A stretch of DNA of 37,745 bases from Gammaproteobacteria bacterium. Lineage in GTDB: Bacteria; Pseudomonadota; Gammaproteobacteria; Pseudomonadales; Halieaceae. Below the pieces are notes generated by a model. It had not been told where the DNA came from. It was given only the letters and a program-made list of their open reading frames with translations, and did not search any database. Shown here piece by piece: positions 1-37,745 of this stretch. Location: assembly GCA_030428835.1 (NCBI GenBank), contig JAUIEP010000031.1:1-37745 (forward strand), written 5' to 3'. Both the position numbers and the translations under genes were made by a program. The first letter of the stretch is position 1. Every line of letters begins with the position of its first letter.

Positions 1-300
1 CTCCAAAGCGAGACGCAATGGCAGCGGCGGCTCACCGCCTCCCCCGGGGGTCAGGCAGTGCCAGTAGAACGTGTGATTCCAGACCTGGGCGGCCATGTTG
101 TAGAGGTGGCCGTCGCTGGACTGAACCAGTTCGAGAAGATCGTCGGAGCGGAGGCTGTCGCGCTCCAGGTCGTCCAGCGCGGCATTGAGTTTGTCGACAT
201 ACGATTTGTGATGTTTGCCGTGGTGAAACTCCAGTGTGCGCGCGCTGATGTGGGGTTCCAGCGCATCGGTCGCGTAGGGTAGGGGTGAAAGAGTAAACAT
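1..300 (-). CDS. sodB: Fe-type superoxide dismutase, N-terminal part
   Basis: Reading leftward from the ATG at 300-298 gives 100 residues with no stop before the window edge, so the C-terminal half lies outside. The protein begins MFTLSPLPYATDALEPHIS and carries the SOD helical hairpin motif HHGKHHKSYV near residues 26-35 (first metal-ligand His) and AAQVWNHTFYW near residues 70-80 (second metal-ligand His). The AAQVWNHTFYW form is typical of iron SODs. The enzyme dismutates superoxide to oxygen and peroxide in the cytoplasm. A strong Shine-Dalgarno (GGGAGG) lies just before the ATG. A sigma-54 promoter sits about 80 bases upstream and a sigma-54 activator is divergently transcribed, an unusual arrangement for sodB. 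The other two metal ligands (Asp and His in the C-terminal domain) cannot be checked here. Confidence 0.93.
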   Translation of the reverse strand, partial: MFTLSPLPYATDALEPHISARTLEFHHGKHHKSYVDKLNAALDDLERDSLRSDDLLELVQSSDGHLYNMAAQVWNHTFYWHCLTPGGGGEPPLPLRLALE

Positions 301-381
301 TGTCGCCTCCCGCCGTTGTAGGCTCTCCTTGCTCGTGACTGTGTCCGGTGGGTGAGCCCCCCCGGTTCGTGTCGAGATAGC

Positions 382-397
382 AGCAATTAGTGTGCCA
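382..397 (-). promoter_or_regulatory. Sigma-54 (-24/-12) promoter for sodB
   Basis: On the minus strand the sequence reads TGGCACACTAATTGCT. It matches the sigma-54 consensus TGGCACG-N4-TTGCW at all positions except G7, with the required ten bases between GG and GC. It points at the SOD gene, with predicted transcription start near 370 and a leader of about 70 bases. The divergent gene encodes a sigma-54 activator, which supports function. Confidence 0.8.
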
Positions 398-563
398 GTT
401 GGAGTGTTATCCGCGTCCTTGAGGGGGAGCGTGGAGCCGGCGAGGTGCCGCGAACGGCGCGGGCGCGCGACTTACGCTCGATGGCGTTGTCCTGTACCAT
501 GCGCCGGGTATGCCAGTGCGGCCGGCGATCACCGCACACCACTTCCTGAGCTTCACGCGCACT

Positions 564-1916
564 ATGAACAAATCTCTTCCCAGGGTGCTAATCCTCGACC
601 CGGATTCCGGGCATTCGGGCACACTGGAAGCTATCTGTCGCAAGGAAAACCTCCACGTTGAGCACTGCTCGACGATTGCCCAGGCGGTAGAGCTCATTCC
701 GCGCCACGGTGAGTCACTGATCGCGGCGTTTATCGCCCTCGATCTGCCGGATGGCGAGGGCCTGGACCTGCTGCGGCGCGACGGCCTCCTCCCGGATGGC
801 ATCGAGGTGGCGCTCATGCACGATTCGGACGACCCGGAACGTGCGAGCACCGGCATCTCGCTGCAGGCCAGGTATTTTTTCTGCAAGCCCGTCGATGAGA
901 GCTTTATTGCAGGACTGCTCGGGGATATCCGCGAGGAGTGGTTGACCAGGCAGGACGGCGAGGCTGAGCCACTGGATTGCTCGGTAGACCAGTTTGGGCT
1001 GTTGCGTGGCAGTTCGCGGCCGATGCGCAAGCTCTACCGAACCATTCGCAAACTCGCGCCGACCTCCGCGGCGGTCCTTTTGGTGGGAGAAAGCGGCACG
1101 GGTAAAGAGGTTGCTGCGGAAACGATCCACTTGCTATCCGGCCTCGACGGCCCGTTCGTCGCGATCAACTGCGGCGCGATTCCGGCGGAGCTCGCCGAGA
1201 GCGAACTGTTCGGCCATGAAAAGGGCAGTTTCAGCGGGGCCGACAAGCAGCACGCGGGCTGTTTCGAGCGCGCCGGGGGCGGCACATTGTTTCTGGATGA
1301 AATAGCCGAGATGCCGCTGGAAATCCAGGTGAAATTGTTGCGAGTACTGGAGACCGGTACCTACCGCAGGGTCGGCGGAGAGAAAGAGCTGAAGGCCGAT
1401 GTCCGGATTATCTCCGCCACCAACCGCGAACCCGAGGACGCGATACGGGACGAAGTATTGCGCGAAGACCTGTATTTCCGCGTGGCACAGTTCCCGCTGC
1501 ATATTCCTGCCCTCAGGGACAGGGGCGATGATGTCATCGGCCTCGCACAGTTTTTCCTCGCCCGGCTGAACGACCAGCACGACACCGCCAAGACGATGGC
1601 GGAGAGCGCAGTGGATGCCATCAGGGACTATGCCTGGCCCGGCAATGTACGGGAGTTACAGAGCGCGGTCGAGCGCGCCTATATCATGGCGGAGCAGGAA
1701 CTCGAGGGGCAGCATTTCCCGCTTGAACAACTGGGCATCGAACCGGATGGCGAGTACCTGCGTGTGCCTGTCGGGCAGTCTCTGGACGTCGCGGAGAAGA
1801 AGCTCATACTGGCCACGCTGGAGGCGACGGATGGCGACAAGCGGGCCGCGGCGGAACAACTCGGTATTTCCCTGAAAACCCTGTATAACCGCCTGAAGGA
1901 TTACGAGGCTGATTGA
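564..1916 (+). CDS. Sigma-54-dependent activator with atypical receiver domain
   Basis: Taken from the ATG at 564, this is a 450-residue NtrC-family protein; an in-frame ATG at 510 would add 18 unlikely residues. Residues 1-125 look like a response-regulator receiver, with Lys108 in FCKPVDE. The position four residues before the conserved Pro62, where the phosphorylated Asp normally lies, is Ala58, and Asp60 sits two residues later. The AAA+ domain (about 145-380) has Walker A GESGTGKE (175-182), Walker B GGTLFLDE (239-246) and YAWPGNVREL near 356-365. The sigma-54 contact loop, normally GAFTGA, reads GSFSGA (221-226). A Fis-type helix-turn-helix occupies about 425-447. It is divergent from sodB, whose promoter is sigma-54 type, so it is the likely regulator of sodB. 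No cognate histidine kinase is nearby. The signal sensed is unknown. Confidence 0.9.
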   Translation: MNKSLPRVLILDPDSGHSGTLEAICRKENLHVEHCSTIAQAVELIPRHGESLIAAFIALDLPDGEGLDLLRRDGLLPDGIEVALMHDSDDPERASTGISLQARYFFCKPVDESFIAGLLGDIREEWLTRQDGEAEPLDCSVDQFGLLRGSSRPMRKLYRTIRKLAPTSAAVLLVGESGTGKEVAAETIHLLSGLDGPFVAINCGAIPAELAESELFGHEKGSFSGADKQHAGCFERAGGGTLFLDEIAEMPLEIQVKLLRVLETGTYRRVGGEKELKADVRIISATNREPEDAIRDEVLREDLYFRVAQFPLHIPALRDRGDDVIGLAQFFLARLNDQHDTAKTMAESAVDAIRDYAWPGNVRELQSAVERAYIMAEQELEGQHFPLEQLGIEPDGEYLRVPVGQSLDVAEKKLILATLEATDGDKRAAAEQLGISLKTLYNRLKDYEAD

Positions 1917-1955
1917 CGGCCGAAGCGGCGCCGGCAGTGCCACGGCGTACCCTGA

Positions 1956-2984
1956 TCATGACATGCCCAGGCTGAGCAGGTTGTCCACCGGGCGGTACAG
2001 TTCTTCCAGGTAGTCGATGTCATCCTGCGCCAGCTCGATAGCGGTGGCCTGTACGAGGTTTTCAATCTGCGAGGGTTTTGACACGCCCACTACAGGCGCC
2101 GTGACCGCCGGCTTGCCCAACAGCCAGGCGATCGCGATCTGCGCGGGCGTGCACTCGTACTTCGCTGCCGTTTCCACCACCCGCTGGGCAATCGGGAAGT
2201 TGTGCTCCCCGCGGTACAGGCTCTCGGTGCGATTGCGGTCCGAGCCGGAGGACCGCGTGGTGCTGCCCGCGTCGAAGCTGCCCTGGTAGGCGCCGGTGAG
2301 GATCCCCCGGGCCAGGGGTGACCAGGGTGTCAGTCCCACACCCGTTTTCTCGCAGTACGGGTTCATCTCACGCTCCTCCTCGCGGTACACGAGGTTATAG
2401 TGGTTCTGCATGGAAATGAACTTCGCCCAGCCGTGCCGCTCCGCGGTCATCTGTAACTCGGCGAACTGCCAGGCGAACATGGAGGAGCCGCCGAGGTAGA
2501 GCACCTTGCCCGCCCGCACCAGGTCGTTAAGCGCCTCCATCGCCTCCTCGATGGGTGTCTCGATATGGAACGGGAGGCCATGGGGGTGACGGTGGATGAT
2601 CAACTGGTCGACGTAGTCCAGGCCCAGTCGCCGGAGGCTGTTGTTGACGCCCTCGACGATGTGCTTGCGCGACAGGCCGACCGTGTTCGGGTTGGACCCC
2701 ATGGGCATCGCCACCTTGGTCGTCAGTACGTAGTCCTCCCGCGGCAGCATCTCGCGCAGCAGCTTGCCGACGATCTCCTCGCAGGCGCCGATCCCGTAGA
2801 AGTCCGCGCAGTCGAAGTAGAACAGGCCGTTGTCGATCGCGGTGCGGAAGATCTCGCGGGACTGGTCGAGGTCCAGCGTCCAGTCGCCCTGGTGCCCCTG
2901 CCCCGGGATGCCGAAGTTCATGGTGCCCAGGCAGAGCTGTGAAACCATCAGGCCGCTGTTTCCGAGTTGGACTGGCTTGAGCAT
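1956..2984 (-). CDS. Aldo/keto reductase family oxidoreductase
   Basis: The 342-residue protein has the NAD(P)H-dependent aldo/keto reductase TIM-barrel pattern. The full catalytic tetrad is visible: Asp58 and Tyr63 in FDCADFYG, Lys90 in TTKV, and His131 in LIIHRH. The C-terminal part contains LTPWSPLARGILTG and a VVGVSKPSQIENL segment typical of cofactor binding. Length is normal for the YajO/Tas-like branch. A clear ribosome site (AAGGAG) lies about 8 bases before the ATG. It ends convergently with the sigma-54 activator gene, 39 bases away, and stands just downstream of the SGNH hydrolase gene on the same strand (23-base gap), so the two are probably co-transcribed. The substrate cannot be told from sequence. 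Confidence 0.92.
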   Translation of the reverse strand: MLKPVQLGNSGLMVSQLCLGTMNFGIPGQGHQGDWTLDLDQSREIFRTAIDNGLFYFDCADFYGIGACEEIVGKLLREMLPREDYVLTTKVAMPMGSNPNTVGLSRKHIVEGVNNSLRRLGLDYVDQLIIHRHPHGLPFHIETPIEEAMEALNDLVRAGKVLYLGGSSMFAWQFAELQMTAERHGWAKFISMQNHYNLVYREEEREMNPYCEKTGVGLTPWSPLARGILTGAYQGSFDAGSTTRSSGSDRNRTESLYRGEHNFPIAQRVVETAAKYECTPAQIAIAWLLGKPAVTAPVVGVSKPSQIENLVQATAIELAQDDIDYLEELYRPVDNLLSLGMS

Positions 2985-3007
2985 GGCGCGTTACTCCTTA
3001 TCTCTGG

Positions 3008-4174
3008 TTAGGTGTCCGGGGCAATCGTGTGCTGCCCTGGCGGTGAGCGCTGGCCGATGCGCACGAGACCCGCCTGGTCTCCGGAAAGCATTGGCCGCAA
3101 CTTCCGCTCGATGACTTCCCGCGCGACTTTTTTGTGCCCCCTGGGGTTGAAGTGCCACACGTCGTTGAACCCCGCGCGGTAAGAGATAAACACGTCCTCC
3201 ACCGGCAGTCCCCGCATCGAGTCAAGCAGGTCCAGGCATTCGATCTGCAACTCTGCGCAGAACCTCGCGAAGTTCGCGCTGGGCGAGAACGGGTAGTCGC
3301 TCGCGATCTGGTAGGTCATCGGGATAATCATGAACAGGAAATCCGTTTGCTCGCTCCGAAGTTCCGCGGACAACTCGCCGATGAGCGTCTTCAACCACCG
3401 CCACTCCTGCGAGCCGTAATCGTTGTAGACGTCCATGGTGATAGGCTGCTCCAGCGCCAGGAACACGGGGTAGTCCTTGTCGTTGCCCTCGTGCCATTTG
3501 GTCGCGAGGGTTTTCTGCTGCAGGTTGAACGACATGAGCAGGCGCCTGGTGTTGCTCCAGTAGGGTAGCAGCTTGACCAGCAGGCCCGTCTCCTGCAGCG
3601 CCAACTGCCGGGTGTGGTACGCCATGTTCGGTATTGCCGCGTCCGGGACGACGAGGTCGGCATCCCGCCGGTGCGACCAGTGAAAAAACGGGTCGACGAC
3701 ATCGTTCATGCAGTACGCCAGGATCAGCAAATCCGGACTCATCGCCTTGAGCTTTTCCCTGTAGAAGTGCAGTTGATTGTAGGTGGTGTATGCCGGCACG
3801 CCCGCATTGATCACCTCGACCCGCCTGCCGTCGATGTTCTGCTTCGCGAGTTGGGCTTCGATCAGCGCAGGAAAGGCCTGGCGGGCGCTGACGTAGACGC
3901 CGTAGGTGACAGAGTCGCCCAGGACGATGATCCGGTACACGTCGTCGGGCTTGTCCGCCGCGATTTCCGGGCCTCTCAGGCCCAGGGAATTATTCCCGGC
4001 CTCGTGCGGGTCGAGTTCGAACAGATAGGGCGCGTCTGCCTTGCGCACCGGGATCTGCCTGTCGCGGGACCAGTCCGGGTCGACAATCGCTATGAGGTAG
4101 TCCGCCACCAGGAACGTAATGAGTACCGACGCGATGGTGAGGGCGGTATTTTGCAGGAACGCGCGTGCAGTCAT
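3008..4174 (-). CDS. Membrane-anchored SGNH/GDSL-type hydrolase
   Basis: The 388-residue protein starts with a hydrophobic segment (about residues 8-30) that should be an uncleaved membrane anchor, placing the catalytic domain in the periplasm. SGNH blocks are seen in order: nucleophile Ser88 in LGDSVTYG, the block II Gly in INAGVPAYTT, Asn157 in YCMNDV, and Asp338/His341 in DVWHFNPRGH. These are the residues for ester hydrolysis or acyl transfer, for example deacetylation or acetylation of lipids or polysaccharides. Length is longer than simple GDSL esterases because of an insert around residues 165-320. It may share a transcript with the aldo/keto reductase downstream. The natural substrate is unknown. 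Confidence 0.85.
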   Translation of the reverse strand: MTARAFLQNTALTIASVLITFLVADYLIAIVDPDWSRDRQIPVRKADAPYLFELDPHEAGNNSLGLRGPEIAADKPDDVYRIIVLGDSVTYGVYVSARQAFPALIEAQLAKQNIDGRRVEVINAGVPAYTTYNQLHFYREKLKAMSPDLLILAYCMNDVVDPFFHWSHRRDADLVVPDAAIPNMAYHTRQLALQETGLLVKLLPYWSNTRRLLMSFNLQQKTLATKWHEGNDKDYPVFLALEQPITMDVYNDYGSQEWRWLKTLIGELSAELRSEQTDFLFMIIPMTYQIASDYPFSPSANFARFCAELQIECLDLLDSMRGLPVEDVFISYRAGFNDVWHFNPRGHKKVAREVIERKLRPMLSGDQAGLVRIGQRSPPGQHTIAPDT

Positions 4175-4369
4175 GTCATGTCGGCGCCGGCCGGTGGGTG
4201 TTCACTGCCCGCAGCCCGTAGCGTGGTGGAACAGCTTGTCGATGCACCAGACTATACTGCATAGGTGCGGCGTCGGCATCCGCTGTTCCCATGTAACACC
4301 CCGCCGCGCACGCGTTGCCGGCGATCAGCGGGGATGTTGGGTGCCCGCTGGCGGCCCGGGTATGCCGGG

Positions 4370-5320
4370 TCAGGCGTGTTCGGCGATTGCCACCACTGCC
4401 CGTCCGGGCAGCACACGGGCGTGGTCCTCGACCCCGAGTACGAAGCCGGGGCCGCTCGCCCTGATCTGCTCCTCGGTGGAGCCGAAGGCACTGTAGACGG
4501 TGGCCAGCAGTTGCCCGGCCGCGATCTCCTCGCCCGGCGACACGGCGAATCGTGCGAGTCCGCTGGTGGTGCACAGCGGCTGGTCCGTATAGCGCAGCGG
4601 CGTATCGTTCGCGGGCGGCGCGACAGCCGGCAGCCCGCCCTCGATCATACCGAGCATCGCCAGGGTCGACAGCACGGCGCGGGCACCTTCCGCCACGCCT
4701 TCCTCCACCACCGCGAAAGAGCCGCCGGCCTCCAGCGTGAAGGCGGCGACGCCCTCCGCAATCAGTGCACCGGCGAGCGTATTGCAGTGGCGATCGAATA
4801 CGTCACTGTCCTCCACCAGCAAGACGCCGGTGCCGCGTGCCAGCTCCAGTACCCGGCGGTACAGTGCCTTGTTGCGGTATTCACCGGGTGGGTCGAGCAG
4901 CAGGTAGGGTACCGAGCGTATCCAGTCGTTGTGCAGGTCGATCACGAGATCGGGCGAGGCCTGCACAATCGTATCGAACAGGCGCCTGGCGATCCGGTGT
5001 CCCAGGCTGCCGCGCGCGTCACCGGGAAAGCAGCGATTGAGATCCTCGCCGTCGGAGGTGATATAGCGCGAGGCGTTTTCGAACCCCATGGAGTTGACCA
5101 GGGGGTAGGCATAGACGGTACCCCGCCGCAGGCCATGCTGGCGCAGGTGCGCGAACACGTCGTGCACGATGGCGGTGCCGCCGACCTCGTCGCCGTGCAG
5201 GCACGCCGTGAGGCACACCACCGGGCCGCTCTGGTGGCTGCTCGCCACCAGCACGGGTATGCGCCGCTCGATGATATCGCGCAGGCCGGTGATGGCGATC
5301 GTGCGCCGGTTGATCCTCAC
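4370..5320 (-). CDS. Succinylglutamate desuccinylase/aspartoacylase-family zinc hydrolase
   Basis: The 316-residue protein belongs to the M14-like AstE/AspA family. The zinc site is visible as HGDE (42-45) with His130 in VIDLHND, and Glu197 in FTLEAGGS is the likely catalytic acid/base. DLNRCFPG (93-100) matches the conserved substrate-binding Arg region. The C-terminal 100 residues form a beta-rich domain (SPGEEIAAGQLLATVYSAFG) like the lipoyl/barrel-sandwich tail of this family. Enzymes of the family cleave N-acyl amino acids or amide-linked dipeptides. The start is 15 bases after the stop of the methyltransferase/ATP-grasp gene, so the two form an operon. The pairing of a ligase with an amide hydrolase suggests they make and trim, or make and degrade, the same amide-linked small molecule; that is inference. 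Confidence 0.85.
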   Translation of the reverse strand: MRINRRTIAITGLRDIIERRIPVLVASSHQSGPVVCLTACLHGDEVGGTAIVHDVFAHLRQHGLRRGTVYAYPLVNSMGFENASRYITSDGEDLNRCFPGDARGSLGHRIARRLFDTIVQASPDLVIDLHNDWIRSVPYLLLDPPGEYRNKALYRRVLELARGTGVLLVEDSDVFDRHCNTLAGALIAEGVAAFTLEAGGSFAVVEEGVAEGARAVLSTLAMLGMIEGGLPAVAPPANDTPLRYTDQPLCTTSGLARFAVSPGEEIAAGQLLATVYSAFGSTEEQIRASGPGFVLGVEDHARVLPGRAVVAIAEHA

Positions 5321-5335
5321 GCGCGGTACCGCTCC

Positions 5336-7297
5336 CTAGCTGGCGCGACGCACCGGCAGCGCGCGGGCGGCCGAAGAATACCGCTCCGCGCACGCGTCCA
5401 GGACAGCCTCCAGCATCGCGGCATAATCCATGCCGGCGAGTGCCGCCATGGCGGCGAGGTGGCCGTCCCAGCACCAGCCGGGGTTGGGGTTGGCCTCCAG
5501 CAGGCGCGGCGTGCCGTGGGCGTCCAGTCGCCAGTCGAAACGTGCGTAGTCGCGACAGCCGAGGCGCTGGAACAGCTTGATGCAGGACGCGCTCAGGAAA
5601 TCCACGGTGGCCTGCGGCAGCTGCGCGGGAATGGACTTCACATTGGTGAAGTACACGGACTCCGTGTCCCACTTCGCCTCGTAGCCACAGACGCGCGGCA
5701 GGTCCGGGGGCAGCTCCGAGTAGTCCTCCTCGATGATGGGCAGTACCGAATAGCTGTCCGGTGGGTTGCCGACGATGCCGACACTGAGGTCCTTACCCGT
5801 CAGGTACTGCTCGACCAGCACGGGATGATCGAAGCCCACGACATCGCGTACCCGGCTGATCGCGCGTTCCAGTTGCACGATGTCATAGCAGACGCTGTCC
5901 GCGGTGATGCCGACACTGGAATCGCCGAAGTTCGGTTTCACGATCACCGGGAAATCCAGGGGCAGGGCGATGAACGCGACCTGCTCCGGCGAAACCACGA
6001 AGGCCTCGGGAACCGGTATGTCCATCTCACTGGCGATACCCCGTACCAGCGATTTGTCATAGCAATAGGCCAGGCACTGCGGGTCGCCGCCGGAGTAGGG
6101 GATGTTGAGCATCTCCAGCAGGGCGGGGACGTGCAGTTCCTTGAGCGCCTCGTTGTTGAAACCCTCGTCGCACAGGTTGAACACGAAGTCGAACTTGCCG
6201 GCGCTCGCGCGCAGGTCATCCATCAGGCTGCCGTGGTCGTCCAGGTAGTCGATCTCGTAACCGTCCAGGCCCGCGAGCGCCGTCTTCAGCTCGTTGATCG
6301 TGTGGAAGTCATCGTCATCGAACTGGCTGTTGGGTTTGACCGAATCGGCGCGCCGGTGGTCGCCCATGACGACGCGCACGCGCTTCTTCGTGGGCAGGTG
6401 GCTTTCCTGCGCACCCTCGCGCTTGGTGGAGCGGGCGGTGAGCAGGATGCGTTGCGCCATCATGCCCAGGTCCTGGTTGCGCTTGGACTCCGTGGACATG
6501 GGTTCGGCCCGCTCCACCTCGAACCCTAAGTCGCGCAGCAGCGCGCCCAGTTGCTCCTGGTTGTAGAGTCGCTCGGCGTAGAACTGGTCGGCAACGACGC
6601 CCTTCTTGACGTGCGTGATGACTTCGCGGGATATCAGTCGCTGGGCGTCGCGGGACAACGAGCGCTCGCGACAAACGAAATAGTTTTCGTCGATCCACTC
6701 CCAGCTGCGCGGCTGGTACTGCGTGCGCAGGTAGTCGCCGTCGGTGAAGTCGAACAACACCATGCCGGAGGGCTTCAGTATCCGCCGCAGTTCCCGCAAT
6801 ACCGCGCGGTCGTCGTCGGCACTCTCGAAGTAGCCGAAACTGTTGCCGCCGAGAAATACGAAGTTGAAATGGTTGTCCGGGAAGCGCAGGCGGCGGGCGT
6901 CACCCTCGCGGAAGGTCACGTCAAGGCCGACCCGCCGCGCGGTACGGCGCGCCCGGTTGATGAGGTAGTGGGAGCGGTCGACGCCGTACAGGCGGCGGAA
7001 GCCGCGCCGTGCCAGTTCGAGCACATGCCGGCCCTGGCCACAGCACAGGTCCAGGATCACGGCGTCTTCACCCACCTCGGCCATGCGCAGGAAGGCGTCG
7101 ATCTCCGCATCGGTGATCTCCGGGTCCTCCACCACGTCGCCGTCGGTGCGCAGGTAGTTGGCGTTGAAGATATCCCGCCACCAGTCGGCTTTCACGTAGC
7201 TTTCCAGGTCATCCACGGGGCCGATGGACGCGCGCAGGACGGCGCGCTCGCGCGCGGGTTTGCGGCCCGCGGGTTTGGGGTTAGAGCCAGTTGACAT
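5336..7297 (-). CDS. SAM-methyltransferase fused to D-Ala-D-Ala-ligase-like ATP-grasp domain
   Basis: This is a single 653-residue reading frame with two enzymes. Residues about 35-285 are a class I methyltransferase with SAM-binding motif ILDLCCGQGRH (81-91), followed by GVDRSHYLINRA and a post-motif region VFLGGNSFGYF. Residues about 305-635 are an ATP-grasp ligase related to D-alanine-D-alanine ligases, with FNLCDEGFNNEA, the lysine-bearing PVIVKPNFGDSSVGI strand and the metal-binding LLEANPNPGW (600-609). ATP-grasp enzymes join a carboxylate to an amine through an acyl phosphate. A good ribosome site (AGGAG) precedes the ATG. The next gene is an amide hydrolase of the aspartoacylase family. 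The product is not identifiable; an N-methylated amino acid amide or dipeptide would fit. No peptidoglycan genes are near, so a cell wall ddl role is unlikely. Confidence 0.85.
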   Translation of the reverse strand: MSTGSNPKPAGRKPARERAVLRASIGPVDDLESYVKADWWRDIFNANYLRTDGDVVEDPEITDAEIDAFLRMAEVGEDAVILDLCCGQGRHVLELARRGFRRLYGVDRSHYLINRARRTARRVGLDVTFREGDARRLRFPDNHFNFVFLGGNSFGYFESADDDRAVLRELRRILKPSGMVLFDFTDGDYLRTQYQPRSWEWIDENYFVCRERSLSRDAQRLISREVITHVKKGVVADQFYAERLYNQEQLGALLRDLGFEVERAEPMSTESKRNQDLGMMAQRILLTARSTKREGAQESHLPTKKRVRVVMGDHRRADSVKPNSQFDDDDFHTINELKTALAGLDGYEIDYLDDHGSLMDDLRASAGKFDFVFNLCDEGFNNEALKELHVPALLEMLNIPYSGGDPQCLAYCYDKSLVRGIASEMDIPVPEAFVVSPEQVAFIALPLDFPVIVKPNFGDSSVGITADSVCYDIVQLERAISRVRDVVGFDHPVLVEQYLTGKDLSVGIVGNPPDSYSVLPIIEEDYSELPPDLPRVCGYEAKWDTESVYFTNVKSIPAQLPQATVDFLSASCIKLFQRLGCRDYARFDWRLDAHGTPRLLEANPNPGWCWDGHLAAMAALAGMDYAAMLEAVLDACAERYSSAARALPVRRAS

Positions 7298-7340
7298 GCT
7301 GTGTTACTCCTGAACAAGCAAGGTTGGATTGACTGCGCGA

Positions 7341-7369
7341 ATTGAAAGTACCTATGCCCGGCCCGTCAA
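7341..7369 (-). promoter_or_regulatory. Candidate sigma-70 promoter for the methyltransferase-ligase operon
   Basis: On the minus strand TTGACG (7369-7364) is followed after 17 bases by TTCAAT (7346-7341), a reasonable -35/-10 pair. Predicted start is near 7334, about 37 bases before the ATG. This is a weak-consensus match judged by eye. Confidence 0.4.
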
Positions 7370-7509
7370 GCGGCGAAATGGTAATTTTTGAGTACGTAGC
7401 GGGGCGGGGCCGCCCACTGCCCGCACGGGTCAGCGACGCGCCACGCCGGCGCCTGCCTCGAGCGCTACGGTGTCGATCGGCGCGTCGGGCAGGCGTGCCC
7501 CCGGCGGGT

Positions 7510-8733
7510 TCAGCGGCCGAGTCCTCGCCCGCGCAGCCGGCACTTCACGCCCAGTGCCTGGGCCAGTTCGCGCGCCAGCGGTACCGCCTGGCGCAGCGCG
7601 TCCGCGCGCGGCAGGCTCCTGCTCGTTTCCAGCACCAGCAACGCCGGCGTCGCACCCGCCGACAGCACCTCCAGGTCGCAGCTGAAATCCGACCGGCCGA
7701 TAGTAGCGCTCTCGCCACCGCCGCCCGCGGTGGTAGACAGGTCGTTCGCCGTCATGCCGATACATTCGATCTGGCGAAAGGGCAACGCCGTGGTGCGCAG
7801 CGGCGACCGGACCGTGACGCAGCGCTCGTCCCAGTCGAAGACGACGCTGCGCGGCAGGCGTCGCAACAGAAGCCACAGCAGCGCGCCGCCGATACCGCAG
7901 GAGATCAGCGTGACGATGCCGAGGGTGACCACGTCGAGCGGTTGGTCGCGCAGCCAGCGCGACACCGCCAGCGCCGGGCCCGCGAAGAGCAGGCACGAGC
8001 CGAGGGCGAGCGGCACCACCACCGGCGTCACGCCGCGACGGAACGCGATGCGCGTGCCCGGTCGCCAGTCCACCACGGCCAGGTTCGCGTTCAGCGACCC
8101 GGGATCAAACGGGGGCAGGGCGGGGTGGCGCAGCAGGCGGGCGATGTACTTCTGGAGTGCCTGGCGGTCCTCGCCGGGCGGTAGCTCCCCGAAACCCGGT
8201 GCTGCGGCATTTGCGGCACGTATCTCCAGGTTGAGGTCGGCCACGCGGAACACGCCGAAGGCCGGCAGCCCCGCCGCGGCAGCCAGGTGCAGACCGAGTT
8301 CCACGAGTTGTTCGATTCGCTCGACACTGTGCAGGCGCAGCGGGAGGCGCGTGGTGCGCGGCCCCGCGTCGCTTGCATGCCAGAGCGTCAGGCTCAGGGC
8401 CCGGCACTGCTGCAGCGCGGCGTCCGCGGCCTGCTCGTCGAACCCGCCGCTGTCGGTGCGCCCGGCCTTGAACGCCCGCACGAGACCCGACAGAGACGGC
8501 CTGGCCATGTCGTCGCTCCAGTCGAGGCAAAACCCTGTCAATGCCGGCAGCGGGATCACCTGGTCAGAGCTGTTGCCGGTCACCGACCGCCGGGTGATCG
8601 TCAGCCGACCTGCTGGACGATCACAACTCAGCGTGTAATGGCCGCTGGAGAAGGCCAGCCGCTCGCCGGATTCAAGCGCGTCCAGGCCCAGGCTTGCGCC
8701 GACCTGCCTGTCGCGGTCACTACTGTCCGGCAT
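7510..8733 (-). CDS. Unknown membrane protein (407 aa)
   Basis: I do not recognise this family. The protein has a long soluble N-terminal half (about 1-225), two adjacent hydrophobic helices (about 233-257 and 265-290), and a C-terminal beta-rich region beginning VFDWDERCVTVRSPL and ending in a basic tail. The arrangement is that of a membrane-anchored protein with both large domains on the same side of the membrane. It begins 12 bases after the upstream membrane-protein gene ends, so the two form an operon and probably act together. The composition is typical of the window, with no sign of transfer. The first residues (MPDSSDRDRQ) have no signal peptide. Confidence 0.7.
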   Translation of the reverse strand: MPDSSDRDRQVGASLGLDALESGERLAFSSGHYTLSCDRPAGRLTITRRSVTGNSSDQVIPLPALTGFCLDWSDDMARPSLSGLVRAFKAGRTDSGGFDEQAADAALQQCRALSLTLWHASDAGPRTTRLPLRLHSVERIEQLVELGLHLAAAAGLPAFGVFRVADLNLEIRAANAAAPGFGELPPGEDRQALQKYIARLLRHPALPPFDPGSLNANLAVVDWRPGTRIAFRRGVTPVVVPLALGSCLLFAGPALAVSRWLRDQPLDVVTLGIVTLISCGIGGALLWLLLRRLPRSVVFDWDERCVTVRSPLRTTALPFRQIECIGMTANDLSTTAGGGGESATIGRSDFSCDLEVLSAGATPALLVLETSRSLPRADALRQAVPLARELAQALGVKCRLRGRGLGR

Positions 8734-8745
8734 GGCGGCGACCGC

Positions 8746-9681
8746 TCATTGGAACACCGGTAGATCGAAGCGCGCGAAGAAGGGCAGCGGCAGCGCGCTG
8801 GCGGCGAGTTCCAGCGTCCAGGTAATGTCGGCACCCGATGCGCGTTTGCCCGAACCGGGCAGCCCCGCGGGAATTTTAAGCCGGACCGGCAGACCGGTAT
8901 GCAGCGCTTTGCTGCCGCCGGGCACCGTTTGGCTGCCGGCCCACAGCTCCGTCGTGTGCGTGGACGAGGAGTCACCCGAACCGGTCTTCACGACGCGCAC
9001 GCATTTCAGGGTAATGACGAACTCGCCGCGTATCGCAATTCGCCGCCGGTTGCGCACCGTGCCTGTAAGCCCCTGGCCGATAATGCCCCGCCCGCTGTCG
9101 ATACGCAGCTCACTGCGACCGAACACCAGCGCGCGCACTGTCTCTAGTGCCGCCCAGGCGAGAAGCGCAAGACCGGCCAGCGGGAAGATAAAGCCGAACG
9201 CCGCGGCATAGTTCTGCTCTTCGAATACCACCGGCACCAGCGCAAGTCCGATGGGGATAGTGAGCGCGTTGCAGAGCAGGGCCAGCACGCCGAGGCCGAT
9301 GGCGAGACGGGAACTCTTGCTGGCCACCACGCCGTTCTCCCAGTCCGGGTCGTGCTTCCAGGGCGCGTCCGGGTAGGTCCGGGCGAGTTGCGCCGCGCGG
9401 CGAAAGTAAGCCGCCGAGGAAAACGTGCCGGCGACGATCGCGCCGCCGAGCAGCGAAAGCAGCAGGCCGCCGGCCGCTGTGGCCAGTAACTGCGTGGTCG
9501 TGGTTTCCGGATTGGGGAGTAGCAGCAGGAACTGTACAAGGCCGAATACGCCCGGCAGAAACAGTAGCGCGCCGAACAGGACCAACAGCCACCGCCAGAC
9601 GCCCAGGGCGGTGCGCTTGTCACCTGGCTGCTGTTGGTTCGGCATCGGCGGAGTCCCATCGACTGGGCGACCATCACTCAT
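8746..9681 (-). CDS. Unknown multi-pass membrane protein (311 aa)
   Basis: The start is placed at the ATG at 9681 because GGGAG lies 6-7 bases before it; an in-frame start at 9708 has no such site. Four hydrophobic segments are seen: WRWLLVLFGALLFLPGVFGL, LLATAAGGLLLSLLGGAIVAG, LAIGLGVLALLCNALTIPIGL and AAFGFIFPLAGLALLAWAAL. A C-terminal domain of about 130 residues follows, rich in beta strands and Ser/Thr. Between the second and third helices is an acidic loop (YPDAPWKHDPDWENG). This resembles proteins often grouped as DUF3592-like, but I cannot confirm that. It is the first gene of a two-gene operon with the 407-residue membrane protein. No function is assigned. Confidence 0.7.
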   Translation of the reverse strand: MSDGRPVDGTPPMPNQQQPGDKRTALGVWRWLLVLFGALLFLPGVFGLVQFLLLLPNPETTTTQLLATAAGGLLLSLLGGAIVAGTFSSAAYFRRAAQLARTYPDAPWKHDPDWENGVVASKSSRLAIGLGVLALLCNALTIPIGLALVPVVFEEQNYAAAFGFIFPLAGLALLAWAALETVRALVFGRSELRIDSGRGIIGQGLTGTVRNRRRIAIRGEFVITLKCVRVVKTGSGDSSSTHTTELWAGSQTVPGGSKALHTGLPVRLKIPAGLPGSGKRASGADITWTLELAASALPLPFFARFDLPVFQ

Positions 9682-9789
9682 GTACTCCCGGAGGCTGGCC
9701 CTTGTCAAGCGCTGGCAGGGAACGGACAGCCCTTGTTGCGCCAGGGTCGGAAGGGCCCGCCGACCCGACGTCGCCGCGCAGCGCTCGAT

Positions 9790-11463
9790 TTACTCCGGAG
9801 CCGCGTGAGGGGCGGGCGGTATCGCGTCCAGCGCTGTGCGCAGGGAGCGGGGATAGCTGTCCCGCGAAATGGTTTTGAAGTACCTGTCGACAACGGGAAG
9901 CGCCGCGCACAGGTTACTGAAGTCCTGTCTTCGCAATACCAGGACGCGGGTATCCTCGCGCGAGACCAGGGTGCCCTGTACCGTAGCGTTGCCGGCCAGG
10001 CTGCGTTCGCCCCAGTGGTCGCCGGGTCCGATGAGTTGGACAACGTCTTCACCGTCGGGGTCGTCGCTGGTTATCCTGGACTCGAGCTGTCCGTCGACCA
10101 CCGTGTAGAAACCGTCCAGGATCTGGCCCGGCTTGCAGACGATGTCGCCGCGCGCGAAGCACATGTAACGGGCGGCGGCCGGTTCGCTGTTTGCGATCTG
10201 TACGATGCTGCGCGGCAGGAAGTAGTCGAACAGCCAGTTCAGTGCAACGCGGAGTCGCGTGGAAAAACTCGGCAACATGCCGATGTAGATGCCGCGCCAC
10301 AGTAGCCACGCGAACAGTCCGGACAGGCGGACGCCCGCGATTTCGGCGACCCCGTTGTAGTTCCCGAGGGAAGCCAGCGCTCCCAGCGGCCGATAGCGGA
10401 ATGCCGCCAGTGGTTTATCGTCGAGCGCCAACGCGATGTTGCGCGCGGCGCACCTGGCCTCCCGAACGGCGAACTGGGCGGTGGGCGGCGCCACTTCCGG
10501 GGATTTGCCCTCCCTGTCCGGCTGGGTGATCAGGGCCGCGTCACCGACTGCCCATACCGTGTCATGGCCTTTCACCCGTAACATCGCGTCCGTCTCGATC
10601 TTGCCGCGTTGCATCGGCAGGCCGAGCTTCTGCACCAGTGGGGAGGGGCCGTTCCCGACGGTGGTCAACAACGTGCTGGTCTCGATGCGCTCGCCATCGC
10701 CCAGGAACACGGCGGTCGCGGTAGCCGAGCGCAACGAGGCACCCAGGCGAATTTCCAGCCCGCGCCTTTCAAGATTCCTGCGCGCGAACTCCCCGAGCTT
10801 GGGCGGCAGCTCCGGCAGGATACGTTGCCCGCGCTGCACCAGGATGCCCCGGATTTCCTTCTCGTCGATATTGGGGTAGTGCCTGCGGGTGCGGCGCACC
10901 ATGTCCATCAGCTCACCCAGGGTCTCCACCCCGGAAAACCCACCGCCGGCGACGACGAACGTCAGCAATCGGCGTTTGAGCGCCTTGTCCTCTGTGATGT
11001 CGGCATGTTCCAGGCACTCGATGATGTGATTGCGCAGGCTGTGCGCGTCGGCGAGATCCCGCATCGTCCGGCTGTGGTCCTCGAAACCCGGGTAGCGCGA
11101 CAGGTCCGTTTTTTGCCCGAAGGCGATGACGAGGTGGTCATAGCTCACCCTGAGCGGATTGCGCTTGCTGCCCTGTACGATGTGGACAATTTTCTGCTGC
11201 AGGTCGATGTCTCGCACCTCCGCCATGCGCACCTTGACGCGGGGCAGGAGCAGGCGCAGCGAGGTGACGGCGTCGGGAGCGCTGATGATCCCGGATGCTA
11301 CCTCCGGCAGCAGGGGCTGGAAGACGAAGTAGTTATTCTGGCTTATCAACTCCACGTCTACCTTGTCCGCGGCGTAGCGCCTCAGGTAACGCGCGCAGTA
11401 CACGCCACCGAAACCTCCGCCAAGAATAACGACTCTCTGTCGAGCATTTGCTTCAGGTTGCAT
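9790..11463 (-). CDS. Type II NADH dehydrogenase fused to a cNMP-binding-like domain
   Basis: The 557-residue protein starts as an NDH-2 flavoenzyme: the FAD-binding Rossmann motif VVILGGGFGG (11-20), QNNYFVFQPLLPEVASG, a second nucleotide-binding motif FVVAGGGFSGVETLGEL, and WAVGDAALI near the FAD ribityl site. A hydrophobic stretch SGLFAWLLWRGIYIGMLP corresponds to the C-terminal membrane-binding part. After about residue 425 a Crp/cNMP-binding-type beta barrel is appended (GDIVCKPGQILDGFYTVVDGQLE to FSNLC). In its phosphate-binding cassette GERSLAGNATV the usual Arg before the Thr/Ser-Ala pair appears absent, so cyclic-nucleotide binding is doubtful. NDH-2 oxidises NADH and reduces quinone without pumping protons. 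An AGGAGG ribosome site overlaps the end of the preceding gene, with 5 bases between them, so it is the last gene of the EGKCG-peptide operon. Confidence 0.88.
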   Translation of the reverse strand: MQPEANARQRVVILGGGFGGVYCARYLRRYAADKVDVELISQNNYFVFQPLLPEVASGIISAPDAVTSLRLLLPRVKVRMAEVRDIDLQQKIVHIVQGSKRNPLRVSYDHLVIAFGQKTDLSRYPGFEDHSRTMRDLADAHSLRNHIIECLEHADITEDKALKRRLLTFVVAGGGFSGVETLGELMDMVRRTRRHYPNIDEKEIRGILVQRGQRILPELPPKLGEFARRNLERRGLEIRLGASLRSATATAVFLGDGERIETSTLLTTVGNGPSPLVQKLGLPMQRGKIETDAMLRVKGHDTVWAVGDAALITQPDREGKSPEVAPPTAQFAVREARCAARNIALALDDKPLAAFRYRPLGALASLGNYNGVAEIAGVRLSGLFAWLLWRGIYIGMLPSFSTRLRVALNWLFDYFLPRSIVQIANSEPAAARYMCFARGDIVCKPGQILDGFYTVVDGQLESRITSDDPDGEDVVQLIGPGDHWGERSLAGNATVQGTLVSREDTRVLVLRRQDFSNLCAALPVVDRYFKTISRDSYPRSLRTALDAIPPAPHAAPE

Positions 11464-11468
11464 AACGG

Positions 11469-12977
11469 CTACCTCCTGGAATGATTGATCACCAGCGTTT
11501 TCTGTATCTGCATGTTGCGCAGGGCGTAGCGGACGCCGCCAACACCCAGTCCGGACTCCCGCACGCCGCTGAAAGGCATCGCTTCCGTGTGAAAGGCCGT
11601 ATGGTCATTCACAATCACCGCGGAGGCATCGAGCAGGGTATGGGCGCGCACGGCCAGCGCTATATCGTGCGTAAACACCGCGGCCTGTAGTGCGAACGGC
11701 AGGTTGTTGGCCATGTCGAAGGCGCGTTCGATAGTCTCGTAGCCGTAAACGCAGATCACCGGGCCGAGAATTTCCATGCGACTGACCTTCGCTTCGAGCG
11801 GCGGGTCGAGGAGTACCGTGCAGGCGTACAGGTTGTTGCCGGGGCGTGCGCCGCCGCACAGGCATTCGGCCCCGCCGGCGACGGCTTCCGCTACCCAGCG
11901 GTGTACCCTGTCGACTTCCCCGGGAGCGATCAGCGGACCCACCTGGGTGGTGTCGTTGCGCGGGTCGCCGATGCGCAGCCTGCACGCCTCTTGCGCCAAC
12001 TCTGCAGCGAACTGGCGCGCCTGCGCGACCGGTACATAGACGCGCTGGACCGACACGCGAGACTGGCCCGCGTGATAGTAGCCTCCCTGCGCGATGGCCT
12101 TTATGGCACGCGCGCGATCGGCATCCGGCGCGACCACGACCGGCGCCGCGCCACCATGTTGCAGTGCGCACCGGGTTCCGGGCCCGAGTTTCGAGCGCAG
12201 CGCCCACCCGGTGCCCGATTTGCCGATGAAGCTGACGAAGTCGACGCGACGGTCGGTCGCCAGTTGCTCGCGCAACCCGGAATCCCCGGTGACGATTGCC
12301 TGCGCCCATTCCCTCGGTAAGCCCGACTTCCACAGGATGTCGACCAGCCTGAGGCAGGACAGCGGCGTTTTTTCCGAGGGATTGACTAACACGGGGCATC
12401 CGGCGGCGACCGCGGCCGCAACCTGCTGGACGACGAGCGCCAGCGGGTGGCTGAAGTCACTGATCGCCACGGCGACGCCGATCGGCGCATGCAGGCTCAG
12501 CGCGATCCTGTCCCGGGAATTGCCGGTCGTCCCCATCGGCACGACTTCGCCGGCATGACTCCTCAGCTCGTTGATGGCCTGGCGCACGATGTCGATCGAG
12601 CGCGTGACTTCCACCAGTGAATCGGGCATCGGCTTGCCGCTTTCCAGGCAGACAAGCAACGCCAGGTCCGCGTGGTCGCGAGACATCATGCGGGCCGAGC
12701 GCTCCAGAATGCCTATGCGCTCGTCCAGCGGTATCCAGCCGGCCTTGTCCCTGAACCGGTCATGCGCGCACTGCAGTGCCCGCTCAATGTCTCGCTGGCT
12801 GCCCACGGGTGCATGGCCGATCACGCTGTCATCGAAGGGCGCCGTTACCGGCAGCGTCGGGGTGCTGTCGGACGGGTTGGCCAGCATGGGCTCCCACGCC
12901 GCCTCGGGCCGTGGCTGTCGTTCCGTCGTGCCCGGCGATGCCGCGCCGGGGCGGGTCAGGCTGTTCTGGATGTTCAC
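11469..12977 (-). CDS. Aldehyde dehydrogenase-superfamily protein lacking catalytic Cys and Glu
   Basis: The start is set at the GTG at 12977 because a strong GGAGG lies 6-7 bases before it; a longer frame to 13079 would run into the doxX gene. The 502-residue product follows the NAD(P)-aldehyde dehydrogenase fold along its whole length: ISDFSHPLALVVQQVAAAVAAGCPVLVNPSEKTPLS, SFIGKSGTGW and NDHTAFHTEAMPFSGVRESGLG. Two catalytic positions are changed. The nucleophile motif, usually GQxC, reads GQSRVSVQRVYV, with Arg where the Cys should be. The LELGG motif carrying the general base reads LQHGG, with Gln for Glu. It should not oxidise aldehydes in the normal way and may be a structural or binding protein. 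It lies between doxX and the NDH-2 gene with short gaps of 28 and 5 bases. Confidence 0.88.
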   Translation of the reverse strand: MNIQNSLTRPGAASPGTTERQPRPEAAWEPMLANPSDSTPTLPVTAPFDDSVIGHAPVGSQRDIERALQCAHDRFRDKAGWIPLDERIGILERSARMMSRDHADLALLVCLESGKPMPDSLVEVTRSIDIVRQAINELRSHAGEVVPMGTTGNSRDRIALSLHAPIGVAVAISDFSHPLALVVQQVAAAVAAGCPVLVNPSEKTPLSCLRLVDILWKSGLPREWAQAIVTGDSGLREQLATDRRVDFVSFIGKSGTGWALRSKLGPGTRCALQHGGAAPVVVAPDADRARAIKAIAQGGYYHAGQSRVSVQRVYVPVAQARQFAAELAQEACRLRIGDPRNDTTQVGPLIAPGEVDRVHRWVAEAVAGGAECLCGGARPGNNLYACTVLLDPPLEAKVSRMEILGPVICVYGYETIERAFDMANNLPFALQAAVFTHDIALAVRAHTLLDASAVIVNDHTAFHTEAMPFSGVRESGLGVGGVRYALRNMQIQKTLVINHSRR

Positions 12978-13005
12978 GGAGGACCTCCGGGGATCAATGC
13001 GTTTC

Positions 13006-13542
13006 TCATGCTGCCGTTGCGACACCTGGGTAGCCCTGCCCGGGCGTGCGGCGGGACCAGCGGCTGCAGAGATAGTCAATACTCAACTTGCCGGCACCGT
13101 TGAACAGCAAGGGCAGGAACATCACGAGGTACAGGACCGGCAGCTTGTAGTTGCCGTGGCCCTTGTCGGATATCGTGTAGCCCTGCAGCAGTTCCGCGAT
13201 CGAGTGCCACTCGCTGGGCCAGTGCACGGCAGCGGTAGCGACGAGCGTCAAGATGATCAGTGTCGCGCTGAAGAACCGGGTGCCGAACCCGAGCAGGATG
13301 GCGACGGCGCCGACCAGTTCAGAATACGTTGCCAGGTTCCAGCTGATATCCGCCGGTATGACGGAAAAGGGAAACGGAAAGTCGTCCATGATGTGGCTGA
13401 ACCAGTTGGAACCGTTCAGTTTCATCAGGCCGGCCTCGAAAAACTCCCATGCAAGGACGATACGCAGGCCGAGCGGGGCGATATAGGCGCCTGTCCTCTC
13501 CAGGTTACGTGTGATCAGTGACCACGTGTTGGTTACGTTCAT
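13006..13542 (-). CDS. DoxX-family membrane protein
   Basis: The start is the ATG at 13542, preceded by GAGGAG at the right distance; an in-frame start at 13653 is not supported. The 178-residue protein has four hydrophobic helices and the DoxX hallmark RIVLAWEFFEAGLMKLNG in the first. Later come ELVGAVAILLGFGTRFFSA and LPVLYLVMFLPLLFNGAGKLSIDYL. DoxX proteins are small membrane subunits linked to quinone or thiol redox chemistry, and they are common partners in operons for EGKCG or bufferin-type peptides. Here doxX directly follows the EGKCG-repeat gene, with a 149-base gap holding a hairpin, and precedes the aldehyde dehydrogenase-like gene. Confidence 0.9.
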   Translation of the reverse strand: MNVTNTWSLITRNLERTGAYIAPLGLRIVLAWEFFEAGLMKLNGSNWFSHIMDDFPFPFSVIPADISWNLATYSELVGAVAILLGFGTRFFSATLIILTLVATAAVHWPSEWHSIAELLQGYTISDKGHGNYKLPVLYLVMFLPLLFNGAGKLSIDYLCSRWSRRTPGQGYPGVATAA

Positions 13543-13624
13543 GTTTATCTCCTCGTTGTGATTGCGCACCGGTAGCGTCGCCGCCGCGGCAGGTTCGAAG
13601 CATGTGCGAAGCAGTAAGTCGGGA

Positions 13625-13654
13625 TGTGCCCTGCGGGATTTCCGCCCGGGCACA
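13625..13654 (-). other. Intercistronic hairpin after the EGKCG-peptide gene
   Basis: An inverted repeat TGTGCCC (13625-13631) / GGGCACA (13648-13654) encloses a second one, GCGG (13633-13636) / CCGC (13642-13645). It lies in the gap between the peptide gene and doxX and has no T-run. It could be a stabilising or attenuating structure that lets the first gene be expressed above the rest. Confidence 0.4.
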
Positions 13655-13691
13655 CCCTTGTCGGCGGCTTACGGCATCGACCGCAATGCGC

Positions 13692-14084
13692 CTAGCTGCC
13701 GCACTTGCCCTCGCCGCACTTGCCCTCGTCGGCGGCCTTTTCGCTGCCACCGCACTTGCCCTCACCGCACTTGCCCTCGTGAGTCGACTTCTCGGTGCCG
13801 CCGCATTTACCCTCGCCGCACTTGCCCTCGTCGGCGGCCTTTTCGCTGCCGCCGCACTTGCCCTCACCGCACTTGCCCTCGTCGGCGGCCTTCTCGCTGC
13901 CGCCGCACTTGCCTTCACCGCACTTGCCTTCGTCGACCTTGTCGGCGGCGGCCAGCAGGTAGCCGGCGTCCAGTGCGACGAGCGCAAAGGGGTTGGCGTC
14001 GGCTGACGCCTGCGGCACGACCGCCGTCGCCAGGAATGCCGCGCCGAGCGCGGTGCACAGGGGTTTCATCTTGTTGGTAGCCAT
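13692..14084 (-). CDS. Secreted EGKCG-repeat peptide (HvfA/bufferin-like RiPP precursor candidate)
   Basis: The 130-residue protein has an N-terminal signal peptide (KMKPLCTALGAAFLATAV, cleavage probably after ASA near residue 28) and a short linker. From residue 52 it has five copies of a 17-residue unit, each holding two EGKCG motifs: cysteines 55, 60, 72, 77, 89, 94, 106, 111, 123 and 128. In known loci of this type (hvfABCD of Haemophilus, and bufferin operons) the EGKCG cysteines are converted by an iron-dependent MNIO (DUF692) enzyme into copper-binding oxazolone/thiooxazole groups, and a DoxX gene is part of the operon. Here doxX follows, but no MNIO or DUF2063-type partner is in the window. 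The gene has a good ribosome site (GAGGAACAG) and a sigma-54 promoter. Metal binding by the unmodified cysteines is the alternative role. Confidence 0.85.
   Translation of the reverse strand: MATNKMKPLCTALGAAFLATAVVPQASADANPFALVALDAGYLLAAADKVDEGKCGEGKCGGSEKAADEGKCGEGKCGGSEKAADEGKCGEGKCGGTEKSTHEGKCGEGKCGGSEKAADEGKCGEGKCGS
13695..13931 (-). repeat. Tandem 51-bp coding repeats
   Basis: Four complete 51-base units and one partial unit encode EGKCGEGKCGGSEKAAD and close variants. The third unit ends TEKSTH instead of SEKAAD. The period is a multiple of three, so repeat number can change without breaking the frame. Confidence 0.9.
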
Positions 14085-14177
14085 GTCTGTTCCTCATTGG
14101 TTTGTCGAAAGTTGTTTGGCCCGGTTGCTTGTCCTGCGGGAGAGAGGGTGCAGGCATGCGCGTGGCCAACCCGTATG

Positions 14178-14193
14178 AGCAGGATGCGTGCCA
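14178..14193 (-). promoter_or_regulatory. Sigma-54 (-24/-12) promoter for the EGKCG-peptide operon
   Basis: The minus strand reads TGGCACGCATCCTGCT. It matches the consensus TGGCACG-N4-TTGCW at every fixed position except one T, with correct spacing. Predicted start is near 14167, about 80 bases before the ATG of the EGKCG-peptide gene. Confidence 0.78.
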
Positions 14194-14270
14194 GCTTTGG
14201 AAAAAGCGTAAAAACACATTAGTAAACAGTGAGATAGGAGGATCTGGTGAGGATTTCGACGGGCGCGAAA

Positions 14271-14303
14271 TCGCGTAATTCGCGAGATCTCGCCACGAGA
14301 ATT
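14271..14303. promoter_or_regulatory. Overlapping inverted repeats, candidate activator binding site
   Basis: TCGCG-N5-CGCGA (14271-14285) overlaps the perfect palindrome CGAGATCTCG (14283-14292), inside a wider AATTCGCG (14277-14284) / CGAGAATT (14296-14303) imperfect inverted repeat. The cluster is about 80-110 bases upstream of the -24 element, where sigma-54 activators usually bind. Confidence 0.5.
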
Positions 14304-14496
14304 CGTCAATTGCAGATGGCGTGCCGCCGGGTTTTTCTATGGCGCCGGGCCGTTCTTGCGCGGGATCGGGGCAGGTGCGGGACCGTGGGCGCGCCGTTGT
14401 CACGGCCGCTGCCAAGGGGCGACAAAATGACGCGCGGCCGGGCGTTACCTGCTATTCTCGAAAGCGCCTGCCGTAGTCGGTGAGGCGGAAGTCCCG

Positions 14497-16443
14497 TTGC
14501 TACCTGATCGCGCAATGCCTGCCTTTGATGAAGACACAGCCCTTCGCCATATCCTGAACGGCACCGCAGGTGAGACCGGTGCACTCTTCTTCAGGGCCCT
14601 CGTCAGCAACCTGGCCACCGCCTTCGATACCGATTTCGCCTGGATAACCGAGTTCCTACCCGAGACGCAGACGCTGAAGGCACTGGCCTTTTACCAGGAC
14701 GGTGAATTTGCGGACGGCTTCGAGTATGCCCTTCACGGCACCCCCTGCGAGCCCGTCATACAGGGCAAGAGCATCGTCCATCACCCCAGCGAGGTGCAGT
14801 CGCACTACCCCGAGGACCCCGATCTGCAAGAGCTCGGCATGGTCAGCTATCTCGGTATTCCGCTGCTCGCCAACGACGGCGCCGTGCTGGGCCACATGGC
14901 CATCATGGACAGGAAGACCATGCCCGAGGAGCCCAGGGGCGTTGATGTCTTCCGTATATTTGCCGCGCGGGCAACCGCGGAGTTGAATCGCCTGCGGGCC
15001 GAGAAGGTGATAACGGACCAACAGCGTGAGCAGGCGCGGTTGAGCCGCCAGTTGCAGCAGGCAGTGGATGACCTCGCCGTCAGCGAGGGCCGCTTTCGCG
15101 ACCTGTTCGACGAGGCGCCTATCGCCTATGTGAATGAAGGACTGGACTCGCGATTCATTCGCGCCAACAAGACCGCGCTCAAGATACTGGGTATCGCGCC
15201 CGGGGAGGCGGAGGGCTTTCTCGGCCGCTCCCTCGTGCCCGAGAAGAGCGACGCGCAACAAAGAGTCACGGACGCGCTGGACACGATCAATCGCGGTCTC
15301 GACGCCGACAGTGTCGTCCTCGAGCTGCGTCGCCACGACAACGGGGCGCCGGTCTGGGTGCAGTGGTGGTCCAAGCCGGACCCCAGCGGTGAATTCACGC
15401 GCACGATGTTCGTCGATATTACCGACCGGGTGCTGCTGGAACAGGAAAACAGCGCACTGCAGAAGCACAATGCCTACCTGCAGGAGGAACTGGACCGGGA
15501 GGCGCCGCGCGGCATCGTGGGCGGCAGCGCCGCCATGAGGAGCGTGCTCGCGGACATCGAGCAGGTCGCGACGACCGATGCCAGTGTGTTGATCCTCGGC
15601 GAAACGGGCACCGGCAAGGAGGTGGCCGCCAGGGCGGTCCACGAGGCCAGCGCGCGCGCGGGCAACCCGCTTATCAAGGTCAATTGCGGCGCTCTTCCCG
15701 AGTCGCTCATCGAGAGTGAATTGTTCGGGCACGAGAAGGGCGCGTTCACCGGCGCGACGACGAAACGCGAGGGGCGCTTTTCCCTGGCCGACGGCGGTAC
15801 GATTTTCCTCGATGAAATCGGTGACCTGCCGTTCCAGCTACAGGTCAAACTGCTGCGCGTGCTGCAGGAAGGCGAGTTTGAACCACTGGGCAGCGCCACC
15901 ACGCGCAGGGTGGACGTGCGCGTGATCGCGGCAACCAACAGGGATCTGTTTGAGCTGGTGCAGGACGGCGAGTTTCGCGAGGACCTTTACTATCGCCTGG
16001 CGGTGTTTCCCATACACCTGCCGCCCCTGCGGGAACGGCTGGAAGATTTACCGGATCTCGCGAGCGCGTTCGCGAGGGAGTTCGCGCGGCGCCTCAACAA
16101 AGCGGTCGAGCCGTTTTCCGAGGAGGAGTTGTCGCAGTTGGCCGGTTACGCCTGGCCCGGCAATATTCGAGAGTTGCAGAATGTCATCGAACGCGCGCTG
16201 ATCACGTCGGACTCCGGCAGGCTCAACCTGCATCGCGCCCTGCCCGCAAGCCCGGCCAGCCTGCCGGGTGACGGCGTGAAGACCGCGTCCGAAATCGAGC
16301 AGATAGAGCGGGAAAATGTGCTGCGGGCGTTGCAGCAGTCGGGCTGGAAGATTTCCGGTGAGGCCGGCGCGGCCGAGCTGTTGGGCGTAAAGCCGACCAC
16401 GCTGACCTCCCGCCTGAAAGCGCTGAATATCAAGCGGCCCTAG
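14497..16443 (+). CDS. GAF-PAS sigma-54-dependent transcriptional activator
   Basis: The 648-residue FhlA/NtrC-type regulator has a GAF domain (about 25-165, with [22 protein letters not shown]), a helical linker, a PAS domain (about 195-312) and an AAA+ domain with Walker A GETGTGKE (368-375), canonical GAFTGA (415-420) and Walker B GGTIFLDE (433-440). A C-terminal Fis-type helix-turn-helix ends [17 protein letters not shown]. The start may be the TTG at 14497, which has GAGGCGGAA upstream, or the ATG at 14515. It is divergent from the EGKCG-peptide operon, which has a sigma-54 promoter, so it is the obvious candidate regulator. The GAF and PAS domains should sense a small molecule or redox state directly, since there is no receiver domain. 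Confidence 0.92.
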
Positions 16444-16707
16444 GTTGCCGGAAACCTGTCAATCGGCGTTCGACAGCGTGTGCGAATGGCTTATACTGAC
16501 GTTCTATCAGGCAGTAATCGGTACAAGATCGAGTTTTCATGTACGACCCCGCAAATGTCCGGGGCGACCTTCGCCGCCGTTGTTCCCGACACCGTTTTAA
16601 CGGCCTCGCTCGAGCACTGCGCTTATCCCCCGTTACATGCGAGACCAGCGGTTTTGCCTGAGTCGCCCGAGACTACTCCAAACGGACTGAGTCCCGAAGC
16701 ACACCTG

Positions 16708-18051
16708 ATGCGGCGGTTCCTGGTCTGGACCAGCATCGCGTTGTCTGCGGCGGAGTTGCTGGTCTTCATCCTGTGGGTCATGTACAGCACCCGCACGGCG
16801 CTGGTGATGCTCGTGGTCATCCCGGTCGGCGGCCTGGCGACCCTCGGCTACGCCTACCGCCTGGCCGGGCAGAACCGTGTCGACGCCGCGGTGTTCGTCT
16901 TTTCCGGGCTGATCTGGATCATCAGCCTGATCGCGGGAGCGGCGCGCGGCGGAGGGCTGTTGTCGGTGGCGGCGCTGCTGGCCCTCGCGCCGGTCGTCGT
17001 GGGTGTCGCCTACTCGTCGCGCATCGCCATACTGCGCATCATCCTGATCTCGGTGGCCGTGTGCGCCGCGGCCTCGCTGCTCAACACTTTCGATAACCTG
17101 ATGCCCACGCAGATCACCGAGACGAGCGTACGCTGGGTGGAGGGCATCGTCGCGACGACCTTCGTCGCCCTGTTCTCCTTCTCGCTCTGGCACTCGGCGT
17201 CCCGGCTGCGCGAAATGCTGGAGCAGATGCAGGAGACGAACCGTGCCCTGGCAGAGTCGGAGCGCAGCCTCGAGCGCAAGGTCGAGGAGCGGACCCAGCG
17301 GCTGCAGGACGAACTGCAGGTGGCGGCGCAGTACGTTCGTTCGCTGCTGCCGCCGCCGATCTCCAACGACCGCGGCGTGTCCGTGCACTGGATTTACGAG
17401 CCCTCGGCCGAGCTCGGCGGCGACGCCTTTACCTACCTGCACCTCGACGCTGAACACGACGCCCTGGCGCTGCTCGACGTGTGCGGGCACGGCGTGGGCG
17501 CCGCGCTGCACGGCGTGGCCGCAATCCAGGCCCTGCGTTCGCGGCGGCTTCCCGGTATCGACCTGCGCGACCCCGAGCGCGTCGTCGCCGCGATGAACGA
17601 CGCCTTTCCCATGGAGGAGCACGGCGACCTGTTCTTCTCGCTCTGGTACGGCGTACTCAACCGCTCGTCGCGCACCCTGCGCTACGTGAGCGCCGGGCAC
17701 CCGCCGGCACTGCTCATCGAGCAGGATGCATCGGGCTCGCCGCGGGTGCAGGAACTGCACACGGACGGGCCGCTGATCGGCATCCTGCCGGGCGTGGCCT
17801 ATGCGAGCGCCAAGGTGCAACTCCGTCCCGAGTGTGAGCTGATTGTCTTCTCCGACGGCGCCTACGAGCTGCCGCAACCCTCCGGCGCCATGCTGCCCTG
17901 GCCCGACTTCGTCGGCGCGGTGGCGAAGGGGCCGGAGGGGCACCCGCTGCGGCCGAGCGAGATACTCGAATTCGCGCGCAGCAAGATGGGGCGCGAACGT
18001 CTCGACGACGACTTCTCGGTGGTCAATGTGAGCTTCCGCAGCGCCGCCTGA
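16708..18051 (+). CDS. Membrane PP2C/SpoIIE-type serine phosphatase (RsbU-like)
   Basis: The frame is open from 16480, but the ATG at 16708 is preferred because it lies just before the first membrane helix; the ribosome site is weak, so the start is uncertain. From there about 447 residues: six hydrophobic helices in the first 165 residues, a coiled coil (LEQMQETNRALAESERSLERKVEERTQRLQDELQ) and a SpoIIE/PP2C domain. The metal-binding motifs are visible: ELGGDAF, LLDVCGHGVGAAL, SAGHPPALL, LIVFSDGAYE and DDDFSVVNV. Such phosphatases dephosphorylate a STAS-domain antagonist. Here a STAS gene and an anti-sigma kinase gene lie immediately downstream in convergent orientation, completing a partner-switching set. 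The membrane part is likely the sensor. Confidence 0.88.
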   Translation: MRRFLVWTSIALSAAELLVFILWVMYSTRTALVMLVVIPVGGLATLGYAYRLAGQNRVDAAVFVFSGLIWIISLIAGAARGGGLLSVAALLALAPVVVGVAYSSRIAILRIILISVAVCAAASLLNTFDNLMPTQITETSVRWVEGIVATTFVALFSFSLWHSASRLREMLEQMQETNRALAESERSLERKVEERTQRLQDELQVAAQYVRSLLPPPISNDRGVSVHWIYEPSAELGGDAFTYLHLDAEHDALALLDVCGHGVGAALHGVAAIQALRSRRLPGIDLRDPERVVAAMNDAFPMEEHGDLFFSLWYGVLNRSSRTLRYVSAGHPPALLIEQDASGSPRVQELHTDGPLIGILPGVAYASAKVQLRPECELIVFSDGAYELPQPSGAMLPWPDFVGAVAKGPEGHPLRPSEILEFARSKMGRERLDDDFSVVNVSFRSAA

Positions 18052-18063
18052 CGGCGCCGGAGC

Positions 18064-18405
18064 TCAACCCTCGCTCGCGAGTTTCTGCGCGGTCGCCTCG
18101 TCTTCCGCGATCAGCAGCAACCGGCTCAGGCCGGCGACGTCGAGCGCGGCCCGCACCGCGTCCTGGGGTTCGAGCAGTACCAGTTTCTGTTCCCTGCTGC
18201 GCAGGGCACGCGCGGCCGTAACGAACATGCGCATGCCGAGGGAGGCGAGGAAGGGCACGCCCCGTAAATCCACCACCACGGATTGTGGCGCGTCCGACGT
18301 CGCCGTCGCGAACTCGGACTCAATCGCTTCCGTTCCTTCGAGATCGAGCCGGCCTGTCAGCCGCAGTACCCTGATCCCGCCTTTTTCACTGAGTTCCAAC
18401 TGCAT
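18064..18405 (-). CDS. STAS-domain anti-sigma factor antagonist
   Basis: The 113-residue protein is a single STAS domain of normal length. The pattern VVDLRGVPFLASLGMRMFVTAARALR contains the conserved serine (in LASLG) that partner kinases phosphorylate. A GGGGA ribosome site precedes the ATG. It is the last gene of a three-gene operon behind the glutaminase and the anti-sigma kinase, and it converges with the PP2C gene 12 bases away. In the usual scheme the kinase phosphorylates it, the PP2C enzyme dephosphorylates it, and the free form sequesters the kinase. Confidence 0.9.
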   Translation of the reverse strand: MQLELSEKGGIRVLRLTGRLDLEGTEAIESEFATATSDAPQSVVVDLRGVPFLASLGMRMFVTAARALRSREQKLVLLEPQDAVRAALDVAGLSRLLLIAEDEATAQKLASEG

Positions 18406-18438
18406 TGTTCACATTCCCCAGGACGTCCCGTCCATCAT

Positions 18439-18909
18439 TTAGAGGGCGATCTCCATGTCGAGGCGGTTGAAGCCGTCTTCCCGACGATAATCCAGGCGAT
18501 CGACAATGCCGCGGATGATTCCGATGCCCAGCCCGCCCGGCTCGAGGTCGTCGAGCGAGTCGGGCAGGGAGGGCGCCTCGCGCGCGGTCGGATCGAACGG
18601 TCGACCCCGGTCCCGCACCACGGCGTGGATAGACCCGTCGCGGCATTCGATGGTCAGCCAGATACTGTCGTCGTCCGGCGGCGGATCGCCGAAGGCGTAG
18701 AAGACGACATTGGTCACCGCCTCCTCGAGCGCGAGCGCCAGCGCGTTCGCGACGCGCGGTTCCAGCGACTGTGCGCTGGCGAATTCCTCGACCGCCGCGG
18801 CGAGCCGTCGCAACTCCTGCTTCGACCGGGCGAGTTGCAGTTCGATGCCGGAACTTTCACCTTGCGCTGTCATCGCGATGGCCCAATCGTCATTGCCGTA
18901 CCCGTGCAC
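18439..18909 (-). CDS. RsbW-like anti-sigma/serine kinase (HATPase)
   Basis: The product is up to 156 residues from a GTG at 18909; an ATG at 18873 is an equally possible start (144 residues), and neither has a clear ribosome site. It is a GHKL-type ATPase domain alone: N-box ALEEAVTNVVFYAF, G1 motif VVRDRGRPFDPT, and G2-like GGLGIGIIRGIVD. These are the features of RsbW/SpoIIAB-type kinases that phosphorylate STAS antagonists and bind a regulatory partner. The gene lies between the glutaminase and STAS genes on one transcript. No sigma factor gene is in the window, so its target is elsewhere or is not a sigma factor. Confidence 0.88.
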   Translation of the reverse strand: MHGYGNDDWAIAMTAQGESSGIELQLARSKQELRRLAAAVEEFASAQSLEPRVANALALALEEAVTNVVFYAFGDPPPDDDSIWLTIECRDGSIHAVVRDRGRPFDPTAREAPSLPDSLDDLEPGGLGIGIIRGIVDRLDYRREDGFNRLDMEIAL

Positions 18910-18963
18910 TGTCGAATTATCGCTGCCATAGGTAATCCAGTGTCTGCGGACTTGTGTTTGTCA

Positions 18964-20001
18964 TTATGCCTGCGGTGCGCCGAGCAGGGCACTCACGTAG
19001 CTTGAGCCTATGTTCGAGCACTCGAACGCGTGCAGGCCCAGTTCCTCGCCGAGATCCTTGAAGGCCGCCACCCCGCGCACGGAGTTGTCCTTGGCGTCGA
19101 GCCGCGGCGAGAAGGAGCCGACCGCGAGCTGCCGGTTCACCACCCCGACGACGCCGCCACCCACGCCGCTCTTGGCGGGAATGCCCACGTCGTAAGCCCA
19201 GTGCCCGGAGTAGTCGTACATGCCGCACGTGAACATCACCGCCAGCGTGTTGCGCACCGCGGTGAGGTCGAACACCTGCCGGCCGGTAATCGGGTTCTCG
19301 CCGATGTGCGAGAGCGTCGCACCCATACAGGCGAGGTCGCAGGCAGTCACGAGGATGGAGCACTGGCGGAAGTAGGCGTCGAGCACGGCGTCGACATCGC
19401 CATCGATGGCGCCGACATTGTGCAGGAGGTGGGCGATGGCGCGGTTGCGGTGCCCGGTGTCGCTCTCCGAGCGGTACACGGCTTCATCCAGCTCGAGGCG
19501 CCGGCCGGCGGCGGCGGACAGCCGTTCCAGGATGAGTTCGAAGGCATGGCCGCCGGTGGCCTGGTGGATGATCGCCGTGGCGGTGATGGCGCCGGCATTC
19601 ACCATCGGGTTGAAGGGGCGGTTGGTGTGCGGGTCAAACACGATCGCGTTGAAGGCGTCGCCGCTGGGCTCCACGCCGACCCGCTCGAGTACCGCGTCGC
19701 GCCCGACGAGTTCCAGTGCGATGCAGTAGACGAAGGCCTTCGAGACCGACTGGATGGTGAAGGGCAGTTCGGCATCGGCCGTTGCGATCAGCCGGCCGTC
19801 GACCGTGGCGATGGCCAGGCCGAAGGGGTCGGGCTCGACCGCCGCCAGCTCGGGGATGTAGTCCGCGAGCGCCCCCTGCCGGTTCGGCAGGTGCCGGGCG
19901 CGGGTGGCCTCGAGGATTTCACCCAGCGGCCCCGTGTCCGCCAGGGTGGGGGCGGGCCTGGGCTCCGCAACCGGGTACCGTTCTTCAGCCGACAGCGTCA
20001 T
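18964..20001 (-). CDS. glsA: Glutaminase (GlsA family)
   Basis: The start is taken at the ATG at 20001 because GAGGTG lies just before it; an upstream in-frame start at 20031 would place that site inside the gene. The 345-residue protein matches beta-lactamase-fold glutaminases: the nucleophile motif TIQSVSKAF (Ser85, Lys88), FNPMVNAGAITA, the Tyr in MYDYSGHWAYDVGIPAKSGVGGGV, and the C-terminal SPRLDAKDNSVRG. It hydrolyses glutamine to glutamate and ammonia. It is slightly longer than the usual 300-310 residues at the N-terminus. It is the first gene of an operon with an anti-sigma kinase and STAS protein, suggesting its activity or expression is tied to that signalling set. Confidence 0.92.
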   Translation of the reverse strand: MTLSAEERYPVAEPRPAPTLADTGPLGEILEATRARHLPNRQGALADYIPELAAVEPDPFGLAIATVDGRLIATADAELPFTIQSVSKAFVYCIALELVGRDAVLERVGVEPSGDAFNAIVFDPHTNRPFNPMVNAGAITATAIIHQATGGHAFELILERLSAAAGRRLELDEAVYRSESDTGHRNRAIAHLLHNVGAIDGDVDAVLDAYFRQCSILVTACDLACMGATLSHIGENPITGRQVFDLTAVRNTLAVMFTCGMYDYSGHWAYDVGIPAKSGVGGGVVGVVNRQLAVGSFSPRLDAKDNSVRGVAAFKDLGEELGLHAFECSNIGSSYVSALLGAPQA

Positions 20002-20288
20002 CTCATCACCTCGTTGCCATCCGTTGACCAATGGGCGGGGACTCGAGCGAGACCCTCCGCCGCCACGGCTGTCGTGGCGGGTACGGAACTTTCAGCGGGC
20101 GACTGGCAGGCTGCCAAACGAGACGTGTCGCGAGGTTCCCGTCTATTCAGGTGCGGGACTTCTGTCCATTTGACAGTAAGGCGAACCCAATATCAAGCGG
20201 GATATCGGGTCGCCGCTTGCGCGGGCGGTCGCGAGATGCCGGACGAGGGGCTGGCCGCGGCGGCAAAGTGGTATTCTTGTTCCCGCCT

Positions 20289-21080
20289 ATGAATCGCATC
20301 GGACAACTGCTCTCGGGCTTCCTCGAGAAACCGCTGTCGCAGCCGCCGCCCTTCGAGTCGCTGGAGCCGGCGCTGCTGCAGGCTTCCCTGCGCCCCGGCG
20401 ATGTCCTGCTTGTCGAGGGCAACAGCCGCATCAGCCTGGCGATCAAGTACCTGACCCAGTCCACCTGGTCGCACGCCGCGTTGTACGTGGGCGATGCGCT
20501 GGTCGGGAAGCGGCCCGGCTCGCCGGCGGGCGCGCTCATCGAGGCGGACCTGCGCCGCGGCGTGATCGTGGTGCCACTGGCCAAGTACGCGATCTTCAAC
20601 ACCCGCATCTGCCGCCCGGTCGGCCTGGCGGACGAGGACCGGCAGAAACTGGTCGACTACATGATCGACAGCCTCGGCAAGCAATACGACCTGCGCAACG
20701 TGTTCGACCTGATGCGCTACCTGCTGCCCCCGCCCCCGGTACCCGTGCGCTGGCGGCGACGCATGTTGGCGCTCGGCTCCGGCGACCCCACCCGGGCGAT
20801 CTGTTCGACGCTGATCGCGCAGGCCTTCCAGTCCGTGCGCTACCCGATCCTGCCGAGCGTGAGCAACGTGTTCTCCCGGGATGAGCACGCCGACCAGCTG
20901 ATGATCAGGGAGTTGTTGCACATCCGGCACCACAGCCTGTATACGCCGCGCGACTTCGACGTATCCCCTTATTTCCAGATCATCAAACCGTCGGTGGAGC
21001 GGGGCTTCGACTACAGGGCGCTGTCCTGGGCTGAGACACAGGCTGAGGCAGAGGCCGAGGCGGGGGCTGCGCCGCCGTGA
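20289..21080 (+). CDS. YiiX/NlpC-P60-like permuted papain-fold hydrolase
   Basis: The start is placed at the ATG at 20289, since residues encoded before it are low-complexity and unlike any domain. The 263-residue protein has the YiiX/permuted papain-like pattern: RPGDVLLVEG, the His in STWSHAALYVG, and the Cys in RAICSTLIAQAF, with a Glu/Asp-rich C-terminal tail of AE repeats. Such enzymes are amidases or acyl-lipid hydrolases that act on peptidoglycan peptides or lipids. There is no signal peptide, so it may be cytoplasmic or membrane-associated. Its stop overlaps the GTG start of the next gene by four bases, so the two are translationally coupled. The substrate is unknown. Confidence 0.8.
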   Translation: MNRIGQLLSGFLEKPLSQPPPFESLEPALLQASLRPGDVLLVEGNSRISLAIKYLTQSTWSHAALYVGDALVGKRPGSPAGALIEADLRRGVIVVPLAKYAIFNTRICRPVGLADEDRQKLVDYMIDSLGKQYDLRNVFDLMRYLLPPPPVPVRWRRRMLALGSGDPTRAICSTLIAQAFQSVRYPILPSVSNVFSRDEHADQLMIRELLHIRHHSLYTPRDFDVSPYFQIIKPSVERGFDYRALSWAETQAEAEAEAGAAPP

Positions 21081-21991
21081 AGTTCGTGTTCCCCATGCCG
21101 CACCTCGTGCGCCTGAAGGCCACGGTGCAGCCCTGGGAGGCGACGGTAACGGGCGCGGACCAGACGCGCATGGCGCGGCGCGCGGACGAACTCGGTTACG
21201 ACATGATCAGCGTGCCGGAACACTTCCTCATTCCACGCGATCACGTGGACCTCTCCGGCCCGCATTACTTCCACGCCGCGGCGGCGCAGGGCTACTTCGC
21301 CGGCGCGACCGAGCGCATCCTCATCAATTCGTCGGTCGCGATCCTGCCGCTGCAGCACCCCGTCGTCACGGCCAAGGCGCTCGCCACGCTCGACTGGCTC
21401 AGCAGCGGGCGCATGGTCGCCACCTTCGGCGTGGGCTGGCTGGAACGGGAGTTCGAACTGCTCGACGTACCCTTCCGCGAGCGCGGCCGCATGGCCGACG
21501 AATACCTCGAGGCCATCATCGCGCTGTGGACGCAGGAGGAGCCCACGTACGAGGGCAGGTATGTCGCCTTCCGTGACGTCGCCTTCGAACCCAAGCCGGT
21601 GCACAAGCCCCACCCGCCGATCTGGATGGGCGGCGACAGCGATGCGGCGCTGCGGCGCGCCGCCCGCTTCGCCTCCGGCTGGTGGCCGTTCCTCACCCCG
21701 GTTGAGGAGATGGCGCAGCGCATCGACTTCATCCGCGCGCAGCCGGGTTTCAGCGGCGCACCCTTCGAGGTGATGTACGGCGTGGGTACGGCGCGGGTGG
21801 GCGAGGGCCATACCGTCAGGGAGGGGCCGGGCGCCGACATGGGCGCGCAGCAGATCGTGGATATCATCGGCCGCTTGCGGGACATGGGTGTGACCTACAC
21901 GTCCGTGCCGATCCCGCCCGCCGAGGGCATCGGGGCCTACCTGGACTACTGCCAGTGGGTGATCGAGGAGATCAGGCCGAAGGTGCAGTAG
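21077..21991 (+). CDS. LLM-class (luciferase-like) flavin/F420 oxidoreductase
   Basis: The 304-residue protein starts at a GTG that overlaps the previous stop (GTGA). It has the luciferase-like TIM-barrel pattern: ADELGYDMISVPEHF, the substrate/flavin loop around LINSSVAILPLQHPVVTAKALATLDWLSSGRMVATFGVGW, and PPIWMGGDSDAALRRAARFASGWWP. This is the common TIGR03619-like F420/FMN-dependent type, although cofactor choice cannot be read from sequence. These enzymes oxidise or hydroxylate small organic substrates. Its coupling to a YiiX-like hydrolase is unusual and gives no clear pathway. Length is normal. Confidence 0.88.
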   Translation: MKFVFPMPHLVRLKATVQPWEATVTGADQTRMARRADELGYDMISVPEHFLIPRDHVDLSGPHYFHAAAAQGYFAGATERILINSSVAILPLQHPVVTAKALATLDWLSSGRMVATFGVGWLEREFELLDVPFRERGRMADEYLEAIIALWTQEEPTYEGRYVAFRDVAFEPKPVHKPHPPIWMGGDSDAALRRAARFASGWWPFLTPVEEMAQRIDFIRAQPGFSGAPFEVMYGVGTARVGEGHTVREGPGADMGAQQIVDIIGRLRDMGVTYTSVPIPPAEGIGAYLDYCQWVIEEIRPKVQ

Positions 21992-22072
21992 CTGCAGCCG
22001 CCCGGCGTCCTGCGGACGTCGCGCCCGGCCCGGGAGCGCCGACGACCCAGCGCATCCGCATGCCTGTGGCAG

Positions 22073-22101
22073 TGGACACGCGGCGCAATAAAGACTATAT
22101 A
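22073..22101 (+). promoter_or_regulatory. Candidate sigma-70 promoter for the VPxP-CTERM-like gene
   Basis: TGGACA (22073-22078) and TATATA (22096-22101) are separated by exactly 17 bases. The predicted start is near 22108, giving a leader of about 50 bases before the ATG at 22159. Judged by eye. Confidence 0.5.
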
Positions 22102-22158
22102 AAAAGTAAGGCCTTGGTGGGCGCGAATGTTTGGCAGGTCGCCGGGAGGTACAGGGCA

Positions 22159-22926
22159 ATGTCTGGAAGGTTCTTACTGGCCTGTGGCTGCCTGTGGCTG
22201 ACGTGCCTCGCCGCGCCGGCGTGGTCCGATGTGATGACCCTGGACCCGGACTACTCGGGCGCCGTGCGCCACACCGTGCGTTCCTATTTCCTGCCGCCGG
22301 ATTTCCCGCCGGTGCCGTCCGAGACGTCCTACCGCAACTACGCGCCGCTGGAGTCGCTCGTGCAGTTCGAGTGGGCAAGCGCCGGTTGCCTGTGCGGCGA
22401 GTTCGCCGAAACCAATGGCTACCTGATCTACGACCTGTCGGGCCTGTTTTTTACCGCGGTCGAGGCGGTCCTGGAACTGGATCTCGATCTCGAGGACTTC
22501 GTCGACCCCAATATCCTGCAGGTCTACCCGGTGAACGACTTCACCCCGGCGTTCCTCATGGGCCTGCCGAGCGGCGGTGTCGGTGGGCTTCCCCTCGCCC
22601 TGGGCGAGGCGCTCTTCAATGACCTGCAGGGCGGCAGCGCCCTGGGCAGCATCGACATCTCCCCGGGCAGCGGCACTTACCAGATCGGCCTGAACGCCGC
22701 CGGGCTGGACCTGGTCAACAACACGGGCGGCCTGCTCGCCCTGGGGTTGCACCACGTGCAGGGCGAGGTCTGGTTCGACGAGATGTTGTTCAACCGCCCG
22801 CCGCGGTTGCTGCTGCGCGCGGCGGTGCCTGTGCCGGGTTCCGCATGGCTGTTGCTGGCCGGGGTGCTCTTTTTGTCCCGCCGTGCTGCGTTGCAACCGC
22901 GGCGAGCGCCCGGCGGACGAAGCTAG
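22159..22926 (+). CDS. Secreted protein with VPxP-CTERM-like sorting signal
   Basis: The ATG at 22159 gives 255 residues with a signal peptide (MSGRFLLACGCLWLTCLAAPAWS). The mature part is acidic and beta-rich, with one Cys pair (GCLCGEF). The C-terminus has the three-part exosortase-type signal: VPVPGS, a hydrophobic helix AWLLLAGVLFL, and a basic SRRAALQPRR tail. This matches the VPLPA/PEP-CTERM class, in which the protein is cut and anchored at the cell surface by an exosortase (EpsH/XrtA type). No exosortase is in the window. It resembles other PEP-CTERM proteins only in architecture; no domain is recognised. The gene overlaps the convergent persulfide dioxygenase gene by four bases at the 3' ends. 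Confidence 0.78.
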   Translation: MSGRFLLACGCLWLTCLAAPAWSDVMTLDPDYSGAVRHTVRSYFLPPDFPPVPSETSYRNYAPLESLVQFEWASAGCLCGEFAETNGYLIYDLSGLFFTAVEAVLELDLDLEDFVDPNILQVYPVNDFTPAFLMGLPSGGVGGLPLALGEALFNDLQGGSALGSIDISPGSGTYQIGLNAAGLDLVNNTGGLLALGLHHVQGEVWFDEMLFNRPPRLLLRAAVPVPGSAWLLLAGVLFLSRRAALQPRRAPGGRS

Positions 22927-23951
22927 AACACCAGCAACCCGCCCTTCAGGTTCGCCACCTTTGAATAGCCCTTGTCCATCAGCATCTTGGTCGCCAGCGC
23001 GGAGCGGCGCCCCGAGCGGCAGAAGGCCACGACAGGGCGCGTATCCGGGACCTCGTCGAGCCGGTCGCCGAGTTCGTCCAGGGGTATGTGCAGCGTGGCG
23101 CGCAGCGCGCACTCGGTGTCGAGTTCGTCGCCCTGTCTCACGTCCAGCAGCGTGACCTCGCCGAGGTTGTCCTCCAGCCAGTCGCGGTCGACCTCGGGAA
23201 TGCCCGCGTAGGTGTAGCGCACGCCCGGCCAGTCGGAGTCCAGCGGGAATTCGCCGCCTTCCGGGCACCCGCTGCGCAGGTTCGCGGGCACCGCCTCGTC
23301 GATCTTCTTGGGGTGCGGCAGTTTCATCGCGTGCATGTATTCCACGAAGTCGCGCTCGCTCGCGCCGCCACCGGCCCGCGTGTTGAACTGGCGCTCCTCG
23401 CCGATCGTGGATTGCAGCCGCCCGTTGTAGTCGTGCGCGGGATACACGATGCAGGCGTCCGGCAGGGCGAAGAGCACCGCGGTGAGTGAGTGATAGAGCG
23501 TTTCGGCGCTGCCCTCCTGGAAATCGCTGCGGCCGCAGCCGCGGATCAGCAGCGCGTCCCCCGTGAACACCATGCTGTCGTCGCCCAGGACGATGCTGAT
23601 GCACCCGTTGGTATGACCGGGAGTCGCCAGGATCTTCAGCGCGATGCTGCCGATTTCCACGCGCTGGCCATCGACCAGCGGCATATCCACGTGTTGCGCG
23701 CCAATCACTTTCGCCGACGCTATCCGGCAGCCGGTCTGCTGCTTCAGCAGCCACGCCGAGGTGATATGGTCCGCGTGGGCATGGGTCTCCATCACCAGGC
23801 TGAGCGTCAGTCCGAGTTCATCGAGCAGCGCGATATCGCGTCGTGCATTTTCAAACACGGGGTCGATCAGCACCGCCTCCCGCGACGCCTCGTCCGCGAG
23901 CAGGTAGGTGTAGGTGGAGGATTCGTTGTCGTAGAGTTGGCGGAAGAGCAT
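22923..23951 (-). CDS. Persulfide dioxygenase-rhodanese fusion (ETHE1-type MBL)
   Basis: The start is at the ATG at 23951, which has AGAGG upstream; an in-frame start at 23993 is less likely. The 342-residue protein has an ETHE1-type metallo-beta-lactamase domain (about 1-230) with THAHADH (56-62), ILATPGHTNGCISI, FTGDALLIRGCGRSDFQEGS and VYPAHDYNG, the mono-iron ligands of persulfide dioxygenases. A rhodanese domain follows (about 245-342) with catalytic Cys311 in AFCRSGRRS. The dioxygenase oxidises glutathione persulfide to sulfite; the rhodanese can combine sulfite and persulfide into thiosulfate. The gene is 4 bases after sulP and completes the sqr-sulP operon, so sulfide can be taken to sulfite or thiosulfate. 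Confidence 0.92.
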   Translation of the reverse strand: MLFRQLYDNESSTYTYLLADEASREAVLIDPVFENARRDIALLDELGLTLSLVMETHAHADHITSAWLLKQQTGCRIASAKVIGAQHVDMPLVDGQRVEIGSIALKILATPGHTNGCISIVLGDDSMVFTGDALLIRGCGRSDFQEGSAETLYHSLTAVLFALPDACIVYPAHDYNGRLQSTIGEERQFNTRAGGGASERDFVEYMHAMKLPHPKKIDEAVPANLRSGCPEGGEFPLDSDWPGVRYTYAGIPEVDRDWLEDNLGEVTLLDVRQGDELDTECALRATLHIPLDELGDRLDEVPDTRPVVAFCRSGRRSALATKMLMDKGYSKVANLKGGLLVF

Positions 23952-23955
23952 GCTG

Positions 23956-25707
23956 CTACCTCTGTTTGCGTGTGGGCTCGAAGCAGTTCTCATCGGGCCG
24001 GGGGTTGTCGGACTGCAGGTCGGTGACCGCCTGGTGCTGGCTCAGGTAGACATTGCCGGTCATGTTTTCCAGGAAGCTGCTTTTTTTCAGGCAGTCCATG
24101 ACCGGCCCCTTTACCTCGCTCAGGTGGAAGCGGACGCCCTGTTCCCGCAGCGTCGCGTTGATGGACGAGAGGGCCTCCAGCGCGCTGAGGTCGATCTCGT
24201 TGATCGCCGGGCACATCAGGATCACGTGCCGGATTGCCGGGTTTTCCGCGAGGGCGGTGTAGATCCGGTTTTCCACGTAGGCCGCGTTGGCGAAGTAAAG
24301 GCTCTCGTCCACGCGCAGGGTGAGGATGCCCGGGTCGGTCAGCACCTCGTGGCGGTTGACGTTGCGGAAGTGCTCCGTGCCGGGAACCTGGCCGACGATC
24401 GCGATGTGCGGCTTGCTCGTCTTGTACAGGTGCAGCGCCACCGACGAGGCGACGCCGAACATGAGGCCCAGTTCGACGCCCTCGAGGAGGGTGACCACGA
24501 TGGTCCCCGCGATCGCGACGAAGTCGGTCTTCGAGTAGTTCCATGCCAGCACGGGTGTGCGCAGGTCGACCAGCGGCGCAATGGCGACGATGATCGTGGC
24601 GGCGAGGACGGCCTTTGGCAGCAGGCCGAGGTAGGGCGTGAGCGTTACCGCGGCGACGAGGATGCCGAACGCGGCGAGGAGGCTGGCCATCTGGGTCTCG
24701 GCGCCCGCGTCGAAGTTCACGGCCGAGCGGGAAAAGCCGCCCGTCACGGGAATGCCGGACGAGAAGGCTGACGCCAGGTTGGCCGCGCCCAGGCCGACCA
24801 GTTCCCGGTTGGGTGCGATGCTCTGGCGGCGCCTGGCCGCGAGTGTCTTGCCGATGGACACCGATTCCACGTACCCGATGACCGACAACAGGAAGGCCGG
24901 CAGCAACAGTTCGCGCCACAGTTCGGGATTGAAAGCGGGTAGCCCCAGCGCCGGCAGCCCCGCCGGAATATGGCCGACGAGGGCCACGCCCCGCTCCTGC
25001 AGGTCGAGTACGCCGGAGAGCGCGATAACGACGATGACAGCCAGTATCGGCGCCGCGCGGGACAGGGAGCCGGCGGCGCCGGCAGGCACGCCGAGGCGGG
25101 CCAGCAGACCCGCCAGTCGCGACTTCGCCCAGGCCAGGTAGGCGACGACGGCAACACCGACGATCACCGTCGGCAGATTCATCGACGACAGGCCTGCCCC
25201 CAATCCGCGCAGCAGCGACCAGGCGGTGTCCCCCGATGCCGCAACGCCCAACAGGTGCTGTACCTGGCTGATGATGATGATAATGCTGGAGGCGGTAATG
25301 AAGCCCGCGACGACCGGTTGCGACAACAGGTTGGTGAACACGCCCAGGCGCAGCATGCCCATGAGCAGGAGCATGCCGCCCGACAGCAGCGTGAGCGCGA
25401 CGGCGGCCTCGACGTAGCTCGCGCCCGTGCCCGCTACCGCCTTCTCGACCGCGGTGGCGGTCATCAGCGAGATGACCGCCACGGGACCCACGGACAATGT
25501 CCTGCTGCTGCCGATCAGGCCGTAGGCCACGAGCGGCAGGATGCTCGCGTACAGCCCCATCTCCGGGGGCACGCCGGCGAGCATCGCGTAGGCCAGCGAC
25601 TGGGGAATCAACATCACCGTCACCACCACGGCGGCGATGCCGTCCCTGGACAGGGTCTGCGTGTTGTAGCCCGACAGCCACGCGGGAATGTAAGCCGGTC
25701 GCTTCAT
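23956..25707 (-). CDS. SulP-family anion transporter with STAS domain
   Basis: The start is the ATG at 25707, overlapping the sqr stop (ATGA); the frame stays open further upstream, but that part is sqr sequence in another frame. The 583-residue protein has 10-14 membrane helices in the SulP pattern, including the signature VVTVMLIPQSLAYAMLAGVPPEMGLYASILP, and a cytoplasmic STAS domain (about 440-560) with ILTLRVDESLYFANAAYVENRI and INEIDLSALEALSSIN. SulP proteins carry sulfate, bicarbonate or other anions. Placed between sqr and the persulfide dioxygenase, it probably moves sulfite, thiosulfate or sulfate made by sulfide oxidation; direction is inference. Confidence 0.92.
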   Translation of the reverse strand: MKRPAYIPAWLSGYNTQTLSRDGIAAVVVTVMLIPQSLAYAMLAGVPPEMGLYASILPLVAYGLIGSSRTLSVGPVAVISLMTATAVEKAVAGTGASYVEAAVALTLLSGGMLLLMGMLRLGVFTNLLSQPVVAGFITASSIIIIISQVQHLLGVAASGDTAWSLLRGLGAGLSSMNLPTVIVGVAVVAYLAWAKSRLAGLLARLGVPAGAAGSLSRAAPILAVIVVIALSGVLDLQERGVALVGHIPAGLPALGLPAFNPELWRELLLPAFLLSVIGYVESVSIGKTLAARRRQSIAPNRELVGLGAANLASAFSSGIPVTGGFSRSAVNFDAGAETQMASLLAAFGILVAAVTLTPYLGLLPKAVLAATIIVAIAPLVDLRTPVLAWNYSKTDFVAIAGTIVVTLLEGVELGLMFGVASSVALHLYKTSKPHIAIVGQVPGTEHFRNVNRHEVLTDPGILTLRVDESLYFANAAYVENRIYTALAENPAIRHVILMCPAINEIDLSALEALSSINATLREQGVRFHLSEVKGPVMDCLKKSSFLENMTGNVYLSQHQAVTDLQSDNPRPDENCFEPTRKQR

Positions 25708-26960
25708 GCGGCGTCTTTCGTACTCTCCATGGTGTCGTTGCTGATCATCCACTCGCGGCCCTTCAGCATCGCCTGCCAGTAGATGGGCGGCAGCAACTTC
25801 TCCTTGAGAATCCAGGCGAGCCTGCTCGGTTTGGCGCCGTCGATCAGCCACCGTGGGAAGCTCGGCAACAGCTTGCCGCCGTAGCCGAACTCGGCCAGGA
25901 GGATTTTTCCGCGCTCGACGGTGAGCGGGCACGATCCATAGCCATTGTAGTGGAGTATGTCGGTCGTGTGGCTCAGGTTGTGCAGCAGGTTCTGCGCAAC
26001 GACCGGCGCCTGGGCGCGCGCCGCGGCGGCGGTCTTGGCATTGGGCGCGTTGATCACATCGCCGAGGGCCCAGACGTTGTCGAAACCCCGATGGTTGAGT
26101 GTGTTCTGGTCGACGTCGACCCAGCCGGCGTCGTCCGCCAGCGGGCTCTCCCGGATGAAGTCCGGCGCCTTCTGCGGCGGGCAGACATGCAGGAAATCGA
26201 ACTGGCGCTCCTCGACGGTGACGTTGCCGCTCGTATCCGTTTTTTCAAACCACGCGGTACGGGAGGGGCCGTCGACCTTCTTCAGGTTGTGCTGGAAGCT
26301 GAGCGTGGCGTTGTAGCGCTCGACGTAGCGCATCAGCGCGGGCACGTAGTGCTCGACCCCGAACAGCACGGCGCCCGCATTGCAGAACTCGATGTCCATG
26401 TCCCGCAGGCAGCCCTGCCGCTCCCAGTAGTTGGCGGACAGGTAGAGGGCCTTCTGGGGCGCCCCGGCGCACTTGATGGGCATGGGCGGCTGCGTGAAGA
26501 TGGCCTTGCCGCCGCGGGTCTGCGAAACGAGTCGCCAGGTGTACGGGGCCAGGTCGAAGCGGTAGTTGGATGTCACCCCGTGTTCGCCCAGCGCCTGCGG
26601 CAGTCCCTCGATCGCGTCCCAGTCCAGTTTCAGGCCCGGCGCCACGACCAGTTGCGAGTAGGACAGGCGCCGGCCGTTGTCCAGGACCACGCGACTGTGC
26701 TCGGGTTCGAAGTGGGTCGCCGCGCACTGTATCCACTGCACGCCCGGCGGAATGAGTGAGGCCATGGTCTTCGCGGTGGTCTGGGCGCTGAACAGCCCGG
26801 CGCCGACCATCGTCCACCCCGGCTGGTAGTAGTGGACCTGCGAGGGGTCCACGATCGCGACACTGAGCCTGGAGCTGCGCTTCAGGAGGCTGGACGCGAC
26901 GGCGATACCGCCCGCGCCCGCCCCCACGATGACGACGTCGAACCCACCTTGCTGTTGCAT
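25704..26960 (-). CDS. sqr: Sulfide:quinone oxidoreductase, type II
   Basis: The start is the ATG at 26960, where the FAD motif begins a few residues in (VVIVGAGAGGIAVAS); an AGAGG lies upstream. The frame stays open far upstream, but that is antisense to fisR. The 418-residue flavoprotein has the redox cysteines of the mitochondrial-type (SQRDL) enzyme: Cys164 in PIKCAGAPQK and Cys344 in YGSCPL, and it has WALGDVINAPNAKTAAAARAQ near the FAD. It oxidises sulfide, passing electrons to quinone and sulfur to an acceptor such as glutathione. It heads the sqr-sulP-pdo operon, has a sigma-54 promoter, and is divergent from fisR. Confidence 0.95.
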   Translation of the reverse strand: MQQQGGFDVVIVGAGAGGIAVASSLLKRSSRLSVAIVDPSQVHYYQPGWTMVGAGLFSAQTTAKTMASLIPPGVQWIQCAATHFEPEHSRVVLDNGRRLSYSQLVVAPGLKLDWDAIEGLPQALGEHGVTSNYRFDLAPYTWRLVSQTRGGKAIFTQPPMPIKCAGAPQKALYLSANYWERQGCLRDMDIEFCNAGAVLFGVEHYVPALMRYVERYNATLSFQHNLKKVDGPSRTAWFEKTDTSGNVTVEERQFDFLHVCPPQKAPDFIRESPLADDAGWVDVDQNTLNHRGFDNVWALGDVINAPNAKTAAAARAQAPVVAQNLLHNLSHTTDILHYNGYGSCPLTVERGKILLAEFGYGGKLLPSFPRWLIDGAKPSRLAWILKEKLLPPIYWQAMLKGREWMISNDTMESTKDAA

Positions 26961-27018
26961 GTGCTGTGCCTCTGTAGCCTGCGGTAAACGGGGAGAAACG
27001 GACCTATTCCCCAGGTAA

Positions 27019-27034
27019 AGCGAATTTCGTGCCA
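27019..27034 (-). promoter_or_regulatory. Sigma-54 (-24/-12) promoter for sqr
   Basis: The minus strand reads TGGCACGAAATTCGCT, matching the consensus except for one T, with correct GG-N10-GC spacing. Predicted start is near 27008, about 48 bases before the sqr ATG. Confidence 0.85.
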
Positions 27035-27107
27035 TCCCCGCTCGCGGCGCAGCCCCTGGCGGGGCGCGGGTTGCGGGCAGCCGGGAGGTGCTGGCGGCCG
27101 GATTATC

Positions 27108-27142
27108 TGCCATAATTGACACAAAATTTGTCATAATTGGCA
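27108..27142. promoter_or_regulatory. Candidate FisR enhancer site with inverted and direct repeats
   Basis: The 35-base AT-rich element has outer arms TGCCA (27108-27112) / TGGCA (27138-27142) and inner arms TGACA / TGTCA. Overlaid on this are two direct copies, CATAATTGACA (27111-27121) and CATAATTGGCA (27132-27142). It lies about 75-110 bases upstream of the sqr -24 element and ends four bases before the fisR start codon. Position and symmetry fit an activator site that could also control fisR itself. Confidence 0.65.
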
Positions 27143-27146
27143 AACC

Positions 27147-28442
27147 ATGCAGATTATTGCGACCGACACCGACCGGGCCATGGCCGGGATGCTGGAGGGC
27201 TACGACGCCCCCGCCATCCTCGTGACGCCGGATTACCGCATCCTGGCGACCAACGAGCGCTACCGGGAACGCTTCGGCGAGATTGAGACGGGCCGGGTGG
27301 CGCACTGCTACGCCGTCTCCCACGGCTACGACCGGCCCTGTGACCAGGCGGGCGAGGACTGCCCGCTCGCCACCGCGCTGGAGTCCGGCAACCGGACGCG
27401 CGTCCTGCACATCCACCAGACGCCCTCGGGACAGGAACATGTCGACGTGGAGATGCTGCCGATCTTCAATGACGACGGAACGCTGAGCCACTTCGTCGAA
27501 CTCCTGAAGCCGGTGCCGACCGCGAGCGCGCAGGTCAGCACGCAGCAGATGGTGGGTCGCAGCAAGCCCTTCAATACGCTCGTCGAACAGATCTCGCGGG
27601 TCGGCCCTTCGGACGCCTCGGTCCTCCTGCTGGGGGAGTCTGGAACGGGCAAGGAACTGGTGGCCCAGGCCATCCACGACAGCAGTCGCCGCGCTGAAAA
27701 GCCGATGGTGACGCTGGAGTGCGCGGGCCTCACGGAGTCGCTCTTCGAGAGTGAACTGTTCGGGCACGTGAAAGGCGCCTTCACCGGCGCAAACTACAAC
27801 CGGCAGGGACTGGTCGCCTCGGCCGATGGCGGCACGCTGTTCCTGGACGAGGTCGGCGACATCCCGCTGCCGCAACAGGTCAAGCTGTTGCGCCTGATCG
27901 AGACCGGCATGTACCGCCCGGTGGGTTCGGCGAAGCCGCAGCGCAGTGACTTCCGGCTGGTCTGCGCAACGCACAAGGATCTCTGGCGCCTGGTGGAGCA
28001 GGGCGAGTTCCGGCAGGACCTGTATTTCCGCATCAACGTTTTTCCCCTCGCCGTGCCCTCGCTGTCCGAGCGCCGGGAGGACATCGCCCTGCTGGCCAGA
28101 TCGCTGCTCGGCAAGATCCAGCCGCACGCGCCGGTTGCGATCACCGAGGACGCGATCGCCGTGCTGCAGAAGCACGACTTCCCCGGCAACATTCGCGAGT
28201 TGCGAAACGTCCTCGCCCGCGCCGTCATACTCTCTGACACCGGCACGATAGACGCGCAGACTGTCGCCGCGAGCCTGTCTATCGCGGCTGCCCGCGGCCC
28301 CGAGGCGCTCGTGGATTTACGCACCCTGGAGCGCGACTACCTGCAGAACCTGCTGCGACAGTTCGACGGCGACAAGGCGCGCGTGGCCCGGACGGCGGGC
28401 ATCAGCCTGCGCACGCTGTATCGGAAACTCGGCGCGACATAG
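27147..28442 (+). CDS. fisR: FisR-type sulfide/persulfide-responsive sigma-54 activator
   Basis: The 431-residue protein has an N-terminal PAS-like sensor (1-125), an AAA+ domain with Walker A GESGTGKE (163-170), GAFTGA (210-215) and Walker B GGTLFLDE (228-235), and a Fis helix-turn-helix ending RTAGISLRTLYRKLG. The sensor has cysteines 54, 65 and 72, in VAHCYAVSHGYDRPCDQAGEDCP. The 11- and 7-residue spacing equals that of the FisR triad (Cys53/64/71) known to sense polysulfide. FisR activates sqr and persulfide dioxygenase genes when sulfane sulfur builds up. It is divergent from the sqr operon and its sigma-54 promoter. No ribosome site is seen before the ATG, because the repeat element occupies that stretch; a short-leader or leaderless start is possible. 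Confidence 0.95.
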   Translation: MQIIATDTDRAMAGMLEGYDAPAILVTPDYRILATNERYRERFGEIETGRVAHCYAVSHGYDRPCDQAGEDCPLATALESGNRTRVLHIHQTPSGQEHVDVEMLPIFNDDGTLSHFVELLKPVPTASAQVSTQQMVGRSKPFNTLVEQISRVGPSDASVLLLGESGTGKELVAQAIHDSSRRAEKPMVTLECAGLTESLFESELFGHVKGAFTGANYNRQGLVASADGGTLFLDEVGDIPLPQQVKLLRLIETGMYRPVGSAKPQRSDFRLVCATHKDLWRLVEQGEFRQDLYFRINVFPLAVPSLSERREDIALLARSLLGKIQPHAPVAITEDAIAVLQKHDFPGNIRELRNVLARAVILSDTGTIDAQTVAASLSIAAARGPEALVDLRTLERDYLQNLLRQFDGDKARVARTAGISLRTLYRKLGAT

Positions 28443-28457
28443 CCCCGCCCCTGCTCT

Positions 28458-28473
28458 TGGCACGATGTTTGCT
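28458..28473 (+). promoter_or_regulatory. Sigma-54 (-24/-12) promoter for the DUF2970 gene
   Basis: The plus strand reads TGGCACGATGTTTGCT, a full match to TGGCACG-N4-TTGCW. It starts 16 bases after the fisR stop, and the predicted start near 28485 leaves about 34 bases before the ATG at 28519. Confidence 0.85.
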
Positions 28474-28518
28474 CTCTTATCGTGAGTATTACGCCAGCAA
28501 CGTACAGGAGTGTTTCCA

Positions 28519-28782
28519 ATGGCAGCCAACACGCAAGTTCCCGCACACGGTGATCACCCGGAGGGTCGCGATGCAGGCGCGGCGGCCCCGCAGCTCACGA
28601 CCTTCCAGGTCATCGGCAGTACCCTCGCCGCAGGACTCGGCGTGCAGTCGCGCGAAAACAAGGTGCGCGACTTCGAGCAGGGGAAAATGAGCCAGTTCAT
28701 CGTAGCGGGCCTGCTTTTCACCGGCCTCTTCCTCGCCGGCCTGATCACCCTGGTCAACGTTATCGTGAGCACGCAGTCCTAG
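28519..28782 (+). CDS. DUF2970 small membrane protein
   Basis: The ATG at 28519 has AGGAG seven bases upstream; a GTG at 28510 in the same frame would overlap that site. The 87-residue protein has the DUF2970 pattern: an amphipathic segment FQVIGSTLAAGLGVQSRENKVRDFEQGKMSQFI followed by one membrane helix IVAGLLFTGLFLAGLITLVNVIV. The family is common in gammaproteobacteria, often near respiratory genes, and has no known function. A perfect sigma-54 promoter and its place just behind fisR suggest it belongs to the sulfide response. Confidence 0.88.
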   Translation: MAANTQVPAHGDHPEGRDAGAAAPQLTTFQVIGSTLAAGLGVQSRENKVRDFEQGKMSQFIVAGLLFTGLFLAGLITLVNVIVSTQS

Positions 28783-28792
28783 CGTTTGCCGG

Positions 28793-30592
28793 TCACCACA
28801 GCGGCTGTACCCAGGGCGCCAGCGGCCACAGGGGCGTCCCGGACACGTCGGTAACGGCACTGTCGGGCGCGGGCATGCGCGCACCGTGCGCCAGCGACCA
28901 CTGCAGGAAGTCGCGCGCGGTCCACGCGCCGCCGCCCGGGGCTGCCAGTGGCGCGATATCCTCGAAGCCGCGGATGCCGCACAGCGCGTCCGCGGGGTCG
29001 AACGCGCGGCTGCAACTCACGACCGTGAGTTCGCGCCCGGGGGTAATGACCTCGCCACCCGGCTGCAGCTTCATCTCGAGCACGCGTGCGCCGTAGTCGG
29101 CGGCGAGGTCGATCGTGACGTGCAGGCCGCCCAGGCCCACCAGCCAGCCGCCGCTGTGCTGGAAGGGGTCCCTGGCAAAGGTACGCTCGAGTTCGAATTC
29201 CAGCAGTTCACGAAATTTTTCCGCGCGCACCGTTGCTGTCGCCAGTTCCGGTGGTATCGGCAGGTAGCGATACGAGTCCTCGACGGTAACGGGGTCGCCG
29301 GCTTCCAGCACCGCGTCGAACCTGAAGCCCGGTGTGATCGCGAGGTCCGTGCCGGCGAACTCGCGCAGGTTGTCAGAGAGGAAGCGGTTGAAGGGATTTG
29401 CCAATGCGTTGCGACGATGCAGCAGGCCCGGCGCCGCCCCGATAACCGTGTCGATGCGCTGGGCAAGTGACATGTCCGCCGCCGGCATCTGCAGTTTGAA
29501 GGTGCGCTCGCCGGACAGGAAGGGCGCCCGCGCCGACCGCACGAGCGCGGCAATCCGCTCGTCGGCCTGCAGTTTGTCGTCGATGCCGCGCAGGCGCCAC
29601 TCGAAACGCTTGCGGCCATTGCCATCCAGTGTCACGAGCATCACGCCGAGGGTGCTCTCGTCGCCGGACTCGACCACCAGCGCGCCGCTGCGCGATGTGA
29701 GCGGCTGCTCGGTCAGCTCGTGCGTGTGCCCTGAAAAGAACACGTCCACGCCGGGCCGAATCGTGTTCGCGAGCTGCCTGTCCTTGTGCAGGCCCAGTTC
29801 GCTGAGCACGACGACCAGGTCCACGCCGCTCTCGCGCAACCGGGCCGCGTGCCTGTCGATGTAGTCCCGGTACGCCGCCTCGCCTTCGAGGAACTCGAAG
29901 CCCAGGCCGAGCATCGGGGACATGCGCGGCACGATGTCGGAGGTAATGCCGATGAAACCAATGCGCAGTCCGCCGACCGCCATGATGCGAGTGGCAGGGA
30001 GGAGGGGTTCCCTGCGATCTATCACCGGGATCGACTTGTACACGTTTCCGCCCAGGAAGGGATAGGCGGGTACCTCGATCGCTTCGCCGAACACGACGCG
30101 ATTGACCAGCCGCGCCAGGTACGCGTCGTCCGGGCTGTAGCGCAACCGCGTCACGATGGGACCGTAGGCGAAATCCCAGTTGCCGGGCACCGCGATATCG
30201 ATGCCCAGCGCGTCGACGGGGGGCACAATGGCATTGCCCCGCGTGTACAGCGCCTCGACACCGCCGTGGTACGTATCGCCCACGTTCATCAACACGGAAC
30301 TCCCGAACTCGCCCCGTATCTCGCGAAGCGCCGTGGCGAGCCGTGCGAGGCCGCCGCGTTCCGCCACCACCGCGGTGTGTGCTCCGTCCTGCCCGGCTGT
30401 TCTCACGAGGTTCTTGCGCGGTACCAGGTGCGCGTGCAGGTCGTTCAGGTGAATGAGCGCTACCTGCCTGTCCGCGGTGTTGCCGGCGGCGAGAGGGCCG
30501 GGAAACAGGCAAGCCAGCCAGGTCAGCAGTAGTAGTGCGAGGTGCTTTGTCCCGGGCGGTCTGGCGAGTGGCGGAGCGGCGGCGGAAGGCAT
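28793..30592 (-). CDS. SoxB/5'-nucleotidase-family metallophosphoesterase, secreted
   Basis: The start is put at the ATG at 30592; the frame is open to 30697 but that part crosses the operator palindrome. The 599-residue protein has an N-terminal hydrophobic signal (HLALLLLTWLACLFPGPLAAG) and the UshA/SoxB dimetal fold: LNDLHAHL (Asp51, His53), VGDTYHGG (Asp106), FSGHTHE, and a C-terminal nucleotidase domain from about residue 350. The usual GNHE motif reads PGNWDFAYG (137-144). The ALYTRG segment before it and the Trp substitution are closer to SoxB thiosulfohydrolases than to nucleotidases. It is divergent from a BigR-type gene across a palindrome, so a periplasmic role with sulfur compounds is plausible. 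The other Sox genes are absent. Confidence 0.82.
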   Translation of the reverse strand: MPSAAAPPLARPPGTKHLALLLLTWLACLFPGPLAAGNTADRQVALIHLNDLHAHLVPRKNLVRTAGQDGAHTAVVAERGGLARLATALREIRGEFGSSVLMNVGDTYHGGVEALYTRGNAIVPPVDALGIDIAVPGNWDFAYGPIVTRLRYSPDDAYLARLVNRVVFGEAIEVPAYPFLGGNVYKSIPVIDRREPLLPATRIMAVGGLRIGFIGITSDIVPRMSPMLGLGFEFLEGEAAYRDYIDRHAARLRESGVDLVVVLSELGLHKDRQLANTIRPGVDVFFSGHTHELTEQPLTSRSGALVVESGDESTLGVMLVTLDGNGRKRFEWRLRGIDDKLQADERIAALVRSARAPFLSGERTFKLQMPAADMSLAQRIDTVIGAAPGLLHRRNALANPFNRFLSDNLREFAGTDLAITPGFRFDAVLEAGDPVTVEDSYRYLPIPPELATATVRAEKFRELLEFELERTFARDPFQHSGGWLVGLGGLHVTIDLAADYGARVLEMKLQPGGEVITPGRELTVVSCSRAFDPADALCGIRGFEDIAPLAAPGGGAWTARDFLQWSLAHGARMPAPDSAVTDVSGTPLWPLAPWVQPLW

Positions 30593-30613
30593 GACGTGAT
30601 TCCCCTGCTTGAT

Positions 30614-30647
30614 TATTAGATATATCTTATATAAGATATATCTAATA
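30614..30647. promoter_or_regulatory. Perfect 34-bp palindrome, candidate BigR/SqrR operator
   Basis: The two 17-base halves (30614-30630 and 30631-30647) are exact reverse complements, made almost only of A and T; the half-site core is TTAGATATATCTTAT. It lies between the divergent bigR-type and SoxB-like genes, so one repressor site could control both. The extreme AT content in a GC-rich region also favours promoter elements here. Confidence 0.8.
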
Positions 30648-30686
30648 TTGTAAAGGCGGTCCCGCCAGCCGCGGACCGGGGCACTC

Positions 30687-30989
30687 GTGTTGGACATTCA
30701 ACAGATGCAGGCGAATGCCGGCGAAGTCGCCGGCCTGTTAAAGCAACTGGCCAACAGGAACCGGTTGCTGGTGTTGTGCGCGCTGGTCACGAGGGAGCAC
30801 ACGGCGGGCGAACTCGAGGCCCTGACAGGCCTGAGCCAGCCCGCCGTCTCGCAACATCTCGCGAGGTTGCGCAAGGCGGAACTCGTGGCAACACGCAAGG
30901 ACGCGCAGCGGGTGGTTTACTCGCTTAACGATCCCAACGTGCGTGCGGTCATCGAAAACCTGCACGCGCTTTATTGTCCCGATTTGTAG
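30687..30989 (+). CDS. bigR: ArsR-family persulfide-sensing repressor (BigR/SqrR type)
   Basis: The 100-residue winged-helix protein begins at a GTG (30687) or possibly the ATG six codons later. The helix-turn-helix LEALTGLSQPAVSQHLARLRKAELV and beta wing ATRKDAQRVVYSL are plain. Its two cysteines, Cys31 (LLVLCALV) and Cys97 (ALYCPDL), are 66 residues apart, the same spacing as Cys41/Cys107 of SqrR, which form a tetrasulfide bridge on exposure to sulfane sulfur. It is followed by two YeeE/YedE genes, the classical BigR context, and preceded by a perfect AT-rich palindrome. It probably represses its own operon and the divergent SoxB-like gene. Confidence 0.92.
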   Translation: MLDIQQMQANAGEVAGLLKQLANRNRLLVLCALVTREHTAGELEALTGLSQPAVSQHLARLRKAELVATRKDAQRVVYSLNDPNVRAVIENLHALYCPDL

Positions 30990-31004
30990 AGGGAGGCTTT
31001 GCAC

Positions 31005-31421
31005 ATGTCGTACGGTTTACCGCTGCTGGGCGGTGTGATCATCGGGTTGGCAGCGATACTGCTGCTCCTGGGCAACGGTCGGATTGCCGGCATCGGCGGC
31101 ATCGTCTGGGGTGCGGCCAGTGCCCCTGCCGGTTCGCTGTGGCGCTGGCTGTTCCTGCTCGGCATGATCCTCGGCACTTACCTGTTTCATCAGTTCTCCG
31201 GCCAGCCGGCTCCCGTGCGCGGCGGCGATTCACTCCTGCTGGCCGGCGTGGCCGGTCTTATCGTCGGCTTCGGCGTGAAGCTCGGGAACGGTTGTACCAG
31301 CGGCCACGGCGTCTGTGGCCTTGGCAGGCTCTCCCTGCGTTCGCTGGTGGCAACCGTCAGTTTCATGCTCTCGGGCATCGCCACCGTCGCTGTGGTTCGG
31401 CATATCCTGGGGGTGGCCTGA
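31005..31421 (+). CDS. YeeE/YedE-family transporter, first half (PmpA-like)
   Basis: The ATG at 31005 has GGGAGG nearby. The 138-residue protein has four hydrophobic helices and the family motif VKLGNGCTSGHGVCGLGRLSLRSLVATVSFML, with the Cys in NGCTSGHG that handles sulfur in YeeE (thiosulfate) channels. Here the family's two-repeat fold is split into two genes. It lies 15 bases after the bigR gene and overlaps the second half by one base. It probably moves thiosulfate or a sulfur-containing ion. Confidence 0.9.
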   Translation: MSYGLPLLGGVIIGLAAILLLLGNGRIAGIGGIVWGAASAPAGSLWRWLFLLGMILGTYLFHQFSGQPAPVRGGDSLLLAGVAGLIVGFGVKLGNGCTSGHGVCGLGRLSLRSLVATVSFMLSGIATVAVVRHILGVA

Positions 31422-31834
31422 TGAATAATGTGCTGGCCGCCGTCTGCGGCCTGTTGTTCGGTGTGGGGCTGGCCATGTCGGGCATGACCGACACGGCGAA
31501 GGTGCAGGGCTTCCTGGACTTGTTCGGCGCCTGGGTGCCGGACCTGGCATTCGTCATGGGCGGCGCCGTGCTGGTGACACTCGCGTTCACGCGCCCGGTA
31601 CTTAAGCGCGCCAGGCCCCTGTTCGCGGCGCAGTTCGACCTTCCCGCAAACAAGCAGGTCGATCGCAAGCTGGTGCTCGGTGCGCTCTGCTTCGGCGTCG
31701 GCTGGGGCCTCTACGGCTACTGCCCGGGACCGGCCGTGGCGGCTCTCGCGTACCTGCAGTGGCACACGCTGGTGTTCGTGGTGTTGATGTTGTGTGGTAT
31801 GTGGTTGGCCGATAAGCTGAAAGACCGTTTCTGA
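31421..31834 (+). CDS. YeeE/YedE-family transporter, second half (PmpB-like)
   Basis: The ATG overlaps the stop of the first half (TGATG), so the two are translated together. The 137-residue protein has four hydrophobic helices with GLLFGVGLAMSGMTDTAKVQGFLD near the start and GVGWGLYGYCPGPAVAAL, the second conserved Cys region, near residues 95-113. A polar loop (PANKQVDRK) separates the two pairs of helices. It pairs with the preceding gene product to form one full transporter, a frequent partner of BigR. Confidence 0.9.
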   Translation: MNNVLAAVCGLLFGVGLAMSGMTDTAKVQGFLDLFGAWVPDLAFVMGGAVLVTLAFTRPVLKRARPLFAAQFDLPANKQVDRKLVLGALCFGVGWGLYGYCPGPAVAALAYLQWHTLVFVVLMLCGMWLADKLKDRF

Positions 31835-31916
31835 ACATGCCGGAACTCGAACAGTGGGGGCAGGGCGCGTGGGTAATTGTCCCGCACCCTGTTCCCGGCG
31901 CGCCGGAGAGTTAACG

Positions 31917-32357
31917 ATGAAATATTGGGTGTGTATTCTCCCGCTGCTTGCTGCCGGCCTGGCCAATGCCGCGACCCTGGATGACGTACTGGCAGACGTA
32001 CCCGGTGTCACGGGCGGCGCGGAAGACTTCATGGCCGGCGTGACCTGGTACCCCGCAACGGACAGGGCGTACTACGCCTGCACGGAGCGTCTCGACATGC
32101 AGACCCTTGAGCTCTGGGTGAACGGTGCCGGGAGCATGGCGCGCGCCAGGGGGGTGCCGGACAGGCCGCTCAAGTACGGCAGGAACGGTCCGGTACAGGT
32201 GTTGGCGTACTTCGATGAGGCGGGCTCACCCACGATAGCGACCTACCTGCTGCTGCCCTCCGAGGAGGCGCATATATTCCGGGTGACGCCCGAGCAGCAC
32301 ATTGTCAAGGACAGCAAGCGCTGGCAGTGCAGGGGCGCGGAATGGCGCGAGCCCTGA
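31917..32357 (+). CDS. Periplasmic protein of unknown function (146 aa)
   Basis: The ATG at 31917 is preceded by GGAGAG at about 7 bases; the longer frame from 31854 is rejected. The protein has a clear signal peptide (MKYWVCILPLLAAGLANA), then about 128 mature residues with two cysteines (YYACTERL and WQCRGAEW) that could form a disulfide. The fold is not recognised. It follows the YeeE/YedE pair by 82 bases on the same strand and is followed by a terminator-like palindrome, so it may be the last gene of the bigR operon. Confidence 0.75.
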   Translation: MKYWVCILPLLAAGLANAATLDDVLADVPGVTGGAEDFMAGVTWYPATDRAYYACTERLDMQTLELWVNGAGSMARARGVPDRPLKYGRNGPVQVLAYFDEAGSPTIATYLLLPSEEAHIFRVTPEQHIVKDSKRWQCRGAEWREP

Positions 32358-32364
32358 AATGAAA

Positions 32365-32386
32365 ACAGGGGCCCCGGGGCCCCTGT
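32365..32386. terminator. Bidirectional terminator-like GC palindrome
   Basis: A perfect 22-base palindrome of GC-rich arms is flanked on the left by AAAA, which gives a short T-run for transcripts from the right. It lies between the convergent 146-residue periplasmic protein gene and the cytochrome gene, where a shared terminator is expected. Confidence 0.7.
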
Positions 32387-32434
32387 ATCGCGCCTGTCAC
32401 ACGGTGCAGGACAGGCGACTTCAGTGTGCGGGCG

Positions 32435-35404
32435 CTAGCAGCCCGGAGGACCCTCGCAGGCATCGCCCTGGCCGTCATTGTCGGCGTCTTCCTGCCCCGG
32501 GTTGGCAATGTTCGGGCAGTTGTCGATGTTGTCGGGCACCCCGTCACCGTCCGTATCCGGGTTGAACACGGGGTCACAGGCATCGCCGATGCCGTCATTG
32601 TCACCGTCCGCCTGGTTGTTGTTACCCACGTTGGGGCAGTTGTCCAGGCCGTCGAGGAAGTTGTCCCGGTCGCGGTTGAGCGCCATGCGTACGCCTGAGC
32701 CCGGCGGTACACAGGTGAACGTGATGGGTCCCTCCGTCGCGGCGAGATCCTTCAGCGCACCCTCCGCAATCGTGGTATTCACGTCCGACAGGTACTGGCT
32801 GTTGCTCTGGCGCAGCCACCCGCGCGGTTTGCCGTCCACGGTGCCCTTGGCGATCAGGTCACACTCCGTCACCAGCCCGCCCAGCATGAGTGAGCGGAAA
32901 TCCTGCACGGAGCGCTGTGCGAGCAGGGTGATGCGCGGCTCGACCGCGGGCCGGTTGGTGGCCGTCAGTGTTACCTGCTGGCCGACCACGGGCGCCAGGT
33001 CTGTCGGGAAGACGTGGGCAAACGCCGCCAGCTGACGCTCCGCGGTGTTGCCGGTATTGAAAACACCTGCCGAGAGGAACGTCTCGATCGTGTCGAGCGA
33101 GCCGTCGTGCAGGAAGCCGAAGCCCCTGATCTGGTCGCCCTGGTGGCCCTGCGTGTCCGAGTTGATCGCGGCGGAGGAGTGCCCGAACATGCCGATCTTG
33201 TGGTACAGGTTGCGCATGTGCGCCACCTTGAACGACTGCGGTTCACCCTCGAAGGACTGGTCGCCGCCGGTGCCGAAGAAGCCGTTTATGGGCTCGAGTT
33301 CATGGCAGCCCTCGCAGGCCGCGATGCCGTCATTGAACGGCTGGAAGAACTCGTCCTGGCCCGCCTGCTGCAGCGGCGTCAGCGAGTTGTCCAGGGCGCG
33401 GATGGGGTTGGGCGGGAGCATGATCTGCAGCGCGTAGTTCGTAAACTTCACCATGTCGGCCTGGGAGATGGTGCCGTGCTTGCCCAGCAGGCCTTCGAAC
33501 GCCACGATGAAGTTGAAGAACGAGAACGACTCGGAGCAGTCGGCCCCTGTCGGTTCGGCGCAGCCGTCCAGCCCAAGGAAGCCGTCGACCCGGTCGCCCC
33601 GCCAGTGCAGCGCACCGTGGGTCGCCATGCCGCGCAGGGTCTGCGTGGTCATCGGGCCTTTCATCGGGTGGAAGGTGGAGTCGATGCCCACGGGTAGTCC
33701 CGGCGAGGCATTCTGCGTGTTGATGGTGACGTGGTCATCCGGGTTGCCCAGGTTCCAGGCAATCTGGTCGACGTCGCCGAACACGTGGCAACTGGAGCAG
33801 GATGCCTCGCCGTTGCCGGAACTCACCGTTGCGTCGTACAGGAACGGACGCCCCTGGACGACGGTTTGCGGTTCCGGGTTGAACAGGGGATGCGTCTCCA
33901 CGACGGTGTTGTTGGCCAGGTTGATCACCTCCACCTGGTTCGCAAACCGCGTCAACACGTACAGGCGGTTGTTCGTTTCATCCAGCACCATGCCGGCGGG
34001 ACCGCCCCCCGTGGCGATGTAGTTGCTGCTCTCCGCCGTGGGGTCGAAGTTGGTCTCGAAATTCGGGTCCTCGATGTCGGGCGTGTCGAATACGCCGATC
34101 TTCGCCGAGCCGAACGCGGCCACGTACAGCTTGGCGCCGTCGCTGGACACCACGGGCTGCAGGGGGGTCGCCAGGCTGTGCGCGGCCTGCGCATCGATCG
34201 CCGCGTGATCGGCGCCCGGGTCCGTATGCAGGTTGGCATAGTTGATGTGCTGGTTGAGGTGCTGCGAGTCCACGTTGCCGTTGGACGGATTCAACACGGT
34301 GATGCGCGACTCGGAAAGCCGCCCCTGTACCGTGCTGCCGCCGTGCACACCCGGGCCCTCGAAAATGACGTGGTTGGGCAACTCGGTGTTGGTGACGTAG
34401 ACCCGGCCCGACACGGGGTTGACCGCCATGTTGAACAGGGTAGTGCCCACGTGGTCGTACTCGACGATGCTGCCGGACGCGAGGGTGTTGGCATTGATCG
34501 AGAAGACGTCATGGTCGGGCAGGTTGAAGTTAACAAAGGCACTCCAGTTGGTGCCGTCCGCGTCGAGCCAGTTGGTGCCGTCGAACTTCACGATGGCGCC
34601 CACATCGGGGCGCGTATCGCCGAAGGCGTTCTGGTTCGGCCCGGGCATGTTACCGTTGACCCGGGTTTCGTTGATCACCGTCGTCTGGTTGCCCGAGTGG
34701 TGGGCGGCCACGTAGACGGTGGTCTTGTCAGCCGATACCGCCAGGGCGCGGGGCGTATCGGCGAAGAAGCTGAGGATTTCCACGGGCGTGCCGCCGAGAG
34801 TGCCGCCGAGGTTGCCCGCATCGAAGACCCAGACATCCGCCCGGCCGATGCCGGGAGTGATGAGCTGCGGGTCGCCGGCTCCCGGCACCGCGGCGATGGA
34901 CGGGTCCTCGCGATGCTGGCCGCGGTGCGCGGTCGTAATAAACGCGCGTTCGACAGGCTGGCCGCCGTCGGTCGTTCCGGCAAACACGATGTCGCGGGGC
35001 TCGTCACCGACCAGCAGGGTGCGCGTCACGCGGAACGTGCCGGAGGAAATATCCACGATGCTCACGCTGTCAGACAGGTGATTCACCACCCACAGCTCCG
35101 TGTTGGAGCGGGCGGCTACCGCGACAGGTTCCATGCCGACCGGCACGGAGCCGAGGCGGGTCAGCGAACCCGCCGTAATGCCGAAAATTTCGAGGCGGTT
35201 GTCGGGCGTGTTGACCGCCGCCAGTATGCTGCCGTTGGGCGTCATGGCCACCGGGCGCACGGGCCCGCTTTCGAAGGTGATGAAATCAGGTTGGGCCTGG
35301 ATGGGCGCGGCGGCGAGGGCCATGCCCGCAATCAACGCCATGCACAGAAGGGATTCGCGCAGTCGAAGAGGGACATGAAGTAACAGGGAAGCGGAATTCA
35401 TCAT
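32435..35404 (-). CDS. Secreted beta-propeller/diheme cytochrome with thrombospondin type 3 repeats
   Basis: The start is put at the ATG at 35404, which has AAGGAT upstream, giving 989 residues. A signal peptide ends near AAAPIQAQ. The N-terminal half is a YVTN-type beta propeller (RPVAMTPNGSILAAVNTPDNRLEIF, EPVAVAARSNTELWVVNHLSDSVSIVD, RALAVSADKTTVYVAA). The C-terminal half is like a cytochrome c peroxidase, with two haem-binding motifs, CSSCH and CEGCH. The end carries two calcium-binding thrombospondin type 3-like repeats (DNCPNVGNNNQADGDNDGIGDACD and a second copy). It is probably an extracytoplasmic electron-transfer or peroxide-reducing protein, perhaps bound at the cell surface. The distal Met or His ligands cannot be assigned. 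It stands alone, ending at the terminator at 32365. Confidence 0.88.
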   Translation of the reverse strand: MMNSASLLLHVPLRLRESLLCMALIAGMALAAAPIQAQPDFITFESGPVRPVAMTPNGSILAAVNTPDNRLEIFGITAGSLTRLGSVPVGMEPVAVAARSNTELWVVNHLSDSVSIVDISSGTFRVTRTLLVGDEPRDIVFAGTTDGGQPVERAFITTAHRGQHREDPSIAAVPGAGDPQLITPGIGRADVWVFDAGNLGGTLGGTPVEILSFFADTPRALAVSADKTTVYVAAHHSGNQTTVINETRVNGNMPGPNQNAFGDTRPDVGAIVKFDGTNWLDADGTNWSAFVNFNLPDHDVFSINANTLASGSIVEYDHVGTTLFNMAVNPVSGRVYVTNTELPNHVIFEGPGVHGGSTVQGRLSESRITVLNPSNGNVDSQHLNQHINYANLHTDPGADHAAIDAQAAHSLATPLQPVVSSDGAKLYVAAFGSAKIGVFDTPDIEDPNFETNFDPTAESSNYIATGGGPAGMVLDETNNRLYVLTRFANQVEVINLANNTVVETHPLFNPEPQTVVQGRPFLYDATVSSGNGEASCSSCHVFGDVDQIAWNLGNPDDHVTINTQNASPGLPVGIDSTFHPMKGPMTTQTLRGMATHGALHWRGDRVDGFLGLDGCAEPTGADCSESFSFFNFIVAFEGLLGKHGTISQADMVKFTNYALQIMLPPNPIRALDNSLTPLQQAGQDEFFQPFNDGIAACEGCHELEPINGFFGTGGDQSFEGEPQSFKVAHMRNLYHKIGMFGHSSAAINSDTQGHQGDQIRGFGFLHDGSLDTIETFLSAGVFNTGNTAERQLAAFAHVFPTDLAPVVGQQVTLTATNRPAVEPRITLLAQRSVQDFRSLMLGGLVTECDLIAKGTVDGKPRGWLRQSNSQYLSDVNTTIAEGALKDLAATEGPITFTCVPPGSGVRMALNRDRDNFLDGLDNCPNVGNNNQADGDNDGIGDACDPVFNPDTDGDGVPDNIDNCPNIANPGQEDADNDGQGDACEGPPGC

Positions 35405-35498
35405 GGGTACAATCCTTAATCCGGCCGGTGCGTTGCCCGGGGCCGGTGTCATTATTGTTTTGAGCCTGACGCGATTCTACTGCATCAAACCGTTTTGC

Positions 35499-35543
35499 AA
35501 AGCCTGAAAGACCCGAGTCTTGCACAATAGTAATGCAGGCTTT
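35499..35543. repeat. Nested inverted repeat
   Basis: AAAGCCTG (35499-35506) pairs with CAGGCTTT (35536-35543), and inside it AAGAC (35508-35512) pairs with GTCTT (35517-35521). It lies about 100 bases upstream of the cytochrome gene and could be a leader structure or regulator site. Confidence 0.45.
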
Positions 35544-36015
35544 CCCCGGCGAAGCCGGACCGCGGCGACCGTGTTCGACCAGGGTACCGCCGCGTCCCGC
35601 GGGGGCAGCGCAGGTCATTTGCCCCGCTGCACAGCACTTCGTCCCGATTTGGTGCAAGAAATGTACCGTAATAATTATCCTATAGTTTTCAAGGAGTTGA
35701 GCTATCCAGACGGCTCGCGCTGTAAATTATCCTGACAGTCGCCTGCCTGCTCACGTCTTTGTCTGGCTGCGCCGGGCGGGGAAGAGGGGACAGCGCGACT
35801 GAGCTGTCATGCTTCCGTACCGGGTTGCGGTCCGTTGTTGCCGGCCCGCGACTCCGAACCTGTCGGCTTGCTTTGCACGCGTCCGGGTGCTCGCGCCATG
35901 TCACCGTCAAAAAGCTGGCCGAATGTGCTCCTGTTACATATATTTCCTGTTGTTACCCCGCCGGAAGCCGGGTTGGCCCGGGTTGGCAGCGCCCCATCGG
36001 TTGACGGGGTGTGGC

Positions 36016-36030
36016 CGGCGCAAAGCGCCG
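36016..36030 (+). other. Short GC hairpin upstream of the lipoprotein gene
   Basis: CGGCGC and GCGCCG flank an AAA loop, forming a perfect six-pair stem about 75 bases before the ATG. It may shape the 5' leader of the mRNA. Confidence 0.4.
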
Positions 36031-36105
36031 CGGCAGGGGAAAGATACTGGTCGTGAGCGCCGGATCCTCGAAGCCCTCCGCTCGCGATGCACAGGAGGAT
36101 TCGAC

Positions 36106-37092
36106 ATGCCCTCAGCAAGCCTTGTCATACGCGCCCTTATGGCGCTTGTCGTCGCGCTCTACCTGGCCGGTTGCGTCCAGACCAAGACCACTCCCGGTTA
36201 CGCCCGTGCGGGCGACCACATCATCATCGGCCTCGGCGGCGTCAACCGAAACGCCGGCGGCGAGTCGGTTCTGACCGAAAGCGACCTCAACATCGTGCTG
36301 ACCGATGCGAACAGCGTGCAGCACACCCTGCAGGCGCGCTTCATCTTCAAGGGCTATCTCGACTACGACGCGCAGATGAGCACCTTCGCCATCGACGGCA
36401 CCACCACGCAGTACGGCCTCAACGGCATGGTGCCCTTTGACGGCGGCTGGAACGTCGTGTCGCCGCTCACGTACCCCAATGACTTCGGCAACCCGCTGCC
36501 GCTGGCGGTGGGTCCGGCGACCATCTCGGTGACATCGCCGAAACTGATCAACACGAACGACAACCTGGAGGGTGACCAGACCAGTATCCCCATCGAGATA
36601 CTCCCGGGCACCTCGCCGCAGGACGTGGACTTCGTGCGCCAGTTCACGGGTTACGTGGCCACGCCGCGCCGCTTCTTCATCCAGCCCGACGACCTGACGG
36701 GTATCACGGAAGTCGGCGGCGCGTTCCTGGTGATCGACTACATCGACGACTCGTTTTTCCTGAACGGCCTGGAGCCGATGGTGGTGCAGGCGAACCCCAA
36801 CCCTTTCGCGCAGCTCAGCTACAACGTCGTTCCGAACGGCAACGGCACGGGTACCATCTATGTGACGGTGCTGAACCCCAACGGTTTCAAGATCGGCGCC
36901 ATTGCCGATACGAATTCCTCGCTGTTGTCCGACCTCACGGTCAAGCTGGTGTACTTCGCCGCGGTGGCCGCCACCCCGGCGCAGGCCAAGGCGAACTTTT
37001 CGCTGGATGCGGCGAGCAGCTATTACATAGGAATGGACGGCGTGGCGCTGCCCGGCCTGACGCCGACGCTCGTGCATGTGGCGGACCTGTGA
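36106..37092 (+). CDS. Lipoprotein of unknown function (328 aa)
   Basis: The ATG at 36106 has a strong AGGAGG site 6-8 bases upstream; the open frame from 35809 is rejected. The protein begins with a lipoprotein signal ending in LAGC (lipobox, Cys22), followed by VQTKTTPGYARAGDHIIIGLGGVNRNAGG. The mature part is acidic and beta-rich, with several blocks of Asn, Thr and Gly (SPKLINTNDNLEGDQTSIPIEILPG, PNGNGTGTIYVTVLNPNGFKIG). I recognise no domain. It would be attached to the outer membrane. It converges with the PEP mutase-family gene and has no obvious partner. Confidence 0.82.
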   Translation: MPSASLVIRALMALVVALYLAGCVQTKTTPGYARAGDHIIIGLGGVNRNAGGESVLTESDLNIVLTDANSVQHTLQARFIFKGYLDYDAQMSTFAIDGTTTQYGLNGMVPFDGGWNVVSPLTYPNDFGNPLPLAVGPATISVTSPKLINTNDNLEGDQTSIPIEILPGTSPQDVDFVRQFTGYVATPRRFFIQPDDLTGITEVGGAFLVIDYIDDSFFLNGLEPMVVQANPNPFAQLSYNVVPNGNGTGTIYVTVLNPNGFKIGAIADTNSSLLSDLTVKLVYFAAVAATPAQAKANFSLDAASSYYIGMDGVALPGLTPTLVHVADL

Positions 37093-37107
37093 GGTGCGTC
37101 GTTCCCG

Positions 37108-37129
37108 CAGCCGTTTCCGGTCGCGGCTG
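37108..37129. terminator. Hairpin between convergent genes, possible terminator
   Basis: CAGCCG (37108-37113) pairs with CGGCTG (37124-37129) across a ten-base loop. There is no clear T-run, so termination is only a possibility from its position between converging genes. Confidence 0.3.
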
Positions 37130-37180
37130 GCGGGCGGGTCGGCGAAGGCGCGTCCCGGCGATAGCGCCCGGTAAAGCGCG

Positions 37181-37745
37181 CTAGGATTTCGCCAACGCGT
37201 CGTCGAGCGCCCAGATGCGTTCGAAGCCGACCAGCTTGTTGAGGTCTTCGAAATCCATGCGCGGCCCCGCGCTGGTGCCGTGCTCCTTCAGCTCCGAATA
37301 CATCGACGTCAGTGCCGCGGCGGCGGTGGCGAGGCCGGTCACCGGATAAATCGCGAGCGCGAATCCGAGCTCTCGCAGAGTCTCGTTGGGCAGGATCGGC
37401 GTGCGACCCCCTTCCACCAGGTTGGCCAGCAACCAGGTATCGTTGCTGTAGCGTTCCCCGATGGCCCGCAGTTCTTCCTCCGTCGCGGGCGACTCGATAA
37501 AGATGATGTCGGCGCCCGCCTCGATAAAGGCATCGGCGCGGGCATAACATTCGTCCAGCCCGTGGCTCGCGTAGGCGTCGGTGCGTGCGACGATCAAAAA
37601 ATCCCGCGACTGGCGCGCTCCGGCCGCCGTGCGGATTTTCAGGACGGCCTCGTCGCGCGCAATCACTTCCCGGTTCCGGGTGTGGCCGCAGCGTTTCGGG
37701 AAAACCTGGTCCTCGATCTGGATCGCGCAGGCGCCGCCCTGTTCG
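37181..37745 (-). CDS. Isocitrate lyase/PEP mutase-family protein, C-terminal part
   Basis: The reading frame enters from the right edge and ends at the TAG at 37183-37181; 187 residues are present. It begins in the conserved catalytic region (AIQIEDQVFPKRCGH), in which the KRCGH motif carries the active-site Cys of isocitrate and methylisocitrate lyases. VARTDAYASHGLDECYARADAFIEAGADIIFIE and ANLVEGGRTPILPNETLRELGF are the following family blocks. Members cleave C-C bonds of 2-methylisocitrate or decarboxylate oxaloacetate; the substrate specificity loop is not enough to decide. The N-terminal part with the metal-binding Asp residues is outside the window. Confidence 0.9.
   Translation of the reverse strand, partial: EQGGACAIQIEDQVFPKRCGHTRNREVIARDEAVLKIRTAAGARQSRDFLIVARTDAYASHGLDECYARADAFIEAGADIIFIESPATEEELRAIGERYSNDTWLLANLVEGGRTPILPNETLRELGFALAIYPVTGLATAAAALTSMYSELKEHGTSAGPRMDFEDLNKLVGFERIWALDDALAKS

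Follow-up and report, generated by a model that had tools for sequence, protein, structure and literature searches.

How could a peptide built of EGKCG repeats be matured from an operon that holds none of the enzymes that modify such peptides? The question is raised by a locus in a Halieaceae genome, within a 37,745-nucleotide stretch of DNA that we analysed whole and call the window. Four genes, all with open reading frames, occupy positions 9790-14084 of the minus strand, and an activator gene diverges from them:

13692..14084, minus strand: HvfA-type precursor, 130 aa, with a Sec-type leader (signal peptide judged by sequence), an NPF...GY motif and ten EGKCG
about 13006..13542, minus strand: HvfX (DoxX family, NF050144), start codon picked by eye
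about 11469..12977, minus strand: ALDH-like pseudoenzyme (Pfam Aldedh), GTG start behind GGAGG, picked by eye
9790..11463, minus strand: NDH-2-type NADH dehydrogenase with a C-terminal cNMP-binding-like domain (Pyr_redox_2, NDH2_C, cNMP_binding)
14178..14193, minus strand: candidate sigma-54-type (-24/-12) promoter, one mismatch to consensus
14515..16443, plus strand: divergent sigma-54 activator, GAF-PAS-AAA+-HTH_8, containing GAFTGA

The preliminary description had read the locus as an operon, driven by sigma-54, for an MNIO-type EGKCG substrate with a doxX neighbour, a catalytically dead ALDH-like protein and an NDH-2 fusion, and had reported the MNIO and DUF2063 genes as missing. Our analysis bears out this inventory, and the sigma-54 control at the level of prediction.

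The precursor belongs with HvfA. It has 11 cysteines and scores 108.6 bits against the NCBIfam HvfA domain NF050137 (cut-off 19.5). Against the strict HvfA equivalog NF050188 it reaches 73.4, short of the required 95; precursors that do adjoin hvfBC score lower than this, with 46.1 on contig C75 of the same genome and 54.5 in G016, a genome of the same genus. The precursor of G026, likewise found without a linked MNIO gene, passes at 97.8. HvfX reaches 144.7 bits against a cut-off of 80. The peptide is probably copper-binding.

From its sequence the operon is predicted to depend on sigma-54: it has a -24/-12 site (TGGCAC-N5-CTGC, 14193-14178), the activator carries GAFTGA, and an RpoN gene is present in the genome. 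The window holds four sites of this one-mismatch quality, against a mean of 0.45 in 20 mononucleotide shuffles of it, and a poorer one, with two mismatches, is at 14326 on the minus strand. The corresponding operon of G016 has a perfect site and those of G358 and G353 have two-mismatch sites; each of the four activator-linked loci has a sigma-54-type site at its operon. Among 390 genomes of the order, 22 match at E 1e-20 with the activator as query. Of four that were read from among the best, G358 and G353 show an ALDH module and G404 and G371 are cut by contig ends. Between 9400 and 14600 no sigma-70-type promoter was found by a scan that is weak in GC-rich DNA, six terminator-like sites where 4.1 are expected tell little, and a search for repeats as activator-binding sites gave nothing convincing. 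A defence role was rejected, as PADLOC matched the activator alone, with RtcR-type AAA+ models best; so was an RNA element, since no Rfam family reaches its gathering score in the window.

The ALDH-like protein is, by its sequence, a pseudoenzyme. It matches Pfam Aldedh at 363.8 bits and has lost the nucleophile (C307R), the general base (E273Q), the oxyanion asparagine (N176S) and cofactor-site residues (K199N, S253K). The catalytic cysteine and glutamate that define an active aldehyde dehydrogenase are both kept in all 28 other close orthologs that were read. Of 113 invariant columns, 21 are changed in the window protein and four in G016, and a leave-one-out count gives 0-8 for 13 others. 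There were 13 other loci with 43% identity or more; the comparison takes 12 of them, adds G358 and G353, and sets aside G064, whose match contains stops. New modification chemistry by this protein was rejected because its catalytic and cofactor residues are lost.

Where, then, are the modifying enzymes? Queries with hvfB, hvfC, acetolactate synthase (ALS), glutamate synthase (GltS) and exchanger sequences gave no tblastn match better than E 0.009 in the whole window, which lacks the HvfB MNIO and HvfC DUF2063 genes of a complete hvf/captophorin cluster. Assembly does not explain their absence: a single contig carries both the activator and hvfA, separated by 412 to 430 bases, and tblastn of the window found no hvfBC remnant between them. 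The genome has one MNIO gene, which sits with HvfC beside it in an ordinary hvfA-hvfB-hvfC set on C75; the assembly is 99.98% complete and 3.06% contaminated in 319 contigs, so that a second MNIO could lie in a gap. An MNIO gene elsewhere with its own precursor was the first half of what the preliminary description had said would count against it, and C75 holds just that.

A fuller version of the locus is present in G016. There the order is activator, sigma-54 promoter, hvfB-hvfC-hvfA-hvfX-ALS-ALDH-FMN glutamate synthase-Na/H exchanger; identity to the window is 70% for the activator, 67% for HvfX and 58% for ALDH, which is intact in G016. The preliminary description had missed this locus and had proposed looking for its own five-gene order in other genomes, where we did not see it. 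(Gene lists for the relatives are incomplete, as some genes in GC-rich DNA are hidden when the longest frames are selected; tblastn served to check the key genes.) The reading that we favour, with moderate confidence, is a reduced sigma-54-controlled captophorin (oxazolin/HvfA-type) operon: the window locus would have lost hvfBC, ALS, GltS and the exchanger, and the HvfBC of C75 would modify its peptide in trans. Loss of ALS and GltS in the window lineage is favoured because one or both adjoin ALDH orthologs in other families. The G016 ALS protein matches 159 plasmid records; of two plasmid regions read, one has ALDH beside ALS, and neither lists hvf genes or a sigma-54 activator in its incomplete gene table.

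The hvfBC genes may have been lost in the window lineage or gained in G016. The window arrangement could be the older one, its hvfA-hvfX pair having always used the resident HvfBC in trans, with G016 gaining hvfBC between promoter and hvfA. Such an insertion is conceivable because hvfB precedes hvfA only in the C49 locus of G016 among loci with both genes, and bufABC order is strictly conserved according to a published survey. Moreover, in a tree of 41 of the 53 HvfB rows the nearest relative of the G016 C49 HvfB is that of G102, which carries the other HvfX type and therefore lowers the odds for loss. Against this, the HvfX of the window and of G016 fall inside a Lysobacterales/betaproteobacterial clade (support 100/100), where several HvfX belong to complete hvfABC sets, and the G016 C49 HvfB groups with those of Lautropia and Rhodocyclaceae (90/75, long branches flagged). 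We consider an older window arrangement unlikely, if the most serious of the alternatives.

Somewhat less likely again is that modification has ceased and that the peptide acts with HvfX as a simple metal or thiol buffer rich in cysteine. The operon has no hvfBC, the sole MNIO has its own precursor, and a survey of Buf_EGKCG precursors lists 'not modified' among the possibilities for unlinked ones (PMC12452194). What speaks for modification is that the genome does encode an HvfBC pair and that the window peptide still has its doubled EGKCG motif and the leader arrangement used by modifying enzymes. HvfBC-type enzymes require the signal sequence and tolerate single changes before the core, according to two reports (PMC13419390, PMC12668002). 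Against modification by the C75 pair, the window leader resembles that of its own C75 HvfA (15 of 28) and that of the G016 C49 HvfA (14 of 28) about equally, and the part after the leader is closer to G016 C49 (13/20) than to C75 (8/20). A motif scan found no sigma-54 site at the C75 set, so that the two loci are perhaps not co-expressed.

A non-functional locus in the course of decay is an improbable reading. Several genes are missing relative to G016 and the ALDH active site is gone, yet the frames are open, promoter site and activator are in place, and the HvfA repeats and HvfX look constrained. The repeat core shows 26 synonymous and no non-synonymous differences over all repeat pairs, a test that possible gene conversion weakens, and HvfX has one of 45 invariant columns changed, where other HvfX have 0-3 (the partial G011 and, for NDH-2, G100 were left out of this comparison).

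The fusion is a predicted NDH-2, having both Pyr_redox_2 and NDH2_C. Related genes are found again close to HvfX in G100, to hvfABCX in G020 and to ALDH in G283, which may mean a looser link. A different redox or modification system of ALDH-like protein, NDH-2 and HvfX acting on the peptide is nevertheless very improbable: this recurrence, the short ALDH to NDH-2 spacing and the flavin motifs would suit it, whereas the lost residues preclude ALDH chemistry and the NDH-2 relatives in G010 and G012 adjoin rpoD/dnaG-like genes without a precursor. Of the three options in the preliminary description (enzymes in trans, unmodified cysteines, an ALDH/NDH-2 system), the first is thus best supported, by the single MNIO in its C75 set, and the last is disfavoured because of the lost ALDH residues and because 27 of 28 other close ALDH orthologs, with the stretch read at each and the partial match G354 left out, have no EGKCG precursor beside them.

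Under the reduced-operon reading, an ancestor shared with G016 would have had the activator, the promoter and the full G016 gene series. The window lineage would then have lost hvfBC, ALS, GltS, the exchanger and the ALDH active site, and the NDH-2/cNMP gene would have come to stand after ALDH. On some signal, the activator and RpoN polymerase would switch on HvfA and HvfX. The HvfBC pair made from C75 would bind the leader of the window HvfA and convert EGKCG cysteines to thiooxazoles prior to Sec export, and the exported peptide would bind copper in the periplasm with the help of HvfX.

Known oxazolin/captophorin clusters, hvfABCX of Haemophilus influenzae and fonABC of Fontimonas thermophila, share with the window an EGKCG precursor with signal-type leader and an HvfX/DoxX gene in the operon. 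In the window, by contrast, hvfB and hvfC lie elsewhere in the genome, and a sigma-54 activator and promoter, a pseudo-ALDH and an NDH-2 are added. Orphan Buf_EGKCG precursors, unlinked to an MNIO gene that lies elsewhere in the genome, and the proposal that enzymes of another locus modify them have been published before (PMC12452194), with the question whether they are modified left open there; what the window adds is a relative with a fuller locus, predicted control by sigma-54 and neighbouring metabolic genes. The ALS-ALDH-FMN glutamate synthase loci of related genomes such as G353, G358 and G047 have the orthologous ALDH, and the first two share the activator and a promoter-like site. They differ in having no EGKCG precursor, an intact ALDH, and ALS and/or GltS; the HvfX of G358 and G047 is of the other type. 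In the literature we found no account of sigma-54 control, of linkage to ALS, ALDH and glutamate synthase, or of a pseudo-ALDH.

A natural test of trans modification is on offer here: one genome combines two precursor loci with a single MNIO, and the counterpart of the orphan locus in another genome of the genus has its own hvfBC. A wider and rather speculative picture is that a family of sigma-54 activators runs a stress programme coupling a copper-binding thiooxazole peptide and HvfX to ALS, ALDH, FMN glutamate synthase and a Na/H exchanger. The window lineage might then keep a shrunken form of it: the peptide, HvfX, NDH-2 and an ALDH that has become a scaffold or sensor without catalysis, while enzymes of another locus finish the peptide. 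That this peptide family is linked with a sigma-54 activator and with ALS, ALDH and glutamate synthase points to a signal and a role not suggested by the work on copper alone.

The operon in the window is an orphan precursor operon for a captophorin, an EGKCG peptide that probably binds copper, and it most likely arose by reduction of a fuller locus under sigma-54 control. The EGKCG precursor, doxX, ALDH-like gene and NDH-2 fusion all lie where the preliminary description had placed them.

5336-7297 (-): methyltransferase domain and D-Ala-D-Ala-ligase-type ATP-grasp domain fused in a single frame
9790-14084 (-): hvfA (EGKCG precursor), hvfX (DoxX), ALDH-like gene, NDH-2 gene with a cNMP-binding-like domain
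14515-16443 (+): divergent sigma-54 activator with GAF, PAS, AAA+ and HTH_8 domains
16480-18051: SpoIIE gene, after the activator

HvfA carries ten EGKCG motifs arranged as five doubled units. Comparing every pair of repeat units across the ten-codon core gives a total of 26 synonymous changes and not a single non-synonymous one (60 and 240 sites, respectively), although the pairs are non-independent and gene conversion could even out the repeats. HvfX clears the cut-off of its family model, as does one other protein of this genome (contig C154), and is altered at 1 of 45 invariant columns (0–3 in nine other HvfX).

The ALDH-like protein, which was aligned to the solved structure 5kf0, carries C307R, E273Q and N176S in place of the nucleophile cysteine, general-base glutamate and oxyanion asparagine. 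Further substitutions (K199N, S253K, F404L) presumably fall in the cofactor site. The catalytic cysteine and glutamate are kept in all 28 other close ALDH orthologs read. Among 113 columns invariant in 13 other orthologs, 21 are altered in the window protein and 4 in that of G016, a genome of the same genus; leaving out each of the 13 in turn gives 0–8.

Matches to the NDH-2 gene occur in 9 of 145 genomes, including its own. We read the wider surroundings in four of the other eight (G143, G010, G012, G100): HvfX adjoins in G100, and no EGKCG precursor was seen in these surroundings in any of the four. In G283 a 54% relative lies ~1.5 kb from ALDH with two genes between, and in G020 a 43% match lies ~3 kb from hvfABCX. 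The neighbours in G100, G283 and G020 therefore describe a loose, recurring association of NDH-2 genes with HvfX, hvfABCX or ALDH. Altered columns (of 203) number 29 in the window, 19 in G143, 12 in G283 and 0–5 in five same-genus copies, a spread that partly reflects sampling.

The preliminary description had noted that the MNIO and DUF2063 genes are missing here and proposed a search of the rest of the genome. One MNIO is present in the genome: HvfB of an hvfA-hvfB-hvfC set on contig C75, whose HvfC scores 312.8 bits. The genome has two EGKCG loci. We compared 31 HvfA loci, these two and the 29 best among the matches listed. An hvfB match falls inside the stretch read at 28, none is found in the stretches read at the window and G026 loci, and one locus (L066) ends at a contig edge. 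The G026 locus (L187 7349-8367) is a second hvfA-hvfX pair of the same family, without an MNIO in the 11.7 kb read. Downstream of the C75 hvfABC, at L002 3262-4924, are a SpoIIE-type phosphatase with a receiver domain and a STAS gene; SpoIIE matches also lie near hvfABC in three relatives (L171, L173, L189).

The fuller locus is found on contig C49 of G016, which has three MNIO genes. An activator 70% identical to that of the window faces an operon on the opposite strand comprising hvfB, hvfC, hvfA (10 EGKCG), hvfX, acetolactate synthase (ALS), ALDH, FMN glutamate synthase (GltS) and a Na/H exchanger. HvfX is 67% and ALDH 58% identical between the two loci, and the G016 ALDH has intact catalytic residues. 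The window genome carries an ALS on contig C168, of a different kind (41%).

Upstream of the window hvfA is a -24/-12 site that departs from the consensus at one position, and a second candidate is at 14326 (two mismatches); a perfect site precedes the G016 hvfB. G358 and G353 have candidate sites, two mismatches each, between activator and operon. Sites with at most one mismatch number 4 in the window versus 0.45 in mononucleotide shuffles, a figure covering that class of site. The genome encodes RpoN, and the same scan detected no site at the C75 hvfABC set. Other sigma-54-type sites in the window lie at 28458 (+), 397 (-) and 27034 (-), two perfect and one with one mismatch.

We read 29 close-ALDH-ortholog loci including the window, in stretches of varying length, some stopping at a contig end. 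ALS-like genes occur at 19 (11 of them at least 65% to the G016 ALS), GltS at 8, the exchanger at 4, HvfX at 4, the sigma-54 activator at 4 and the NDH-2/cNMP gene at 2. EGKCG codons occur at two, the window and G016. The hvf genes seem to have joined an older set made up of ALDH, ALS and GltS. Six loci of related genomes (L111, L167, L169, L177, L185, L186) show a recurring set of ALDH, ALS, GltS, HvfX and exchanger, with the activator in three. At L146 and L148 (~8300-10500), a window-type HvfX follows genes that by sequence look MsrP/MsrQ-like, and EGKCG codons are absent from the stretch.

Loss of ALS and GltS from the window lineage is supported by G353 and G358. For hvfBC, loss is the likelier course, insertion in G016 the less likely one. 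Window and G016 HvfX are sisters (95/83) within a Lysobacterales and betaproteobacterial clade, apart from the HvfX common in the host family. In the HvfB tree, G016 C49 groups with G102 (99/94) and, one step further out, with Lautropia and Rhodocyclaceae (90/75), though the branches there are long. On the side of insertion, G102 carries the other HvfX type, and two Lysobacterales with window-type HvfX have their HvfB elsewhere in that tree. Moreover, G016 C49 (L111 9347-12345) is the only locus with both genes in which hvfB precedes hvfA.

The window precursor retains the leader layout of its family. Its 28-residue leader has 15 residues in common with C75 HvfA and 14 with G016 C49 HvfA, while other precursors reach as many as 20; in the part that starts at NPF the nearest is G016 C49 (13/20; C75, 8/20). 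Such resemblance would allow the C75 HvfBC pair to recognise this leader, and goes no further than that. Published work describes a signal sequence needed for efficient modification (PMC13419390), tolerance of single changes before the core with two repeats required (PMC12668002), and a leader conserved in Microbulbifer (PMC12538549). The literature searched holds no account of sigma-54 control of EGKCG/hvf clusters, or of an ALS/ALDH/GltS link to them. In PMC12452194, EGKCG precursor genes are reported in 2583 genomes, 67 of these without MNIO genes, with the suggestion that enzymes encoded at another locus may modify unlinked precursors, or that these may stay unmodified. For the window peptide, C75 is the most likely source of modifying enzymes, which would act in trans.
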